A stretch of 64,000 nt of DNA from Pseudomonas argentinensis (GTDB taxonomy: Bacteria; Pseudomonadota; Gammaproteobacteria; Pseudomonadales; Pseudomonadaceae): the NCBI RefSeq assembly GCF_001839655.2, contig NZ_CP056087.1:3658001-3722000 (forward strand), read 5' to 3'. Positions 1 to 64,000 of the stretch are shown piece by piece. The position numbers and the translations under genes were made by a program. The notes beneath the pieces were generated by a model, which saw nothing but the letters and a program-made list of their open reading frames with translations, was not told the DNA's origin and made no database searches. How positions within the stretch are numbered: the stretch's first letter is position 1; each line of letters starts with the position of its first letter.

Positions 1-1359
1 GGTTATGTCGTGGTGCCGCCACTGCGCCTGGGTGACGCGCAGACCCAGCCCATCAGCCTGCACGTGGTCGAGGCCAGCAGCCAGAATGCCGACGAGCAGA
101 TGGCGCCGGTATTCATCGACGCCAGCCTGGATCATGAAAGCGTTTACGTGCAGGCGCAGAGCGTGCTGACCCTGCGCATCTACCACTCGGTATCGCTGTA
201 CGACGACAGCAGTCTGACACCGCTGGAGATCGCTGACGCGCGGGTCGAATCCCTGGGCGAACCGCGCACCTACGAGCAGGACATAGGCGGCGTGCGTCAC
301 GGTGTGATCGAGCTGCGCTATGCCATCTTCCCGCAGAAGAGCGGCCAGTTGACCATCCCCGGTCAGGTGTTCAGCGCCACCCTGGCCGACCGCAGCAGCC
401 GCAACGGTTACGCGCCATTCGGGCCGCGCCCGGGCAAGGTCACCCGCGTGCGTTCGCCGGAGATTCCCCTGACGGTCAAGGCCAAGCCGGCGGACTACCC
501 GGCCGACGCGCCCTGGCTGCCGGCACGCGCCCTGAGCCTGGCCGAGGCCTGGAGCCCGGAGCCGGGCCAGGTAAAGGTCGGCGACTCGCTGACCCGCAGC
601 CTGATGCTCAAGGCCGATGGCCTGTCCAGCGCCCAGCTGCCGCCGCTGCCGGCGACCCAGGTGGAAGGCCTGCGCCGTTACCCCGATCAGCCGCAGCTGA
701 ACAACGAGGCCAGCGAGCGTGGAGTGATCGGCAGCCGCGAAGAGCGCGAGGCGCTGGTCGCCAACAAGGCCGGCACCCTGGAGTTGCCCGCCGTGGATGT
801 GGTGTGGTGGAACACCCATGAGGATCGCCTGGAGCACACCAGCCTGCCGGCGCGCACGCTGAATGTGGCCGCTGACCCTGCGCTGAGCGTCGACCAGCCG
901 GTGGAAACCCGCCCACGCGAAAGCAGCGCCGTAGACGTGCTGCTATGGCCTTGGCAGCTGAGCAGCGTGCTGCTCGCCCTGACCACCCTGCTCGGCTTCG
1001 GTCTGTGGTGGCATGCGCGCAGCCAGCCGGCGGTGCAGCGCAGCGCCCAGGTCGGGCCCAGCCCGCGCACCCTGCTCGACGACCTCAAGCGCGCCTGCCT
1101 GGCCAACGACAGCCAGGCAACCCGCCAGGCCCTCGACGCCTGGGCGCGCCAGCAACCGGAAACCCTGGCCGACATGGCCGCCCGCTTCGCGCCGCTGTCC
1201 GACGCCCTGGACGGCCTCAATGGCGCGCTGTACAGCGAAGCCGGTCAGCATTGGCAAGGCAAGCAGCTGTGGCAGGCCATCGGCGAACTGCCGGCGGCGG
1301 AAAAAACCCAGGACAGCGGCCAAGACAGCGGCCAGTTGCCACCGCTCTACCCGCGCTGA
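1..1359 (+). CDS. batD: BatD-like aerotolerance protein, C-terminal part (5' truncated by window)
   Basis: The reading frame is open from base 1, so the N-terminus lies outside the window. What is visible is a series of beta-rich, Ig-like periplasmic domains, then a single membrane segment near residues 310-335 (LLWPWQLSSVLLALTTLLGF) and a short cytoplasmic helical tail. This is the layout of BatD ('oxygen tolerance') proteins, which are encoded with MoxR ATPase and BatA/BatB von Willebrand proteins and are thought to act in envelope stress or aerotolerance. The partner genes would lie upstream, outside the window. The family assignment is from overall sequence character; the exact function of BatD is not established. 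The next gene begins 11 bases after the stop. Confidence 0.8.
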   Translation, partial: GYVVVPPLRLGDAQTQPISLHVVEASSQNADEQMAPVFIDASLDHESVYVQAQSVLTLRIYHSVSLYDDSSLTPLEIADARVESLGEPRTYEQDIGGVRHGVIELRYAIFPQKSGQLTIPGQVFSATLADRSSRNGYAPFGPRPGKVTRVRSPEIPLTVKAKPADYPADAPWLPARALSLAEAWSPEPGQVKVGDSLTRSLMLKADGLSSAQLPPLPATQVEGLRRYPDQPQLNNEASERGVIGSREEREALVANKAGTLELPAVDVVWWNTHEDRLEHTSLPARTLNVAADPALSVDQPVETRPRESSAVDVLLWPWQLSSVLLALTTLLGFGLWWHARSQPAVQRSAQVGPSPRTLLDDLKRACLANDSQATRQALDAWARQQPETLADMAARFAPLSDALDGLNGALYSEAGQHWQGKQLWQAIGELPAAEKTQDSGQDSGQLPPLYPR

Positions 1360-1370
1360 AGGGAGCCACC

Positions 1371-2195
1371 ATGGACGCTCGCCCCGCCTCGCCCATCCCC
1401 AGCTTCTGGCGCGACGCCGCCCTGCCCTTTATCGAGCTGCGCTCCATCGAAGACGGCAGAAAGGTCTGCTACGGGCGGCACAGCCATGCGTTCTTCTCGA
1501 TCGGCGCGATCACCGGCGGTCAGAGCACCTACAGCAACCGCGAGGTGGATCGCCAGGTGAGCCAGGGCACAGTGGTGCTGATGAACCCTGGCGACGTGCA
1601 CGCCTGCAACCCCATCGACGGCGAGCCCTGGTCGTACCTGATGTGCTACGTCGACCCGCAGTGGCTGGGCGAACTGCAGCACGCCCAGGACTTTACCGAC
1701 ACACCCACGTTCCAGCGCTTCGCCTCCATCGCCAGCAACGATGCAGAGCTGTATCAGGGCCTGCTGGCATTGCGGCGCAGCCTACTCGATCCAGCGGCCA
1801 GCACCGCCGAGAAGCGCGCCCAAGCCGAGACCTTCTTCGGCCTGGCGCTGCAGCGGCTGGTGCTCGAGGGCGAGCGTGACGACAGCCTGAATCCGCGCCT
1901 GGAACTGGCCGCCGAGCTGATCGAGCAACACTGCGGCGAGCCGCTACGTCTCGATACCCTGTGCGAAGCGGCGCAATTGTCTCCGTCGCAATTGATCCGG
2001 GGCTTCAAACAACGCTACGGCCTGACGCCCCACGCCTACCTGCTCAACCGCCGCATCCAGTTCGCCCACGCCCGCCTGAAAAGCGGCGCGGCCCTGGCCG
2101 AAGTCGCCCAGGAAGCCGGCTTCGCCGACCAGGCGCACTTCCAACGCACCTTCAAACAACTCCTCGCCGCCACGCCCGGCCAATATCGCGGCTAG
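1371..2195 (+). CDS. AraC-family transcriptional regulator (cupin sensor + HTH)
   Basis: A 274-residue protein. Residues about 20-110 form a cupin-type AraC ligand-binding domain (HSHAFFSIGAITGG, then MNPGDVHACNP), and residues about 175-270 form the two helix-turn-helix motifs (LDTLCEAAQLSPSQLIRGF and AEVAQEAGFADQAHFQRTFK). The ATG at 1371 follows GGGAG after a short spacer. It lies 11 bases behind batD on the same strand. The exporter gene beyond the repeat-rich gap is convergent, and AraC regulators of this type are often found beside LysE/RhtB exporters, so it may control that gene; this is an inference from context. No ligand can be named. Confidence 0.88.
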   Translation: MDARPASPIPSFWRDAALPFIELRSIEDGRKVCYGRHSHAFFSIGAITGGQSTYSNREVDRQVSQGTVVLMNPGDVHACNPIDGEPWSYLMCYVDPQWLGELQHAQDFTDTPTFQRFASIASNDAELYQGLLALRRSLLDPAASTAEKRAQAETFFGLALQRLVLEGERDDSLNPRLELAAELIEQHCGEPLRLDTLCEAAQLSPSQLIRGFKQRYGLTPHAYLLNRRIQFAHARLKSGAALAEVAQEAGFADQAHFQRTFKQLLAATPGQYRG

Positions 2196-2217
2196 CCAGA
2201 TCCGACGCTGTAGCTCG

Positions 2218-2323
2218 TAGGGCGAACCGGGGCGCCGGCCGCTGGTAGCGAAGCGAACAGTCCCCCAACTGATGCCGATCATCAAACCATGGCAACGGCG
2301 TACTGCTTCGCGAGTACGCCGTG
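2218..2323. repeat. Intergenic repeat of the 'GTAGGGCG...GCGAAGCGAACAGTC' family, copy 1
   Basis: Shares with the copy at 2708-2803 the blocks GCGAAGCGAACAGTC, ATGCCGATC and CAACGGCGTACTGCTTCGCG. A more diverged version lies between (about 2434-2525). It starts with GTAGGGCG and has no coding character. Confidence 0.6.
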
Positions 2324-2337
2324 CTGTTCGCGATCTC

Positions 2338-2408
2338 GTGGGAGGGGCTTTAGCCCCGAGCTCTTTTGTTTGCCTTGATAAAAACTCGCGGCTAAAGCCG
2401 CTCCCACG
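2338..2408. repeat. REP-like palindrome, copy 1
   Basis: The arms GTGGGAGGGGCTTTAGCC and GGCTAAAGCCGCTCCCAC pair across a roughly 35-base loop. A near-identical copy lies at 2546-2615. This is a common Pseudomonas intergenic repeat type. It sits between two convergent genes, where it could act as an mRNA end or a gyrase/IHF site, but the sequence alone does not show that. Confidence 0.75.
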
Positions 2409-2545
2409 CAATCACTGAGCCTGCAGGGCAGACTCAGGAGCGCCAGCGAACAGCCCGCCGGTCCATGCCGGGTTCGTTACGCCCCTCGACCAGCCGTTCA
2501 AGGCGTACTGCTTCGCAAGTACGCCTAGTGCTGTTTCGCGGTCTC

Positions 2546-2615
2546 GTGGGAGGGGCTTTAGCCCCGAGCTCTTTGTTTGCCTTGATAAAAACTCGCGGCT
2601 AAAGCCACTCCCACG
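2546..2615. repeat. REP-like palindrome, copy 2
   Basis: Second copy of the 2338-2408 palindrome, including the internal spacer (GAGCTCTTTGTTTGCCTTGA), with only small differences. The two are about 208 bases apart in the same orientation, and each is preceded by a copy of the GTAGGGCG-type repeat, so the composite unit appears duplicated in tandem. Confidence 0.75.
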
Positions 2616-2707
2616 AATCGCTGAGCGGCCGCTTCTGCCTTGTATTTGCCGCTTTATGGACATAAAAATCGTGGACAGCCTCAACCAGGTTTACGCCAGC
2701 ACCAGCT

Positions 2708-2803
2708 CGTAGGGCGGACTCAGGAGCGAAGCGAACAGTCCGCCAATTCATGCCGATCCTGATACCACCGCAACGGCGTACTGCTTCGCGAGTACGCCCT
2801 ACC
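2708..2803. repeat. Intergenic repeat of the 'GTAGGGCGG...GTACGCCCTAC' family, copy 2
   Basis: Bounded by GTAGGGCGGACTC and GAGTACGCCCTAC, which form a short terminal inverted repeat (GTAGGGCG / CGCCCTAC). It ends about 20 bases from the stop codon of the LysE gene. Together with the other copies, these repeats account for the whole 626-base gap between the AraC and LysE genes. Confidence 0.6.
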
Positions 2804-2821
2804 GCCCTGGTGTTTGTCGGC

Positions 2822-3412
2822 TTACGCCAACACCAGATACCCCGCACTGGCCACCAACAACCCCGCCAGCACCCGATTGAACACCCGCACCCGCCGCGGC
2901 GCCTGCAGATACGGCTGCAAGCAGGCGCCGGCGACAGCCCAGCAAGCCAACGACAGATAACAGACCACGCAATAGATCGCCGCGAACAGCCACACCCGCC
3001 CCGCATCGCCATCAGCCGCAAAGGCACCAGTGCCGGCAATCACTGCCAACCACGCCTTGGGGTTAAGCCACTGCATCAGTGCGCCGCCAGCAAAAGACGC
3101 AACCGCCTCGCCTTCAGCGCTGTGCAACGCGCCGTTATCGACCGCCAAGCGCCAGGCCAGATAAAGCAGAAAGGCCACGCCAGCCCACTGGATCGCCGTC
3201 GTCAGCCAGGGCAACAGCACCAGCAACTGATGCAGCCCCAGGCCAATCAAAACCAGCAGTAACGTAAAGCCCAGCGTCGCCCCGGCGACATGCCTCATGG
3301 CCACCCACAGGCCATGGCGGGCACCCGCGCTCAGCGACACCAGGTTGACCGGCCCAGGAGAAATGGAAGCGGCCAGCGCAAACGCCGCCATGGACAGATA
3401 CAGACTCATCAT
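2822..3412 (-). CDS. LysE/RhtB-family amino-acid exporter
   Basis: A 196-residue inner-membrane protein with about six hydrophobic segments. The N-terminal segment and SISPGPVNLVSLSAGARHG motif are typical of the LysE/RhtB exporter superfamily, as are AGATLGFTLLL and the WLNPKAW motif near residue 115. The family pumps amino acids or small metabolites out of the cytoplasm; the substrate cannot be told. The start chosen is the first ATG of an ATG-ATG pair, preceded by GAGGT at a 7-base spacing. The frame extends further upstream, but that extension lacks membrane character and overlaps the promoter region. It is convergent with the AraC gene. Confidence 0.88.
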   Translation of the reverse strand: MMSLYLSMAAFALAASISPGPVNLVSLSAGARHGLWVAMRHVAGATLGFTLLLVLIGLGLHQLLVLLPWLTTAIQWAGVAFLLYLAWRLAVDNGALHSAEGEAVASFAGGALMQWLNPKAWLAVIAGTGAFAADGDAGRVWLFAAIYCVVCYLSLACWAVAGACLQPYLQAPRRVRVFNRVLAGLLVASAGYLVLA

Positions 3413-3550
3413 CACGCCTACCTCACTGCTGATCGAGTGAGGCACGTTACGTAGCGCGCGAGCGGACGTATTGAAGAAAATTTGCACCCTCTGAAATGAA
3501 AATCGCGGCTAGGCTGCAGTTTCTCATTTGCTAATAACTATAATAGCTCG

Positions 3551-3626
3551 GCATAACGTCTGGGTAATGGGCGGGCCTTAATCCCTCCCAATGGGCGAAG
3601 CTAACGAGTTGAACCAATTGCTATCC
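3551..3626 (-). other. attC recombination site A (76 bp), terminal
   Basis: Read on the minus strand it begins with R'' GGATAGC, continues with L'' TTGGTTCAA, an imperfect central stem (GGAGGGATTAAGGCCCGCC), L' TACCCAGAC, and ends in R' GTTATGC. Length and blocks match sites B and D. Its R'' core is the most degenerate of the set, lacking the usual RYYYAAC. Confidence 0.75.
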
Positions 3627-3644
3627 GCTATTTACACTATTACT

Positions 3645-4763
3645 TTAAGTACGAACAGAAATTTTCCATAAATGCTCTAGCGCGCCATCGTAGAACTGGC
3701 AGAGCGCCTGAATACTTGCAGTGTGCTCTTTAATTCCACCTATGTGTTTTATTGCCTCGCGTAGAAATGCCTGTCGTGCACCGAACGAGGGATGAGATTC
3801 AGACTCGTCCTCCTCAAAATGCTCGTCTCGGATACCTGAGAGAAGGCTACGGTAGCGCTCAGACAACACCATTGCAGAAAAGAAAAGGTCAAGGCCTATA
3901 AATGAAAGTGCAGAATCATAACCTTTGCGAGACATCGCCTGAAGTGTAAGCACGCAGCCCCACAAATCGGCTTCGAATTCTTGCTGATGAGATTTATATA
4001 TCTCTGCCTCGGAAAGCATCCGCATTGAGCGCCAAGCTGCGTCACCTAAGTGACCAGCATTAAAGTGACCAAACTCATGGCCAACAACCATTAATTCCAT
4101 TCCTTGCCGGAGAAGCTCGGAATAAGAAATATAACCTTTTGGTAGAGGATACGGCTCAGCCTCATTTGGACGACCCAATACTACATAGGCGTGCAGCACA
4201 TCAAAAAAACGCTCTGCACATTTGTTTGTATTATTCTCGATCTGCACCTTGACTTTATCGAGATCACTCGAGAGCTGAATTTCAGATGAATCTGAATTTA
4301 TGATGGGGAGGCAGAGCGCAAAAGCTTTAGAAAAGAGATGGCAGTACAGGAAAAGCTGAGAGTCAAATAGTAAGAATGTCGACTAGAACACTTCAGGTTC
4401 GCCGCACAGGCATTTACTTGGCCGGTTGGAATAGTGCTCGAGTGCGGAAACTGCTCGTATTCAAGTTTAAAGTCCTGGGCGGACTGTTCAATTTCTGCAA
4501 TCAAGTCAGAAAGAATTGAGTGCTGTGATATCGAGTCGAAACGTGTAGGTAGGATGACCTCATCTCTTTGCATTTCACTAAGAAATTTATCTAACTCCTC
4601 TTTTGGGTAGTAGCTGGAAAAAACCTCCTGTATTTTCCATGCAAAAAAACCTTTTTCACGCTCCAATTCAACTTTCCATAGATCATTAAGCTTCCCAAAC
4701 TCACCGCGCGCGATGCTTTCTTCTAAGCACTTGAAGTCTGTCGGATCTGTATGAGATATTCAT
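3645..4763 (-). pseudogene. Frameshifted M48-like zinc metalloprotease in integron cassette 4
   Basis: The 3' part (3645-4247 and further upstream in the same frame to about 4382) encodes HEFGHFNAGH followed about 30 residues later by EFEADLWG and then SHPS...R. This is the HExxH...ExxAD pattern of M48-type zinc peptidases. The 5' part (about 4385-4759) continues convincingly in a different frame (SIARGEFGKLNDLW, then YYPKEELDKFLSEM). The two frames overlap near 4380, so one base appears missing there. The only good start, ATG at 4763, lies two bases after the cassette core GTTAGCC and is in the downstream frame, so a second, compensating shift just after the start is likely. Either it is a decayed gene or the assembly has indels. 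No signal peptide is seen. Confidence 0.65.
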
Positions 4764-4766
4764 AGT

Positions 4767-4773
4767 GGCTAAC
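4767..4773 (-). other. Core-like cassette junction GTTAGCC in front of cassette 4 gene
   Basis: GTTAGCC on the minus strand matches the GTTRRRY core exactly and stands two bases before the ATG at 4763, just as the cores of cassettes 1 and 2 stand close to their starts. Site B, 117 bases upstream, ends in TTTAGCC. The segment between is therefore bounded by TTAGCC repeats. Confidence 0.5.
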
Positions 4774-4813
4774 TTTTTTTAAGGGCCAGTTTAGCCTGTC
4801 CTGTGGAGCGGGC

Positions 4814-4867
4814 AATAGGGACAGACGACGATTTACCGATAAATTAATCGTGATCTGTCCCCTTATT
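4814..4867. repeat. 54-bp palindromic repeat (AATAGGGACAGA ... TCTGTCCCCTTATT)
   Basis: The outer arms AATAGGGACAGA and TCTGTCCC-CTTATT pair, and the inner arms ACGATTTA and TAAATTAATCGT extend the hairpin. Hairpins flanked by GGGACAGA/TCTGTCCC are widespread in gamma-proteobacteria and are often linked to REP-associated Y1 transposases; that link is inferred here. It lies in the 110-base gene-free stretch between attC site B and the cassette 4 gene. Confidence 0.65.
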
Positions 4868-4883
4868 GTTCTCCGGTCATTAT

Positions 4884-4959
4884 GGCTAAAGTTTGGTTAT
4901 GGGGCGGGCTCTAGCCCGTCCCAGTGAGCGAAGCGAGCGATTTGAACCAGTTGTTATGA
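4884..4959 (-). other. attC recombination site B (76 bp)
   Basis: On the minus strand: R'' TCATAAC, L'' CTGGTTCAAA, central stem ACGGGCTAGAGCCCG, L' ATAACCAAAC, R' TTTAGCC. It differs from canonical R' only in having T instead of the conserved G at the cleavage position. R'' (GACTCATAAC) is the exact complement of the start of its own cassette (GTTATGAGTC). Confidence 0.82.
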
Positions 4960-5448
4960 GTCAAACCCGAGATTTGATAGTGTTTCAGAGCTCACATTTA
5001 GCATGCTGTGAACTAAATTGTTTCCATGCACTTCCATTGCCAAGTGATCATCCGGGTCCCATTGCCCATAAGTCTCTTTGGCATGGTCAAGTTCCAATTG
5101 GCTTTTATCTAAAAATGACTGAAACTCTTTGCGATGCTTTTTTCTTAGATATGGTGAGATTTTGTAGCTATTGGCATGAAGGGATTTTACAAGCTCGATA
5201 ACATTATTCTCTGTATTGCCCCATGAGTCAGACATGGAAAAGGAGTCTGCATAAGTGCTACTAAGCTCATGATGAGCAAGGAACTTAATCTTGGATATGG
5301 ATTCTATTAATAGTTCTGTTGCGGAGATTTCTTTCTCCCAGCGCCATTGCTTTCGCTTCAAACACATGGGAAGTATAAAGCCTGATAATGCAGCGCCAGT
5401 GATTGTGCCTAGCAGAGGAAGCAAAAGTAGCAATATTGAGTTATTCAT
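4954..5448 (-). CDS. Cassette 3: membrane-anchored protein of unknown function
   Basis: A 164-residue protein. Residues 4-30 are strongly hydrophobic with a Gly-rich stretch (LLPLLGTITGAALSGFILP), followed by KRKQWRW and a largely helical, charged cytoplasmic body. No known domain was recognised. The stop codon TAA lies inside the R'' core of attC site B. The 77-base leader upstream of the ATG is very AT-rich (ATATAATATATAAATAATTA) and may hold the cassette's own promoter. Cassettes of sedentary integrons often carry toxin-antitoxin or phage-defence functions, but nothing in this protein proves such a role. Confidence 0.75.
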   Translation of the reverse strand: MNNSILLLLLPLLGTITGAALSGFILPMCLKRKQWRWEKEISATELLIESISKIKFLAHHELSSTYADSFSMSDSWGNTENNVIELVKSLHANSYKISPYLRKKHRKEFQSFLDKSQLELDHAKETYGQWDPDDHLAMEVHGNNLVHSMLNVSSETLSNLGFDS

Positions 5449-5519
5449 TTTTTGCTCGACAATAAAGCAATTTAATAATTATTTATATATTATATTTGGG
5501 CTCGGCAGTATGCTTTGAC

Positions 5520-5652
5520 TCATAACGCCGTACTCAACGGCAGTTTGTAAGTTGTGATTTTGCGGATTACTTTTGCCTAGCAAAAACCACAAAACCACAA
5601 CTTACACACTGTCCAGCGCACGTAGTACGTGGGTTGCAGCACCTTGTTATAT
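5520..5652 (-). other. attC recombination site C (133 bp, long type)
   Basis: On the minus strand it starts with R'' ATATAAC and ends with R' GTTATGA. Between lies a long hairpin with arms GTAAGTTGTGGTTTTG and CAAAATCACAACTTAC plus an inner TTTGC/GCAAA pair. It is unrelated in sequence to the three 76-bp sites and resembles the long attC class of VCR-like repeats, suggesting this cassette came from a different source. Confidence 0.75.
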
Positions 5653-6150
5653 TGCAGTGTAGTTTATGTAGCGCATTACAAATGAAACCAATAAGCACAG
5701 GAAACCCAAACCTGCCAAAGGCCCCTTTTCTGTGCTTGTTAGAAACTTTGTAATTGCTTTAAAAACACCACCCATACCCAGAGGAACTAGCAATGGGAAG
5801 ATTATATTCATTAGAGCTAGAAAACCGCCTGATACAAGAAACAGATAAAGAAGCCCTGTTACTAGTGCAACCTCCGGGCGCGATGAACCATCAAATGAAG
5901 CACCAAATTTAAGAACCAAATACGCCAGGCCAAATGCAAGAAAAGACAGAAGGATTCGAGGAATATTTACCTTTAGAAACTCCAGTGATTGGTTAATATC
6001 TTTATCGACGTTACTCTGAACACCACTAAAATATTTACCTAAAACCCCGTCCATGTAGGCTCTCCAAGTTTTGGGAGTAAAGTAGTCCCACCCCATCATT
6101 ACAGCTGCAGCAACCTGAAAGTACAAAATTGTTAATTCTTGGAATGGCAC
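5647..6150 (-). CDS. Cassette 2: polytopic membrane protein of unknown function
   Basis: A 167-residue protein with a GTG start preceded by GAGGAT at a suitable distance, 22 bases after the cassette core. It has about four hydrophobic segments: residues 7-22, 63-83, 94-130 (double length) and 145-162 (LAGLGFLCLLVSFVMRYI). Between the first two is a polar amphipathic stretch (VQSNVDKDINQSLEFLK). No family was recognised. The stop TAA lies within the R'' core (ATATAAC) of attC site C. Base composition is AT-rich compared with the core genes around the array. Confidence 0.75.
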   Translation of the reverse strand: MPFQELTILYFQVAAAVMMGWDYFTPKTWRAYMDGVLGKYFSGVQSNVDKDINQSLEFLKVNIPRILLSFLAFGLAYLVLKFGASFDGSSRPEVALVTGLLYLFLVSGGFLALMNIIFPLLVPLGMGGVFKAITKFLTSTEKGPLAGLGFLCLLVSFVMRYINYTAI

Positions 6151-6166
6151 TATTTATCCTCTTGAA

Positions 6167-6242
6167 GCATAACGTTTGGTTAAGGGGCGGGCTTTAGCCC
6201 GTGCCAGTGAGCGAAGTGAACGGTTTGAACCACTGGTTAGGT
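6167..6242 (-). other. attC recombination site D (76 bp)
   Basis: The best-preserved site. On the minus strand: R'' ACCTAAC (exact RYYYAAC), L'' TGGTTCAAA, conserved middle ACTTCGCTCACTGG, central stem CGGGCTAAAGCCCG, L' TTAACCAAAC, R' GTTATGC. L'' TGGTT pairs with L' AACCA with extra unpaired bases on one side, as expected for a folded attC. Confidence 0.88.
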
Positions 6243-6623
6243 GCTGGAGTCAGCAGATAATACCGCTTCATACGCTCCGCTTTCAGGATTAAAAGCAACA
6301 AAACCGTTTACTCCTTTTTGAATCCACAATTTGCCGCAGGACTGACACTCGTAAGCTACAGCAGAGTTACTCAATAATTTGCTTCCGATAATGTCGTAGC
6401 AGGCCTCGGCTGCTTTCGGGCTCCATGGCGTATTTCCGTACCGCTCATTCAAATGTGCCTCTAGGCTTCCAGCTTTCGCTGCAGTCAATAGGAGGTTCAT
6501 TTCTTGCGCTAAATCATCAATAAAGCGATCTTCCTGCTGATCTTTTATAAGCGAAGCTTTATAGGGTAGTGAATCCGTTTGATCTCGGATTATGTTGCCG
6601 CATGTGCATGCGAGCTTACTCAT
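6237..6623 (-). CDS. Cassette 1: small protein with paired-cysteine (zinc-ribbon-like) motifs
   Basis: A 128-residue protein. CTCG at residues 6-9 and CQSC at 93-96 (context YECQSCGKLWIQKG) could together bind one zinc ion; a helical, acidic region lies between. No family is recognised. The ATG at 6623 lies four bases from the cassette core GTTAGGTGC; a longer open frame upstream crosses that core and is rejected. The stop TAA lies inside the R'' core of attC site D. This is the first cassette of the array, closest to the candidate promoter at 6680-6709. Confidence 0.75.
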   Translation of the reverse strand: MSKLACTCGNIIRDQTDSLPYKASLIKDQQEDRFIDDLAQEMNLLLTAAKAGSLEAHLNERYGNTPWSPKAAEACYDIIGSKLLSNSAVAYECQSCGKLWIQKGVNGFVAFNPESGAYEAVLSADSST

Positions 6624-6679
6624 GAAGCACCTAACAGTGATTAGACAGAATTCTGCGTTAACGCAATAGTAAAGCGCTC

Positions 6680-6709
6680 TGTATAAGCGCACCCTACCCG
6701 TATTCGCAA
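6680..6709 (-). promoter_or_regulatory. Candidate sigma-70 promoter driving the cassette array (Pc-like position)
   Basis: On the minus strand TTGCGA (6704-6709) and TATACA (6680-6685) are separated by 18 bases. They point into cassette 1, whose core starts about 45 bases downstream. Each hexamer matches consensus at four of six positions. GCGTTAACGC lies between promoter and core and might be part of an attI-like site. Confidence 0.4.
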
Positions 6710-6833
6710 AAATCAAACTCCATGTCAATCAGCAGCTTACCCACCTATAGAGCGGCCCCACCTGTATTCGCCTGAATCCCGCATTTTCATGGCCATCACT
6801 GTCCTATAAAAACCAGCCCTATCCTGCAGTAGC

Positions 6834-6871
6834 AAAACGACCTCTACGGCATGCAAATGCCGTAGAGGTCG
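6834..6871 (-). terminator. Rho-independent terminator of the DUF1302-RND operon
   Basis: A perfect 15-bp stem (CGACCTCTACGGCAT / ATGCCGTAGAGGTCG) with a 4-base loop, followed on the minus strand by TTTTGC. It sits 23-60 bases after the RND gene stop. The other side has GCGCCTTTTA, so it may work in both directions and insulate the operon from the cassette array. Confidence 0.88.
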
Positions 6872-6893
6872 CGCCTTTTATAGAGCCAACCAG

Positions 6894-9272
6894 TCAGTGC
6901 GCCAGCAGCGAACCACCCTTCTTGCCCGCCAGTTTCTCCGGCTTGATCAGGAAGTGCGCCAGTGCCGGCAGTAGCCACAGCGCGCCGAACATGTTGACGA
7001 TAAACATGAAAGTCAGCATCAGGCCCATGTCGGCCTGGAACTTGATCGCCGAGAACATCCAGGTGGCCACGCCGATGGCCAGGCACAGGCCGGTGAACAG
7101 CACCGCCTTACCGGTCGAGCGCAGGGTCTGGTAGTAGGCCTCCTGCAAAGGCAGGCCAGCGCGTAGGAAGGTTTCCAGGCGGCTGTAGATGTAGATGCCG
7201 TAGTCCACGCCGATGCCCACGCCCAGGGCGATCACCGGGAGGGTCGCGACCTTCACGCCGATGCCCAGGAAGGCCATCAGGGCGTTGCCGAGGATCGAGG
7301 TGAGGATCAGCGGCAGCACGATGCAGACGGTGGCGGCAAAGGAGCGGAAGGTGATCATGCACATGACGCCGACGCACAGGTACACCAGCACCAGAATCAG
7401 CAACTCCGAGGTGCTGATCACTTCGTTGGTGGCGGCCTCGATGCCGGCGTTACCGGCGGCCAGCAGGAACTCGACGTTGTCGGACTGATGCTCGGCGACG
7501 AAACCTTCGACCGCCTTCACCGCACGCTTGAGCGTTTCCGCCTTGTGGTCTTCGAGGAACACCAGCACCGGCGCCACCGAGCAGTCGGCGTTGTACAGGC
7601 CGTCGGCACGGGCGATGGAGTTGTTGAGCACATCCGGGTTGCGCGACAGGGTTTCCCATTTCAGGTTGCCCTCGTTCATGCCCTTGATCACCTGGCGCGA
7701 CACGCTGACCATGGAGATCGCCGACTGCACGCCTGGCGTGTTGTCCATGGTCCACATCAACTCGTCCATGGCCGCCATGGCTTCATAGGTCGAGCAGCCT
7801 TCGGGCGCGGTCTTGACCATCACCACCAGCACGTCGGAGCTGGTCGAGTAGTTGCGGATCACGAAGTCGTTGTCGAGGTTGTAGCGCGAATCCGGGCGCA
7901 GCTCCGGCGCGCCCTGGTCGAGGTCGCCGACCTGCAGGTTCTGCTGCTGGTACCAGAAGCCGCCGATACCGGCCACCAGGGCCAGGGTCACGGAAATCGG
8001 CGCGACCTTGGAGCTGGCGAAGTTCGACAGCAGGCGCCAGAACGGGTGCTCGCTGACCGCATCGCGCTTGCTGCGCTCCACCGCCTTCTTGCTGATGCCG
8101 ATATAGGAAATCGCCACCGGCAGCAGGATCAGGTTGGTGAACACGATCACTGCCACGCCGATGGAGGCGCCGATGGCCAGCTCGCGGATCACGCCGATAT
8201 CGATCAGCAGCAGGGTGATGAAGCCCACGGCGTCGGCGAGGATGGCGATCATCCCCGGCAGGAACAGCTGGCGGAAGGTCAGCCGCGCGGCCATCAGTGG
8301 CGTGTCCGCCGCGCTGGACTGCAGGGCGATGCCGTTGATCTTCTGCACGCCATGGGAAATGCCGATGGCGAAGATCAAAAACGGCACCAGCATGGAGTAC
8401 GGGTCGATACCGAAGCCCACCGTGTACATCAGGCCCAGTTGCCAACCCACCGCCACCAGGGTGGTGATTACCACGGCGATGGTGCTGCGGATGCACCAGG
8501 TGAACCAGTAAAGCAGCACGAAGGTGATCAGCAGCGCCACGCCGAAGAACAGCGCGACCATCATCAGACCATCGATCAGGTCACCGACCTTCTTGGCGAA
8601 GCCGATGATGTGGATCTGCACGTCCGGGTTCTGCGCCTGGTACTTGTTGCGGATCTTCTCCTCGAGCTGGTGGGAAAACTGCTGGTAGTCGAGCTTGATC
8701 AGGCGGCCCTGGTCTTCAGGATCCGGGTAGGACTCGAGCAGCGGCACGTCGATGATGCTGGACTTGAAGTTGTTGGCCACCAGCCGGCCGATCTGCCCGG
8801 ACTTGAGCACGTTGCCGCGCAGCTCCTCGAGGCTCTGCGCGCTGCCGTCGTAGGTCTGGGGGATCACCTCGCCACCGGCGAAGCCTTCCTCGGTCACCTC
8901 GGTCCAGCGCACGCTGGGGCTCCACAGCGACTTGAGCCCCGAGCGGTCGACGCCGGGGATGTAGAACACCTCGTCGTGGATCTGCCGCAGGGTTTCCATG
9001 TAGGACTGGCTGAAGATGTCGCCGTCCTTGGCCTCCACGGAAATCCGCACGGTATTGCCGAGGTTCGCCAGGTCGTTGCGGTGCTCCATCATGTTCTGGA
9101 TGAACGGATGGCTCAGCGGGATCATCTTCTCGAAGCTGGTCGAGGGACGCACCTGGGTGGCCTGGAAGAACAGAAAGACACTGACCAGCAGGCAGATCAG
9201 GATCACTGCCGGTCGGTTGTTGAAGATCAGGCGCTCCAGCAGGCTGGCCTTGTCTTGATCAAGGTTACTCAT
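6894..9272 (-). CDS. RND-superfamily (MMPL-type) membrane transporter
   Basis: A 792-residue inner-membrane protein with the duplicated RND plan: one N-terminal membrane helix (residues 20-40), a large periplasmic loop, five helices (about 215-400), a second single helix (about 425-440), a second loop, then five helices (about 625-780). GVGIGVDYGIYIYSR in the C-terminal half and FAIGISHGVQKINGI in the N-terminal half are the paired helix-4 motifs of hopanoid/MMPL-type exporters. It is the last gene of a four-gene operon with a YCF48-like protein, DUF1329 and DUF1302. MMPL-type proteins move lipids or hydrophobic molecules, so lipophilic transport across the envelope is a fair inference; the substrate is unknown. 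Confidence 0.88.
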   Translation of the reverse strand: MSNLDQDKASLLERLIFNNRPAVILICLLVSVFLFFQATQVRPSTSFEKMIPLSHPFIQNMMEHRNDLANLGNTVRISVEAKDGDIFSQSYMETLRQIHDEVFYIPGVDRSGLKSLWSPSVRWTEVTEEGFAGGEVIPQTYDGSAQSLEELRGNVLKSGQIGRLVANNFKSSIIDVPLLESYPDPEDQGRLIKLDYQQFSHQLEEKIRNKYQAQNPDVQIHIIGFAKKVGDLIDGLMMVALFFGVALLITFVLLYWFTWCIRSTIAVVITTLVAVGWQLGLMYTVGFGIDPYSMLVPFLIFAIGISHGVQKINGIALQSSAADTPLMAARLTFRQLFLPGMIAILADAVGFITLLLIDIGVIRELAIGASIGVAVIVFTNLILLPVAISYIGISKKAVERSKRDAVSEHPFWRLLSNFASSKVAPISVTLALVAGIGGFWYQQQNLQVGDLDQGAPELRPDSRYNLDNDFVIRNYSTSSDVLVVMVKTAPEGCSTYEAMAAMDELMWTMDNTPGVQSAISMVSVSRQVIKGMNEGNLKWETLSRNPDVLNNSIARADGLYNADCSVAPVLVFLEDHKAETLKRAVKAVEGFVAEHQSDNVEFLLAAGNAGIEAATNEVISTSELLILVLVYLCVGVMCMITFRSFAATVCIVLPLILTSILGNALMAFLGIGVKVATLPVIALGVGIGVDYGIYIYSRLETFLRAGLPLQEAYYQTLRSTGKAVLFTGLCLAIGVATWMFSAIKFQADMGLMLTFMFIVNMFGALWLLPALAHFLIKPEKLAGKKGGSLLAH

Positions 9273-9291
9273 CGAACACTACCCCAGCTGG

Positions 9292-10335
9292 TTATTGTTG
9301 GCCTGGATTGGCACCGGTCTCGGTGGTCAGGCGTACGCCGCCCTGCCCGACCAGCACCAATTTGCCGTCTGCACCCGCAGTGACGCCCGCCAGGGATACC
9401 CGATCCGGGCGGTTGAACACGCTGAAGCTATGGCCGTGGTCGGTACTGCGCAACACGCTGCCGCCATGGCCGACCACCAGGATGCTGCCATCGACCAGGG
9501 CGGCCGCACTGGCCAGGCCGAATTCGAGCGTGCCGCCGCTGGCGGTGGCGAGCGGGACCTGCTGCCAGGTCTCGCCCGCATCCGTGGAGCGGAACAGGTG
9601 GCCGCGCAGGCCGAAGACCAGCAGGCCATTGGGCTCGCCGCTGGCGATCACGCCGAACAGCGAGCCCTGGTAGGGACCTTCCAGGGTTTCCCAGCTTTGC
9701 CCTTCATCGGTGGAGCGAAACAGACTGCCCATCTCGCCGACGATGAACAGGCCGGCGTCCGGCACCTCGGCGATGGCATTGAGGTGGTAGGTGTCTTCGT
9801 TGTCGAGGCGGTCGCTGACGTCGTCCCAGCTGGCGCCGCCATCGCTGGTTTCCAGCAGCGCACCGTAGGCGCCGATGGCGAAGCCGTGCTGGGCGTCCCT
9901 GAACCACAGGTCGAGCAGCGGCGCTTCGCGTTGCAGGTCTTCGAACTGCTTGCTCCAGGTCGCCCCACCGTCGCTGCTCGCCAGGATCAGCGCGTCGTGG
10001 CCAACCGCCCAGCCATGCTGCTCGTCGACGAAATACACCGCGGTGAGCATCTGCCGGGTCGGCACCTTGGCCTGGGTCCAGTTGGCGCCGTCATCGTCGG
10101 AGTACAGCACGTGGCCGCGCTCACCGACCGCCACCAGGCGTTTGCCGGCATGGGCGACATCGAGCAGCAGGCTGGAGACGGCGCGGGTCGAGGGCACCGA
10201 GAAGGTCGCCGTATCGGCGGCCGCGGCCTGAACGAGCGGCGCAGCGGCCACCAGCAGCGAACACAGCGCCAGCGCCTGCAGCACGGGCCAGGCGATTTTA
10301 CCGCTTCGGGTGCGCCGCACCATGGGCTCACTCAT
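9292..10335 (-). CDS. YCF48-like / BNR-repeat beta-propeller protein, secreted
   Basis: A 347-residue protein with an N-terminal signal peptide (hydrophobic residues about 20-37, cut near VQAAAA) and about six repeats of the form S-x-D-x-G-x-x-W (YSDDDGANWTQ, SSDGGATWSK, TSDGGASWDD, STDEGQSWET, STDAGETWQQ, STDHGHSFSV). These are BNR/YCF48 Asp-box blades of a beta-propeller. The ATG at 10335 has GGGGGAG at a good distance; a TTG two codons upstream is less likely. It lies 19 bases before the RND gene. Homologues regularly accompany DUF1302/DUF1329 and RND genes in gamma-proteobacteria; a periplasmic assembly role is inferred. Confidence 0.85.
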   Translation of the reverse strand: MSEPMVRRTRSGKIAWPVLQALALCSLLVAAAPLVQAAAADTATFSVPSTRAVSSLLLDVAHAGKRLVAVGERGHVLYSDDDGANWTQAKVPTRQMLTAVYFVDEQHGWAVGHDALILASSDGGATWSKQFEDLQREAPLLDLWFRDAQHGFAIGAYGALLETSDGGASWDDVSDRLDNEDTYHLNAIAEVPDAGLFIVGEMGSLFRSTDEGQSWETLEGPYQGSLFGVIASGEPNGLLVFGLRGHLFRSTDAGETWQQVPLATASGGTLEFGLASAAALVDGSILVVGHGGSVLRSTDHGHSFSVFNRPDRVSLAGVTAGADGKLVLVGQGGVRLTTETGANPGQQ

Positions 10336-10499
10336 ACACAACTCCCCCTTTGTTCTTGTTATTCCGGCGCCTGCGCGGCGCCGCCTATGCTATCGGCCTT
10401 TGCAAGACATGGTAGCCACCACGTTCTGCTGTTTTGTAAGAAAAAGCCCGTGTTATCGATCGTGCGAATGCCTGTTGCTCAACAGGCGGGCCTTCTCCG

Positions 10500-11861
10500 C
10501 TATCGGGTGCCGCGACGGCGCAGCGCAGCCGGCGTGAAATAGCCGTCATCGGCGGTCGGCTGGCTGAAGTCGATGGTGTTGGCTTCCTCGTTGTCCAGGT
10601 TCTGCACGTGGTAGCGGCGGGCCTGCAGGTCGTGGAACACGTCCAGCGCAGACCAGGTGGTCGGCAGTTCGTAGTAGTTCTTCAGGTACGCCATCGACAC
10701 GCGCCACAGCTCGCCGCGGCCATCGTACTGATCGACCACGGCGGCCTGCCAGCTGTCTTCGTCCAGGTACAGGGTACGCTTGGAATAGATATGCCGGGCG
10801 CCGGTCTTGAGCCTGCCCTCCACCACCCACACGCGGTGCAGCTCGTAGCGCGTGTAGGCCGGATTGAGATGGCCGACCTGCAGCAGGTCCTTGTATTTCA
10901 CCTCTGGGCTGGTGAGCTTGTAGCTGTTGTAGGGAATGTAGATTTCCCGCTTGCCGAGCAGCTTCCAGTCGTAGCGGTCCGGGGCGCCGTTGAACATGTC
11001 GGTGTCATCGGCGGTACGCAGGCCGTCGGCGGCGGAAATCGGCGTGTCGTAGGCCAGGTTCGGCGCGCGGCGCACACGGCGCTGGCCGGCGTTGTAGCCC
11101 CAGGCCTGGCGCGGTTCCTTGACCTGGTCCAGGGTCTCGTGCACCAGCACCGCACCCCCGGCCAGGCGCGCGGGGCTGCGAGTGAACGACAGGTAGTAGA
11201 ACAGGATGTTGTTCAGGTCGGCGTAGCTGCCTTTCGGGTCGTAGAACTTGAACAGCGCCTCCTGCTGCGAGGTGACCAGCGAATAGGAGCCGTTGCGCTG
11301 CACCGCCACTTCCGAGGCGCGGCGCACCACGTAAGTGCCACGGTAGCGGGCGATGTGGTTCCACAGCGCCTCGACGCCATTCTGCGGAATCGGGAACGGG
11401 ATGCCGCCATAGGCGTCGGCAAAGCCGTTGCCGCCGTCGAGCAGCTTGGCGCTGACGGCGTTCCTGGCGGTGTTGTCGTACACCCACTGCGGCGCCGAGC
11501 CCGAACGGCGGCTGGGGTAGACCGGCATCTGGAAGCTGTCCGGGTAGGTCTCGAACAGCGCCACCTGCCCCGGCGCCAGCTGATCGCGGTACTGGGCCAG
11601 GTTGGCGCGGGTGATGGTGAACAGCGGCTTGTCACCAGCGAACGGATCGACATGGTGCTTGCCCGAGCCCTGGTAACCGGCGGGCGCCTGGGTGATGCCG
11701 CCGGTCCACGCCGGAATGCTGCCGGCGGCATTGCCGGCCTTTTCAGCACCCAGCGGCGTCAGGCTCGCGCCCAGTTTGGCGGCGTCCTGTGGCGAGACGG
11801 CCGCCATGCTGTTGCCGGCCAGCAGTACCAGCGCGACGGCGACACCCTTGATGTTCAGCAT
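10500..11861 (-). CDS. DUF1329 periplasmic/outer-membrane-associated protein
   Basis: A 453-residue protein with a signal peptide (MLNIKGVAVALVLLAGNSMA, cleaved near residue 20). The body is typical of DUF1329: LGASLTPLGAEKAG, IPAWTGGI near residue 50, YPDSFQMPVYPSRRSG, GWRN-like AWGYNAGQRRVRRAP, and RYELHRVWVVEG. DUF1329 has a fold related to lipoprotein carriers of the LolA/LolB kind, and these genes are usually paired with DUF1302, as here, where the DUF1302 stop lies 15 bases upstream. A role in handling a hydrophobic ligand between membranes is an inference from fold and partners. Confidence 0.88.
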   Translation of the reverse strand: MLNIKGVAVALVLLAGNSMAAVSPQDAAKLGASLTPLGAEKAGNAAGSIPAWTGGITQAPAGYQGSGKHHVDPFAGDKPLFTITRANLAQYRDQLAPGQVALFETYPDSFQMPVYPSRRSGSAPQWVYDNTARNAVSAKLLDGGNGFADAYGGIPFPIPQNGVEALWNHIARYRGTYVVRRASEVAVQRNGSYSLVTSQQEALFKFYDPKGSYADLNNILFYYLSFTRSPARLAGGAVLVHETLDQVKEPRQAWGYNAGQRRVRRAPNLAYDTPISAADGLRTADDTDMFNGAPDRYDWKLLGKREIYIPYNSYKLTSPEVKYKDLLQVGHLNPAYTRYELHRVWVVEGRLKTGARHIYSKRTLYLDEDSWQAAVVDQYDGRGELWRVSMAYLKNYYELPTTWSALDVFHDLQARRYHVQNLDNEEANTIDFSQPTADDGYFTPAALRRRGTR

Positions 11862-11876
11862 GCTGTTTCCCTGTGA

Positions 11877-13841
11877 TCAGAAGGAGTATTTGACGTTGAA
11901 GCCGACGTTGTCACGGTCGCGCACGGCATTGTTGTTGCCACCGCCGGAGAACTCGGTGTACTGCAGCTCGGCCTCCAGGCTGTTCATGTAGGCCGCCTTG
12001 ATGCCGAGGGTGTAGGCCTTGCGGCCCTCGATGAAGCGCCCGGTCTGGTAGGAGTTGCCTTCGAAATCATCACGATAGACGACAAAGGGCGACAGGTTCA
12101 CCCCGGCGAACACGTCGTTCCAGGTGCCCGACAGCACCAGGGTGTAGCCGTAGGCGTTCTTGTTGACCTGGTAGCTGCGCCCGTAGCCGAACACGTAGGA
12201 CGAATCGCCGCGCCCCGAGTAATAGCGGGTCGAGCCGTCGAAGGCGGTGTATTTCAGGTCGCTACCGCGCAGGTGTTCGGAGGCCAGCTCGGCCACCCCG
12301 GTCAGGGCGTCGAAGCCCAGCGACGGGCCGAAGTTGTAGATGCTGCCCAGCGAGGCGTCGAAGGCCTCGACGCGCTCGTAGTTGTGGATTTCGTCACCCA
12401 GCTGCAGGGTCTGGCCACCGATGTTGCCCTGCTGGCCCTGCACCAGCTGCGGCGCCTGGCGCAGCAGGTCGCCGAGCAGGTCGTTGGTGGCGGCGATGCC
12501 GATCGGCAGGTTCGGCCGGTAGGCCAGTTCACCGAACACCGAGGCATCGCCCAGGGTGGTGTTGAAGCTGAAACCGTACATGCGGATGTTCTCCACATAT
12601 TCGCGGCGGGCATTGGCCTGGTTGGCGGCATCGACGGTGGCTGCCCCGTTGACCAGGCCCAGGAGCGTCTGCGCCTGAGCGCTACCGGCACCAGCAGCGT
12701 TGAGCAGTGCAGCGTAGCTGGGAATGCTGCCAGCGCTGGCCGCGCTGGTGATGGCGTCCATATCCAGGCCCGAGAAACCATCGAGGTCGGCGTAGAGCGT
12801 CGGCTCCTTGGCGTGGTAGTTGACGAAGTAGAAACCGAACTCAGTGGCGTTGAGCTGTTCGGCAATATAACGAAAGGCGACGCCGAACTGGCCGTCATCC
12901 TTGGCCTTGATATCCGAGCCAATGGAGGCGACCTTGAAGTAACCGTTGCTGTCGAGGTAGTCAGTGCCCTGCAGCCCACCAGCGCCAAGGGCGGTCAGGC
13001 CGGCATAGTTGCTGCGGAAGGCGGCGCTGCCCAGCGCTGGATTGCGGGCATAGGCCGTATCGCCCCCCTCGGCGAACAGATCGGTCTCGGCGAAGTAGCT
13101 GCCCACCGGGTCTATGGCGCTTTCCTTCCATTTGAACTGGTAGAAGGCTTCCATCGACAGGTTGTCGGTCAGGCCGATATTGAAGCTGACGGCCTCGACG
13201 GGAATCAGCACTTCCTTTATCTCCGCGCCAGGCAGGCGGAACCGTGCGCCATCCACCGGGTTGCTGGCATTCACGCCACCGCGGTAGAACACACCCTCGC
13301 CCCAGTTGAACACCTGGCGCCCCAGGCGAACGCTGAGCGGGCGCTCGGCGACATCCCAGTTGGCGTAAACGTACGCATCGAGAATCTGCGCATCGCGCCC
13401 GGCCTTGTGGCGGGTGTCGCGGGTGAAGCTGTCATCGTTGGGGGTGTTCTGGCTGGGCTGAGCGCTGCGGTTGCCGCTGTAGAAGTCGTTGCGCTTGTCC
13501 ATGATCTGCGTGTCATAGAACGCCGTGCCGCGCACGAACAGGCCGTAGTTCTGGTAATTCATCTCAAGATCCGAGGTGATCTTGAACACTTCCGAGGCCA
13601 GGCCGGTATCGAAGTTGCGGTTGCCGTCATTGACGTTGACGTCGTCGTTGCCCCGGCTCTGCCCCTGCACACGCCACAGCTGCCCATAGGACAACGTGGT
13701 GTCCAGCGAACCGCTGACCTCGTTATCGGCAAAGCTGAACTCCACCGCCTGCACGGGCGCGGCAGCCAGCAACGGCAGCATGCCCGCCAGGGCAAAACCG
13801 GATCTTGCCCGCTGGGCCTGCTCAAGGGACCTGATACGCAT
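11877..13841 (-). CDS. DUF1302 outer-membrane beta-barrel protein
   Basis: A 654-residue protein with a signal peptide (residues about 10-34, cut near VQAVEF) and a beta-barrel body ending in the aromatic terminus VGFNVKYSF, the usual sorting signal for outer-membrane proteins. Features of DUF1302 include the start DNEVSGSLDTTLSYG, RLGRQVFNWGEG near residue 175, and YRDDFEGN near the C-terminus. The ATG at 13841 has GGAG nine bases upstream; an earlier possible start ten codons before lacks one. It is the first gene of the operon with DUF1329, YCF48-like and RND genes and probably forms the outer-membrane part of that transport system (inference). Confidence 0.88.
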   Translation of the reverse strand: MRIRSLEQAQRARSGFALAGMLPLLAAAPVQAVEFSFADNEVSGSLDTTLSYGQLWRVQGQSRGNDDVNVNDGNRNFDTGLASEVFKITSDLEMNYQNYGLFVRGTAFYDTQIMDKRNDFYSGNRSAQPSQNTPNDDSFTRDTRHKAGRDAQILDAYVYANWDVAERPLSVRLGRQVFNWGEGVFYRGGVNASNPVDGARFRLPGAEIKEVLIPVEAVSFNIGLTDNLSMEAFYQFKWKESAIDPVGSYFAETDLFAEGGDTAYARNPALGSAAFRSNYAGLTALGAGGLQGTDYLDSNGYFKVASIGSDIKAKDDGQFGVAFRYIAEQLNATEFGFYFVNYHAKEPTLYADLDGFSGLDMDAITSAASAGSIPSYAALLNAAGAGSAQAQTLLGLVNGAATVDAANQANARREYVENIRMYGFSFNTTLGDASVFGELAYRPNLPIGIAATNDLLGDLLRQAPQLVQGQQGNIGGQTLQLGDEIHNYERVEAFDASLGSIYNFGPSLGFDALTGVAELASEHLRGSDLKYTAFDGSTRYYSGRGDSSYVFGYGRSYQVNKNAYGYTLVLSGTWNDVFAGVNLSPFVVYRDDFEGNSYQTGRFIEGRKAYTLGIKAAYMNSLEAELQYTEFSGGGNNNAVRDRDNVGFNVKYSF

Positions 13842-14369
13842 TGAATCACTACTCCGCAGACAGACGGTCATTGTTCGTTACGGCCCACTTTCCCGGCGGG
13901 CCTGGCGAGCCCCTGACGAGGCACCCGTTGATGACCTTGAACTGACCGGCGTCACTGCCCTGTGCAGTGCAACCTTGGTGCCAATTCAAACGATCGTATT
14001 AGCTGAAAGCGCTTTTCTAGAGCAGCTCCGTAGCGTCTCTTTGTGACTGGTCGGCCACTGATCAGCAATGGCCCGTTATCGACCTAGAATCGCTTACAAA
14101 GGCTTTCAGCACGCTGTCGGAACGCCGCATGGGAGGCAAAAAAAAACCCGGCTAAATGCCAGCATCACCAAAGCGGCCGCGATATTAAGTGCGTCGCCGA
14201 ACGCAGCGTTAGCTTTTCATTCCCTGAGGTAACAGAAAATTGTTACCACGCAATCTGCTGGTAACAACGCCAGGGGCACCACGGTGGGGCTGATGGCGTC
14301 CAGAATGGACGCCGGAGGGACATGCAGCAGCGGCTGCCCGAAGCGGCCGACGCCGCTCCAGGCAAAGCC
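13842..14369. other. 528-base gene-free region upstream of the DUF1302 operon
   Basis: No plausible gene is seen on either strand. It must hold the promoter of the DUF1302 operon. An inverted repeat at 14228-14247 is listed separately. TGGCGTCCAGAATGGACGCC near 14292 forms a small hairpin close to the end of pepN. No clear sigma-70 hexamers could be chosen with confidence. Confidence 0.5.
14228..14247. promoter_or_regulatory. Inverted repeat GGTAACA-N6-TGTTACC, candidate operator
   Basis: Perfect 7-base arms with a 6-base spacer. A further TGGTAACAACG half-site follows at about 14259, one to two helical turns away. It lies about 390 bases upstream of the DUF1302 start and about 120 bases past the pepN stop. 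Symmetry suggests a dimeric regulator, but none can be named. Confidence 0.35.
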
Positions 14370-17033
14370 TCAGGCGAGGCTCTTGCTGACGACTTCGTAA
14401 ACGTCGGGCGACAGTTCACCGGAGGCGAGGATGCGCTCCAGCTGGGCCTTCATCAGCGCCTGGCGCTCGGCGCCGTATTTGCGCCAGCGGGTCAGCGGCG
14501 CCAGCAGGCGCGAGGCGATCTGCGGGTTCAGCGCATTGAGCACTATCACCTGGTCAGCCAGGAAGCGGTAGCCGCTACCGTCGATGGCATGGAAGTTCAC
14601 CAGGTTCTGCCCGGCGAATGCGCTAATCAGCGCGCGCACCTTGTTGGGGTTCTTCAGGGTGAACGCCGGGTGCTCCATCAACGCCTGCACGCGGGCCAGG
14701 CCACCGGGCAAGGTGCTGGCGGCCTGCACACTGAACCACTGGTCCATGACCAGGGCGTTGTCCTTGAACTGCTCGGCGAAGGCTTCGAGCGCCTTGCTGC
14801 GCTCGGCCTCGAAAGGCGAGTTGACCAATACCGCCAGGGCGGTCAGGCGCTCGGTCATGTTGTCACTGGTCTCGAATTGATCGAGGGCTGCGGCCAGCAC
14901 CTGGGGCTGGTCACCGAGCATCAGATAGGACAGCGCGATGTTCTGCAGCGCGCGGCGGGCAAAGTGCTCGGCCTCGGCGACATAAGGCGTGTTGCGCGAA
15001 ATCTCGCGGTTGGCCTGATAGCGCTGCCACAGGGGCTCGAACAGCGCCTCGGCCAGCTGCTGGCGAGCGAACTCGCGGGCGCCATGAATGGCGTCGACGT
15101 CAGCCACCTCGCTGATTTCGGTGAGGTAGGCCTCGCCCGGCAGCGAGAGCATCTCGGCGACCATGGCCTGATCCAGACTGCCATCCTGCAGCAGGCTGCG
15201 CAGTGCGCTGACCAAACGCCCATCGAGCATCAGCGCTTCGCCGCGCTGGTACTGGCCGATCAACTCCTGCAACACCTGCACGCTGAGCTGCTGGCCGGCT
15301 TCCCAGCGGTTGAAGCCGTCGCTGTCGTGCTGCATCAGGAACATCAGCTGGTCGCGGTCGTAGGCGAAGCTCAGCTTGACCGGCGCACTGAAGCCGCGCA
15401 GCAACGACGGCAGCGGCTTCTCGGCGATATCCACGAAGGTGAACGACTGCTGCGCCTCGGTGATCGACAGCACGCGGTTGCTGCCCACTGCAGCGGCTTC
15501 GCCCTGCAGGCGCAGCGGCAGGTCATTGCCCTGCCCGTCCAGCAGGCCCAGCTCCACCGGGATCACGAACGGCAGCTTGCTGCTCTCGCTCTGCCCCGGC
15601 GTGGCCGGGCAGCTCTGGGTAAAGGTCAGGGTGTAGGTCCTGGCGGCGGCATCGTAGCTATCGCTGACCGCCAGGCGCGGCGTGCCGGCCTGGGTATACC
15701 AGCGCTTGAACTGGGTCAGGTCGATACCGCTGGCATCTTCCATGGCCTTGACGAAATCGTCGCAGGTCACGGCCTGGCCATCGTGCCGCTCGAAGTACAG
15801 GTCCGAGCCCTTGCGGAACGCCTCGGCGCCCAGCAGGGTTTGGATCATGCGCAGCACTTCGGCGCCCTTCTCGTAGATGGTCAGGGTGTAGAAGTTGGAG
15901 ATTTCCATGTACGCGTCCGGGCGTACCGGGTGGGCCATGGGGCCGGCGTCTTCGGCGAACTGGTGGGTACGCAGGTAGGCGACGTCCTGGATGCGCTTGA
16001 CCGTCGGCGAGTTCATGTCCGCCGAGAAGGCGGCGTCACGGAACACCGTGAAGCCTTCCTTGAGCGATAGCTGGAACCAGTCGCGGCAGGTCACCCGGTT
16101 GCCGGACCAGTTGTGGAAGTACTCGTGGGCGACGATCGCCTCGACGCGCTGGTGGGCGGCGTCGGTGGCGGTTTCGGCACGGGCCAGCACGGCGCTGGAG
16201 TTGAAGATGTTGAGGCCCTTGTTCTCCATGGCGCCCATGTTGAAGTCGTTGACCGCGACGATCATGAAGATGTCCAGGTCGTACTCACGGCCATACACCT
16301 CTTCGTCCCACTTCATGGACTTCTTCAGGCTGTCCATGGCGTGCTGCACCTTGTCGATGTTCTCCGGCTCGACGTAGATGCGCAGCGTCACCTCGCGGGC
16401 GCTCAGGGTGGTGAACTTGTCTTCCACGCACCACAGGTCACCGGCGACCAGGGCGAACAGGTAGGCCGGCTTCCTGAACGGGTCTTCCCAGGTCGCCCAA
16501 TGCCGGCCATCGCCCTCCTCGCCGCTGGCGATCGGGTTGCCGTTGGAAAGCAGGATCGGGTACTTCTGCTTGTCGCCGCTCAGGGTGGTGGTGAAGCTGC
16601 TCATCACGTCCGGGCGGTCGAGGTAATAGGTGATCTTGCGGAAACCCTCGGCTTCGCACTGGGTGCAGAACATGCCGCTGGACTTGTACAGCCCTTCCAG
16701 CGCGGTGTTGCTTTCCGGGTGGATGCGCACGGTGCTGTCGATGACGAAGCTGGCCTGGGTCGGCTGCACGGTGAGCGTGCTTTCGGTCAGCTGATAGTCG
16801 CCGGCACCCAGCTCGCGATCGTCGAGCTTGAGATGAAGCAGCTCAAGCTGCTGACCATCGAGCACCAGCGCCGGCAGCGCGGCGGGCAGCTGCGGGTTGC
16901 GGCGCATCACCAGCTGGGCATGCACCAGGGTGTGATCCTCGAACAGCTCGAAGGTCAGGTGGGTTTCGTCGATCAGGTAATCCGGCGCCTGATAGTCCTT
17001 GAGGTAGATGGTCTTCGATTGTTCGGTGCGCAT
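14370..17033 (-). CDS. pepN: Aminopeptidase N (M1 zinc metallopeptidase)
   Basis: An 887-residue cytosolic peptidase of the usual length for gamma-proteobacterial PepN. The exopeptidase motif GAMEN occurs in NDFNMGAMENKGLNIFN, and the zinc site is HEYFHNWSGNR near residue 297 with the third ligand in LKEGFTVFRD. The C-terminal half is the helical domain of the family, ending SGELSPDVYEVVSKSLA. It removes N-terminal residues, preferring Ala/Arg, in peptide turnover. It stands downstream of the DUF2797 gene on the same strand, with a short repeat of AGCTTCAAGCT units between them. Confidence 0.97.
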   Translation of the reverse strand: MRTEQSKTIYLKDYQAPDYLIDETHLTFELFEDHTLVHAQLVMRRNPQLPAALPALVLDGQQLELLHLKLDDRELGAGDYQLTESTLTVQPTQASFVIDSTVRIHPESNTALEGLYKSSGMFCTQCEAEGFRKITYYLDRPDVMSSFTTTLSGDKQKYPILLSNGNPIASGEEGDGRHWATWEDPFRKPAYLFALVAGDLWCVEDKFTTLSAREVTLRIYVEPENIDKVQHAMDSLKKSMKWDEEVYGREYDLDIFMIVAVNDFNMGAMENKGLNIFNSSAVLARAETATDAAHQRVEAIVAHEYFHNWSGNRVTCRDWFQLSLKEGFTVFRDAAFSADMNSPTVKRIQDVAYLRTHQFAEDAGPMAHPVRPDAYMEISNFYTLTIYEKGAEVLRMIQTLLGAEAFRKGSDLYFERHDGQAVTCDDFVKAMEDASGIDLTQFKRWYTQAGTPRLAVSDSYDAAARTYTLTFTQSCPATPGQSESSKLPFVIPVELGLLDGQGNDLPLRLQGEAAAVGSNRVLSITEAQQSFTFVDIAEKPLPSLLRGFSAPVKLSFAYDRDQLMFLMQHDSDGFNRWEAGQQLSVQVLQELIGQYQRGEALMLDGRLVSALRSLLQDGSLDQAMVAEMLSLPGEAYLTEISEVADVDAIHGAREFARQQLAEALFEPLWQRYQANREISRNTPYVAEAEHFARRALQNIALSYLMLGDQPQVLAAALDQFETSDNMTERLTALAVLVNSPFEAERSKALEAFAEQFKDNALVMDQWFSVQAASTLPGGLARVQALMEHPAFTLKNPNKVRALISAFAGQNLVNFHAIDGSGYRFLADQVIVLNALNPQIASRLLAPLTRWRKYGAERQALMKAQLERILASGELSPDVYEVVSKSLA

Positions 17034-17044
17034 GGGAGGCCTCT

Positions 17045-17125
17045 TCGAGGCAGCTTCAAGCTACGAGCTTCAAGCTGCAAGTCGGGTTTCCATCAGCTTG
17101 CAGCTTGTGGCTTGCAGCTTATGGC
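17045..17125. repeat. AGCTTCAAGCT-type repeat between pepN and the DUF2797 gene
   Basis: Contains CAGCTTCAAGCTACGAGCTT, CAAGCTGCAAG, and CAGCTTGCAGCTTGTGGCTT. It is related to the 111-bp repeats at 24840-24950 and 55810-55920. It overlaps the last codons of the DUF2797 gene, so part of that protein's C-terminus (SCKPQAAS) comes from the repeat. Confidence 0.6.
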
Positions 17126-17938
17126 TAATTGGTAGGCGGTGTACTTGCGGATGTTGATGACGCCCGTGTCGAACATCAGGTACTGGCCCTTGATGCCGAG
17201 TAGCGTGCCTTCGGCGATGGGGTTCTTGTCCAGGTTGAAACTGGTGATCTTGGCCGGATAGCCCTCGATCGGGTAACGGATCTCCACCACGCTCTGCTCG
17301 TTGAGCGGCTGCACGGCCTGCAGGCCGAACCGCTGTTGCAGCGCGGTGATGCCGCCTGCACAGGCATCGAAGATCTGCTCACGCACGTACAGCAGATCGA
17401 CCGGCGCCGCATCGCCCTTGAGCAGTGCGCGCCAGTTGGTCTTGTCCGCCACCTGGCTGCGTAGCAGATCCTCGACGAAACCGGACTGCTGACGGGTGGC
17501 GACGCGCATGATCGGCAGCGCCTGGGTGGCGCCCTGGTCGATCCAGCGGGTGGGAATCTGCGTGGCGCGGGTGATTCCGACCTTGATGCCTGAAGAGTTG
17601 GCCAGGTACACCACGTGGTCGGTCATGCAGAACTGCTCGCCCCAAACGGGATCACGGCAGGTGCCGGCGTCGTAGTGACAGCGCTCGGGGCTCATGATGC
17701 ACAGGTCGCACTGGGCCAGCTTCTGCATGCAGGGGTAGCAGTAGCCCTGGCTGAAACTGGTCTTGGTCTTGCGGCCGCAGTGGCTGCAATGGATGGCGCC
17801 GAGAAATTCCAGGCGCAGGGTCTTGCCGATCATCGGGTTGACGGCGATCTGCTCGTCACCGAGGCGAAACGCATACTGCACTGGCGCATCGAGTGTGGTG
17901 GCCATCTTACTCAGGGCGCCGCGGGCTACTTCGAACAT
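17093..17938 (-). CDS. DUF2797 protein with cysteine-rich N-terminal half
   Basis: A 281-residue protein starting MFEVARGALSKM; the ATG overlaps the yeaC stop by one base (TGATG), which points to translational coupling and rules out the longer upstream frame. It has several CxxC pairs: CSHCGRK, CYPCMQK, CDLCIM plus further Cys in CHYDAGTCRDPVWGEQFC, which could bind zinc. YLANSSGIKVGITR and IPTRWIDQGA resemble a GIY-YIG-like core, a similarity noted for DUF2797. Function is unknown; a nucleic-acid role is possible. The C-terminal residues are encoded by a repeat sequence. Confidence 0.85.
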   Translation of the reverse strand: MFEVARGALSKMATTLDAPVQYAFRLGDEQIAVNPMIGKTLRLEFLGAIHCSHCGRKTKTSFSQGYCYPCMQKLAQCDLCIMSPERCHYDAGTCRDPVWGEQFCMTDHVVYLANSSGIKVGITRATQIPTRWIDQGATQALPIMRVATRQQSGFVEDLLRSQVADKTNWRALLKGDAAPVDLLYVREQIFDACAGGITALQQRFGLQAVQPLNEQSVVEIRYPIEGYPAKITSFNLDKNPIAEGTLLGIKGQYLMFDTGVINIRKYTAYQLAISCKPQAAS

Positions 17939-18201
17939 CAGTGCAGGGTTTCCGAGGACTTGAACAGGATGTTCGGGACGGGCTCGGATTTCGAGGCACA
18001 TTCGGACGCGCCCATGTAACCGGTGCGCTGATCCTCGGGCAGGTTCTCGATCTCCCAGGCGATCATCGCCTGCAGGCTCAGCTCTTTCTGCTCCTGGGTC
18101 AGCTTGCGGCCATCCGGCCACTTGCCGATCTCCACGGCCAGCTTGAGGCTTTCATACACGTCCGGGGTGATGTTGCGGATCAATTCGACGAAGGAGGACA
18201 T
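17938..18201 (-). CDS. yeaC: YeaC-like DUF1315 protein
   Basis: A small 87-residue soluble protein beginning MSSFVELIRNITPDVYESLK, with GKWPDGRKLTQEQ and MIAWEIENLPEDQRTGYM, the conserved blocks of DUF1315 (YeaC). No function is known. It is the first gene of a coupled pair with the DUF2797 gene (one-base overlap). Confidence 0.88.
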   Translation of the reverse strand: MSSFVELIRNITPDVYESLKLAVEIGKWPDGRKLTQEQKELSLQAMIAWEIENLPEDQRTGYMGASECASKSEPVPNILFKSSETLH

Positions 18202-18272
18202 GGCTGACTCCAGGGCTGGAAAAGCGCTGATTCTACCCTATCTGACCCGCCAAGCCGAGGCGCTGGCGACGC

Positions 18273-19142
18273 TCAGCGCCGCGCCAGCTGGCGAGCCAGC
18301 AGCCCACCGATGGCACCGGTGAGGCAGCCGGCGACCAGCCCGCCCACATGGGCAGCGTTGGCGATGGCACCGAACTGCAGCAGCTCGAACACCCCGGTCA
18401 TGCAGATCAACAGCCACACCAGCATGCTCACCAGCACGCCACGTGGCAGCCGGTACGCCGCATTCGGCGCCAGCAGCTGGAACAACCAGCAGTGGCCGAG
18501 CAGCCCGTAGAGCACGCCGGACAAACCGCCGAACAGCGCCGGCCCGCCGTAGAGGTACTGCGCCACGTTGGCAGCGAGGCCGAACCACAGGGTCAGCAGC
18601 AACAGCATCAACGCGCCCTGGCGTGCCTCGATACGCCGCCCCAGCTCCCAGTACCACAGACTGTTCATCGTCAAGTGGAGGATGCCGAAGTGCAGCAGCA
18701 TGGGCGTCAGCAGGCGCCACCACTGGCCGCTGTCGAGGGCCTGGGCGAAGGTGCCGAAATAGATGTACTGCCCGTCGATATGGAAGTCGACGAAGCTCAG
18801 CCAGCGCACCACGTCGTAGTCTTCACCGCCCCAAGTCAACACCGCGACCAGCAGGGTCAGCGCCAGCACCACCAGGGTCAGCGGGCTGCGCCTGGCCCCG
18901 GCGGCGATGCCCGGCCGCGTGCTGGCAAGCGGCGGGCGCAGTGGCTGCGGATTCGGATCGCCCGCGGGCGCCCGTGCATACAGCTCGCGTACCTGGGCAG
19001 CGATCTCTTCGTCCGGCACCCAGAGCACCTGCTCGTTGCCCTGCTCGGCCACCCGGTGCGGCACACCCAGCCTGGCCAGCAAGCTGATGAACGCCGCCAG
19101 GTCCTGCTCCAGCGGCGCGCGCAGGGCGATCACCGGGCTCAT
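18273..19142 (-). CDS. Rhomboid-family intramembrane serine protease (GlpG type)
   Basis: A 289-residue membrane protein with a soluble N-terminal domain (residues 1-85) and six membrane helices. Catalytic elements are visible: GGLSGVLYG with Ser208, AHVGGL with His265, and the oxyanion-region motif HFGILHLTMN (His151, His156, Asn160). Rhomboids cut substrate membrane helices within the inner membrane. The start overlaps the stop of the upstream phosphoesterase gene by four bases (ATGA), so the two are probably cotranslated. Confidence 0.92.
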   Translation of the reverse strand: MSPVIALRAPLEQDLAAFISLLARLGVPHRVAEQGNEQVLWVPDEEIAAQVRELYARAPAGDPNPQPLRPPLASTRPGIAAGARRSPLTLVVLALTLLVAVLTWGGEDYDVVRWLSFVDFHIDGQYIYFGTFAQALDSGQWWRLLTPMLLHFGILHLTMNSLWYWELGRRIEARQGALMLLLLTLWFGLAANVAQYLYGGPALFGGLSGVLYGLLGHCWLFQLLAPNAAYRLPRGVLVSMLVWLLICMTGVFELLQFGAIANAAHVGGLVAGCLTGAIGGLLARQLARR

Positions 19143-20113
19143 CGCGCCGGCCCCGGCCGTTCCACTTCCACCCAGACGAACTTGGCCGGATCCAGACGGA
19201 TTTCCTGATCCAGCCGATAGGCCACCAGCTTGCCGTACATCACCGCGCTGTAGTCCAGGCAGGCGATGTTCGCGCAGATCGGCGCCGGCGTACCGCTGCG
19301 CCAGTAGTGGCCGACGAACAGCGGCGGCTGCTCGGGGCCGTAGGTCAGCAGCTGCGCCTTGTCCTCTTCACTGAGGGGCAGGCAGGCGACCTGCTCGGGC
19401 AGCGGGTCGGGCTGGAACTGCACGTCGCCGTAGGTCAGCGGGTTGCCGGCCCAGAACTTGGTGCGAAAGAACGAGCGGGTGAAGCCGTCGCTGCTGGTCA
19501 TTGTCAGCCCGCCGGGCAGGCGCATGTCGGTGCCGCGCAGCAGCCGGTCGAGCACCGTGCAGGCGAAGCTGCCGGGCACCGCCGAGGCCTGCAGGAAGTG
19601 TTCGTCGATGCAGCCACTGGGGAACTGCCCGCGCAGCGAGGCGATCATGGCCTCGTCCCAGCAGGCGTGCACCACGCGAAAATGGCCGGCATCGAGAAAC
19701 AGCGGCAGTTCGTAGAACCAGGCCAGCATGTCACGCCATTCGTCCGGGTAGGCCTGGAACTGCCGCAGCGTCTCGCCGATCAGCCGCTCGTGCCGCGCCG
19801 TGTGCTCGCGTACGAAGGCGCGCCCACTGCCCGGTGGCGCCGGGGTCATCCAGCCCAGGGCGTTGAATTCGTGGTTGCCCATGATGCACAGCGCCTCGCC
19901 GGCGCGCACCATGTCGTGCACCAGATGCACGGCTTCGCGAATGCGCGGGCCGCGGTCGATCAGGTCGCCGAGAAAGATCGCCATGCGCTGGGGGTGCCGC
20001 CATACGCCGTCCTGGCGGCGATAACCCATACGTTCGAGCAGGCGCACCAGGGTATTGGCGCACCCGTGCACATCACCGATCAGGTCGTAACCGCGAGACG
20101 GATCGAGCTGCAT
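19139..20113 (-). CDS. Metallophosphoesterase (calcineurin-like)
   Basis: A 324-residue protein with the metallophosphoesterase motifs GDVHG (residues 13-17), GDLIDRGP (about 49-56) and GNHEFNALGW (about 78-87), then VHACWD and VGHYWRSG. These resemble PrpE/ApaH-like bacterial phosphatases of protein or dinucleotide polyphosphate substrates; the real substrate is unknown. It overlaps nadK by one base (TGATG) and the rhomboid gene by four. Confidence 0.9.
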   Translation of the reverse strand: MQLDPSRGYDLIGDVHGCANTLVRLLERMGYRRQDGVWRHPQRMAIFLGDLIDRGPRIREAVHLVHDMVRAGEALCIMGNHEFNALGWMTPAPPGSGRAFVREHTARHERLIGETLRQFQAYPDEWRDMLAWFYELPLFLDAGHFRVVHACWDEAMIASLRGQFPSGCIDEHFLQASAVPGSFACTVLDRLLRGTDMRLPGGLTMTSSDGFTRSFFRTKFWAGNPLTYGDVQFQPDPLPEQVACLPLSEEDKAQLLTYGPEQPPLFVGHYWRSGTPAPICANIACLDYSAVMYGKLVAYRLDQEIRLDPAKFVWVEVERPGPAR

Positions 20114-21000
20114 CAGTCGCCTCCGCCGAGTCGGCTACCCCAACCCAGTTTGGTACGGCAGACCTCGTAGTAGTTGTGATCCAGCGGATGGATCAGGCAC
20201 AGCTTCTGGGATTTCTTGCGCACGGTGATGGTGTCGCCCGGCGCGCAGGTGAAATGGTTCTGGCCGTCGCACGACACCTGCGGATAGAGCTGCAGGTCCT
20301 TGGAGACGACGATCTTCAGCTCGCTGTTGCCATCCACCACGATGGGCCGGCTGGACAGCGTGTGGGGGTACATGGGCACCACCACGATGGCATCGAGCTT
20401 GGGGTGCATGATCGGCCCGCCCGCCGACAGCGCGTAGGCGGTGGAGCCGGTCGGCGTGGCGACGATCAGGCCGTCGGCCTTCTGGCTGCATACGAACTGG
20501 CCATCGATATACAGCTCGAACTCGATCATCCGGTTGGACTTGCCCGGGTGCAGCACCACGTCGTTGAGCGCATCGCCCTGGCCGATCGCCTCGGAATGCC
20601 GGCGCACTTCGGTCTCCAGCAGAAAGCGGTTCTCGGTCAGGTAATTGCCTTCCAGCACCTCGGCGACCCTGGATTCCAGCTCGTCCGGGCGGATATCGGT
20701 GAGAAAGCCCAGGTTGCCACGGTTGATGCCCAGCACCGGCACCTTGTGGCGGGCCAGGGCGCGACCGGCGCCGAGCATGCTGCCGTCGCCACCGACCACG
20801 ATCACCAGGTCGCAGAACTCACCCAGGTGCTTGCGTGCCGAGGTCTGCAGGCCATGGCCCGGCAGTACTTCGGCGATGCTGTCGTCGAGAATCACGTGCA
20901 ACTGACGCTCGAGCAGGAATTTCTTCAGGCGGCGAATGGTGTCGAGCACCTGGGTGCTGCCCAGGCGGCCGATGATGCCGATATTTCGAAACTGCTCCAT
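20113..21000 (-). CDS. nadK: NAD kinase
   Basis: A 295-residue cytosolic enzyme that makes NADP from NAD and ATP. GGDGSMLGAGR (residues 70-80) is the conserved phosphate-binding motif, followed by LGINRGNLGFLTD and the second signature ATPTGSTAYALSAGGPI. Length and start (MEQFRNIGIIGRLGS) are typical; the open frame continues upstream but carries no family sequence. It is the first gene of a coupled set with the phosphoesterase and rhomboid genes. Confidence 0.97.
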   Translation of the reverse strand: MEQFRNIGIIGRLGSTQVLDTIRRLKKFLLERQLHVILDDSIAEVLPGHGLQTSARKHLGEFCDLVIVVGGDGSMLGAGRALARHKVPVLGINRGNLGFLTDIRPDELESRVAEVLEGNYLTENRFLLETEVRRHSEAIGQGDALNDVVLHPGKSNRMIEFELYIDGQFVCSQKADGLIVATPTGSTAYALSAGGPIMHPKLDAIVVVPMYPHTLSSRPIVVDGNSELKIVVSKDLQLYPQVSCDGQNHFTCAPGDTITVRKKSQKLCLIHPLDHNYYEVCRTKLGWGSRLGGGD

Positions 21001-21085
21001 GGGGCTCCCGCAAGGCTTTGGCTCTAGTCGCCCGATTATGGGTGAAAGCTCATCGCACCAGCAAACCCTGACGTCGACGGGCCTA

Positions 21086-21357
21086 GCAGGCCGTTGAAAA
21101 ACGTAGGCGAGGCAGCCGGTGCAGTACCGATAGCGGCCCCGCAAAAACAGCCGAAACGTAGCGCAGCGGCGTTACAGCCGAAGGCTGGCCCGCAAGCGGA
21201 GTGTACGAGTTGTACATGAGTATTTTGGCGGGGGCGCCTAGCCTGGACTCGCACGCGAGGCTGTTTTTAAGGCAGCAATGGCCACGCACCACTGCATGGA
21301 TGCAGGGGGTAGAGCGACGCAGGACGCCAAAGCCGAGGTAGTTTTTCAACGGCCTGC
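21086..21357. mobile_element. 272-bp MITE-like element, TA-flanked
   Basis: Perfect 17-bp terminal inverted repeats (GCAGGCCGTTGAAAAAC ... GTTTTTCAACGGCCTGC) flanked by TA on both sides. There is no transposase inside and no credible gene. It fills the intergenic space between nadK and the DUF1853 gene, which diverge, so it carries or displaces their promoters. TA duplication is characteristic of IS630/mariner-type transposases. Confidence 0.8.
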
Positions 21358-21377
21358 TAAAGACCTATGCTGCAGCG

Positions 21378-22343
21378 ATGAACCCCTTCGCCGCCCTTGT
21401 CGACCTGCCCCGCCACCTCAGCGAACCTGCCGTGCGTGATCTGGCCTGGACGCTGCTGTCCCCGCCGCTGCTGGCACATACGCCCTGGCCGCAGCGCCAC
21501 CCGCTGGCCGACTCGGGCTGGGCTGCCGAACCTGGCCTGCTGGCCGACTGGTTGCGGCGCCAGGACCAGACGCCGCAAGCCCTGCACCAATGGTTGTCGC
21601 GCAGTTCGGTACGCCGCCTGGGCCTCTATTACGAGCGCCTGTGGCAGTTCGCCCTGCAGGCGGCGCCCGCTATCGAGGTGCTGGCCGCCAACCTGCCGAT
21701 TCGTCAGGGCGGCCACACCCTGGGCGAGCTGGATCTGCTGTTGCGCGATGCCAGCGGCGTGCACCACGTGGAGCTGGCGATCAAACTCTATCTGGGCCAA
21801 CCGCCGCTGGCGCCAAACCACTGGATCGGCCCGGGCGGTCGCGATCGGCTGGATCTCAAGCTCGGACACCTCGCGAGCCACCAGTTGCCCTTGTCGGCTT
21901 CTTCCGAAGCGCGGGAGACCTTGCAGGCGCTAACCGACGCGCCGATCCAGGCCTCGATGTGGCTGGGTGGCTATCTGTTCTACCCCCATGGTAAGGATCA
22001 TGCGCCACCGCCGGGAGCCGAGCCGGCGCACTTGCGCGGGCGCTGGCTGCACCGCCGTCAATGGGCGGCGCTGCAGGCCGAGCATACGGATGCCCGCTGG
22101 CAACCGCTGCCGCGCAGTGCCTGGCTGGCCCCGGCGAAACTGCCGGCGACGCAGGGCTGGTCCGACAGTCAGTTGCAGGCATGGCTGGACACGCTGCCGG
22201 TGGACGCCGGTGCCCAGCTGCTGGTCGATCTGCAGCCCGATGGCAGCGGCTCGCTCGCCGAGCGCCAGCGGATCTTTCTGGTCGCCGATGACTGGCCGTG
22301 CAGCGGTACCGAACCGGGTGCGGTGCCGCCCTCAACGGCCTGA
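21378..22343 (+). CDS. DUF1853 protein
   Basis: A 321-residue protein that recognisably belongs to DUF1853: WTLLSPPLL near residue 25, RLGLYYERLWQFAL near 80, GGHTLGELDLLLRD near 110, HHVELAIKLYLG near 128 and GYLFYP near 195. The GELDLL...H-x-E-x-A-x-K pattern resembles the core of PD-(D/E)xK nuclease-like folds, but activity is unknown. The start is 18 bases past the MITE end. Its end overlaps the convergent deaminase-like gene by 12 bases. Confidence 0.82.
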   Translation: MNPFAALVDLPRHLSEPAVRDLAWTLLSPPLLAHTPWPQRHPLADSGWAAEPGLLADWLRRQDQTPQALHQWLSRSSVRRLGLYYERLWQFALQAAPAIEVLAANLPIRQGGHTLGELDLLLRDASGVHHVELAIKLYLGQPPLAPNHWIGPGGRDRLDLKLGHLASHQLPLSASSEARETLQALTDAPIQASMWLGGYLFYPHGKDHAPPPGAEPAHLRGRWLHRRQWAALQAEHTDARWQPLPRSAWLAPAKLPATQGWSDSQLQAWLDTLPVDAGAQLLVDLQPDGSGSLAERQRIFLVADDWPCSGTEPGAVPPSTA

Positions 22344-23273
22344 CGCGGCAGCCAACGCGGCCCGCCGGCCCTGCAAGCCACCGGTATGCACGAAGATCAG
22401 CCGTGTACCGGCGCAGATCTCGCCTCGTTCGATGGCCTCACGCAGCGCCAGCAGCGCCTTGGCGGTGTACAGCGGCTCCAGGGGCAAACCGCTCTGTGCC
22501 TCGCAGTGCGCCATAAAGGCCAGCAACTCGGCGTCCTGCCGCGCGAAACCGCCGCGACAGGCCGCCAGCAGCCGGTACCCGGCGTTATCGCGCCCCGCCT
22601 CGGCCAGCAGCGCCTGCACCTGTTTCGGCACACCGTGGTCCAGGGGCACCGCCAGGGCGCCATGCACGGTACGCTGCCCGCCCTCGCCGATCACCAGCCC
22701 GGCCAGGGTGGTGCCGGTACCGGCGGCCAGCCACCAGCCGTGGTAATCGCCCCAGCCAAGCGCCGGCAATTGCGCAGCCACCATGGCAGGCAACTGCGCA
22801 CAGCCCAGGGCGCCCGGCAACCCGCCACCGCCTTCGGGCACCGGCATGAAGCCCGGGTAGCGTGCCTGCCACGGCGCCCAGAACCCGGCGCGATGCCGTT
22901 CCCGGTAGCCGCCGTAGCCCAGCCAGTGCAGCTGCATGCCGAAGCGCTGCAAATCCTCGACGGTCGGTGTGTCCTGAGGGTGGCCGCGCAAGAGGCCGAC
23001 GGTGGCGAAGGAAAAGCGCTGGCCGGCGGCGGCCAGGGCATGCAGATGATTGGAGTGAGCGCCGCCAGGGCTAAGGATGCCGCTCGCGCCCTGCTCAATG
23101 GCACGGCGCAGATGGGGGGCGAGCTTGAACCCCTTGTTGCCGCTGATCAGCGGATCGATCAGGTCCAGGCGCAATACCGCCAGCTCGACGCCTGCCAGCC
23201 AGTCGAAATGCAGGCGCTGCAGGGGTGCCTGGGGATGCCAGGCGCGGATGGCAGAGAGTGGAATCGAGGTCAT
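22332..23273 (-). CDS. 1-aminocyclopropane-1-carboxylate deaminase / D-cysteine desulfhydrase-like PLP enzyme
   Basis: A 313-residue fold-type II PLP enzyme. NKGFKLAPHLRRA (residues about 45-57) holds the PLP-binding lysine; GGAHSNHLHALAAAG (about 74-88) follows, then AAGTGTTLAGL (about 185) and FVHTGGLQG near the C-terminus. These motifs fit the ACC deaminase/D-cysteine desulfhydrase family; which reaction it performs cannot be told. The ATG at 23273 fits the family start (MTSIPLSAIRAWHPQAPLQ); an upstream extension overlaps the next gene's antisense and is rejected. Confidence 0.87.
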   Translation of the reverse strand: MTSIPLSAIRAWHPQAPLQRLHFDWLAGVELAVLRLDLIDPLISGNKGFKLAPHLRRAIEQGASGILSPGGAHSNHLHALAAAGQRFSFATVGLLRGHPQDTPTVEDLQRFGMQLHWLGYGGYRERHRAGFWAPWQARYPGFMPVPEGGGGLPGALGCAQLPAMVAAQLPALGWGDYHGWWLAAGTGTTLAGLVIGEGGQRTVHGALAVPLDHGVPKQVQALLAEAGRDNAGYRLLAACRGGFARQDAELLAFMAHCEAQSGLPLEPLYTAKALLALREAIERGEICAGTRLIFVHTGGLQGRRAALAAASGR

Positions 23274-23301
23274 GAAGAGGCGGCCCGGAAAGGCCGCCAG
23301 T

Positions 23302-24588
23302 TTAACCCACGGTACGCAGGCGGGCACTCTTGTGCAGCATGCAGCAGTTGGATTCGCCGGCCACGAAGCGTCCAGGCGTCTCGACCCGCTCGAGCGCGAC
23401 GTCGCAGCGCTGGCCGTCCGCCTGCCGGCCTTCGCAGCGCGGCCGCTGGTAATGTTCCAGCCATTGGCGGTACTGGCTTTCCGGCACGAAGCACTTGCTC
23501 GCGGCATAGGCCAGCGGGCCGGCCAGGTAGCGGTCGACATCCTGCAGCGGCACGGTCAGGTGCCCGGCGCCCGGATGGAACACCACGAACACCACGCCCT
23601 GTGCGGCCAGGCGCTCGAGCACCTGGCTGGCGCCGCGTTGGGCGGCCTCGCCCTCACGGCGGCGCGCCTGCTCCTCGGCCGCAGCCTGGGTCGCGAGAAT
23701 GCGCGCGCGCAACTCTTCGTCGAACTGTTCGCGCAGGATCTCGCGCTCGGTGCGCGCATGGCGCTCGGCGGCGCGCATCCGCACCGCCATCTCCTCGCGT
23801 TCGCTCTGCTGCGCTTGCCGTTGCTCGGCCAGCTGGGCTTTGAGGTTCTGGTTGAGCCCCTCCTGCTGCCGCAGCGCCTGGCGCAGGGCCAGAATCTGCC
23901 CCTGCAATTCGGCCACTTGCCCGCTGCTCTGGGTGGCAGCGCGGGCCAACTCGGCCTGGTGCTCGCGGGCCAGGGCAGCGAGGCGCTCGCGCTGCTGGCG
24001 AACCAGTTGCGCAGCCTTCTGCCGGTAGTCGTGGGACAGCCGCTCGGCGAGCTTCTCGGCCAGGTCACGGGATGAATCGACGGCGTACCATTGATCTTCC
24101 GAGGCCATCTGCAGCCGTTCGGGCGTCACGGCAGGGGTCTCTTCTTCCTGCATGAGGATGCCGAGGCTGTTGGCTCGCACCGTGTCACGCAGGGTGGCCA
24201 GGTCGTTGTTGCCGGGTACCAGGCTGGGGTCCCAGAGGTGCATCTGGTGCCAGGACACCGGGCACTGGCTACGGCAGGCCAGGCGAATCGGCCCGCCGCC
24301 CAGGTCGGGACCACGGCCGGCACGTTCGGCCATCTGCTGCAGGGGGATGTTCCAGCCGGCGTCTGGCGCGCCGCTTTCGTCGAAATCCAGGTAGAAGAAC
24401 ACCGCCGAGCGAACCTGCAGGCGGCCATTGATCACCACGTACGCGGCCCGGACCTGCTCGTCGGCCAGGGTCGGCATTTTCACCAGGCCATCGAGCAGAG
24501 TCTCGAATTCGGCGTAGAACATCTGCCTGCCGATGCTGCCGTCCGGGGCGAAGAACATCACGGCCTCGATCAGTTGCGGCTTGCTCAT
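23302..24588 (-). CDS. Conserved coiled-coil protein of unknown function
   Basis: A 428-residue protein. The N-terminal third (1-165) is globular, with CRSQCPVSWHQMHLWD near 105-120. Residues about 173-318 are a long Arg/Glu/Gln-rich coiled coil. The C-terminal domain (325-428) has a cysteine group (C385, C395, C415, C416, H419) that could bind a metal. The architecture suggests a structural or nucleic-acid-linked protein, and coiled-coil proteins like this are often labelled as chromosome-partition related, but no family is recognised with confidence. It lies 28 bases upstream of the PLP enzyme gene on the same strand. Confidence 0.8.
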   Translation of the reverse strand: MSKPQLIEAVMFFAPDGSIGRQMFYAEFETLLDGLVKMPTLADEQVRAAYVVINGRLQVRSAVFFYLDFDESGAPDAGWNIPLQQMAERAGRGPDLGGGPIRLACRSQCPVSWHQMHLWDPSLVPGNNDLATLRDTVRANSLGILMQEEETPAVTPERLQMASEDQWYAVDSSRDLAEKLAERLSHDYRQKAAQLVRQQRERLAALAREHQAELARAATQSSGQVAELQGQILALRQALRQQEGLNQNLKAQLAEQRQAQQSEREEMAVRMRAAERHARTEREILREQFDEELRARILATQAAAEEQARRREGEAAQRGASQVLERLAAQGVVFVVFHPGAGHLTVPLQDVDRYLAGPLAYAASKCFVPESQYRQWLEHYQRPRCEGRQADGQRCDVALERVETPGRFVAGESNCCMLHKSARLRTVG

Positions 24589-24996
24589 CGATGTTCTCCA
24601 CAGGTAATGACGGTGCTCGACTGCAAATCAGCTGGCGCAACGAAACGCCAACCAGGCAAGTCTAGGCGAGAACCCATTACAGGCTGTGTGACCCGGTTGG
24701 CAGTCATTCAGCCGCAGGACGAACGGTGTGTTCGAACTGTGACCGGCTCCCTAGCAGCCGCCTGGCGAAAGTAAAAAGCCTAGAGCCTGTCCACGATATT
24801 TCGGCTCGACTTCAGCGCTTTGACTGCAAAGTCGCGGAAGCAGCCGCAAGCTGCAAGCCCCAAGCTACGAGTTAGAAGCAGTCCGCAGTGCTCTAGCTTG
24901 TTCTTGCAGCTTGAGGCTTGCGGCTTGAAGCTCAATGTCCGCTTCTGCCTTGCAGCAGCCTCTTCAATGTCGCCTGAAAAGATCATGAACAGGTTC
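24589..24996. other. 408-base gene-free region between the coiled-coil gene and fadH
   Basis: It contains the 111-bp repeat at 24840-24950 and otherwise no coding signal. The promoter of the coiled-coil gene should lie close to 24600-24700. Confidence 0.5.
24840..24950. repeat. 111-bp palindromic repeat, copy 1
   Basis: Matches 55810-55920 at 106 of 111 positions and in length. The ends pair: AGCCGCAAGCTGCAAGC against GCTTGAGGCTTGCGGCT. The related AGCTTCAAGCT sequence at 17045-17125 is a third, shorter member. Confidence 0.8.
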
Positions 24997-27048
<2,052 letters not shown>

Positions 27049-27121
27049 TCACGGAATTGCCGCAGCCTGCGCGGGCAGCGGTCGTATGGCACAGACGATA
27101 GTGAAGCAGATGCGCCTGCTC

Positions 27122-27159
27122 AATGATCATAAATGACAAATCAATGATCAAAAGTGACA
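27122..27159. promoter_or_regulatory. Tandem 17-bp operator repeats between fadH and its AraC regulator
   Basis: AATGATCATAAATGACA (27122-27138) and AATGATCAAAAGTGACA (27143-27159) are direct repeats with a 21-bp period, that is two helical turns. They lie about 95 bases upstream of fadH and 62 bases before the regulator start. Direct repeats two turns apart are the usual target of AraC-family dimers. The distinct AT-rich composition against GC-rich flanks supports a protein-binding role. Confidence 0.72.
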
Positions 27160-27220
27160 GCCGACTGGCACTGCGCCAATCGCCGAGCTAGGCTGGCGAA
27201 CTTCCTTGGGACGCACGCTG

Positions 27221-28279
27221 ATGAAACCTGCCGCCATCCGCCTGGGCGACCTCTCCGTCGGCTACCTGCACAGCCTGGCCGATGCCGTCGAGCACCTGGG
27301 CCATGCCTCGCGGCCGCTGCTCGAACACTACGGTTTCGATGCCGCGCGCCTGGCCGAGCCCCGCGCGCGGCTGTCGATCCCGCGCTACATGCACCTGGGC
27401 CATGCCGCCATCGTGCAGACCGGCGAGCCGGCCCTCGGCCTGCTGATGGGCCGCTTCGCCTACCTGCATCGCCTGGGCCTGGCCGGCATCGCCGCGGGCC
27501 AGGCGCCCACGGTGCGCGAAGCCGCCCGCACGCTGATCCGCTTCGAGGCGCTCTATGCCGCCAACTATCGAGGCCGTTCCAGCCTGCTGGAAGACAGCAG
27601 CGGCGCCTGGCTGCGTTTTCACTCCATTGGCCCCTACAACGCCTACAACCGCTTCGTGGTCGACACCGTACTGGCCGCCTGGCTGCAGCAACTGGGCGCC
27701 CTCGCCCATACGCCGCTGCCCGCCCAGGCGCTGCAGCTGGAATTCGCGGCCCCCGACTACGCCGAGCGCTACCCGTTGGAATTCGGTTGCCCGGCCGTCT
27801 TCGAAGCCGACTTCAACGGCATCCGCCTCGACCTGCAGGCGCTCAATCTAAGCAATCCGCTGCACTGCCCGGGCACCTGGAATGAATTGTTACAACTTTG
27901 CGAGCAAGAACTGCAAAGGCTGACACGGCCGCAAAACATGCGTGATCGCGTCATCCAGCTGCTCGGCCCGCGCCTGCATGGGCGAGAGCCGGACATGGAC
28001 GATATCGCCCGCCAACTGCAGCTGCCAGCCTGGACCCTGCGCCGGCGTCTGGCCGAAGAAGGCACGCGCTTCAGCACCATCGTCAACGAGACCCGGCGCG
28101 ACCTGGCCCTCGCCTACGTGCGCGACACCGAGCTGAGTTTCGGCGAGATCGCCTACCTGCTCGGCTTCGCCTCCGCGGAGGCCTTTCAGCGCGCCTTCAA
28201 ACGCTGGCTCGAGTGCCCGCCCGGGGAGATGCGTCGACTCTTGCGGCAGAGCGGCAACACATCTGAATCTATGAAATAA
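27221..28279 (+). CDS. AraC-family regulator, likely controlling fadH
   Basis: A 352-residue protein with the Arabinose_bd-type N-terminal domain of the OruR/ArgR-like AraC group (SLADAVEHLGHASRPLLEHYG, then GLLMGRFAYLHRLG) and a C-terminal DNA-binding domain (MDDIARQLQLPAWTLRRRLAEEG and SFGEIAYLLGFASAEAFQRAFKR). Such regulators often sense fatty-acid-derived ligands. Divergence from fadH with tandem operators between argues for control of fadH; ligand and sign of regulation are inferred only. The ATG at 27221 was preferred to a start five codons upstream because family members begin at this point. Confidence 0.9.
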   Translation: MKPAAIRLGDLSVGYLHSLADAVEHLGHASRPLLEHYGFDAARLAEPRARLSIPRYMHLGHAAIVQTGEPALGLLMGRFAYLHRLGLAGIAAGQAPTVREAARTLIRFEALYAANYRGRSSLLEDSSGAWLRFHSIGPYNAYNRFVVDTVLAAWLQQLGALAHTPLPAQALQLEFAAPDYAERYPLEFGCPAVFEADFNGIRLDLQALNLSNPLHCPGTWNELLQLCEQELQRLTRPQNMRDRVIQLLGPRLHGREPDMDDIARQLQLPAWTLRRRLAEEGTRFSTIVNETRRDLALAYVRDTELSFGEIAYLLGFASAEAFQRAFKRWLECPPGEMRRLLRQSGNTSESMK

Positions 28280-28289
28280 CTATTTTCAT
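28271..28289. promoter_or_regulatory. 9-1-9 AT-rich palindrome upstream of the fpv operon (possible Fur-type site)
   Basis: ATGAAATAA-C-TATTTTCAT; the two arms match at seven of nine positions. It overlaps the stop codon of the AraC gene and lies 182 bases upstream of fpvG. Size and symmetry fit a Fur-family operator, but base match to the Fur consensus is weak. Confidence 0.35.
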
Positions 28290-28470
28290 TTGCAGCTGCG
28301 GGTTTTACGCTTCTCATCCGTCCTAGTAGATGACCGATCCAGTGGTGCCCGCCCCGGCGAGCACCCTATCGGTTTGTTCTCCTTGCCGGCCGTCGGGCCG
28401 GCGAGGTTTCGTTCGTACCTAAATCGCTCTCCGTGCCGCGCACGGGAGGGCTCAGACAAGACTGATATTC

Positions 28471-29658
28471 ATGTCCAAGAAGTCGCGTTCAAAAATCTGG
28501 TTCCTGGTGCACAGCTGGCTCGCCCTGCCCATCTGGTTCTTCGTGCTGATCGTCTGCGTCACCGGCACCCTGGCGGTGGTCAGCCAGGAAATCGTCTGGC
28601 TGGCCAATCCGGACGTGCGCGCCAGCAAGCCATCGGACGACGCCGAACTGCTGACCTTTGGCCAGGTACTCGCCGAGATCAGGAAAGCCGAGCCGGAGCT
28701 GGTGGTGCAGTCCATCACCCGCCCGGACGAATCGCACTTCGCCCTCACCGCCCGGGTCAGCTACCCCGACGGCAGCAACCCGACCCTCTACGTCAACCCC
28801 TACACCGGCGCCATCCAGGGCGTCAGCCCGGAGTTCGATTTCCGCCAGTTCACCCGTGCCCTGCACGGCTGGTGGCTGGTGCCCTTCACCAATGGTTTCA
28901 GCTGGGGCTGGTACCTGGTGTCGATGATGGGCATCCCCATGCTGCTGTCGCTGATCACCGGCCTGGTGGTGTACAAGAAATTCTGGAAAGGCTTCTTCAA
29001 ACCGCGCCTGCGCTTCAACCAGGGCGCGCGGATATTCTGGGGCGACTTCCATCGCCTGAGCGGTATCTGGTCGATCTGGTTCATCGCCGTGGTATCGATC
29101 ACCGGCATCTGGTTCCTGATCCAGGCGATCCTGTTCGACAACCAGATTTCCATCTCCACCGAAGGCGTGCCCGCTGTGGTGGCCCGCGAAGACGTGCCCA
29201 TCGTGCGGCCCGGCGAGCCGATCCCGATGCTCGACGTGGACGAAGCGGCACGCATCGCCATCAGCAAGGTACCGAGCCTGGACGTCAGCTTCACCCGCCT
29301 GCCCAGCAATGCCTATGACCATATCGCCGTCGGTGGCCGCGGCTGGTATCCGCTGATGATGCAGAGCGCCTCGATCAACCCCTACACCGGCGAAGTGGCT
29401 CAGCAGCGCTTGCTCGAGGATCGCTCCAAGCTGGAGTTCGTCACCGAGTCCATGCGCCCCTTGCACACCGGTGACTTCGGCGGCCTGTGGGTGAAGATGA
29501 TCTGGTTCTTCTTCGGCCTGGTGCTGAGCATGATGGTGCTCAGCGGCCTGCTGATCTGGACCAAGCGTACCGCTCAGGCCACCGCCAAGGTGATCAAGCG
29601 CCCGGCGCGGGTGCGCGATCGCGACACTGCAATCGACACTGGGGAGGTCAAGGCATGA
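28471..29658 (+). CDS. fpvG: FpvG-like PepSY membrane reductase for ferripyoverdine
   Basis: A 395-residue inner-membrane PepSY-type protein with four membrane helices: residues about 10-35, 150-170, 200-222 and 340-365. It contains conserved His residues (LVHSWLALP, ALHGWWLVP, FHRLSGIWS) and two PepSY segments (TLYVNPYTGAIQGV, ASINPYTGEVAQQ). In P. aeruginosa FpvG reduces pyoverdine-bound Fe(III) in the periplasm. Recognition rests strongly on the following seven genes, which reproduce the fpvGHJK-fpvCDEF order. The stop overlaps fpvH by four bases (ATGA). Confidence 0.9.
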   Translation: MSKKSRSKIWFLVHSWLALPIWFFVLIVCVTGTLAVVSQEIVWLANPDVRASKPSDDAELLTFGQVLAEIRKAEPELVVQSITRPDESHFALTARVSYPDGSNPTLYVNPYTGAIQGVSPEFDFRQFTRALHGWWLVPFTNGFSWGWYLVSMMGIPMLLSLITGLVVYKKFWKGFFKPRLRFNQGARIFWGDFHRLSGIWSIWFIAVVSITGIWFLIQAILFDNQISISTEGVPAVVAREDVPIVRPGEPIPMLDVDEAARIAISKVPSLDVSFTRLPSNAYDHIAVGGRGWYPLMMQSASINPYTGEVAQQRLLEDRSKLEFVTESMRPLHTGDFGGLWVKMIWFFFGLVLSMMVLSGLLIWTKRTAQATAKVIKRPARVRDRDTAIDTGEVKA

Positions 29659-30200
29659 GCAAGGCCGTGGCAGCACAACCCGCCTCGCCGCTGAGCCGCT
29701 TGTGGTACAAGTGGCGCTTCCACATCAATATCCTGCTGGTACTCATCCCGCTGGGGTTCATGCCCAGGTACTTCGCCGACGTCGCGCTGTTTCGTGGCAC
29801 CAGCGGCCTGGGCGAGCGCACCGTCGGCGAAGTGCCGGTCGGCCCCTGGTCGATCACCCTGGCCGAATTCCGTGCCGCGCCGCCGGAGCTCGACGGCCCG
29901 GCCGGCTACATGAAGACCTTTACCGGCGCGCTGTGCAAGGCATGCATCGGCGAGGTCAAGGCCACCTACCTGCGCATCGGCAAGCCACGCAGCCTGCGCG
30001 CCGCCGGTGGTATCTTCTTTGGCAGCGCCTACCGCATGGGCGCCACCGTGCCGCTGCCGACGCGCACCAAACCCGACGCCGAACTGTGGATCACCATGGA
30101 GGGCTGGGACGGTTCCGTGCACCAGGCCGCCGTACCGCTCGAACAGGCATCCCCATCCACGGTCGCGTGGCTGCAGAAACAACAAGGAGGCAAACCATGA
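29655..30200 (+). CDS. fpvH: FpvH-like membrane protein
   Basis: A 181-residue protein with one N-terminal membrane helix (ILLVLIPLGFMPRYF, residues about 26-42) and a periplasmic remainder. The pair of cysteines in GALCKACIGEVKATYLR (CxxC near residue 93) could hold metal or a disulfide. FpvH assists FpvG in ferripyoverdine reduction in P. aeruginosa. It overlaps both neighbours by four bases and so is translationally coupled within the operon. Confidence 0.82.
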   Translation: MSKAVAAQPASPLSRLWYKWRFHINILLVLIPLGFMPRYFADVALFRGTSGLGERTVGEVPVGPWSITLAEFRAAPPELDGPAGYMKTFTGALCKACIGEVKATYLRIGKPRSLRAAGGIFFGSAYRMGATVPLPTRTKPDAELWITMEGWDGSVHQAAVPLEQASPSTVAWLQKQQGGKP

Positions 30201-30517
30201 TCAAGTCCACTGGCCTGCGCAGCGCCGCAGGTATCGCCCTGCTGTCGCTCAGCGCCCTGGCCCTGGCCCACAACCCGATGTGCCAGTGCGAAGAAGTCGA
30301 CGGCGAGAGCATCCGCTGCACCGGCGGTTTTTCCGATGGCAGCGGCGCCGCGGGCGTGACCCTGGATGTGATCGGCTATGACGAAAGCATTCTGGTGCCC
30401 GGCAAGCTGGCCGAGGACTCCACCCTGACCTTCAAGAAGCCGGAGGGTGAGTTCTACGTGCTGTTCGACGCCGGCCCCGGCCATATCGTCGAAATCGACC
30501 ATACGGAAATCGAATGA
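30197..30517 (+). CDS. fpvJ: FpvJ-like small periplasmic protein
   Basis: A 106-residue protein with a signal peptide (cut near ALALA-HNPM) and a compact periplasmic domain with three cysteines (MCQCEEV, IRCTGGF). A strong AAGGAGG lies seven bases before the ATG, inside the end of fpvH. FpvJ acts with FpvC, FpvG and FpvH in periplasmic iron release from pyoverdine. It overlaps fpvK by four bases. Confidence 0.82.
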   Translation: MIKSTGLRSAAGIALLSLSALALAHNPMCQCEEVDGESIRCTGGFSDGSGAAGVTLDVIGYDESILVPGKLAEDSTLTFKKPEGEFYVLFDAGPGHIVEIDHTEIE

Positions 30518-31080
30518 CAGTCCAGGTCGTACGGCCGGCCGGTGCCGGCCATGAAACCCTCTACGTGCTCGTTCTTTGTCTGTTCATCGTGCTGGCGGCC
30601 GGCGCGGTGGTCGCCTGGCATGGCGAAACGGACAGCGAAACCGTCATCGCCGGCCACCAGATCGACGCCCGCCGCGACCTCACGCCGGCCGAACAGGGCA
30701 TCTACGCCGACCTGCGGGTGGCCGCCGACGAGATCCGCATCCGCCGCGACGAAGAGCAGGCGCTGCTGAGCCCCGCCGAGCTGGCCGACGAAGGCTTCCC
30801 GCCGTTCGTCAACGATGCCAGCGCCGCCAGCCGCGGCAACCATCAGTGGCAATTGCTGCCCGGTGACGGGGCCGCCTATTTCGGCGCCAGCCAGGCGCTG
30901 GACGTCGCCGGTTCGCTGCTCATGCGCCTCGATGGCGAGCAGGAGCAGGTCGACGTCTGGCTCAATCGCAACAGTGCCAGCGCCCCCGCCAGCCTCGACG
31001 CGACCGCCCTGATCGCTGCCGGCTGGCAGCAGATCGCCTCCCAGTACGACGCAGGTGTGACCCGGCAGCATCGCCACTGA
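30514..31080 (+). CDS. fpvK: FpvK-like membrane-anchored protein
   Basis: A 188-residue protein with one membrane segment (residues 16-38, LYVLVLCLFIVLAAGAVVAW) and a periplasmic domain. It contains RRDLTPAEQGIYADLRVAADEI and a Trp-rich C-terminal part (GNHQWQLLPGDGAAYFG, WLNRNS). Position and size match FpvK; it has no recognised enzymatic motif. The fpvC start follows 35 bases after the stop, the largest gap inside the operon. Confidence 0.78.
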   Translation: MTVQVVRPAGAGHETLYVLVLCLFIVLAAGAVVAWHGETDSETVIAGHQIDARRDLTPAEQGIYADLRVAADEIRIRRDEEQALLSPAELADEGFPPFVNDASAASRGNHQWQLLPGDGAAYFGASQALDVAGSLLMRLDGEQEQVDVWLNRNSASAPASLDATALIAAGWQQIASQYDAGVTRQHRH

Positions 31081-31115
31081 CACCTTTGACTCATTCGACA
31101 GAAGACCGCCCGCCC

Positions 31116-32315
31116 ATGCCCATTTCCCGCCTTTTCCGCGCACGCCAGCTGCTGTCACGCATAGGGTCTGTTCCCGTTTCACGCACGGCCGCGCCGGCGC
31201 CCGTTTTGCCGCGAGGCAAGGCACGAGCCGCGACGTTTAGTGAGCTAAATGAGCCGGCGAGAAACGCAGTATCGCGGCAAAACGAGCCCGGCCCTTCGGG
31301 TTGCGCGGGAAATCTCGCCAGGCGTCGTTGGAGGACTTGGCAAGGGAATGACCATTCCCTGCGTCCTCTGCCTCGCCTGGCGAGATTTCTCGCGGCAACG
31401 CGGCTCGCGTTGAAACGGCAACAGGCCCTAGCCATCGGCGCGACCGCCCTGCTGCTGCTCGGCGCCGCCAGCGCCGCCGACGCCAAGCTGCGCATCGGCA
31501 TCACCCTGCACCCCTACTACAGCTATGTGAGCAACATCGTCGGCGACAAGGCCGAGGTGGTGCCGCTGATTCCGGCCGGTTTCAACCCCCACGCCTACGA
31601 GCCGCGGGCCGAGGACATCAAGCGCATCGGCTCGCTGGACGTGGTGGTGCTCAACGGTGTGGGCCATGACGACTTCGCCGACCGCATGATCGCCGCCAGC
31701 GAGAAGCCCGACATCGAAGTGATCGAAGCCAACGCCAACGTGCCGTTGCTGGCGGCTACCGGCATCGCCGCCCGCGGCGCCGGCAAGGTGGTCAACCCGC
31801 ATACCTTCCTGTCGATCAGCGCCTCCATCGCCCAGGTCAACAACATCGCCCGCGAACTCGGCAAGCTCGACCCGGACAACGCCAAGACCTACACCCAGAA
31901 CGCCCGCGCCTACGGCAAACGCCTGCGCAAGCTGCGCGCCGATGCCCTTGCCCAGCTGACCGAAGCGCCCAACGCCGACCTGCGGGTGGCCACCGTGCAC
32001 GCCGCCTACGACTACCTCCTGCGTGAGTTCGGCCTGGAAGTCACCGCGGTGGTGGAGCCGGCCCATGGCATCGAGCCGAGCCCGAGCCAGCTGAAAAAAA
32101 CCATCGATCAGCTGCGCGAGCTGGACGTGAAAGTGATCTTTTCCGAGCTGGACTTCCCGTCCACCTACGTCGACACCATTCAGCGCGAGTCGGGCGTGAA
32201 ACTCTATCCGCTGTCGCACATTTCCTACGGCGAATACAGCGCCGAGAAGTACGAGAAGGAAATGACCAACAACATGAATACCGTGGTGCGCGCCATCCAG
32301 GAAGCCGGCCAATGA
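31116..32315 (+). CDS. fpvC: FpvC-like periplasmic metal-binding protein carrying an in-frame MITE insertion
   Basis: A 399-residue frame. Residues from about 105 are a cluster-9 (ZnuA-type) substrate-binding protein (HPYYSYVSNIVGDKAEVVPL, GFNPHAYEPRAEDIKRI, PLSHISYGEYSAEKYEKEMT), the FpvC iron chelator/carrier. Codons 17-105 (bases 31164-31430) are a MITE inserted within the signal peptide. Removing exactly 267 bases joins RQLLSRI to AIGATALLLLGAASAADA, a perfect signal sequence. The insertion keeps the frame and has no stop. Translation may start at ATG 31116, giving a 105-residue prefix before the hydrophobic core, or at TTG 31410 in the element's end, giving MKRQQALAIGATALLLL. Either could still be exported; this is untested. 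Confidence 0.85.
   Translation: MPISRLFRARQLLSRIGSVPVSRTAAPAPVLPRGKARAATFSELNEPARNAVSRQNEPGPSGCAGNLARRRWRTWQGNDHSLRPLPRLARFLAATRLALKRQQALAIGATALLLLGAASAADAKLRIGITLHPYYSYVSNIVGDKAEVVPLIPAGFNPHAYEPRAEDIKRIGSLDVVVLNGVGHDDFADRMIAASEKPDIEVIEANANVPLLAATGIAARGAGKVVNPHTFLSISASIAQVNNIARELGKLDPDNAKTYTQNARAYGKRLRKLRADALAQLTEAPNADLRVATVHAAYDYLLREFGLEVTAVVEPAHGIEPSPSQLKKTIDQLRELDVKVIFSELDFPSTYVDTIQRESGVKLYPLSHISYGEYSAEKYEKEMTNNMNTVVRAIQEAGQ
31164..31428. mobile_element. 265-bp MITE, copy 1, inside fpvC
   Basis: The terminal inverted repeats GGGTCTGTTCCCGTTTCA and TGAAACGGCAACAGGCCC match at 16 of 18 positions and are flanked by TA (31162-31163 and 31429-31430). It is closely similar to the 278-bp copy at 42761-43038. 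There is no transposase; TA duplication suggests mobilisation by an IS630/mariner-like enzyme. Confidence 0.88.
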
Positions 32316-33067
32316 CCGCGGCGGAAAACCTGGGCGTGAAAGCCATCGGCCCGACCCTCGACTTTCAGCAGGTCAGCCTGGTGCTAGGCCGCACCTCGAT
32401 CCTCGATAACGTGACCTTTCAGGTGCGCCCGGGCAGCGTGCATGCCCTGGTCGGCCCCAACGGCGGTGGCAAGAGTTCGCTGATCAAGACCTTGCTCGGC
32501 CAGATGCCCCATCAGGGCGCGCTCAGCCTGGAATGGCCGGGCGCCGTCGGCACCATCGGCTACGTGCCCCAGGCCCTGGAATTCGACCGCGGTCTGCCAA
32601 TGACCGTGGACGACTTCATGGCCGCCATGTGCCAGCGCCGGCCGGCCTTTCTCGGCCTGTCCAAGCATTTCAGCAAGCCCATCGACGATGCGCTGGCCCG
32701 CGTCGGCATGCTGGAGAAACGCAAACGGCGCATGGGCGCGCTGTCCGGGGGTGAGCGCCAGCGCGTGCTGCTGGCCCAGGGATTGATTCCGGCGCCGCAA
32801 TTGCTGGTGCTCGACGAGCCGATGTCGGCCCTCGACGAAGCCGGCATCCAGGTGTTCGAGCGCCTGCTCGGCGACTGGCGCCGTGCCGGCATGACCGTGC
32901 TGTGGATCGAGCACGACCTGGAAGCGGTGAAGCGCCTGGCCGACCGCGTCACCGGCCTGAGCCGCCGGGTGCTGTTCGATGCGCCACCTGCCGAGGCACT
33001 GACGCCGGAGCGCCTGCTCGGCCTGTTCTCCACCCATGCCCGCACCGTGGAGGCCGCCCAGCCATGA
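32312..33067 (+). CDS. fpvD: FpvD-like ABC transporter ATP-binding protein
   Basis: A 251-residue ATPase with Walker A GPNGGGKSS (residues 48-56), ABC signature LSGGERQRVL (about 144-153), Walker B LLVLDEPMSALDE and the switch IEHDLEAV. It powers the iron importer with FpvE. Start and stop overlap its neighbours by four bases each (ATGA), so the four fpvCDEF genes are tightly coupled. Confidence 0.92.
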   Translation: MTAAENLGVKAIGPTLDFQQVSLVLGRTSILDNVTFQVRPGSVHALVGPNGGGKSSLIKTLLGQMPHQGALSLEWPGAVGTIGYVPQALEFDRGLPMTVDDFMAAMCQRRPAFLGLSKHFSKPIDDALARVGMLEKRKRRMGALSGGERQRVLLAQGLIPAPQLLVLDEPMSALDEAGIQVFERLLGDWRRAGMTVLWIEHDLEAVKRLADRVTGLSRRVLFDAPPAEALTPERLLGLFSTHARTVEAAQP

Positions 33068-33966
33068 TCGACTATGAACAGTTCCGCCTGCTGATCCAGG
33101 GCTGGGCCTCGGCCGGCTACCTGCCCGCCGCGCTGGCCTACGGCTTCGTGGTCAACGCCTTGCTGGCCGGCCTGCTGATCGGCCCGGTGCTGGGCGGCCT
33201 GGGCACCCTGGTGGTGGTCAAGCGCTTCGCGTTCTTCTCCGAGGCGGTGGGCCACGCCGCGCTGACCGGCGTGGCCATCGGCATCCTGCTCGGCGAGCCC
33301 TACACCGGCCCCTACGGCGCACTGTTCGGCTATGCCCTGCTGTTCGGCATCCTGCTCAACTACCTGCGCAACCGCACGGGCCTGGCGCCGGATACGCTGA
33401 TCGGGGTGTTCCTGTCGGTGTCCCTGGCCATGGGCGCCAGCCTGCTGCTGGTGCTGGCCGGGCGCATCAACGTGCACATTCTGGAAAACGTGCTGTTCGG
33501 CTCGGTGCTGACCGTCAACGGCACCGACCTGCTGGTGCTGCTGGTGGTCGGTGGCCTGGTCATGGGCCTGGCGCTGCCGCTGTACAACCGTATCATGCTG
33601 GCCAGTTTCAACCCGCAACTGGCGGCGGTACGCGGCGTCGCCGTGAAGAGCCTGGATTACCTGTTCGTGATCCTGGTGACGCTGATCACCGTGGCCGCGG
33701 TCAAGGTCATCGGCGCCATTCTGGTCGGCGCCCTGCTGGTGATTCCGGCTGCCGCCGCGCGCCTGCTCAGCCAGTCGCTGAAAGGCTTCTTCTGGCTCTC
33801 GGTGCTGATCGCCACCGTCAGCACGCTGCTTGGCATCCTGTTGCCTATCGTGCTGGATCTGCCGATCCCCTCCGGCGCCGCGATCATCATGATCGCCGGT
33901 ATCGCCTTCGCCCTCGCCGCCATCGCCCGCGGCGTCGTACCAAGCTTGAAAGGGAACCTGGGATGA
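33064..33966 (+). CDS. fpvE: FpvE-like ABC transporter permease (ZnuB/MntB type)
   Basis: A 300-residue protein with about eight or nine membrane helices and the metal-permease motifs VVKRFAFFSEAVGHAALTGVA and VAAVKVIGAILVGALLVIPAAAA. It belongs to the cluster-9 ABC family of Zn/Mn/Fe importers. The ATG at 33064 overlaps the fpvD stop; an in-frame extension upstream is the shadow of fpvD. The stop overlaps fpvF by four bases. Confidence 0.92.
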   Translation: MIDYEQFRLLIQGWASAGYLPAALAYGFVVNALLAGLLIGPVLGGLGTLVVVKRFAFFSEAVGHAALTGVAIGILLGEPYTGPYGALFGYALLFGILLNYLRNRTGLAPDTLIGVFLSVSLAMGASLLLVLAGRINVHILENVLFGSVLTVNGTDLLVLLVVGGLVMGLALPLYNRIMLASFNPQLAAVRGVAVKSLDYLFVILVTLITVAAVKVIGAILVGALLVIPAAAARLLSQSLKGFFWLSVLIATVSTLLGILLPIVLDLPIPSGAAIIMIAGIAFALAAIARGVVPSLKGNLG

Positions 33967-34850
33967 CCCATCGACTCCACCAACTGGGCCTTGCCCTGCT
34001 CCTCAGCCTGCCGGGCCTGGCCCACGCCAAGGACGTCACCGTGCTGGTTTCGCAGCCGATCACCTTCGGCCTGGCCAATGCCCTGCTCGACGGCACCCAG
34101 GTGCAGATCGAGCGCGCCGCTCCGGCCAACCTGCCGGCCAGCCGCCAGGTGTCCTACTTCGCCGGGCGTGGTGCCACCGGGCTGCAGAAGGTCGCCGTCG
34201 ATGCCGACGCGGCCATCGCCCTGCGCTCGCTGTGGGCCGAAGACCCGCTCTACCCCATGGCCCGGCGCAGCAACATTCGCATCGTCGAGATCGATGCCGC
34301 CCGCCCGGTTGACGGTGCCCTGCCGGGTATCGCCATCCAGGCCGAAAGCGCCGGCGACAACGACCTGGCCAGCCATCCCTGGCTGGCGATCAACAACATG
34401 GGCCGCATGGCCGACGTGATGGCCGCCGACCTGGGGCGCCTGGCACCGGACGCCAAGGGCAAGGTCGAGCAGAACCTGGCCACCCTCAAGCAGCGCCTGC
34501 TCAAGCTCAACGCCCACAGCGAGCGCGAGCTGGCCAAGGCCGACAACCTGTCGGTGTACAGCCTCAGCGATCGCCTGGACTACCTGGTCAGCGGCCTCAA
34601 CCTCGACCTGGTCAGCAGCGACAGCCGCGATGACCGCGACTGGGATGCCGACGCCCTGAAATCACTGACCAGCGCCCTGCAAGCCGATGACGTGGCCCTG
34701 GTGCTGACCCACCGCAACCCGCCCGAGCCGGTGGCCGAAGCGGTGAAGGCCGCCGGCGTGCCGCTGCTGGTGCTGGCAACCGACAGCGACGACCCGGTGG
34801 CTGAGCTGGAAAACAATGTGGGCAATCTGGTCAAGGCGCTTACGCAGTAA
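33963..34850 (+). CDS. fpvF: FpvF-like periplasmic substrate-binding protein
   Basis: A 295-residue secreted protein (signal peptide ends near GLAHAKD) distantly related to the cluster-9 metal-binding proteins (ANLPASRQVSYFAGRGATGLQ, SVYSLSDRLDYLVSGLNLDLV, VLTHRNPPEPVAEAVKAAGVP). In P. aeruginosa FpvF binds pyoverdine and FpvC. It is the last gene of the operon and is followed by a strong terminator 24 bases later. Confidence 0.85.
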   Translation: MTHRLHQLGLALLLSLPGLAHAKDVTVLVSQPITFGLANALLDGTQVQIERAAPANLPASRQVSYFAGRGATGLQKVAVDADAAIALRSLWAEDPLYPMARRSNIRIVEIDAARPVDGALPGIAIQAESAGDNDLASHPWLAINNMGRMADVMAADLGRLAPDAKGKVEQNLATLKQRLLKLNAHSERELAKADNLSVYSLSDRLDYLVSGLNLDLVSSDSRDDRDWDADALKSLTSALQADDVALVLTHRNPPEPVAEAVKAAGVPLLVLATDSDDPVAELENNVGNLVKALTQ

Positions 34851-34873
34851 ATCCATATGTCGGTGCTGAAACG

Positions 34874-34905
34874 AAAAGGCCCGATGCATGCGCATCGGGC
34901 CTTTT
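34874..34905 (+). terminator. Rho-independent terminator of the fpv operon
   Basis: AAAAGGCCCGATGC pairs with GCATCGGGCCTTTT across a 4-base loop. The T run is on the fpv side; the A run on the other side makes it usable by the convergent small gene at 34948-35034. Confidence 0.92.
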
Positions 34906-34947
34906 ACTTTGATCGTTGCCGGGGCTTACCCCAACCTGCCAACGCGC

Positions 34948-35034
34948 TCAGAGCTCGGTGGCGTCTTCGGCGAACTCGGGCACGTCCTGTTCCAGGGCAC
35001 GGGTCTCGAGCAGCTCTTCCTGATAATCGTCCAT
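34948..35034 (-). CDS. 28-residue acidic microprotein
   Basis: ATG at 35034 is preceded by AAAGGAGAAC at an ideal distance. The product is MDDYQEELLETRA followed by LEQDVPEFAEDATEL and TGA; 11 of 28 residues are Asp or Glu, against one Arg. Codon use is Pseudomonas-like (third-position GC), and the nearby bidirectional terminator closes it. Function is unknown. It lies upstream of nothing on its own strand and 88 bases before the end of epsC, so it may share a transcript with epsC. Confidence 0.65.
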   Translation of the reverse strand: MDDYQEELLETRALEQDVPEFAEDATEL

Positions 35035-35122
35035 CTCCGTTCTCCTTTCTCTCTCTTTGGTCTCGTGCCGATTCTATGAAAGCGGTGTGACTGTGCTGTG
35101 ACAGGAATCAAGCCCGTGTGGT

Positions 35123-36085
35123 TCAGCAACCCCGCTGCTCAGCACTGGCCTGGGACACATTACTCCCTGGCTCGACGCTGCGCGTCAACCAGACGTTACC
35201 GCCGATTACCGAGCCCTTGCCGATGGTGATACGCCCCAGGATGGTGGCACCGGCGTAGATCACCACATCGTCCTCGACGATCGGGTGACGCGGCTGGCCC
35301 TTGTGCAGCTGGCCGCTCTCGTCGCTGGTGAAGCGCTTGGCGCCCAGGGTCACCGCCTGGTAGATGCGCACATGGTTGCCGATGATCGCCGTCTCGCCGA
35401 TCACCACGCCGGTGCCATGGTCGATAAAGAAACTATGGCCGATCTGCGCACCCGGGTGAATGTCGATGCCGGTCGCGCCGTGGGCGGTTTCCGCGGCGAT
35501 GCGCGCCAGCAGCGGCAGGCCGGCGCGGTACAGATGGTGCGCCAGGCGGTGGTAGATCACCGCCAGTACGCCGGGATAGCACAGCAGCACTTCATCGACG
35601 CTGCGCGCCGCCGGGTCACCGTTGTAGGCGGCCACCACATCCTGGTCGAGCAGGCGGCGCAGGGCCGGTAATGCTGCAGCGAAGTCGCGGACGATGGCCA
35701 CGGCCTGGCGATCCACATTCTCGGCACCTTCGCCGCGCTGGCGCGCGGCATAGCGCAGCTCCATGCGCACCTGGGCCACCAGGGCGTTCAGGGCCCGGTC
35801 CAGGGTATGACCGACGTAATAGTCCTCGCTTTCCTCGCGCAACTCGGCTGGGCCCAGGCGCATGGGAAACAGCGCCCCGCACAGGCCGTTGAGGATCACC
35901 GCCATGGCCTGCCGCGAGGGCAGCTCACGGCCACCCAGCTCAGGGTTGCGACCGGTGTGATTGCGCCATTCGGCGCGTGCCGCCCGTAGGCCGGCGACGG
36001 TCTGCTCCAGTTCCCAGTTGATCGGTCGGGATGAATACTCCGCCTCGGCACCCTCCTCGTTGCGGATCGCAAACTCGCCGTTCAT
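35123..36085 (-). CDS. epsC: Serine O-acetyltransferase (EpsC/CysE type)
   Basis: A 320-residue enzyme. The N-terminal helical domain is longer than in CysE, as in EpsC-type proteins. The left-handed beta-helix of hexapeptide repeats begins near residue 215 with HGATGIDIHPGAQIGHSFFI, then GTGVVIGETAIIG and GATILGRITIGKGSVIGGN. It acetylates serine for cysteine synthesis. The ending EPGSNVSQASAEQRGC lacks the Ile terminus that binds cysteine synthase in CysE. Confidence 0.9.
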   Translation of the reverse strand: MNGEFAIRNEEGAEAEYSSRPINWELEQTVAGLRAARAEWRNHTGRNPELGGRELPSRQAMAVILNGLCGALFPMRLGPAELREESEDYYVGHTLDRALNALVAQVRMELRYAARQRGEGAENVDRQAVAIVRDFAAALPALRRLLDQDVVAAYNGDPAARSVDEVLLCYPGVLAVIYHRLAHHLYRAGLPLLARIAAETAHGATGIDIHPGAQIGHSFFIDHGTGVVIGETAIIGNHVRIYQAVTLGAKRFTSDESGQLHKGQPRHPIVEDDVVIYAGATILGRITIGKGSVIGGNVWLTRSVEPGSNVSQASAEQRGC

Positions 36086-36207
36086 TGCTACCTCAGCTCA
36101 GCAGGTGACCGGCACCCATGGCCGGCCTGAACAGGGACAATACGGCGCGCCCGCAGGCGCGCTCAACTACTCGAAGGTTATGAGCTTAGTGCGCAAAGGC
36201 ATATCCC

Positions 36208-38283
36208 TCAGCCATCCACTGGCGCGATACCAGGCGCCATGCTGGCGATACGCAACGCCAGCCCTTCATAAGGCTCGAGCTGGATATGCAGCTCACCCTC
36301 GGCGGACAGATCGCCCAGCAGCCGCTCGTGGATGATGTCCACCACCGGCCCCGGCTCGACGTGCTCCAGGGTGATCACCTCGCTGAGCGGTTCGGCACCG
36401 AAGTTCAGCGCCGTGACCTGGATGCCGCGACCGGCTGGCAGCTCGTGCACCATGATCAACAGCGCCGGGTGCTGGGTGACCGGTACGGCGATCTGCCGGC
36501 TGGAGGCCACGCCGTGGGAGCGCCGCGCCGCGAACAGCCGGCGCGCCTGGGAGGCGAACGACCGCGGGTCCTGCAGCTGCTCGGCGAGGCTGCCGTAGAG
36601 CTGGCGCGAACGCGGCAGGCCTTCGGCGGATAGTAGCGCCTCGGGGTCGAGATCGACCAGGTCATAGCCGCCGCGGTTGATCCAACGGGTGTCGCCGTCG
36701 GCGATCAGCTCGGCCACCTGCTCGGCCTCCAGGGGCAAGGCGCCGACCAGGTCCCAGCCCGACAGCGCGACTACGCCGGGCTGCATGGCGTTGAACATCA
36801 GCAGGAGCAGGTGCACGCGGCGGATCTGCTCGATATCGGCCTCGGTAATGGTGCTCAGGTCGCGAATGCCCAGTGCCGCGGTGATGATGCTCACCGTGGT
36901 GCAGGCCACGCCGTTGGTGACGAACTTCAGGTTGTAGGGCGCGTGTTCGCCGGTCAGGCGCTCGTACATCTCGCCGCGAATGTGCTCGCGCAGGATGCTG
37001 CCCGGCAGGCTCTGGCCGCGGAACACATAGGTGTCGTTGGCGTGCAGGGTCCAGAAGTGCACCAGTTCGAGGGTCAGCTCGTCATGGTTCTGCAAGGCAT
37101 GGATCAGCGACGCCGGGTCGATGCCGAAGTCGTGCATCTGCTGCAGCATCAGGCGCAGGAACTCCACCTCGCCGGTAAGCAAGGCGTGCTGGTAGGCCGG
37201 CCGGGTGATGAAGTCGTAGGACAGGTCGGCGCCGCCCTGGGACATGGCGGCAATGTCGTCCAGGGTCAGGTTGAGCTCCTGGAAGCTGAACGCACCGGCC
37301 TTGCGAATCATCCCGGCGAGCAGCTGGTTGCCGGTCAGCGACAGCGGGTGGCTCTCCGACCAGGCATTGCCCTGGCTGCGTCGCTCCACGCCGAGAAAAC
37401 CGTTGGCATCCAGGCGCAGCACCCGCGAGCCGATCACGTCGATGGCGTGCAGCGACTCACCGGTAACCAGTTGCTGGGCGGCGAAGGTCGGGTCCAGCCA
37501 GTTCAGGGACGGCTGGCCTTCCTTGAAGTAGTGCAGGTACACCCAGCGCCGCACCTTGCCATCGACCCCGGTGATCTCGCCGGTGGCGCTCCAGTCGGTT
37601 TCCTTGACGCCGGGTTCGAAGAAGATCACCCGCTGCAGCTGGCCAACGATGTAGTGCTTGTCACGCAGGGCATCGACGGTGGCCGGCGACAGGTTCACCG
37701 AGTCACGGCCCTCGGGCAGCGGTGGTAGCAGCTCCCAGTCGGCCTCGGCGATCTCCACCATGTGATAGAGGCCGGGATAGTCGCCATAGGCCATTTCCGC
37801 CAGGCGGAAATCCGCCCCCTTGCCGGTGTGCGAAGGGATCGAGTCGTCGATGGTCACCGCATTGTGCGCGGCGGCCACCCGGCTCAGGTGCACCAGCTGT
37901 TCCTCGCTGCCGAAGCGTGGGTCGATCTCCAGGCTGATGCGGTCGAAATTGCCGTCGACGGTGGGCGTGTATTCACGCCCCTGCAATCCACCCGAGCGGC
38001 GCAGCGGCCCGGTGTGGATACCCTGTACGCCCAGTTCGGAGAGCGCCGACCACAGGCGTTCGTCGCCGAGCGCCTGCAGCACCGAGCCATCGGGCGAGGT
38101 GATGATCGAGGCCGGATAGACCGCCAGCCACACCGAGGCTACCGCGGTAACGCTGCGTGGCCGGGCCAATGCATAGGGTTGCTGCCACAAGCGGGCCTGG
38201 CCCGAATACAGGCGCATGCGCTGGCGGGCGGCGTGCAGCATGGACTGCTCGACCAGCCAGTTGATCTGTTGTTCATCTGCCAT
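36208..38283 (-). CDS. GH13 alpha-amylase superfamily enzyme (trehalose synthase-like)
   Basis: A 691-residue cytosolic protein (no signal peptide). GH13 landmarks: the nucleophile region [12 protein letters not shown] with Asp292, a candidate acid/base in [10 protein letters not shown] (Glu336), and the transition-state Asp401 in [10 protein letters not shown]. An early barrel motif is [16 protein letters not shown]. The C-terminal 120 residues form the beta-sandwich. Sequence style is closest to trehalose synthase-type GH13 enzymes that isomerise maltose, but the substrate is not proven. It is a single gene; the gap of 122 bases to epsC shows nothing distinctive. Confidence 0.8.
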
Positions 38284-38435
38284 AGCGATCCCGGGGTGCG
38301 AGGGGATGGATCGCGAACGGCCAGGCCGTCCGCTGGTTCTAGAATTTCAGAGCCGGCGGCCGGGGCTTCGTTCAGTCTGATTGACGCCAGGCACATCCGC
38401 TCCGGGCGTCTTTGATGACAGTGTCGAAATGGCCT

Positions 38436-38849
38436 TCAGTGATCCTGCTGGGCTTTAAGGTAAAGCAGCAGGTTGTCGATCTTCTCCTGATCGCCAATGC
38501 CCCAGAAGCGCATCTTGTTGCCGGGCACCACGCTGTCGGAATCCTTAATGAAGGCGCTCAGGGTGTCGTGATCCCACACCAGGTTCGCCTGCTGCATGGC
38601 AAGCGAATACCTGTAGTCCCCGGTGGCGCCGGCGTGCCGGCCGAAAATCCCGTTGAGCTGCGGGCCGAAGGCTGCGCGGGCGCCCGGCCCGACGTTATGG
38701 CAGTTGCCACAGACGCGCTTGAACAGCGCCTCACCGGCGGTAATATCGGCCTCGGCACAGGCCGCCCCAGCGAACAGTACGGCGACGATGAGCAGGCCGT
38801 GACGGATAACGCGGCTGCACGGCAGTGGGATCGTGAGAAAAGCGGTCAT
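38436..38849 (-). CDS. Class I c-type cytochrome
   Basis: A 137-residue protein with a signal peptide (hydrophobic residues 14-31) and a heme c site CGNCH (Cys47, Cys50, His51). The distal Met is probably in VVPGNKMRFWG. It ends with the typical helix DNLLLYLKAQQDH. It is a small periplasmic electron carrier resembling mitochondrial-type cytochrome c (FGPQLNGIFGRHAGATGDYRYS). The ATG at 38849 gives a normal signal peptide; an upstream start adds 29 residues without reason. No obvious oxidase neighbours. Confidence 0.88.
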   Translation of the reverse strand: MTAFLTIPLPCSRVIRHGLLIVAVLFAGAACAEADITAGEALFKRVCGNCHNVGPGARAAFGPQLNGIFGRHAGATGDYRYSLAMQQANLVWDHDTLSAFIKDSDSVVPGNKMRFWGIGDQEKIDNLLLYLKAQQDH

Positions 38850-38966
38850 TGGTACGCTGATAATCGCTACGGAGGGGGCCGCCAGTATGCCCCAGCGCCC
38901 GCACTGATTCATTGATCTGGGCACGGGCCTTTCCAAAAGTCTTCGCCGCCAGTTTGCAGACGGCGC

Positions 38967-39854
38967 CTAGCGAAAGATCAGCGACTGGTGAGCCCCCGCC
39001 CCTGCCCTCGCCCCCGAGCCCACGGCGAGCGCCACCGAGCCGGCGGCCAGGGCCGCATCGCCACAGGCGAAGACGCCGGGCACGGTGGTTTCCTGGGTTT
39101 CGCCGGTTTGCAGGTAAAGCCCCATCGGCCCTTCCAGCAAGGTGCAGCCAAGTTGCGTGGCCAACGAGTTGCCCTGGTGTGTACGCGGCATCACGAAAAG
39201 GCCGTCCAGCGCCACGCTCCGGCCGTCGGCCAGGTTGATCTCGACGCGCTCGCCACCGATCGACCGCACGCGGTCCGGCTCGACCACCACGCCACGGCGC
39301 GCCAACTGTTCGAGCTGCTCGGCATCGGGCAAGAAGGCGCCGTTGAGAAAGAAGGTGGTGCTGCCCCAGTCCGGCAGCATCATGGCGTGGTGAATCGATA
39401 GGGGCGAGACGGCCAGCACACCGATGCGCCCCTGATCCAGCTCGTAGCCATGGCAGTACGGACAGTGAAACACGTGACGCCCCCAGCGCTCGGCCAGCCC
39501 CTCGATGGCGGGCAGTTCGTCGCGCACCCCGCCGGCCAGGATCAGCCGCCGGGTGGCCATCTCCTGGCCGCCACGCAGCGTCACCAGGAAGCCGTCGCTG
39601 TCACGCTGCACCTCGGTGGCCTCGCCCACTTGCCAGGTGACGTTGGGATAGTCCATCAGCTCGGCACGGCCGTCGGCGGCGATGTCCTCGGGGGCGCGCC
39701 CGTCCTGGCCAAGAAAGCCGTGGGAATGGCTGGCGAAGCGGTTACGCCGCATACCGGCGTCGATCACCAGCACACGTCGTCGGGCACGGGCCAGCTGCAG
39801 GCCAGCAGACAAGCCGGCATAGCTGCCGCCGACGATGATTGCGTCATAACGCAT
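38967..39854 (-). CDS. FAD/NAD(P)-dependent oxidoreductase (thioredoxin-reductase-like)
   Basis: A 295-residue flavoprotein with FAD-binding IIVGGSYAGLSAGLQLARAR, a redox-active-looking CPYC (Cys131-Cys134, context HVFHCPYCHGYEL) and the C-terminal GVFACGDAALA motif. This is the single-gene thioredoxin-reductase-like family, which often reduces small disulfides or partner proteins. It diverges from an Rrf2 regulator with a palindrome between, so control by that regulator is likely (inference). Start chosen at MRYDAIIVGG. Confidence 0.9.
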   Translation of the reverse strand: MRYDAIIVGGSYAGLSAGLQLARARRRVLVIDAGMRRNRFASHSHGFLGQDGRAPEDIAADGRAELMDYPNVTWQVGEATEVQRDSDGFLVTLRGGQEMATRRLILAGGVRDELPAIEGLAERWGRHVFHCPYCHGYELDQGRIGVLAVSPLSIHHAMMLPDWGSTTFFLNGAFLPDAEQLEQLARRGVVVEPDRVRSIGGERVEINLADGRSVALDGLFVMPRTHQGNSLATQLGCTLLEGPMGLYLQTGETQETTVPGVFACGDAALAAGSVALAVGSGARAGAGAHQSLIFR

Positions 39855-39942
39855 GGCGCTATTCCTCCATGGGGGGGACTCGGGAGAATGCCGAGCCATC
39901 ATGCAACACCATAAGTTACATAATAAGGAGGCGTCAACCTCT

Positions 39943-39961
39943 CGTAACTTTATTCATTACG
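39943..39961. promoter_or_regulatory. Palindromic operator between the oxidoreductase and Rrf2 genes
   Basis: CGTAACTTTATTCATTACG has 5-base perfect arms. A second, oppositely oriented GTAACTTAT motif lies at about 39911-39920 (as ATAAGTTAC). Both sit in the AT-rich 146-base gap between the divergent starts. Confidence 0.55.
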
Positions 39962-40000
39962 AATCATACTCGCCACCATTGCTTCCAGCCCGAGACGCCC

Positions 40001-40450
40001 ATGAGAAACGACACCCGGCTATCGCGCATGTTGCACGTGCTGATTCATATGGATCGCCACGGCCAGCGCACCACCTCGGAGACCATCGCGCGCATGCTGG
40101 AAACCAACCCGGTGGTGGTGCGGCGCACCATGGGCCTCTTGCGTGACAAGGGTTACGTGAGCTCCGACAAGGGCCATAACGGCGGCTGGTCACTGGCCAG
40201 GCCGCTGGCCGAGATCACCCTGCTGGACATTCATCAGGCCCTGGGTTCGCAGTCGATCTTCAGCATCGGTCTGGCGACCGATAACCCCACCTGCCTGGTC
40301 GAGCAGGCCGTCAACCACGCCCTCGGGCAGGCCTTCGACGAAGCCCAGGCGCTACTCTTGCAGCGCTTGGCATCGATCAGCGTGGCCTCCCTGGCCGAGG
40401 ACTTCGACGCGCGCTACCGGGCCCTCGAGGCTCCTTGCAAGAACCTCTGA
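40001..40450 (+). CDS. Rrf2-family transcriptional regulator without Fe-S cysteines
   Basis: A 149-residue protein with a winged HTH (TSETIARMLETNPVVVRRTMG, then LLRDKGYVSSDKGHNGGWSLAR) typical of Rrf2 regulators. It lacks the three-cysteine cluster of IscR and NsrR; its only Cys residues are in NPTCLVE and APCKNL, so it resembles YwnA-type members. Divergence from a flavin oxidoreductase suggests redox or electrophile sensing (inference). ATG at 40001 is the family start (MRNDTRLSRMLHVLIHM). Confidence 0.9.
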   Translation: MRNDTRLSRMLHVLIHMDRHGQRTTSETIARMLETNPVVVRRTMGLLRDKGYVSSDKGHNGGWSLARPLAEITLLDIHQALGSQSIFSIGLATDNPTCLVEQAVNHALGQAFDEAQALLLQRLASISVASLAEDFDARYRALEAPCKNL

Positions 40451-40469
40451 GCTCGGCAGTAGCGGGGTT

Positions 40470-40883
40470 TTACAGGTCGCGGAACAGGTCGTGGGCGTTG
40501 AGCAGCGCGTAGGCGATTTCCGGGCGACGCTCCAGGCCGCGGCGAATGGCGGCTGGAATCGCCTGGCGGGTCTTGCGGCACAGGCCGGGGAAGCTCTGCA
40601 CCTCGATGGCGATGCCGCGCATGCTGCGCACTTCGTTGAACCCCGGCGCCACCTCGACGCGAATCCCCAACTGCTCGAACATGCGCTGCTGCAGGCGCTC
40701 GAGGTCTTCGAGGCTGGCCAGGTTTTCCAGCCGCTCGAGCAGGCGTTTCTCTTCGCTCTTGGTCAGCAGCAGGATGCGCTGATGCTCGCCGGGGGTTTGC
40801 AGCAATTGCTCCCGCTGGCAGTCGCAAGCGCCCGGCGGGCAAGGATGGCGGATCGGCAGGGATGAATTCATGGCCTGCATCAT
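40470..40883 (-). CDS. Conserved hypothetical protein with N-terminal CPPGACDC motif
   Basis: A 137-residue soluble protein. CPPGACDCQREQLL near the N-terminus could bind a metal or be redox-active. The rest is helical with a Leu/Arg-rich segment ([21 protein letters not shown]) and VRSMRGIAIEVQSFPGLCRK. No function is known. An alternative ATG four codons in (40871) is equally possible. It is convergent with the Rrf2 gene (20-base gap). Confidence 0.7.
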   Translation of the reverse strand: MMQAMNSSLPIRHPCPPGACDCQREQLLQTPGEHQRILLLTKSEEKRLLERLENLASLEDLERLQQRMFEQLGIRVEVAPGFNEVRSMRGIAIEVQSFPGLCRKTRQAIPAAIRRGLERRPEIAYALLNAHDLFRDL

Positions 40884-40939
40884 AGCCAGGCCGACGGCGC
40901 GTTGACCATGGTCAACGCGCCGCCAATCATCGGCGCGGA

Positions 40940-42577
40940 TCAGGCGCTGAGCTTGAAGCGCCCTACCAGGCTATTGAGGCCCTGGGCCAGGTGCGCCAGT
41001 TCGCTGCACGCCGCAGCGGTCTGGTTGGCACCCGAGGCGCTCTGGATCGACAGGTCGCGAATGCTCACCAGGTTGCGGTCCACCTCGCGGGCCACATGGG
41101 CCTGCTCTTCCGAGGCGGTGGCGATCTGCAGATTGCGTTCGTTGATCATGCCGATGGAATCGACGATCTGCTCCAGGGCCACCCGTGCGTCGTCGGCAAC
41201 CTGCAGGGTGTTGGTGGCCTCCTGGCTGCTGCCGCGCATGGCCTGCACGGCCTTGTCGGTACCGGTCTGGATCGCCGCGATCATCTGCTCGATTTCCTGG
41301 GTCGAGGCCGAGGTGCGATGGGCCAGGCCACGCACTTCATCGGCCACCACGGCGAAACCGCGGCCATGGTCGCCGGCGCGGGCCGCCTCGATCGCGGCGT
41401 TGAGGGCCAGCAGGTTGGTCTGTTCGGCCACGTTGCGGATCACATCGAGCACCTTGCTGATGTCACGGGCCTGGTCGGCCAGCCCCTGCACCTGGTCGGA
41501 GGCCTGCATCACGTTGCTCGACAGGTTGCGAATGGCCGACACGGTGCGCGCCACGTGCTGGTTGCCGGCGTTGGCCGACACCGTCGACTCGCGGGAAGCG
41601 TCCGATGCACCACTGGCGTTGCGCGAAACCTCGTCGACCGCCGAACTCATCTGCGTCACCGCGGTGGCCGCCTGGTCGATCTCGGCATTCTGGCTCTGCA
41701 GGTTGCGGGTGCTCTCCTCGGTGACCGAGGCCATCTCTTCGGCTGCGGCGGCCAACTGAATGGACGAATCGCTGATCTGGCGGATGGCATCGTTGAGGTT
41801 CTTCTGCATGGTGGCCTGGGCCGCCAGCAGACGCGAGGCCTCATCCTTGCCGGTGACCTGCACGGTACGGGTCAGGTCGCCTGAGGCGATGGTCTCGGCG
41901 CTCTGCAGGGCTTCGCGGATCGGTGCGGCGATGGATCGGGTCAGCAGGGTCGCCAGCAGCACGGTCAGCAGCACGGCGATGCCGATGGTCACCAGCACCC
42001 CGGTGCGGCCGTGCTGGTAGATGGTATTGGCGTTGATACCGGCCTGCTTGGCACCCTGCACGTTGTAGGCGGTCAGCTCATCGAGCTGCTGCTGCAGGGT
42101 GCTGCCGGCCTCGCGCACTCGGCCATTGGCCAGCTCCAGTGCCTTGGCCAGCTGGCTCTGGCGCAGCAACTCGACGATCTGCTGCTGGCCGCTCAGATAG
42201 GCCTGGGCATTGGCGTTGACTCGGGTGAACATGCCGCGCTCCACATCCGAGGACACCATGTGCCGGTCGTACTGCTCGAGTACCTGCTGCAGCGCGGTAC
42301 GGTAGCTCTGGGCGGCGCTGTCATCGATCGCCTGATGGCTGGTGTTTTCCACCACGGCCAGCATTCTCAGGGTTTCCAGGCGGATATTGAGCAGATCCTT
42401 CTGCATCTCGCCGGTGACCTGGATGCTCGCCATCCAGTTGTTTTCGATCTCCTGTTCGGCGTCGTAGAGGTCACCGAGCTTGAACAGCGAGAATACGCCC
42501 AGCGCCATCACCAGCAGGGTGATGAGCGCGAAGCAGAAGGCAGCCCGGGGGGCGATATTGAAGCTGCGAAGGTTCAT
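40940..42577 (-). CDS. Methyl-accepting chemotaxis protein
   Basis: A 545-residue receptor. Membrane helices lie at residues 12-33 and about 190-213; between them is a four-helix-bundle periplasmic sensor (about 35-188). A HAMP domain follows (about 214-266). The cytoplasmic signalling tip contains [35 protein letters not shown]. It controls swimming through CheA/CheW; the ligand is unknown. There is no C-terminal CheR-binding pentapeptide (it ends LVGRFKLSA). Confidence 0.95.
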
Positions 42578-43190
42578 GGTGGCACCAGATCATGGGGTGT
42601 TCTACCAACCACTCCCTGTCGGCCCAGCAGATGCGCGGCCGTTCCGACACACGCACTTGCAAAATAGCAAAACGCCATCATGCCGCACGTTAAATAAATC
42701 TATCGTCATGATGCGAAGTGCCATGCTTTTGCAATCCATCCTGACTATTCGGCCAGTTTAGGGTCTGTTGCCGTTTCACGCACGGCCGCGCCGGTGCTCG
42801 TTTTGCCGCGAGGCAAGGCACGAGCCGCGAAGTTTGGCTGGCCAAATGAGCCGGCGAGAAACGCTGCATCGCGGCAAAACGGGCCCGGCCCTTCGGGTGG
42901 GGCCGCCTAGGTTGCGCGGGAAATCTCGCCATGCGTCGTTGGAGGACTTGGAAAGGGAATGCCATTCCCTGCGTCCTCCGCCTAACCTGGCGAGATTTCT
43001 CGCGGCAACGCGGCTCGCGTTGAAACGGCAACAGACCCTAGGGGGCACTGGCGCTTTCTCGGGCAATCTTTATCATCCGCGCGCGAGTATGGGGAACTCC
43101 AGCCCACCGCCACGGTGTCGAACCCCGAGTCCGATGTCAGGCGCGGCGCAACAGCCGCCCGGTCCCTTCACCCCATCAAAGGAACGATTG
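42578..43190. other. 613-base gap between the divergent MCP and pgm genes
   Basis: Apart from the MITE at 42761-43038 it contains no credible gene. An open frame in phase with pgm runs backwards through the MITE, but pgm has its own good ribosome site (AAAGGAACG) before ATG 43191. Confidence 0.6.
42761..43038. mobile_element. 278-bp MITE, copy 2, upstream of pgm
   Basis: Perfect 18-bp terminal inverted repeats (GGGTCTGTTGCCGTTTCA ... TGAAACGGCAACAGACCC), flanked by TA on both sides. It differs from the fpvC copy by about 13 extra bases (around GGGTGGGGCCGCCTAGG) and scattered substitutions. An internal inverted pair, AAATCTCGCC / GGCGAGATTT, gives further secondary structure. Confidence 0.9.
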
Positions 43191-44855
43191 ATGAGCATTC
43201 ACAGCAACGCGGGGCTCCTTCCCGACGAGCACAGCCTGGTCAACCTGCCCCGTCTGGTAGCGCGCTATTACAGCGAACGCCCGGACCCGAGCGACCCGGC
43301 TCAGCAGGTGGCCTTCGGCACCTCGGGCCACCGCGGTTCTTCCCTGAAGAACAGCTTCAACGAATGGCACATCCTCGCCGTGACCCAGGCGATCTGCGAC
43401 TACCGCCGTGGCCAGGGCATCGACGGTCCGCTGTACATCGGCATGGACAGCCATGCGCTGTCCGAACCCGCCTTCGTATCCGCCCTGGAAGTACTGGCCG
43501 CCAACCGCATCGAGACCCGTATCGATGCCGGTTGCAGCGAAACCAATGGCGAGCCGGGCTATACCCCGACCCCGGCGATCTCCAAGGCGATTCTCGATTA
43601 CAACAAGGGCCGCAGCAGCGGCCTGGCCGACGGCATCGTGATCACCCCGTCGCACAATCCGCCGGCCGATGGCGGCTTCAAATACAACGCGACCAACGGC
43701 GGCCCGGCCGACACCGGCGTGACCAAGTGGATCCAGGAGCGCGCCAACGCGTTGCTGGCAGCTGGCCTGAACGGCGTGCAGCGCATCGACTACGCCAGCG
43801 CCCTGAAAGCCCCTACCACCCAACGTCATGATTTCATCGAGCAGTACGTCGGCGATCTGGAGCAGGTACTCGACCTGCAGGCGATCCGCGGCTCGGGCCT
43901 GAAGTTCGCGGTCGATCCGCTGGGCGGCGCCGGCGTGCACTACTGGACGCGCATCGCCGAGCGTTTCGGCCTGCCGCTGGAGGTGCTGTCGACGCGCATC
44001 GATCCGACCTTCCGCTTCATGCGCCTCGACTGGGACGGCAAGATCCGCATGGACTGCAGCTCGCCCCACGCCATGGCCGGGCTGATCGAGAACAAGGATC
44101 GCTTCGACGTGTCCTTCGCCTGCGACACCGACCATGACCGCCACGGTATCGTCGCCCGCTCGGTAGGCCTGCTCAACCCCAACCACTACCTCGCGGTGGC
44201 CATCGAATACCTGTTCACCCACCGTCCGCAGTGGGCGGCCCAGGCCGCCATCGGCAAGACCCTGGTGTCGTCGTCGATGATCGACCGCGTGGCCAAGGGC
44301 ATCAGCCGCGACGTGGTGGAAGTGCCGGTGGGCTTCAAGTGGTTCGTCGATGGCCTGATCGACGGCCGCTTCGGCTTTGGCGGTGAAGAATCGGCCGGTG
44401 CCTCGTTCCTGCGCAAGGACGGCAGCGCCTGGTCCACCGACAAGGACGGCATCATCCTCGGCCTGCTGGCGGCGGAAATCACCGCGGTGACCGGCAAGGA
44501 CCCGGGCGAGCGCTACCAGGCGCTGACCGAGCGCTTCGGCGCACCGGTGTACCAGCGTATCGACGCCCCGGCAGACCGCGAGCAGAAGGCCCGCCTGGGC
44601 AAGCTGTCGGCGTCCCAGGTGACCGCCAGCGAGCTGGCCGGCCAGCCGATCACCGCCATCCTGACCGAGGCGCCAGGCAACGGCGCGGCCATCGGCGGGC
44701 TCAAGGTGGTGACCGCCAACGGCTGGTTTGCCGCGCGTCCGTCCGGCACCGAAGACGTTTACAAGATCTACGCGGAAAGCTTCGAGGGCGATGCCCACCT
44801 CAAGCGCATCCAGAGCGAAGCCAAGGCCCTGGTCGACAGCGTGCTGGCCGGCTGA
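43191..44855 (+). CDS. pgm: Alpha-D-glucose phosphate-specific phosphoglucomutase
   Basis: A 554-residue enzyme interconverting glucose 1- and 6-phosphate. The phosphoserine loop is [18 protein letters not shown]; the Mg site is [12 protein letters not shown]; the sugar-binding loop is [16 protein letters not shown]; and the phosphate-binding end is [16 protein letters not shown]. Length is normal for bacterial Pgm. The upstream gap holds a MITE, which may have changed promoter spacing. A strong terminator follows. Confidence 0.96.
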
Positions 44856-44868
44856 CCAACAGACCAAC

Positions 44869-44896
44869 AAAACGCCCGGCTGATGCCGGGCGTTTT
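44869..44896. terminator. Bidirectional Rho-independent terminator after pgm
   Basis: AAAACGCCCGGC / GCCGGGCGTTTT with a TGAT loop. It lies between the convergent pgm and HAD-like genes and can serve both. Confidence 0.92.
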
Positions 44897-44924
44897 GCAT
44901 TGGCTCGACTCAACAAGCCTGGAC

Positions 44925-45557
44925 TCAGGGCGAATACACTTCCGCCCCCTGCCCCACCTTGGCCCGGCGCACGGCCTGCTGTCGGCTCATCTGCTTTTGC
45001 ACCTTCGCCACCGCGCCCAGCACCTGCTGCGCCCACTGCTGGTCATCCGGGCGCACCACCACCACGCGAAAGCCATGATGCTGGCCTTCGATCTGCACGC
45101 CTTCGGAATCGTCGACGTGCAGGTCGATATCGAATGCCGACGGCAGCTTCGAGGGCGCGTGGGACAGCCCGCGGGCGGTCAGCGCATGCTTGTGGCGCAC
45201 GCTGTTCACCACGCCGTCGACGTGAATGCCGTGGAGCATCAGCCAGCGCCGGATGTACGCGGGCGTGCGCCCGGACGAGGTGTAGATCCAGACGCTACAG
45301 TTTTGCCGACGCAGCTCGCGAATCAGCGAACGGGTACCGATGCGCAGCGGCTCGCCGAGCCAGCGATGGATGAACGCCGGCAGCCTGCTCGGTTCGGCGT
45401 CGCTATGCAGGGCCTGGCAAGCCAGGGTGTCGTCGATGTCGAAGGAAATGCGCAGGCGCTGACGCTTGAGCGAAGCCAGCGGCACGAGACCTTTGAAGGT
45501 CTGCAACGTTGGCAGATCAGTGAGGTGAGATAGTCGGACCGCAAGACGCTTGTTCAT
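44925..45557 (-). CDS. HAD-like phosphatase domain protein
   Basis: A 210-residue protein. The HAD motif I is RISFDIDDTLACQ (Asp40, Asp42); motif II is probably SVWIYTSSGRTP (Thr/Ser) and motif IV FDIDLHVDDSEGV. KHALTARG lies between and may supply the lysine. The HAD family includes phosphatases and dehalogenases; the substrate is unknown. The start overlaps the stop of the upstream Fic-like gene by one base (TAATG), so the two proteins are made together. Confidence 0.85.
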   Translation of the reverse strand: MNKRLAVRLSHLTDLPTLQTFKGLVPLASLKRQRLRISFDIDDTLACQALHSDAEPSRLPAFIHRWLGEPLRIGTRSLIRELRRQNCSVWIYTSSGRTPAYIRRWLMLHGIHVDGVVNSVRHKHALTARGLSHAPSKLPSAFDIDLHVDDSEGVQIEGQHHGFRVVVVRPDDQQWAQQVLGAVAKVQKQMSRQQAVRRAKVGQGAEVYSP

Positions 45558-46258
45558 TACGCCTCCCACCGCTGTCCGGCAGCGAGCTTTTTCTCGCTGA
45601 TAAGGAACTTCTTGCGCTCGGGCGACTGGCCTTCCAGGAAGGCGGCGTATTTCTTTTTGATCTTGGGCAGTTCGTACAAGGCCTTCACACCGTGTTTGGC
45701 AGAGTTGCGGATCACCGAAGAAGGATTGAAGTAGCCCTCGGCATTTTCCAGGGTCAGTACGAAAGGCGGCTGCCCGTCACGCATCAGCAGGTAGCTGACG
45801 ATCAGCGAGCCGGTGCGGTTGTTGCCTTCGATGAACAGCTGCGGCTTGCTGAGAATCCGCACATAGACGCCGGCGGCACGCTTCCAGACCGATTCGCTGC
45901 GATGCGCGCAATACCAGTTGAACACGTCTTTGATTCCGCCTTCGATGTTGTTGAAGAAGTGCGCTTCAGTCGCCGCCAGGTGCTGGGCGAACTCCTGCCG
46001 ACGTGCCGCATCCTGCCCGCAGAGCACGGTGGCATTGAGCTCCAGCATCAGGTTCAGATTCTGCAGTTCGAACAGGTCGAGACCGCGGGCGACATATTCG
46101 TCAATCAGCCCATAGCCCTCAAGCACATTTTCCAGCACTTCGTCGGTGAGCGGATCGCGGGGCTCGGTAAAGTGCCGGCTGAGCTCGGCGAAGCGGCTCT
46201 GCACCTCGCGCAGGGCGTGCTCCACCGCAGGTAAATCAAGGCGACGCTTGGCAGGCAT
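45557..46258 (-). CDS. Fic-domain protein with degenerate catalytic motif
   Basis: A protein of 233 residues from ATG 46258 (235 from ATG 46264; numbering here uses the longer form). AGGA stands about seven bases before 46258, which is why it was chosen. The Fic core motif reads QLFIEGNNRTGS at 142-153 against the canonical HPFxxGNGRxxR: the catalytic His is Gln142, and Gly becomes Asn149 and Arg becomes Ser153. A glutamate reminiscent of the inhibitory helix motif is in FFNNIEGG (103-110). AMP transfer of the normal kind is therefore unlikely. It is coupled to a HAD-like gene. Confidence 0.82.
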   Translation of the reverse strand: MPAKRRLDLPAVEHALREVQSRFAELSRHFTEPRDPLTDEVLENVLEGYGLIDEYVARGLDLFELQNLNLMLELNATVLCGQDAARRQEFAQHLAATEAHFFNNIEGGIKDVFNWYCAHRSESVWKRAAGVYVRILSKPQLFIEGNNRTGSLIVSYLLMRDGQPPFVLTLENAEGYFNPSSVIRNSAKHGVKALYELPKIKKKYAAFLEGQSPERKKFLISEKKLAAGQRWEA

Positions 46259-46295
46259 TGGCATTCCTGTACGAAAAATTTTGAAACGACAAAAC

Positions 46296-46340
46296 GGCCG
46301 ATCCCCGTTGGAGCGTTTCCACTCCTCACGGCATTCGGCC
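46296..46340 (-). terminator. Long hairpin terminator after pstB
   Basis: On the minus strand GGCCGA...CCGT...GGAG pairs with CTCC...ACGG...TCGGCC, interrupted by small bulges, and is followed by GTTTTGTCGTTT. It lies 18 bases after the pstB stop and separates pst from the Fic-like gene. Confidence 0.8.
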
Positions 46341-46357
46341 TGCAGCGATTACAGCGG

Positions 46358-47176
46358 TTAGCTGAACTTGCCGCTTATGTAGTCCTCGGTCATTTTCTCT
46401 CGGGGATTGCCGAAGATCTGGTCCGTTGCGCCCATCTCGACCAGATAGCCCGTGCGGGTGCCCTGAGAGATGTCCACCGAGAAGAACGCGGTGGTATCGG
46501 CCACACGGATGGCTTGCTGCATGTTGTGGGTGACCAGGGCGATGGTGTAGTCCTTCTTCAACTCGATCATCAGCTCTTCGACCCGGCGCGTGGCGATCGG
46601 GTCGAGCGCCGAGCAGGGTTCGTCGAGCAGCAGCACTTCCGGCTCGGTGGCAATGGCGCGGGCGATACACAGACGCTGCTGCTGGCCGCCGGACAGCGAC
46701 AGGCCGCTGACCTTGAGTTTGTCCTTGACTTCATCCCACAGCGCAGCGCCTTGCAGGGCGTGCTTGACGCGGTCGCCCAGGTCACCCTTGTAGCGATTGA
46801 GCCGCAGGCCGAAGGCGACGTTGTCGAAGATGCTCATCGAGAACGGGTTGGGCTGCTGGAACACCATGCCGATGTAGCGACGCACCACCACGGGATCGAC
46901 GCCCTTGCCGTAGACGTCCTGGCCGAGAAAGTGCACATGGCCCTCGAAGCGGAAGCCTTTGACCAGATCGTTCATGCGGTTGAGACTGCGCAGCACGGTA
47001 CTCTTGCCGCAACCGGACGGGCCGATGAAGCCGGTGATCTTGTTCTTCTCGATCGGCACGTGGCTGTCGCGCACGGCCAGGAAGTTACCGTAGAAAATCT
47101 TGTCCAGCTTGCAGTCCATGACCACGGGCGCGTGGGTCTCGAACGGGGCGGCTATTGGTGGCGATAATTGGTTCAC
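46358..47176 (-). CDS. pstB: Phosphate ABC transporter ATP-binding protein
   Basis: A 272-residue ATPase. Walker A is GPSGCGKST; signature [14 protein letters not shown]; Walker [14 protein letters not shown]; and the PstB-typical [21 protein letters not shown] at 47176 with GGGAG upstream and 19 bases after pstA fits best; an earlier ATG lies inside pstA. It energises the high-affinity phosphate importer and, with PhoU/PhoR, reports phosphate status. phoU is not seen downstream in this window. Confidence 0.93.
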
Positions 47177-47195
47177 AATCAGAGTGCTCCCATTC

Positions 47196-48092
47196 TCAAT
47201 ACTTGGGCTTGCCGAAAATACGGCTGATGACATTCACCATGAGCACGATCAACACCAGGACCAGCGAAGCGGCCCAGGCGAGCTCAAGCTGATTGTCGAA
47301 CGGCATGCCGGAGAAGTTGTAGATGAGTACGGCAAGCGATGCCGTGGGATTCATCACGGCCAGCTCACCGTTGTGATAGATCCAGTAGTTGCTGAACAGC
47401 GCGGTAAACAGTAGCGGCGCGGTTTCGCCAGCGGCGCGGGCCACAGCCAGCATCACGCCAGTCAGGATCGCCGGCAGGCCGGTCGGCAGAATGATCTTCC
47501 AGACCACCTGGGAGCGGGTGCAGCCCATACCGTAGGCAGCGTCCTTCATGACCTTGGGCACCATCTTCATCGCCTCTTCGGCGGTCAGCACGACGATGGG
47601 TAGCATCAATACCGCCAGTGCCACGCCGCCGGCCGGTGCCGAATAGGTGCCGGTGGTGATGACCACCAGTGCGTAGGCGAAGACCCCGGCGAGAATGGAT
47701 GGCAGCCCGGTGAGCATCTTGGCAGCGAAGCGCGCGGCATTGGCGAGCCTGCTATGGGGCCCCAGCTCGGCCAGGAAAATCGCCGCCATTATGCCGACCG
47801 GCACGGCGATGGCAGCCGCGATGCCGACCATCACGAAGGTGCCCGCCATGGCGTTACCAAAGCCGCCACCGGTCTCGAAACCAGTCGGTGGCAGTTCGGT
47901 GAACACTTCCAGGCTGAGGCGCGCGCCGCCACGGGTAATCAACATGTAGAGCACGGAGAGCAGCGGCACACTGGCCAGCAACGCAACGAGCCAGACCACA
48001 CCGGTCAACATCAGGCTGCGCAGCGCGCGGCCCTCGAAGCGGCGCTGCAGGCTTGGCATTTCGGTGGAAGGAGCAGTCAGGTCAGTCATCAT
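47196..48092 (-). CDS. pstA: Phosphate ABC transporter permease PstA
   Basis: A 298-residue membrane protein with six helices; the EAA-like loop is [29 protein letters not shown] and the following [19 protein letters not shown] is diagnostic of PstA. The start overlaps the pstC stop by four bases. Confidence 0.95.
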
Positions 48093-49054
48093 TTATTGCC
48101 CCGCTGGGCGTAGACCATCAGCATCGAGCCGATGATGTTGACGATCAGGGTGATCAGCATCAGCACCAGTGCGGCGTACATCAGCACCTCGACCTCGCGC
48201 GGCCCTGCTTCCGGGAAGTTCAGGGCCAGCAGCGCCGCCAGGGTGTTGGCCGGCGCGAACAGCGACAGGGAAATGTTGTTGGCGTTACCGACCAGCATGG
48301 CCAGCGCCATGGTTTCACCCAGCGCGCGGCCAAGGCCCAGCACCAGAGAGCCAAAGATGCCGGTCGCGGCAGACGGCACCATCACCTTGAGAATCGCTTC
48401 CCAATGGGTGGTGCCCATGCCGTAGGCGGCCTGCTTGGTCTTCATCGGTACGCTGGAAAGCGCATCCTGGGACACCGCTGCAATGGTCGGCAGAATCATG
48501 ATCGCCAGCACCAGCGCGGCAGGCAGTAGCCCCGGGCCGCTCAGGGAAGAGCCGAAAAAAGGGATCCAGCTGAGTTCGGCATGCAGCCAGGTGGTCAGCG
48601 GCCGGATGGCCGGGATCACCACGTAGATGCCCCACAGGCCGTAAACGACGCTGGGGATGGCCGCCAGCAGCTCGACGATGGTGCGAAACACCGCAGCGAG
48701 CTTGGCAGGCAGAAAATCCTGGGTCAGGAAGATAGCCATGCTGATGCCGAAGAAACCGGCGATCAACAGGGCGATAAAGGCGCTGTACAGCGTGCCCCAG
48801 ATGGCGGGCAGGATGCCGTACTTGTTCTGATTGACATCCCAGACGGTGCCAAACAGTACATCGAATCCATATTCCTGCATGCCGGGAAGCGCCTTGCTCC
48901 CGACTTCGAATACCAGAGCGAAGACCACGGCCAGAATCAGAACCACGCCCACTCGGGCGAGTGCGCGGAAGGTGCGGTCGACCAGAAGATCCTTCCTGGA
49001 AGGAGGCCGACACGCAGAGTCAGGATTGTCTGGTACAAGGAAAGGGCTGGTCAT
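48089..49054 (-). CDS. pstC: Phosphate ABC transporter permease PstC
   Basis: A 321-residue membrane protein with six helices; the coupling loop is SVPMKTKQAAYGMGTTHWEAILKVMVP and LGLGRALGETMALAMLVGN is the PstC signature. It pairs with PstA to form the channel. It lies 62 bases after pstS, beyond a hairpin. Confidence 0.95.
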   Translation of the reverse strand: MTSPFLVPDNPDSACRPPSRKDLLVDRTFRALARVGVVLILAVVFALVFEVGSKALPGMQEYGFDVLFGTVWDVNQNKYGILPAIWGTLYSAFIALLIAGFFGISMAIFLTQDFLPAKLAAVFRTIVELLAAIPSVVYGLWGIYVVIPAIRPLTTWLHAELSWIPFFGSSLSGPGLLPAALVLAIMILPTIAAVSQDALSSVPMKTKQAAYGMGTTHWEAILKVMVPSAATGIFGSLVLGLGRALGETMALAMLVGNANNISLSLFAPANTLAALLALNFPEAGPREVEVLMYAALVLMLITLIVNIIGSMLMVYAQRGNK

Positions 49055-49075
49055 TGGCTAATTCCGACGCAGTTG

Positions 49076-49109
49076 CAGGCCCCTTGCGGTATTTACCGCA
49101 AGGGGCCTG
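49076..49109 (-). terminator. Intra-operon hairpin between pstS and pstC
   Basis: CAGGCCCCTTGCGGTA and TACCGCAAGGGGCCTG form a perfect 16-bp stem with a 2-base nominal loop. No T run follows, so it is more likely an mRNA-stabilising or attenuating structure that keeps pstS expression above pstCAB than a full terminator. Confidence 0.8.
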
Positions 49110-49116
49110 GCGAGCA

Positions 49117-50148
49117 TTACTGGATGTTGGCAGACGCTTTGCGAACCTGGTCGATGACCGATTGCGGCAGCGGGATGTAGCCCATCGAATCGGCGATCTT
49201 CTGACCTTCGGTCAGGCTGTACTCGACCATGTCACGCAGGGCTTTGGCCTTGGCCGGGTTGCCGTTGTCCTTGCGGAAGATCATCCAGGTGTAGGTGGTG
49301 ATCGGGTAGGACTTGGCACCGTCCGGGTCCGGCAGCCAGGCCACCAGGTTTTCCGGCATCTTCACGGCGGCGAGTGCTTCGGCACCGCTTTCAGCGTTCG
49401 GCACTACGTATTGACCGGCCTTGTTCTCCAGCACGGCGAAGTCGACCTTGGCCAGTTTGGCGAAGCCGTACTCGATGTAGCCGATGGAGCCCGGGGTCTG
49501 GCGAACGGTAGCGGTCACGCCATCGTTTTTCGGCGACTTGATGAACTTGTCGCTGGCAGGCCAGTTGACCGTGTTGCCTTCGCCCAGCTGTTTGTTGAAT
49601 TCGGCATTGATCGCCGACAGGTGCTTGGTGAATACGGCAGTGGTGCCGCTGGAGTCGGCGCGCACGACGACGGTGATCGGCAGCTCGGGCAGTTCCAGGT
49701 CGGGGTTGGCGGCAACGATCTGCGGATCGTTCCAGTGGGTGATCTTGCCCAGGAAGATGTTCGAGTAAACGTCGCGAGGCAATTTCACGCCCTTCGGGTT
49801 GCCTGGCAGGTTGTAGGCCAGAACGATCTCGCCCGCGGTCATCGGCAGCAGCTGTACGCCTTCGGCCACCTTGGCGATATCTTCCTCTTTCATCGCCGAG
49901 TCACTGGCGGCGAAGTCGACGGTCTTGTTCAGAAAATCCTGTACACCGGCACCGCTACCCTTGGATTGGTAGTCGACGGTAACGCCGGGAGTGTTCTTGC
50001 TGAAATCCTTGAACCAAGTCAGGTAGATAGGTGCAGGGAAGCTGGCACCAGAGCCGGTCAGCCGCACGCTTTCTGCAGCAAAAGACACCGAAGTGGCACA
50101 AAGAGAAACCGTGAAGGCGATGGCGGCAGACTTGATTAGCTTTTTCAT
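49117..50148 (-). CDS. pstS: Phosphate-binding periplasmic protein PstS
   Basis: A 343-residue protein with a signal peptide (residues 1-24, cut after SVSFA). Phosphate-site motifs: LTGSGASFPAPIY, SKGSGAGVQDFLN, FAASDSAMKEEDI and ADSSGTTAVFTKHL. It captures phosphate for PstCAB. ATG 50148 has AAGGAG at good spacing; a much longer frame upstream is not coding in character. A Pho box-like sequence lies 46-63 bases before the start. Confidence 0.95.
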   Translation of the reverse strand: MKKLIKSAAIAFTVSLCATSVSFAAESVRLTGSGASFPAPIYLTWFKDFSKNTPGVTVDYQSKGSGAGVQDFLNKTVDFAASDSAMKEEDIAKVAEGVQLLPMTAGEIVLAYNLPGNPKGVKLPRDVYSNIFLGKITHWNDPQIVAANPDLELPELPITVVVRADSSGTTAVFTKHLSAINAEFNKQLGEGNTVNWPASDKFIKSPKNDGVTATVRQTPGSIGYIEYGFAKLAKVDFAVLENKAGQYVVPNAESGAEALAAVKMPENLVAWLPDPDGAKSYPITTYTWMIFRKDNGNPAKAKALRDMVEYSLTEGQKIADSMGYIPLPQSVIDQVRKASANIQ

Positions 50149-50193
50149 TAGGAGACTCCTTGTGAGAGGGAGCCCGCACTCTGCATCAATCTC

Positions 50194-50211
50194 ATGAACT
50201 TTTTGTGACAG
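50194..50211 (-). promoter_or_regulatory. Candidate Pho box upstream of pstS
   Basis: On the minus strand CTGTCAC-AAAA-AGTTCAT: two 7-base PhoB half-sites 11 bases apart, the first matching CTGTCAT at six positions and the second at four. It is 46 bases from the start codon, the usual position for PhoB activation. A second similar sequence, CTGTCACGGCCACGACAC, is on the plus strand near 50309. Confidence 0.55.
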
Positions 50212-50562
50212 GTACTGACTGATCCCCCGCGCCCTGGTTTCCAGGACGAAAAAAGGCGCTGGTAGATGGGCCAACCGCTGCCCAGGCAGGGAGCGCCACG
50301 GCGTTGAGCCTGTCACGGCCACGACACAATTTTTTGCACTTGCCCATCGAGGCGCTCTGGCGGATGGGTAGCGGCGGATGTCCGGATGAACGCGCACCTC
50401 GACTGCGTCCATCCCCTGCTCAGCCAGAGTGTCCTGGGAGATTTTCGGCATCCGATATCCGGTTGCCGCAGTGGCTGAATCGCGAGGACTGTTTGCGCAG
50501 GGCGACGCGCACCAGCTGGCTCGCGCGGGTATCGAGCGCAAAACAGGTTTCACGCGGGCATG

Positions 50563-50587
50563 AAAAAGCCCCGCCTGGGCGGGGCTT
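50563..50587 (-). terminator. Rho-independent terminator after the small gene at 50609-50959
   Basis: On the minus strand AAGCCCCGCC-CAG-GCGGGGCTTTTTC. Confidence 0.9.
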
Positions 50588-50608
50588 ACCTGAGCCTGCT
50601 GACTGAAG

Positions 50609-50959
50609 TCAGGCGGTAGCGCGGTAGCTGCCGTCGCGGCCGCGACGGGCCCACATCATCTTGGCGGCGGTGGGATTGATCGGCGCGCCGGTAAAGGTCG
50701 GCAGGCTGCGATCGATCCACTGGGCGCCCTGCCCCTTCCAATTGATTTCGCCGCTGATCAGCTTGCTGTCACGCATGATCTCGTGCAACAGCGCCTGCAC
50801 TCGGGTCTCGCAGAAAACGGTTTGGCGGTCGATCGCCTTAACGAAAGCGACTTCACCATCCTTGCGCAGCGTCATCAGCAACATCCCGTCGGGGCGCTTC
50901 TTGAAATCGATGGCGTAGTCCGGGAGGTTTTCGATCAGGTGCTGGATGGCGTATTGCAT
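50609..50959 (-). CDS. Small hypothetical protein, possibly DUF3509-like
   Basis: A 116-residue soluble protein (MQYAIQHLIENLPDYAIDFKKRPDGMLLMTLRK; then RVQALLHEIMRDSKL). The combination of a beta-rich start with RPDG.LL.TL and a helix rich in Leu/Arg resembles the Pseudomonas-specific DUF3509 family, but this is a weak recognition. Function is unknown. It has its own terminator, so it is probably monocistronic. Confidence 0.7.
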   Translation of the reverse strand: MQYAIQHLIENLPDYAIDFKKRPDGMLLMTLRKDGEVAFVKAIDRQTVFCETRVQALLHEIMRDSKLISGEINWKGQGAQWIDRSLPTFTGAPINPTAAKMMWARRGRDGSYRATA

Positions 50960-51203
50960 GGCTCGTACCCTCTGAGTGGTGTTCCTTCGTCGAGAGGGAT
51001 ATTGCAGACTGCATGCCAGCTATGGAGAAAAAATAAGTGCTTGATTTTAATAGACTATTTGCGAATAAATAATAATTGAACTATGCATCCTGCACGGTAG
51101 CCAGATTCTGGTCGTGCAAGATGCAATACTGAGCGCGAGGGGGTTAATCTATAGAGCGGGAAATCCCCTGGAAGTGCCCAGCCACCTGCCACAAGGTAAG
51201 CCA

Positions 51204-51761
51204 ATGGCCCAGCCCACCCTGATCATCATCGACATGCAGCGCGGCATGCTCGAGCCGGCAGCCGGCCTGCGCAACAACCTCGACGCCCCAGCGCGCATAG
51301 GCGAACTGCTGCAGGCTTGGCGTCTGGCAGGTGCGCCGGTGGTGCACGTTCGGCATATCTCCCGGTCGCCAGACTCATTGTTCGCGCCGGGCCAGACGGG
51401 GGTGGAATTCCAGCCAGCGCTGCGGCCCTTGCCCCAGGAACATGTGGTCGAGAAGAACGTGCCCGATGCCTTCATTCACTCCGGCTTGGAGCGCTGGCTA
51501 CGGGTACGGGGCGTCGAGGCGGTGGTGATTGTCGGGGTCAGCACCAACAATTCCGTGGAAGCGACGGCACGCTCGGCGGGCAATCTGGGTTTCTCCACTC
51601 ACGTGGTTGCCGATGGCTGCTTTACCTTCGCCAAGGCGGACTACCACGGTGTGCTGCGCAGCGCCGACGAGGTGCATGCCATGGCCCTGGCCAACCTGCA
51701 GGACGAATACGCCCAGGTAATCGAAAGCCGCGCGGCCCTGGCATTACTGAGGCAGGCCTAA
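51204..51761 (+). CDS. Isochorismatase-family hydrolase with Ser in place of the catalytic Cys
   Basis: A 185-residue protein. IIIDMQRGML (Asp10) and VVEKNVPDAF (Lys84) are two of the family's triad positions. The third motif reads VGVSTNNSVEATARSAG, with Ser117 where cysteine hydrolases have Cys (usual T..C...TAR). Isochorismatases proper also lack the Cys, so it may have a hydrolase chemistry like theirs or be altered. ATG 51204 is the family start; an upstream extension is not conserved in character. It is a lone gene; substrate unknown. Confidence 0.85.
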   Translation: MAQPTLIIIDMQRGMLEPAAGLRNNLDAPARIGELLQAWRLAGAPVVHVRHISRSPDSLFAPGQTGVEFQPALRPLPQEHVVEKNVPDAFIHSGLERWLRVRGVEAVVIVGVSTNNSVEATARSAGNLGFSTHVVADGCFTFAKADYHGVLRSADEVHAMALANLQDEYAQVIESRAALALLRQA

Positions 51762-51806
51762 ACGAGGATCGAGGCGGCCAGAGTGGCCACCTCGGCAGGC
51801 GCGGGA

Positions 51807-53081
51807 TCAGAAGCGCGGTTTCAGCGCCTTCCAGCCCGGGTCGTACTTCTGCATCTGGGTCACGTCGTTGCGCGAGCGGATGCCGCAGGCCAGGTACTGG
51901 TCGTTGAGCTTGGCCAGCTGCTCGTAGTCCAGTTCGACGCCCAGGCCCGGCGCACGGGTCAGCGCTACGCAACCGTCGACGATGGGCAGCTTGCCGCCCT
52001 TGATCACTTCCTCGTCGGGCTCCTGCCACGGGTAATGGGTGTCGCACGCGTAGGACAGGTTCGGCACGGCCGCCGCCACGTGGGTCATGGCCATCAGGCT
52101 GATACCCAGGTGCGAGTTGGAGTGCATCGATACGCCCAGGCCGAAGGTATCGCACATGCGCGCCAGGATCTGCGTATCGCGCAGGCCGCCCCAGTAATGG
52201 TGGTCGGCGAGCACGATCTGCACGCTGTTCAGCGCCACGCTGCGGCGGAATTCGTCGAAATCGGTGACCACCATATTGGTCGCCAGCGGGATGCCGGTGC
52301 GCTTGTGCACCTCGGCCATGCCGTCCAGGCCCGGGCACGGATCCTCGTAATACTCCAGGTCATCGCCGAGCAGCTCGGCCATGCGCAGCGAGGTCTCCAC
52401 CGACCAGTTGCCGTTCGGGTCGATACGCAGCGGCGCCTCCGGGAACGCCCGGCGCAACGCCTTGATGCACGCCACTTCATGCTCAGGGCCGAGCAAGGTG
52501 CCGGCCTTGAGCTTGATGCTCTTGAAGCCGTTCTCCTCGATCATCGTGCGCGCCTGGGCGACCATCTGCTCGGGGCTTAGGCCCTCGCCCCAGCGATCCG
52601 GCTTGTAGGGCGAGCCCAGGTGCTCGGCGTACTTGAGAAACAGGTAGGCGCTGAACGGTACGCGATCGCGCACCGCGCCGCCGAGCAGATCCACCAGCGG
52701 CATGCCCAGCGAGCGTGCCTGCAGGTCGAGAAAGGCCACCTCGAAGGCCGAGTAGGCATTGGCCACCTGCTTGCTCGGGTGCGAGCCCGGCGCCAGCTCG
52801 GCACCCGCGCTGCCCGGCTTGAGCGCGGCCACGGTCTTCACTACCCGGGCACGCAGGCCATTGAGGTCGAAGGGGTCGAGGCCGACCAGCGATGCCTGCA
52901 TGGCCTGCAGCACGCTGAGCACCGGCGCATCGCCGTAGCTCTCGCCCAGGCCGATAAAGCCGCTGTCGCTTTCCACTTCGATGATCGAGCGCAGCGCATA
53001 GGGCTCATGGATTCCGCTGGCGTTGAGCAAGGGTGCATCGCGAAAGGCGATGGGGGTGACACGAACCTGTTTGATCTTCAC
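51807..53081 (-). CDS. Enolase-superfamily sugar-acid dehydratase (glucarate dehydratase-like)
   Basis: A 424-residue protein. The catalytic Lys pair KLK (190-192, FKSIKLKAG), metal ligands Asp221 and Glu246 (RIDPNGNW, EYYEDP), and the His in VSMHSNSHLG (about 320) match the glucarate dehydratase subgroup of the mandelate racemase/enolase superfamily. It probably dehydrates D-glucarate or a related aldarate to a keto-deoxy acid. It diverges from a LysR regulator across a 203-base gap with a strong inverted repeat. No transporter or aldolase follows, which is unusual for such pathways. Confidence 0.87.
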   Translation of the reverse strand: MKIKQVRVTPIAFRDAPLLNASGIHEPYALRSIIEVESDSGFIGLGESYGDAPVLSVLQAMQASLVGLDPFDLNGLRARVVKTVAALKPGSAGAELAPGSHPSKQVANAYSAFEVAFLDLQARSLGMPLVDLLGGAVRDRVPFSAYLFLKYAEHLGSPYKPDRWGEGLSPEQMVAQARTMIEENGFKSIKLKAGTLLGPEHEVACIKALRRAFPEAPLRIDPNGNWSVETSLRMAELLGDDLEYYEDPCPGLDGMAEVHKRTGIPLATNMVVTDFDEFRRSVALNSVQIVLADHHYWGGLRDTQILARMCDTFGLGVSMHSNSHLGISLMAMTHVAAAVPNLSYACDTHYPWQEPDEEVIKGGKLPIVDGCVALTRAPGLGVELDYEQLAKLNDQYLACGIRSRNDVTQMQKYDPGWKALKPRF

Positions 53082-53244
53082 GTTTCATTGTCCTCGAACA
53101 GCGCAAGGGCGAAAGCCGGGGCCGTTGATCAGGCGGCGCTCGCGATACTGACGGCTTGATCGCGTCGCCAACCCGAATCGACCTGTCCGGCGATGCCTGG
53201 GTTTTAGGGATGCGCCGATCATGTACGCGGACATTGATCCCGTC

Positions 53245-53283
53245 TAATCTAGTTTGGTATTCGATTGATACCCGGATTAGATC
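53245..53283. promoter_or_regulatory. Nested inverted repeat, probable LysR operator
   Basis: TAATCTAGTTTGGTAT and ATACCCGGATTAGATCA form an almost complete inverted repeat around TCGATTG, with the inner arms GGTAT/ATACC and outer arms AATCTA/TAGATC. It ends one base before the ATG of the LysR gene, which fits autoregulation plus control of the divergent dehydratase. Confidence 0.68.
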
Positions 53284-53284
53284 A

Positions 53285-54184
53285 ATGTTCGAACTTGCTC
53301 AGCTACGCTGCTTCACCACCGTCGCCACCGAACTCAACTTTCGCCGCGCCGCCGAGCGGCTGAACATGACCCAGCCGCCCCTGAGCCGGCAGATCCAGCT
53401 GCTCGAACACAGCCTGGGCGTCGAGCTGTTCACCCGCAGCACCCGCAGCGTGGCGCTCACTGCCGCCGGCCGGGCGTTCTTCATCGAAGCCCAGAACCTG
53501 CTCGAACGCGCCCACCAGGCCGCCTCCTCGGCGCGGCGCTTCGCGGCCGGCGATATCGGCTCGGTGAGCATCAGCTTCGTGGGCAGTGCGGTGTACGAAT
53601 TCCTCCCCCGGGTGATCGCCGAGGCGCGGCTCAACCAGCCCCAGGTGAAGATTTCCCTGAGCGAGATGAACACCCACCAGCAACACGAAGCGCTGCGCAC
53701 CCGGCGCATCGACCTCGGCATCGTGCGCCAGCCGCTGCTGCAGGCCGGCTACGAGAACGAATGCCTGGTACGCGAACCCTTCGTGCTGGCCATTCCCAGC
53801 GGGCACCCGCTGGCCGCCATCGATCAGGTGGGCGTCCGGGATCTGGATGGCGCGCCCTTTCTCATGTACTCCCACGCCGCCTACCCGCCTTTCAACGAGC
53901 TGTTGACCGGCATGTTTCGCTCTGCCGGCGTGGCACCGGAATACGTGCAATGGCTGGGTTCGTCGCTGACCATCCTGGCGCTGGTCAACGCCGGCATGGG
54001 CCTGGCCCTGGTGCCGCGCTGCGCCACCAACGTGGTGTTCAAGGACGTGAGCTTTCGCGAGATCGACCTCGGCGAAGGCATCCACAGCGAACTGCACCTG
54101 ACCTGGCGCAGCAACAACGACAACCCGGCCTGCCTGATGCTGCTCGAGGCGATCCGCGCAGCGGTGGCGGCGGATATACATTGA
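53285..54184 (+). CDS. LysR-type regulator of the sugar-acid dehydratase
   Basis: A 299-residue protein. The winged HTH is at residues 1-60 (FTTVATELNFRRAAERLNMTQPPLSRQIQLLE) and the effector domain follows (SVSISFVGSAVYEFLPRVI, LGIVRQPL). Such CatR/BenM-like regulators often respond to small acids. It is divergent from the dehydratase gene and probably activates it. ATG 53285 is the normal LysR start; the upstream frame is excluded because it crosses the operator. Confidence 0.92.
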   Translation: MFELAQLRCFTTVATELNFRRAAERLNMTQPPLSRQIQLLEHSLGVELFTRSTRSVALTAAGRAFFIEAQNLLERAHQAASSARRFAAGDIGSVSISFVGSAVYEFLPRVIAEARLNQPQVKISLSEMNTHQQHEALRTRRIDLGIVRQPLLQAGYENECLVREPFVLAIPSGHPLAAIDQVGVRDLDGAPFLMYSHAAYPPFNELLTGMFRSAGVAPEYVQWLGSSLTILALVNAGMGLALVPRCATNVVFKDVSFREIDLGEGIHSELHLTWRSNNDNPACLMLLEAIRAAVAADIH

Positions 54185-54355
54185 AGGCGGACATTGCCGC
54201 AGCCTGTGGTTAGATCCCGGATAATTTCACGCCAGGCATGAATACCGGGATCGCTGCCGGGTTTCGCTGCGCCGTTCCCAGGTTACGGGCGAATCGCTTC
54301 AGTGCTTGTCGGTCCCCAGCTTCTTTTCCAGGTAGTGGATGACTGAGTTAGCGCA

Positions 54356-54781
54356 TTACTTGGCGAACAACTGACTCATGTCCTTGAACGCCTTGAACTC
54401 CAACGCGTTGCCGCACGGGTCGAAGAGGAACATGGTGGCCTGCTCGCCGACCTGGCCCTGGAAACGCACGTAGGGCTCGATCACGAACTGGGTGTCACGG
54501 GCACGCAGGCGGTCGGCCAGGGCTTCCCACTCCTCCCAGTGCAGGATGATGCCGAAGTGCGGCACCGGCACGTTGTGGCCGTCCACGGCGTTGGTATGAG
54601 CGGATTCCTGAGAAGCGGTCTTCGGGTGTTCGTGGATCACCAGTTGGTGGCCGTAGAAATCGAAATCGACCCAATGATCGGAGGAACGGCCTTCAGGCAG
54701 GCCGAACACCTCACCATAGAAAGCCCGCGCAGCGGCCAGATCGTAAACGGGAATAGCGAGATGGAAAGGAGAGAGGCTCAC
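54356..54781 (-). CDS. VOC/glyoxalase-family protein
   Basis: A 141-residue protein with the beta-alpha-beta-beta-beta repeats of the vicinal oxygen chelate fold: [27 protein letters not shown], then [11 protein letters not shown] and [16 protein letters not shown]. Candidate metal ligands are the His in FHLAIP, His in VPHFGI and Glu in ALEFK. Substrate unknown. It is divergent from a LysR gene with an inverted repeat between. Confidence 0.9.
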
Positions 54782-54857
54782 GGTAGGTCATCCTGTGCGG
54801 TGTTTTTTCTGCTGACCATGGTGCAGCTTGTCGCCATTGCAGAAAAGCGCATATCTT

Positions 54858-54886
54858 TTGATTCGAGCTCAAATAATTTCGATCAA
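54858..54886. promoter_or_regulatory. Inverted repeat between the VOC and LysR genes
   Basis: TTGATTCGA ... TCGATCAA with a 12-base spacer, about 20 bases before the LysR ATG. The position and T-rich/A-rich symmetry fit a LysR-type site. Confidence 0.5.
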
Positions 54887-54906
54887 TAGATACCGAAATC
54901 ACCACC

Positions 54907-55776
54907 ATGCTTCGTGAACTGAAAACCTTTCTGACCGTCGTCCGGTGCGGTACCTTCGCCGCTGCCGGCAAGCAGATCGGCCTGACCCAGTCAGCGGTCA
55001 GTGCGCAGATCAGAAACCTCGAGGGTGCCGTCGGCCAGTCGCTGTTCGACCGTACCGGGCGCACCGCCACGCTCAACCAGGCCGGGGCGCGGGCGGTACC
55101 GCTGGCGGAAAAGATCCTCGAGCAGTTCAGCTTGATGAGCACCCCCGAGCGTCTCGAGGATTACCGTGGTGAACTGCGCATCGGCGCCATCGGCACCGTA
55201 CAGTCGTGCCTGATGCCGGCGATGCTGCTGAAGCTGCGCGAACAGGCGCCGGGTATCGAGACCAAGCTGGTGCCTGGCGTGTCACTGGACCTGCTCAACC
55301 AGGTGGACAGCGGCGAAATCGACCTGGCGATCATCATCCGCCCGCCCTTCCAACTACCCAAGGAACTGGAACTCGAGCTGGTGCGCAGCGAGCCCTTCGT
55401 GCTGGTGGCGCCTACCGACATGGACGCGCAAGAGCCCATGAAAATGCTGACCGAGCACCCGTTCATACGCTACGACCGCAGCTCGTTCGGCGGCCGCCTG
55501 GTCACCCAGTTCATGCGCAAGCAACGTATCCAGCCCCGCCAGGTGCTGGAGCTGGACGAGCTGGATGCCATCGTCAAGATGGTCGAAAGCGGCCTGGGCA
55601 TCGCGCTGATTCCAGAGGCCGGCTTATGGGTCGAAAACCAGCCCAGGGTGCAAATCGTCGACCTTGGCGACAAGGTGTTCTATCGCGACCTGGTGCTGAT
55701 TTCCCGCTACGGCTCACGGCAATCGCCGGCCCAGAAACTGTTCCGCGAATGCGTGATGGAGTTGAAGCAGGTGTGA
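54907..55776 (+). CDS. LysR-type transcriptional regulator
   Basis: A 289-residue protein. HTH: FLTVVRCGTFAAAGKQIGLTQSAVSAQIRNLEGAVG; effector domain from residue about 85 (LRIGAIGTVQSCLMPAMLLKL; IDLAIIIRPPFQLP; VKMVESGLGIALIPEAG). Divergent from the VOC gene, which it may control. Effector unknown. Confidence 0.92.
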   Translation: MLRELKTFLTVVRCGTFAAAGKQIGLTQSAVSAQIRNLEGAVGQSLFDRTGRTATLNQAGARAVPLAEKILEQFSLMSTPERLEDYRGELRIGAIGTVQSCLMPAMLLKLREQAPGIETKLVPGVSLDLLNQVDSGEIDLAIIIRPPFQLPKELELELVRSEPFVLVAPTDMDAQEPMKMLTEHPFIRYDRSSFGGRLVTQFMRKQRIQPRQVLELDELDAIVKMVESGLGIALIPEAGLWVENQPRVQIVDLGDKVFYRDLVLISRYGSRQSPAQKLFRECVMELKQV

Positions 55777-55809
55777 GACCTCGAGCGAGCAATGGCTGCG
55801 AGGTGGCGG

Positions 55810-55920
55810 GCAGCCGCAAGCTGCAAGCCCCAAGCTACAAGTTAAAAGCCGTCCGCAGTGCTCTAGCTTCTTCTTGCAGCTTGAGGCTTGCGGCTTGAAG
55901 CGCAATGTCCGCTTCTGCCT
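55810..55920. repeat. 111-bp palindromic repeat, copy 2
   Basis: Same length as 24840-24950 with five differences. It stands between the LysR gene and the convergent SH3-domain gene. The arms pair as in copy 1. Confidence 0.8.
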
Positions 55921-55962
55921 GCTAACAGCCTCTTCCCACCCGCACGACCATCACCGACAACC

Positions 55963-56631
55963 TCAGATCCACTGATCGTTGCGCTTGCGGCGCACCCGCA
56001 GCATGGTCGGCAGGATCAGCCCGAGCAGCAGGCCGGCGCCGGCGATGCTGCCGCCGTAGACCATGTAGCGCATCAGCACCTGCTTCTGCTCGTCACCCAG
56101 CTGCGCCTGGGCTTCGCGCAGCTCCGAGCGGGCCTGGTTGAGTTCGATGTCCAGGGCGCTGCGGCTGGCCTCGAGTTCGTCGATCAGGGTCTTGCGCGAA
56201 TCGAGGGTCTCCTGCATGCCCTGCACGCGGGTTTCCCAGGTTTCGTTGATGCCCTTGAGCTCGGTGCTCAGCTCGGTGACCTTCTGCTCCAGGGCTGGCA
56301 ACCGCTCGGCCTGGCCGGGCACCGCCTGCAGGTCGCGGTTGGGGATCCACACCGCATCGCCGCTCTCGCCACGTACCTGGCTGTAGTCGCCCTGGGTGCG
56401 CAGCAGCTGCACGCGGGTGCCGGAGCTCAGGGTGCCGACGATGCGGTAGCCGTCGGTGGGGCCGCTGCGCACGAAGGTGTTGAGGCTGTCACTGACCCAG
56501 CGCACGTTGTCGCCGGCCTGCTGGGCGTGGGCCGGCGCGGCGATCAGCAGCAGGCCGGATAGAACGCAAGTGCCCAGCACGCGAAGCGGCGGCAGGGAAA
56601 AGGAAACAGAAAAAGGGCGGGCTAGGGACAT
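55963..56631 (-). CDS. TIGR04211-type SH3-domain membrane protein
   Basis: A 222-residue protein with a signal peptide (cut near AHAQQA), a bacterial SH3 domain (residues about 43-105: VRWVSDSLNTFVRSGPTDGYRIVGTL), a coiled coil (about 112-185) and a C-terminal membrane helix (VYGGSIAGAGLLLGLILPTML) followed by RVRRKRNDQWI. This is the layout of the YgiM-like family, linked to envelope processes. Function not established. Confidence 0.88.
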   Translation of the reverse strand: MSLARPFSVSFSLPPLRVLGTCVLSGLLLIAAPAHAQQAGDNVRWVSDSLNTFVRSGPTDGYRIVGTLSSGTRVQLLRTQGDYSQVRGESGDAVWIPNRDLQAVPGQAERLPALEQKVTELSTELKGINETWETRVQGMQETLDSRKTLIDELEASRSALDIELNQARSELREAQAQLGDEQKQVLMRYMVYGGSIAGAGLLLGLILPTMLRVRRKRNDQWI

Positions 56632-56845
56632 AAAAAACCATTTTCACTCGGCGGTGGAACACAATGCGACGCAGCGCGCGAACGTCGGCCAGGCGAATTG
56701 TTGTAACCGGCACGAAAGTGGCGCAACGCCATGCCTTCCACCGGTTTGGCCGACTGCTGAAAGACCGCAGCAGATCGGTCGGGTTCCTCAGCGGCCGGCA
56801 GATTGGCGGCGCACCCGTCGAGATCGGCGCGCCGCGTCCGCTCGC

Positions 56846-58060
56846 CTATTTGCCGACGGCCAGTCGCTGCTCACCGGCCGCGCGCCGCCCGTGCCACAGG
56901 GTGAGCAGCAGGGCCAACGCTGGAAACGCTGCGCCAGCCAACGCCGCGCCCTGCCAGCCGAAGCGCTCGTAGATCGGGCTGGCGATGGCCGAGCCGCTGG
57001 CACCACCGATAAAGATGCTGGTCATGTACAGCGCATTGAGACGCGCCCGGCTGTTCTGCTCCAGCCCGTAGACTTCGCGCTGGCCGAGCACCATGTTCAA
57101 TTGCACGGCGAAATCCAGCAGCACGGCGCACAGCACCAGGCCAATCACGCCTGCCAGCGGGCTGGCCAGGGTCAGCGCGAAAGCCAGCGGCGCCAGCACC
57201 AGTGCCACCAGGGTGGCGCGCCGGGTATGACCGGCATCGGCCAGACGCCCGGCAATCGGCGCGGCGATGGCGCCAATGGCACCGACCAGGGCGAACAGCG
57301 CCACGTGGGTCTGGCTGAAGCCATAGTGGCGCACCAGTTCCATCGGCGCCACCGTCCAGAACAGGCTGAACGAGGCGAACATCAGCCCCTGGTACAACGC
57401 CCGCTGGCGTAGCGTCGAGTAGCGGCGTAGCAGGCCGAGCAGCGACAGCAACAGGTGCCCGTAGTGACCGCGGTTATCCGGCGCATGGCGGGGAATGGTG
57501 GTGGCGATCACCACCACGATGCCGAGCATCAGCGCCGCCGCCATGCCGTACACCGCACGCCAGCCGAAGTATTCGGCGACCAGGCTGGCCACCGGCCGCG
57601 CCAGCAGGATGCCCAGCAACAGACCGGCCATGATGTTGCCCACCACCCGGCCGCGGGTCGCTTCCGGCGCCAGGTGCGCAGCGAGCGGAATCAGCATCTG
57701 TACCGATACCGAGCTCAGGCCGATCAGCAGCGACAGGCCGAGAAACAGCCCCGGCGAAGTCGAAAACCCCGCAGCCAGCAGGCAGGCCATTGCCGCCAGG
57801 GTGGTCAGCAACATCAGCCGCCGGCTCTCCAGCAGGTCGGCCAGGGGCACCAGAAACAGCAGGCCGACGGCATAACCGATCTGGGTCAGCGACACGATCA
57901 GGCTGGCCTGCTGCATCGACAGCCCGACGGCGGGCGCGATCAGCTCGATGATCGGCTGGGCGTAGTAGAGGTTGGCGACGATGGCGCCGCAGCAGAAGGC
58001 GAACAGCAGCACCAGTGCCGGTGAAAGGCTGTGCGACGGGTTGGACGTGGATGTGCTCAT
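56846..58060 (-). CDS. Major facilitator superfamily exporter
   Basis: A 404-residue protein with 12 membrane helices. The motif VPLADLLESRRLMLL between helices 2 and 3 is the MFS motif A, and AGRLADAGHTRRATL is its counterpart in the second half. The set resembles sugar-efflux/drug-efflux transporters of the YnfM type. ATG 58060 has GAGGT upstream. It lies downstream of a LysR gene on the same strand. Confidence 0.9.
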   Translation of the reverse strand: MSTSTSNPSHSLSPALVLLFAFCCGAIVANLYYAQPIIELIAPAVGLSMQQASLIVSLTQIGYAVGLLFLVPLADLLESRRLMLLTTLAAMACLLAAGFSTSPGLFLGLSLLIGLSSVSVQMLIPLAAHLAPEATRGRVVGNIMAGLLLGILLARPVASLVAEYFGWRAVYGMAAALMLGIVVVIATTIPRHAPDNRGHYGHLLLSLLGLLRRYSTLRQRALYQGLMFASFSLFWTVAPMELVRHYGFSQTHVALFALVGAIGAIAAPIAGRLADAGHTRRATLVALVLAPLAFALTLASPLAGVIGLVLCAVLLDFAVQLNMVLGQREVYGLEQNSRARLNALYMTSIFIGGASGSAIASPIYERFGWQGAALAGAAFPALALLLTLWHGRRAAGEQRLAVGK

Positions 58061-58252
58061 GATTACCTCGCGATGAGCCGGCCTGCACGGCGGCTCCTCG
58101 GAACGGGAAACGGGTGGGATGCCCGCTGATGCCATGGCGTCACCAGCACGAGGCTGGCTGCCTGGGTGAAGCAAGGTTACGAGCCCTGGTGCCAGCGGAG
58201 AATCCACCTGCCGCGCAACGCAGCGTTGCGCCGGCTCGAACGCTGCCCGCGC

Positions 58253-59152
58253 TCAGCCCGCAAGCAGCTCACGCAGGAACTCGACGAACGCGGCAACCCG
58301 CCGCGAGCCGCGCCGATTGGGCAGGTACAGCACGCTGATGGCGCCGCTCGCCGAGCCTGGGCTGATGGTGTACCGATCGAGCAGGCGCTGCAGTCGGCCA
58401 TTGGCCACATCGTCACGCACCAGCCAGTCGGCCAGCAGCGCCACGCCCTGTCCGGCCAGCGTCGCTTCGCGCAGCACATCGGCATTGTTGCTGTGCAGGC
58501 GCCCGCGCACCGCCAGCTGCTGCACCTCGCCAGAGGCCTTGAACTGCCAGGGTTGGCTGACCGTGCCGTAATCGAAGCGCAGGCACTGGTGCGTCAGCAA
58601 CCCCTGGGGAGCGTCGATCGGTTCGCTGCGCGCCAGGTAAGCCGGGCTGGCCACCAGCCAACGCTGGAATTCGCCGACCCCGAGGCTGACCACGTCGTCG
58701 CTGATCAGCGTACTGCCAAGGCGCACGGCGACATCGACGCGCTCGCCGAGCAGGTCGACCACCTCATCGCTCAGGCGCAGGTTCAGCTCGAGTTGCGGGT
58801 GCCGCTCGAGCAGACGCCCCAGCCGAGGCGCGATGATCCGCCGCCCGAACTCCACCGGTGCACTGACGCTGAGCCGGCCGCGGGCCTGTACACCGCCGTC
58901 ACACACGGCGGCATCGGCTTCCGCCAGCGCCTCGAGAATCGCCACAGCGCGCTCGAAGTACGCCTGCCCGGCCTGGGTCACGCCGACCTGGCGGGTGCTG
59001 CGGTTGAGCAGCACGCTCTGCAGCTCGGCTTCCAGGCTGCTGACCAGCCGGGTCACCGACGAGGTCGCCACCCCCAGCGAGCGCCCGGCCGCGGAAAACC
59101 CACCGCAACGTACGGTTTCCACGAAGGCTTGCAAGGCCAGCAACTTATCCAT
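58253..59152 (-). CDS. LysR-type transcriptional regulator
   Basis: A 299-residue protein. HTH: FVETVRCGGFSAAGRSLGVATSSVTRLVSSLEAELQ; effector domain with LSVSAPVEFGRRIIAPRLGRLL and LRLSDEVVDLLGERVDVAVRLG. ATG 59152 has GGGAG about nine bases upstream; a GTG two codons earlier is possible. It may regulate the MFS gene 192 bases downstream. The gene follows the GNAT gene on the same strand. Confidence 0.9.
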   Translation of the reverse strand: MDKLLALQAFVETVRCGGFSAAGRSLGVATSSVTRLVSSLEAELQSVLLNRSTRQVGVTQAGQAYFERAVAILEALAEADAAVCDGGVQARGRLSVSAPVEFGRRIIAPRLGRLLERHPQLELNLRLSDEVVDLLGERVDVAVRLGSTLISDDVVSLGVGEFQRWLVASPAYLARSEPIDAPQGLLTHQCLRFDYGTVSQPWQFKASGEVQQLAVRGRLHSNNADVLREATLAGQGVALLADWLVRDDVANGRLQRLLDRYTISPGSASGAISVLYLPNRRGSRRVAAFVEFLRELLAG

Positions 59153-59187
59153 CTCCACCTACTCCCACACTCGACTGGCAATAGACC

Positions 59188-59706
59188 CTAGCGCAAGTCC
59201 GCCAGCCGGCATTGCATATGCGTCGTCTGCCACACCGGGTCGCTCTCCACATCGGTGACCGTGAAGCCCTGCTTTTCCCAGAAACGAATGGCGCCCGGCA
59301 GGAAGGGGTGGGTGTGCAGGTAAAGCACCTCGACACCCTGGCCGAGGGCATGTTCGCGCAGTACGCTGCACAGCCTCGCCGCCAGGCCGGAGCGCCTCAA
59401 CGCCGGCGCCACGAACAGGCGCACGATCTCCACGGTGCGCACACCCTGGTAGTCCAGCTGGGCGAAGCGGTGGTCGTAGGGCAGGTAACCGACGGCCGCG
59501 ACGATCTCGCCGGCGCAGCGCGCCAGCCAGAAGGCGCCCGCCTCGCCCTGCACGTACACCTGGGCGAAGCGCTGCAGGTCGGCCGGCAGCAGCGTGGCGT
59601 CGAGCATCGGGAAGATCTCGGCGCGGGCGGCCATCACGAAGCCAATCGCCTCGTCGACATCCTCGCCCGTGGCCTGGGTTATCTGTACGCAAGCGCTATC
59701 GATCAT
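59188..59706 (-). CDS. GNAT-family N-acetyltransferase
   Basis: A 172-residue protein. The acetyl-CoA motif is VEIVRLFVAPALRRSGLAARLCSVL (about 95-119), and FWEKQGFTVTD (about 146) is the usual C-terminal GNAT motif. LPYDHRFAQLDYQGVRTVE precedes. Substrate unknown. It lies 35 bases upstream of the LysR gene and is divergent from minC. Confidence 0.88.
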   Translation of the reverse strand: MIDSACVQITQATGEDVDEAIGFVMAARAEIFPMLDATLLPADLQRFAQVYVQGEAGAFWLARCAGEIVAAVGYLPYDHRFAQLDYQGVRTVEIVRLFVAPALRRSGLAARLCSVLREHALGQGVEVLYLHTHPFLPGAIRFWEKQGFTVTDVESDPVWQTTHMQCRLADLR

Positions 59707-59932
59707 GGGGCCGGAAGGTACTCGATCACTGGCTGACAAGGGGCGGCAACATAGCGCGCACGCCTGGCGGCGCACAACCGGTGTGCAGCCGTAAGGGCAG
59801 TGGCGGCACCAATGGCTCGTCAGTTTGTCACTGCAAGCCTGGCGGCGGGAACCGGTGCGACATTTATCCTTGAGCCCCGCCGCCGTTCTCGTTATAAGTC
59901 CCGCTAATTTTCCAAGGGCCATCAGGCAGACC

Positions 59933-60664
59933 ATGAGCCAAGCTGATCTCCTCGACCAAGACCCCGTGTTCCAGCTCAAAGGCAGCATGCTGGCCATCAC
60001 CGTGATGGAACTGGCACACAACGACCTCTCCCGCCTCGACCTGCAACTCGCCGAGAAGGTCGCCCAGGCGCCCAACTTCTTCAGCAACACGCCGCTGGTT
60101 TTGGCCCTCGACAAACTGCCCCGCGAGGAAGGCGACCTCGATCTGGGCGAGCTCATGGCGCTGTGCCGCAAGCACGGCCTGCGCACCCTGGCCGTGCGCG
60201 CCAGCCGCGAGGACGACATCGCCGCCGCCAATGCCCTGGACCTGCCGGTGCTGCCGCCCTCCGGCGCCCGCGAGCGGGTCATCGACCCGGCGCCCAAACC
60301 GGTCGAGCCACCCAAGCCGGCCGAACCCGAGGTCAAGCCGACCCGCGTCATCACCACCCCGGTGCGCGGCGGCCAGCAGATCTACGCCCAGGGCTGCGAC
60401 CTGGTGGTGCTGGCCCCGGTGAGTGCCGGCGCGGAACTTCTCGCCGACGGCAACATCCATGTCTACGCCCCAATGCGTGGCCGAGCACTGGCCGGCGTCA
60501 AGGGCAACCGGCAAGCACGGATTTTCTGCCAGCAGATGGGCGCCGAACTGCTCTCCATCGCCGGCCAGTACAAGGTTGCCGAGGACCTGCGCCGCGACCC
60601 GAACTGGGGCCGCGCGGTGCAAGTCAGCCTGATGGGCGACGTGTTGAACATCACCCGTCTTTAA
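59933..60664 (+). CDS. minC: Septum site-determining protein MinC
   Basis: A 243-residue division inhibitor. The N-terminal domain (1-105) binds FtsZ; a Pro-rich linker ([18 protein letters not shown], about 121-138) joins the C-terminal beta-helix domain ([38 protein letters not shown]), which binds MinD. The ATG at 59933 begins the family sequence. Confidence 0.95.
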
Positions 60665-60843
60665 CGGATACTGCCCGGCACTTTTAACTGTCACACAGGG
60701 CCCTCGAACGCCTCTGGGCGGGCTGTCAAAACAATCATCGGTCCCCCCGGCGAGCATCGCGCACGCCGCAGCCGAGCGATTCTTTCGACAGACCGCCAAT
60801 CGCGGCAGGTTCCTGCTTTTATTCATTTTTAGGGTGAATCACC

Positions 60844-61659
60844 TTGGCCAAGATCCTCGTAGTCACTTCCGGCAAGGGTGGCGTCGGTAAAACCACCACC
60901 AGCGCTGCCATCGGTACCGGTCTCGCCTTGCGCGGCCACAAGACCGTCATCGTCGACTTCGACGTCGGCCTGCGTAACCTCGACCTGATCATGGGCTGCG
61001 AACGCCGCGTGGTGTACGACTTCGTCAACGTCGTCAACGGCGAAGCCACCCTCACCCAGGCCCTGATCAAGGACAAGCGCCTCGAGAACCTCTACGTGCT
61101 GGCCGCCAGCCAGACCCGTGACAAGGACGCCCTGACCCAGGAAGGCGTCGAGAAGGTCATCGCCGAGCTGTCGCAGAACTTCGAATACGTGGTCTGCGAC
61201 TCGCCGGCCGGTATCGAGAAAGGCGCCCACCTGGCCATGTACTTCGCCGACGAAGCCATCGTGGTCACCAACCCGGAAGTCTCCTCGGTACGTGACTCCG
61301 ACCGCATGCTGGGCCTGTTGGCCAGCAAGTCGCGTCGCGCCGAACAGGGCGGCGAGCCGATCAAGGAACACCTGCTGCTGACCCGCTACAACCCGGAGCG
61401 CGTCACCAAGGGCGAAATGCTCGGCGTGGAAGACGTCGAGGAAATCCTCGCCATTCGTCTGCTCGGCGTGATCCCCGAGTCCCAGGCGGTGCTCAAGGCC
61501 TCCAACCAGGGCGTACCGGTGATCCTCGACGACCAGAGCGACGCCGGCCAGGCGTACAGCGACGCCGTCGATCGCCTGCTCGGCAAGGAAGTGGCGCACC
61601 GCTTCCTTGATGTGAAGAAGCAGGGCTTCCTGCAACGTCTGTTCGGAGGTCGCGAATGA
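60844..61659 (+). CDS. minD: Septum site-determining ATPase MinD
   Basis: A 271-residue membrane-associated ATPase. The deviant Walker A is GKGGVGKTT (residues 10-18); [16 protein letters not shown] and [13 protein letters not shown] follow; the C-terminal amphipathic helix is [13 protein letters not shown]. The start is TTG at 60844 with AGGGTG upstream, unlike most genes here. The gap to minC is 179 bases; the stop overlaps minE by four. Confidence 0.97.
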
Positions 61660-61910
61660 ATATTTTCGACTTCTTGCGTTCGCGCAAGAAGGAAACCACA
61701 GCCTCCATCGCCAAAGAGCGCCTGCAGATCATCGTTGCCCACGAACGCGGCCAGCGCACCCAACCCGACTACCTGCCTGCCCTGCAGCAGGAGCTGGTCG
61801 AGGTGATCCGCAAGTACGTGGCCATCGATTCGGACCAGGTGCAGGTCGCCTTGGAAAACCAGGGTAGCTGCTCGATTCTGGAGCTGAACATTACCCTGCC
61901 CGACCGCTGA
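61656..61910 (+). CDS. minE: Cell division topological specificity factor MinE
   Basis: An 84-residue protein of normal length: N-terminal membrane-binding helix ([12 protein letters not shown]), MinD-binding segment ([19 protein letters not shown]) and C-terminal beta domain. It drives the pole-to-pole oscillation of MinD. Confidence 0.96.
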
Positions 61911-61918
61911 TCCGCGTA

Positions 61919-61995
61919 CCGTAGGGTGGTTTAGCGGCGCCTGGTGGTGACAGTCGCATCGCAGTCAGACTCAGCGCGCTGCGTAACCCACCAAG
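61919..61995. repeat. Short intergenic inverted repeat after minE
   Basis: CGTAGGGTGGTTTA at the left and GCGTAACCCACC at the right form an imperfect pair (GGGTGG / CCACCC with mismatches), a type common in Pseudomonas intergenic DNA. Confidence 0.4.
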
Positions 61996-62038
61996 CGATG
62001 CCGGAGACGACATCGACCTCTGCGTTACTCAGCTCTAC

Positions 62039-62070
62039 GAATGGCGGCCCCGATGGCCGCCATTCGCTTT
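62039..62070 (+). terminator. Hairpin terminator after minCDE
   Basis: GAATGGCGGCC / GGCCGCCATTC with a 5-base loop, followed by GCTTTTAT. It ends 24 bases before rluA and so separates the two transcription units, or attenuates read-through into rluA. Confidence 0.82.
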
Positions 62071-62094
62071 TATCGCCCAACCCAAAGAACGCCC

Positions 62095-62730
62095 ATGCCG
62101 CTCAGCCAAATCGAAATCGTCCACCAGGATGCCGCCCTGCTGGTGATCAACAAGCCCACCCTGCTGCTCTCGGTGCCCGGCCGCGCCGACGACAACAAGG
62201 ATTGCCTGGTCACCCGCCTGCAGGAAAACGGATACCCCGAGGCGCGCATCGTGCACCGCCTGGACTGGGAAACCTCGGGGCTGATCGTGCTGGCCCGCGA
62301 TGCCGACAGCCATCGCGAGCTGTCGCGCCAGTTTCACGACCGCGAGACCGAAAAGGCCTATACCGCGCTGTGCTGGGGCTCACCCGAGGGAGACAGCGGC
62401 AGCATCGACCTGCCCCTGCGCTATGACCCGCCCACCAAGCCGCGCCACGTGGTCTGCCACGAGCACGGCAAGCACGCCCTGACCTTCTGGCGCGTGCTCG
62501 AACGCCACCCTGAGCATGCCCGCGTCGAGCTGACGCCGATCACCGGCCGCTCCCACCAGTTGCGCGTGCATATGCTGTCCATCGGCCACCCGCTGCTCGG
62601 CGATGGCCTCTACGCCCACGAACAGGCCCTGGCCGCCTACCCGCGCCTGTGCCTGCACGCCAGTATGCTCGGCCTGACCCATCCGCAAAGCGGCGAACGC
62701 CTGCGCTTCGAGTGCCCGGCGCCGTTCTGA
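62095..62730 (+). CDS. rluA: RNA pseudouridine synthase RluA
   Basis: A 211-residue enzyme. The catalytic motif is EARIVHRLDWETSGLIVLA (Asp in HRLD); PITGRSHQLRVHMLSIGHPLLGD is the second conserved block. RluA modifies 23S rRNA U746 and tRNA U32. The Pseudomonas order minC-minD-minE-rluA supports this call over other family members. Confidence 0.92.
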   Translation: MPLSQIEIVHQDAALLVINKPTLLLSVPGRADDNKDCLVTRLQENGYPEARIVHRLDWETSGLIVLARDADSHRELSRQFHDRETEKAYTALCWGSPEGDSGSIDLPLRYDPPTKPRHVVCHEHGKHALTFWRVLERHPEHARVELTPITGRSHQLRVHMLSIGHPLLGDGLYAHEQALAAYPRLCLHASMLGLTHPQSGERLRFECPAPF

Positions 62731-62744
62731 ACGACTGAATCGTT

Positions 62745-62818
62745 CCGTAGCCTGGGTAGAGCGCAGCGAAACCCGGGATTGCTCCTGGGTATTGCTAACG
62801 CTCAACGCCAGGCTACGG
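62745..62818. repeat. 74-bp inverted repeat CCGTAGCCTGG ... CCAGGCTACGG
   Basis: Perfect 11-base ends surround AGAGCGCAGCGAAACCCGGG, a widespread Pseudomonas intergenic motif. It lies between rluA and the receptor gene. Confidence 0.7.
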
Positions 62819-62961
62819 CTGACGGATTGCCAGATCCGCCATGGCAACCGCCGTCCCGATAAGCGACAATGCCGCCCCGCCAAGCGATGGCTGCCACGCA
62901 GCCGATAAATCGTACGCACGCCGGATAGCCAACCGCCCACCTCTGCAACCAAGGAGTTTGC

Positions 62962-64000
62962 ATGGCCCTGCCCTGCCCGCGTTTTGCCCCGAGCCTGCTC
63001 GCCCTGGCGCTAAGCCCGACCTTTTGCTGGGCCGTCGACTCGGCCGTGGTGCTCGACGCCACCACCATCGAAGAACAGGCCGGCGACGGTTACCGGGCGC
63101 GCAGCGCCGCAGTGGGCGGCTTCAGCGAGGCCGAGCTGCTCGACACGCCAGCCTCGGTATCAGTGGTCAGCCGCCAGTTGATCGACGACCAGCAGGCGCG
63201 CCTGCTCAGCGACGTGCTGAAGAACGACGCCTCGGTGGGCGAGGCCTATGCGCCCATCGGCTACTACGAGAACTTCGTGGTGCGCGGCTTTTCCCTCAAC
63301 GCCGCCAACAGCTACCGGGTCAACGGCCGCAGCGTGGTGGGCGAGCAGAACGTGGCGCTGGAGAACAAGCAGCAGGTCGAGCTGCTCAAGGGGCTGTCCG
63401 GCCTGCAGAGCGGCGTGACCGAGCCGGGCGGGCTGATCAACTACGTGACCAAGCGCGCCGAGAATGTCCGCTCGCTGAGCGTGGCCAGCAACCAGGATGG
63501 CGAGCGCTACCTGGCTGCCGACCTCGGCCAGTGGTTCGGCGCCGAGCAGCAGGTAGGCGTGCGCCTGAACCTGGCCCACGAGGACATCCGCTCGTTCGTC
63601 GAACATGCCGATGGCAAGCGCGACTTCATGTCCCTGGCGCTGGACTGGAACATTTCCCCGGATGCCACCCTGCAGCTGGACGCCGAATACCAGACCCGCG
63701 AACAACCCTCGGTGGCGGGTTATCAGCTGCTCGGCGGCACCCAGGTGCCAAGCGGTGTCGACCGGGACAGACGCCTGGGCCATCAGAGTTGGTCAAAGCC
63801 CGTGGGCATCGATTCGCTGAACCTGGGCGGGCGCTTCGAGTACCGTTTCGATGACAGCTGGAAAGCCGCCATCGATGCCTCGCGCAGCGAAGTGGTGATC
63901 GACGATTACAGCAGCTTCCCCTACGGCTGCAGCCCGGCCTCCGGGTGTAGCGACTGGCTCACCCAGTTCAGCCCAGAGGGTGGCTACGACATCTACGATT
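62962..64000 (+). CDS. TonB-dependent siderophore receptor (3' end outside window)
   Basis: Open from ATG 62962 (AAGGAG seven bases upstream) to the window end, 346 codons. A signal peptide (SLLALALSPTFCWAV) is followed by the plug domain: LLDTPASVSVVSRQLIDDQQ, NDASVGEAYAPIGYYENFVV, RGFSLNAANSYRVNGR, ENKQQVELLKGLSGLQSG and TEPGGLINYVTKR, then the beta-barrel start (LRLNLAHED-like). No N-terminal signalling (STN) domain is present, so it is not a FecA-type transducer. The siderophore is unknown. Confidence 0.9.
   Translation, partial: MALPCPRFAPSLLALALSPTFCWAVDSAVVLDATTIEEQAGDGYRARSAAVGGFSEAELLDTPASVSVVSRQLIDDQQARLLSDVLKNDASVGEAYAPIGYYENFVVRGFSLNAANSYRVNGRSVVGEQNVALENKQQVELLKGLSGLQSGVTEPGGLINYVTKRAENVRSLSVASNQDGERYLAADLGQWFGAEQQVGVRLNLAHEDIRSFVEHADGKRDFMSLALDWNISPDATLQLDAEYQTREQPSVAGYQLLGGTQVPSGVDRDRRLGHQSWSKPVGIDSLNLGGRFEYRFDDSWKAAIDASRSEVVIDDYSSFPYGCSPASGCSDWLTQFSPEGGYDIYD

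Follow-up and report, generated by a model that had tools for sequence, protein, structure and literature searches.

An in-frame MITE within the signal peptide of FpvC in Pseudomonas argentinensis

In Pseudomonas argentinensis, the gene for the conserved periplasmic binding protein FpvC carries a MITE of 267 nt inserted in frame within its signal peptide; the reading frame stays open through the element, the site is empty in the closest relatives, and the mature part of the protein has evolved under purifying selection. The MITE is common in this Pseudomonas lineage, non-autonomous and TA-targeting. How FpvC is started, exported and cleaved we infer from the sequence: it seems probable, if well short of certain, that the MITE entered a CTG/CTA leucine codon, that the native ATG is still used and the element read through, and that the resulting preprotein is exported and cleaved at the original site, leaving mature FpvC in the periplasm. 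The window analysed here is a stretch of 64,000 nt (contig NZ_CP056087.1, positions 3,658,001 to 3,722,000).

The fpvC gene and the inserted element

The features concerned are the following, in positions of the window.

28471 to 29658, + strand: fpvG-like reductase gene (PepSY_TM)
29702 to 30517, + strand: operon ORF in the position of fpvH/fpvJ, placed by position, with no Pfam match
30514 to 31080, + strand: fpvK-like gene (DUF6162)
31116 to 32315, + strand: fpvC ORF with the MITE in frame, 399 codons plus stop (32313 to 32315)
31116 to 31163, + strand: the 16 codons with which fpvC originally began (MPISRLFRARQLLSRI), co-linear over their 48 nt with nine relatives
31162 to 31163, no strand: left TA (target duplication); the same codon is CTG in nine relatives
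31164 to 31430, + strand: MITE of 267 nt with the right TA counted in, spanning 89 in-frame codons and following codon 16 of fpvC
31164 to 31181, + strand: left terminal inverted repeat, 2 of 18 positions mismatched against the right end
31410 to 31412, + strand: in-frame TTG in the right end of the MITE, a possible alternative start giving MKRQQALAIGATALLLLGAASAADA, without Shine-Dalgarno and with a mean unpaired probability of 0.12
31411 to 31428, - strand: right terminal inverted repeat
31429 to 31430, no strand: right TA
31431 to 31484, + strand: original hydrophobic and cleavage regions of the signal peptide (AIGATALLLLGAASAADA), from the ORF translation and alignment to relatives
32312 to 33067, + strand: fpvD, ABC ATPase (Pfam)
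32902 to 33966, + strand: fpvE, ABC-3 permease (Pfam), a mechanical ORF with a provisional start
33963 to 34850, + strand: fpvF, second ZnuA-type binding protein (Pfam)
42761 to 43040, + strand: second MITE copy, intergenic, 280 nt, about 150 nt upstream of ATG 43191

The gene is identified as fpvC by a ZnuA-type domain (PF01297, residues 130-393 of the product, 199 bits) lying within an fpv operon. The closest solved chains are 6ru4/6r3z, matching residues 124-398, which we take to be P. aeruginosa FpvC; the protein is thus like its P. aeruginosa counterpart in its mature part and in the fpv gene order, and unlike it in a leader that is longer by 89 residues. Downstream, fpvD, fpvE and fpvF carry the expected Pfam domains and are intact, as the original prediction had it. 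The neighbours in the window fit the fpvGHJK-CDEF arrangement described for P. aeruginosa, where FpvC is among the proteins reported to be needed for efficient iron release (PMC6954188). Among the own-genome matches listed, none is a close paralogue of FpvC, the others being 26-30% identical. A search with PF13434 was set aside as a sign of siderophore synthesis; its best own-genome match reaches 383 bits, and it constitutes weak evidence because 12 of 14 control genomes match as well.

The MITE in fpvC starts with GGGTCTGTTCCCGTTTCA at 31164 and ends with ...AAACGGCAACAGGCCC at 31428, its length of 267 nt counting one TA; these coordinates and this length are those originally predicted. Its ends, GGGTCTGTTCCCGTTTCA and TGAAACGGCAACAGGCCC, are complementary at 16 of 18 positions, and a recount of the claimed terminal inverted repeats gave the same two differences. 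Since 54 of 59 near-full-length copies have no or one terminal mismatch, the two of the fpvC copy suggest that it is not brand new and has had time to age. Folded as RNA with its flanks, the element pairs its two ends (fold z -6.84). The free copy that had been claimed at 42761-43038 is real, aligns over its full length and, with its TA, differs from the fpvC MITE by 14 extra bases and one missing. The ORF at ATG 43191, downstream of this copy, is presumably pgm-like; a mechanical ORF from TTG 42768 starts inside the free copy and continues through that gene.

The insertion is derived. In the nine closest named relatives (P. seleniipraecipitans, P. daroniae, P. punonensis, P. straminea, P. argentinensis and four Pseudomonas sp. 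strains), the first 48 nt of fpvC align without a gap and the next codon of the gene directly adjoins them; the codon that reads ATA in the window is CTG in all nine. The signal sequence is therefore uninterrupted in these relatives, and the N-terminal extension cannot be taken for an ancestral feature, the objection raised at the outset. In a broader comparison set, the best 80 of 439 confirmed relatives, a Met lies 21-55 residues ahead of the mature motif RIGITLHPYYSY in every case, with ordinary leaders in the 40 that were viewed. A protein search of 57 genomes found, among the matches listed, an unbroken sequence of N-terminus, MITE peptide and mature FpvC in the own genome only. In a separate search, the MITE-bearing protein was found on a single contig, that of the own genome. 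With the empty site on one side and the open frame from ATG 31116 to the stop codon on the other, the claim of an in-frame insertion within the FpvC signal peptide stands. An assembly artefact generated from the repeat, which had been put forward as an alternative, is unlikely: the genome is a single contig, and the fpvC copy carries four bases that are absent from all others of the 32 copies in its length class.

A family of short TA-targeting elements

The own genome (5,076,637 bases, one contig) holds at least 61 BLAST matches to the fpvC MITE, a figure that includes pieces and reversed-arm matches and for which 40 of 79 first-look candidates were scored; at least 18 of them span the query from 1 to 267 with an identity of 77% or higher. 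When up to two mismatches are allowed, the end motif turns up 93 times in the same genome and its reversed control pattern not once, and so the repeat is not due to chance. Among 59 near-full-length copies, 38 have perfectly matched 18-nt ends, 32 are exactly 267 nt long wherever they are located, and 14 are stop-free in the frame GGG TCT. The element is thus short, multi-copy, bounded by inverted repeats and devoid of a transposase gene; it also has a target duplication with an empty site, as TA flanks it on both sides in fpvC, where nine of nine relatives are empty, and a second site is empty in seven of seven genomes. Searches for a larger parent gave two pairs of ends in the right orientation and 0.5-6 kb apart, of 2,009 nt and 5,899 nt, the former consisting of one full and one partial MITE copy; apart from the 5,899-nt pair, no candidate for an autonomous parent with the same ends was found among the 93 own-genome end matches. 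Across the genus, 84 of 298 genomes contain the peptide encoded in the fpvC frame (E up to 1e-10), and four plasmid records, two from Azotobacter, one from Halomonas and one from Pseudomonas aeruginosa, carry relatives of the MITE at 72-75% identity. The phage collection searched held no match, and the four Rfam matches at E up to 1 all lie below the gathering scores. Two kinds of derivative occur in the own genome as side observations: four TA-bounded elements of 53 nt that are little beyond two inverted MITE ends (C1:899799-899851, 4388814-4388866, 4516933-4516985 and 4797410-4797462), and three copies (C1:4958530-4958892, 3610868-3611229 and 1031525-1031871) split by an internal segment starting GTGTGACCCACATGGATGTGGG, apparently a nested second repeat.

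The fpvC frame stayed open because the element measures 3 x 89 nt and is stop-free in the frame GGG TCT GTT... This raises the question as to whether the element itself is selected to encode a peptide, a possibility that was rejected. Entropy at codon positions 1, 2 and 3 over 32 copies (0.456, 0.328 and 0.346) is not coding-like, and pN/pS in the fpvC frame is 0.77 over 11 copies, between the values of the other two forward frames (0.47 and 1.37). In first-order Markov resamples of the MITE, a given frame is open in 20% and at least one of the six frames in 72%; its open frame is expected by chance and needs no selection. Adaptation of the length to fpvC was likewise rejected, in view of the many copies of exactly 267 nt irrespective of location. 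The 3n length and the open frame are properties of the element class, not adaptations to fpvC. The open frame, and the recurrence of the same peptide in frame in three other genes, would suit a recruitment of the 89-residue MITE peptide to some separate role, in membrane targeting or regulation for instance; this is very improbable, as the codon-position and pN/pS data are not those of a coding sequence and the four private changes of the fpvC copy all alter amino acids.

Across 80 distinct copies from several genomes, the flank reads CTA|G 33 times and TTA|G 12 times. A CTAG target inside a gene would be entered in the phase CTA (followed by GGG TCT) or in the phase xCT AGx, the third phase giving a stop codon. 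Most copies lie between genes. The 80 copies include 19 gene ends whose coding sequence, in the best of six frames, reaches an element, and 16 of these were in the TAG-making phase (L179, L007 and L184 among them); since the TA and the G of the element together make TAG, the element often occupies the stop codon of a neighbouring gene and restores it.

Selection, translation start and export

Whether fpvC remained in use can be read from its mature part. Over 275 codons, the changes on the own lineage comprise 16 synonymous and no non-synonymous ones when six of the nine relatives are compared (L031, L032 and L036 being left out), each of the six having 4-11 synonymous and 0-4 non-synonymous private changes; against all nine relatives, the own-lineage count is eight synonymous and none non-synonymous. 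As no amino acid of the mature part has changed on this lineage, fpvC stayed under selection and the rest of the protein looks preserved.

How much of this selection followed the insertion depends on the age of the fpvC copy. It differs from the consensus of ten close copies at 14 sites; its four private bases, called position by position among copies of one length, all change an amino acid and none makes a stop. If these four arose after insertion, a disused gene should carry about 9.3 amino-acid or nonsense changes, and none is observed (P about 9e-5); with two post-insertion mutations the probability of none falls at 0.009, and with one at 0.10. This estimate treats the private bases as mutations that occurred within fpvC, as opposed to ones already present in a source copy outside the sample, and, given the value of 0.10 for a single later change, the greater part of the evidence for selection could stem from before the insertion. 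Purifying selection has probably continued since the insertion as well. The expectation that the insertion is not an ordinary knockout is borne out by the open frame and by the selection on the mature part.

These data weigh on the reading most damaging to the gene, according to which the insertion is a recent lesion, FpvC is poorly made or unexported, and the lineage is losing, or has weakened, its pyoverdine iron-release pathway. The signal peptide is split, a very stable hairpin is added to the mRNA, the n-region is abnormal, the insertion is seen in one strain only, and FpvC belongs to the proteins reported as required for efficient iron release in P. aeruginosa (PMC6954188). Neither the element nor the gene has acquired a stop or a frameshift, however; the mature part is free of own-lineage non-synonymous changes, fpvD to fpvF are intact, and the two end mismatches argue for some age. 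We regard such damage as unlikely, while still giving it serious weight.

The second question is where translation begins. Between 31116 and 31440, the only in-frame ATG, GTG or TTG codons are ATG 31116, TTG 31206 and TTG 31410. The region of ATG 31116 is mostly unpaired (0.68), and its Shine-Dalgarno is weak (-1.0 kcal/mol) and the same in the four relatives tested; TTG 31410 is buried in the end hairpin and has no real Shine-Dalgarno (-1.7 kcal/mol). The native ATG is favoured by this difference in accessibility and by the lack of a real Shine-Dalgarno at the TTG. In a competing account, translation starts at TTG 31410, and the inverted repeat of the MITE supplies the n-region (MKRQQ), the signal peptide being shorter but complete. 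The resulting MKRQQALAIGATALLLLGAASAADA is in frame and complete-looking, since its n-region is positive and both the hydrophobic core and the original cleavage site are present, and the native ATG does no better in Shine-Dalgarno strength. A start at the TTG is nonetheless doubtful, as the codon is paired and no sigma-70-like promoter was found in 31000-31560, although only 0.1 would be expected there by chance. A parallel case speaks against it too: in a small gene of the same genome, described below, the MITE copy has CTG, not a common start, at the position of TTG 31410, which makes read-through from ATG the simplest route to the product of that gene. The idea that the insertion creates either an extension of about 105 residues or an alternative start holds in its general form, and of the two outcomes the native ATG is better supported than TTG 31410.

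With the native ATG as the preferred start, the following course can be proposed. The MITE entered the CTG/CTA leucine codon that separates the n-region from the h-region, an event observed so far in this lineage only. Ribosomes would start at the native ATG and read through the MITE to produce a 399-aa preprotein, whose cytoplasmic n-region would be 105 residues long and very basic (20 K/R and 4 D/E), including the 89-residue Arg-rich insert. Over the first 130 residues, hydrophobicity is still strongest in the segment of the original signal peptide, and this stretch would act as an internal signal; signal peptidase would cut at the original site, the MITE peptide would be removed along with the signal peptide, and ordinary mature FpvC would reach the periplasm. 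A basic n-region of 105 residues is far from that of a normal signal peptide and may slow export, and the structured MITE may reduce translation. An AlphaFold model of FpvC (mean pLDDT 54 from 18 sequences, with residues 1-85 under 50 and one helix over 86-119) was set aside as too weak to be evidence on the leader.

The history of the fpvC insertion is unusually clear and the question of export is testable; the case constitutes a direct test of the n-region length and basicity that Sec export tolerates. Thanks to the empty sites, it also illustrates cleanly how a mobile element adds residues to a conserved protein with no evident loss.

Known repeats and in-frame copies in other genes

In-frame fusion of MITE-like repeats to genes is already established, in Rickettsia with the RPEs and in enterobacteria with RU-1/RU-2. 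RPEs are reported to lie in frame inside conserved protein genes, and guanylate kinase, the one enzyme tested, is active with a changed substrate affinity (PMC2229807, PMC10969869). The present element resembles RPEs in being a small palindromic repeat with a peptide frame that lies both between genes and in frame within them; it is unlike them in measuring 267 nt and being mostly intergenic, whereas RPEs are 105-146 bp long and nearly half of those first reported lay in genes. ERIC / RU-1 is likewise a small mobile sequence with open frames in frame inside genes (PMC2229807, PMC2759123), yet it is 127 bp long and has another sequence and other hosts. A further case is RU-2 / the Yersinia palindromic sequence, which is described as partly forming the predicted signal peptide of YPO1552, a 144-aa putative exported protein (PMC2759123); by comparison, the protein concerned here is a conserved periplasmic binding protein of a known pathway, whose original signal is split and whose empty sites are at hand. 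A literature search covering a Pseudomonas MITE in a signal peptide, the end sequence and MITEs in these hosts gave no report of the element among the titles and abstracts listed. With fpvC, a Pseudomonas MITE joins the few elements found within genes in frame, and the case illustrates how a transposon can go unnoticed in an annotated protein.

As with RPEs, the same element occurs in frame in several unrelated genes; comparison with empty-site homologues places it in at least three other Pseudomonas genes besides fpvC, namely a small gene of the own genome, P0003 and P0002. It does not share the other hallmark of RPEs, a large share of copies in genes, as two of 80 distinct copies are convincingly in frame within one. 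In the small gene, the MITE copy (C1:3988402-3988668, in the region C1:3988297-3988668; L013, L232) follows codon 3, and the ORF consists of AGGAGGCAGC ATG TTC CTA, the 89-residue MITE peptide, NVVVLAGIGTVALMILFGAGFTYFVWKDARKNKPQ and a stop; the element sits just before a hydrophobic segment, into which the frame is open. The NVVVLAGIGTVALMILFGAGFTYFVWKDARKNKPQ part matches the 36-residue chain N of 5djq (E 6.8e-9), presumably CcoM, the small subunit of the P. stutzeri cbb3 oxidase. The seven other genomes searched are all empty at this site, with ATG TTC and a third codon directly followed by the hydrophobic segment; four of the seven empty sites read TTC TTA GAT, which places the insertion at the TA of a leucine codon. 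The product differs from its nearest homologue (G168) at 4 of 35 residues. P0003, an ABC ATPase annotated as an ABC transporter of P. flavescens, has 89 extra residues inside its ABC domain; the homologue in G185 (252 aa) lacks these and shows 98% identity over the rest. P0002, a hypothetical protein of Pseudomonas sp. CNPSo 3701, has the MITE peptide between LALLE and LGADEI, and in its homologue in G168 (180 aa) the site reads CTAGGC. All these cases are read in the same frame as in fpvC, but the annotated proteins were searched with the peptide of that frame only, and the agreement may reflect the query.

The two N-terminal cases, fpvC and the small gene, have in common that the Arg-rich peptide lies ahead of a hydrophobic segment. 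According to the positive-inside rule, a cytoplasmic basic tail is expected to be tolerated before such a segment, and the MITE peptide would be tolerated as a tail of this kind; an inserted peptide seems to find a naturally permissive place in the tail that leads into a signal or membrane segment. It is tempting to go further and regard the whole element class as a mobile in-frame peptide cassette, whose 3n length, stop-poor frame and CTA|G preference allow it to enter leucine codons in frame and stop codons harmlessly (TAG being restored), which is tolerated above all in a cytoplasmic N-terminal tail before a signal or membrane segment, and whose end in fpvC may even be a working start and n-region. 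This is a speculative generalisation that we hold to be rather unlikely; if true, the end of a transposon would serve as the beginning of an exported protein.

The searches behind these counts differ in reach. The flank test for in-gene copies is blind near gene starts, which are covered by a near-start scan of the 80 copies; the scan returned fpvC, the small gene and L144, the last not convincing. Three copies (L179, L184 and L167) have coding sequence on both sides in the stop-codon phase. Long stop-free frames (192 to 577 codons upstream) around several G001 copies were taken as GC-rich antisense or intergenic sequence. Annotated proteins of 550-1750 aa gave no MITE peptide among 503 candidates, and those of 88-280 aa gave five matches among 54 (P0002, P0005, P0006, P0007 and P0008), with P0002 as the true in-gene case. 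P0004 and P0005 were not convincing as in-gene cases; P0004 ends in what we take to be the N-terminus of release factor 2 and is for that reason probably an annotation artefact. P0006 resembles an intergenic frame, and P0007 (157 aa), which we take to be GNAT-like, ends inside the MITE peptide and is probably a gene broken by or inside the element. At L214 and L181, finally, the coding sequences of genes that are presumably LysE-like and SbcC-like continue into the element in phase 0 and finish with an element-encoded tail of 18 residues.
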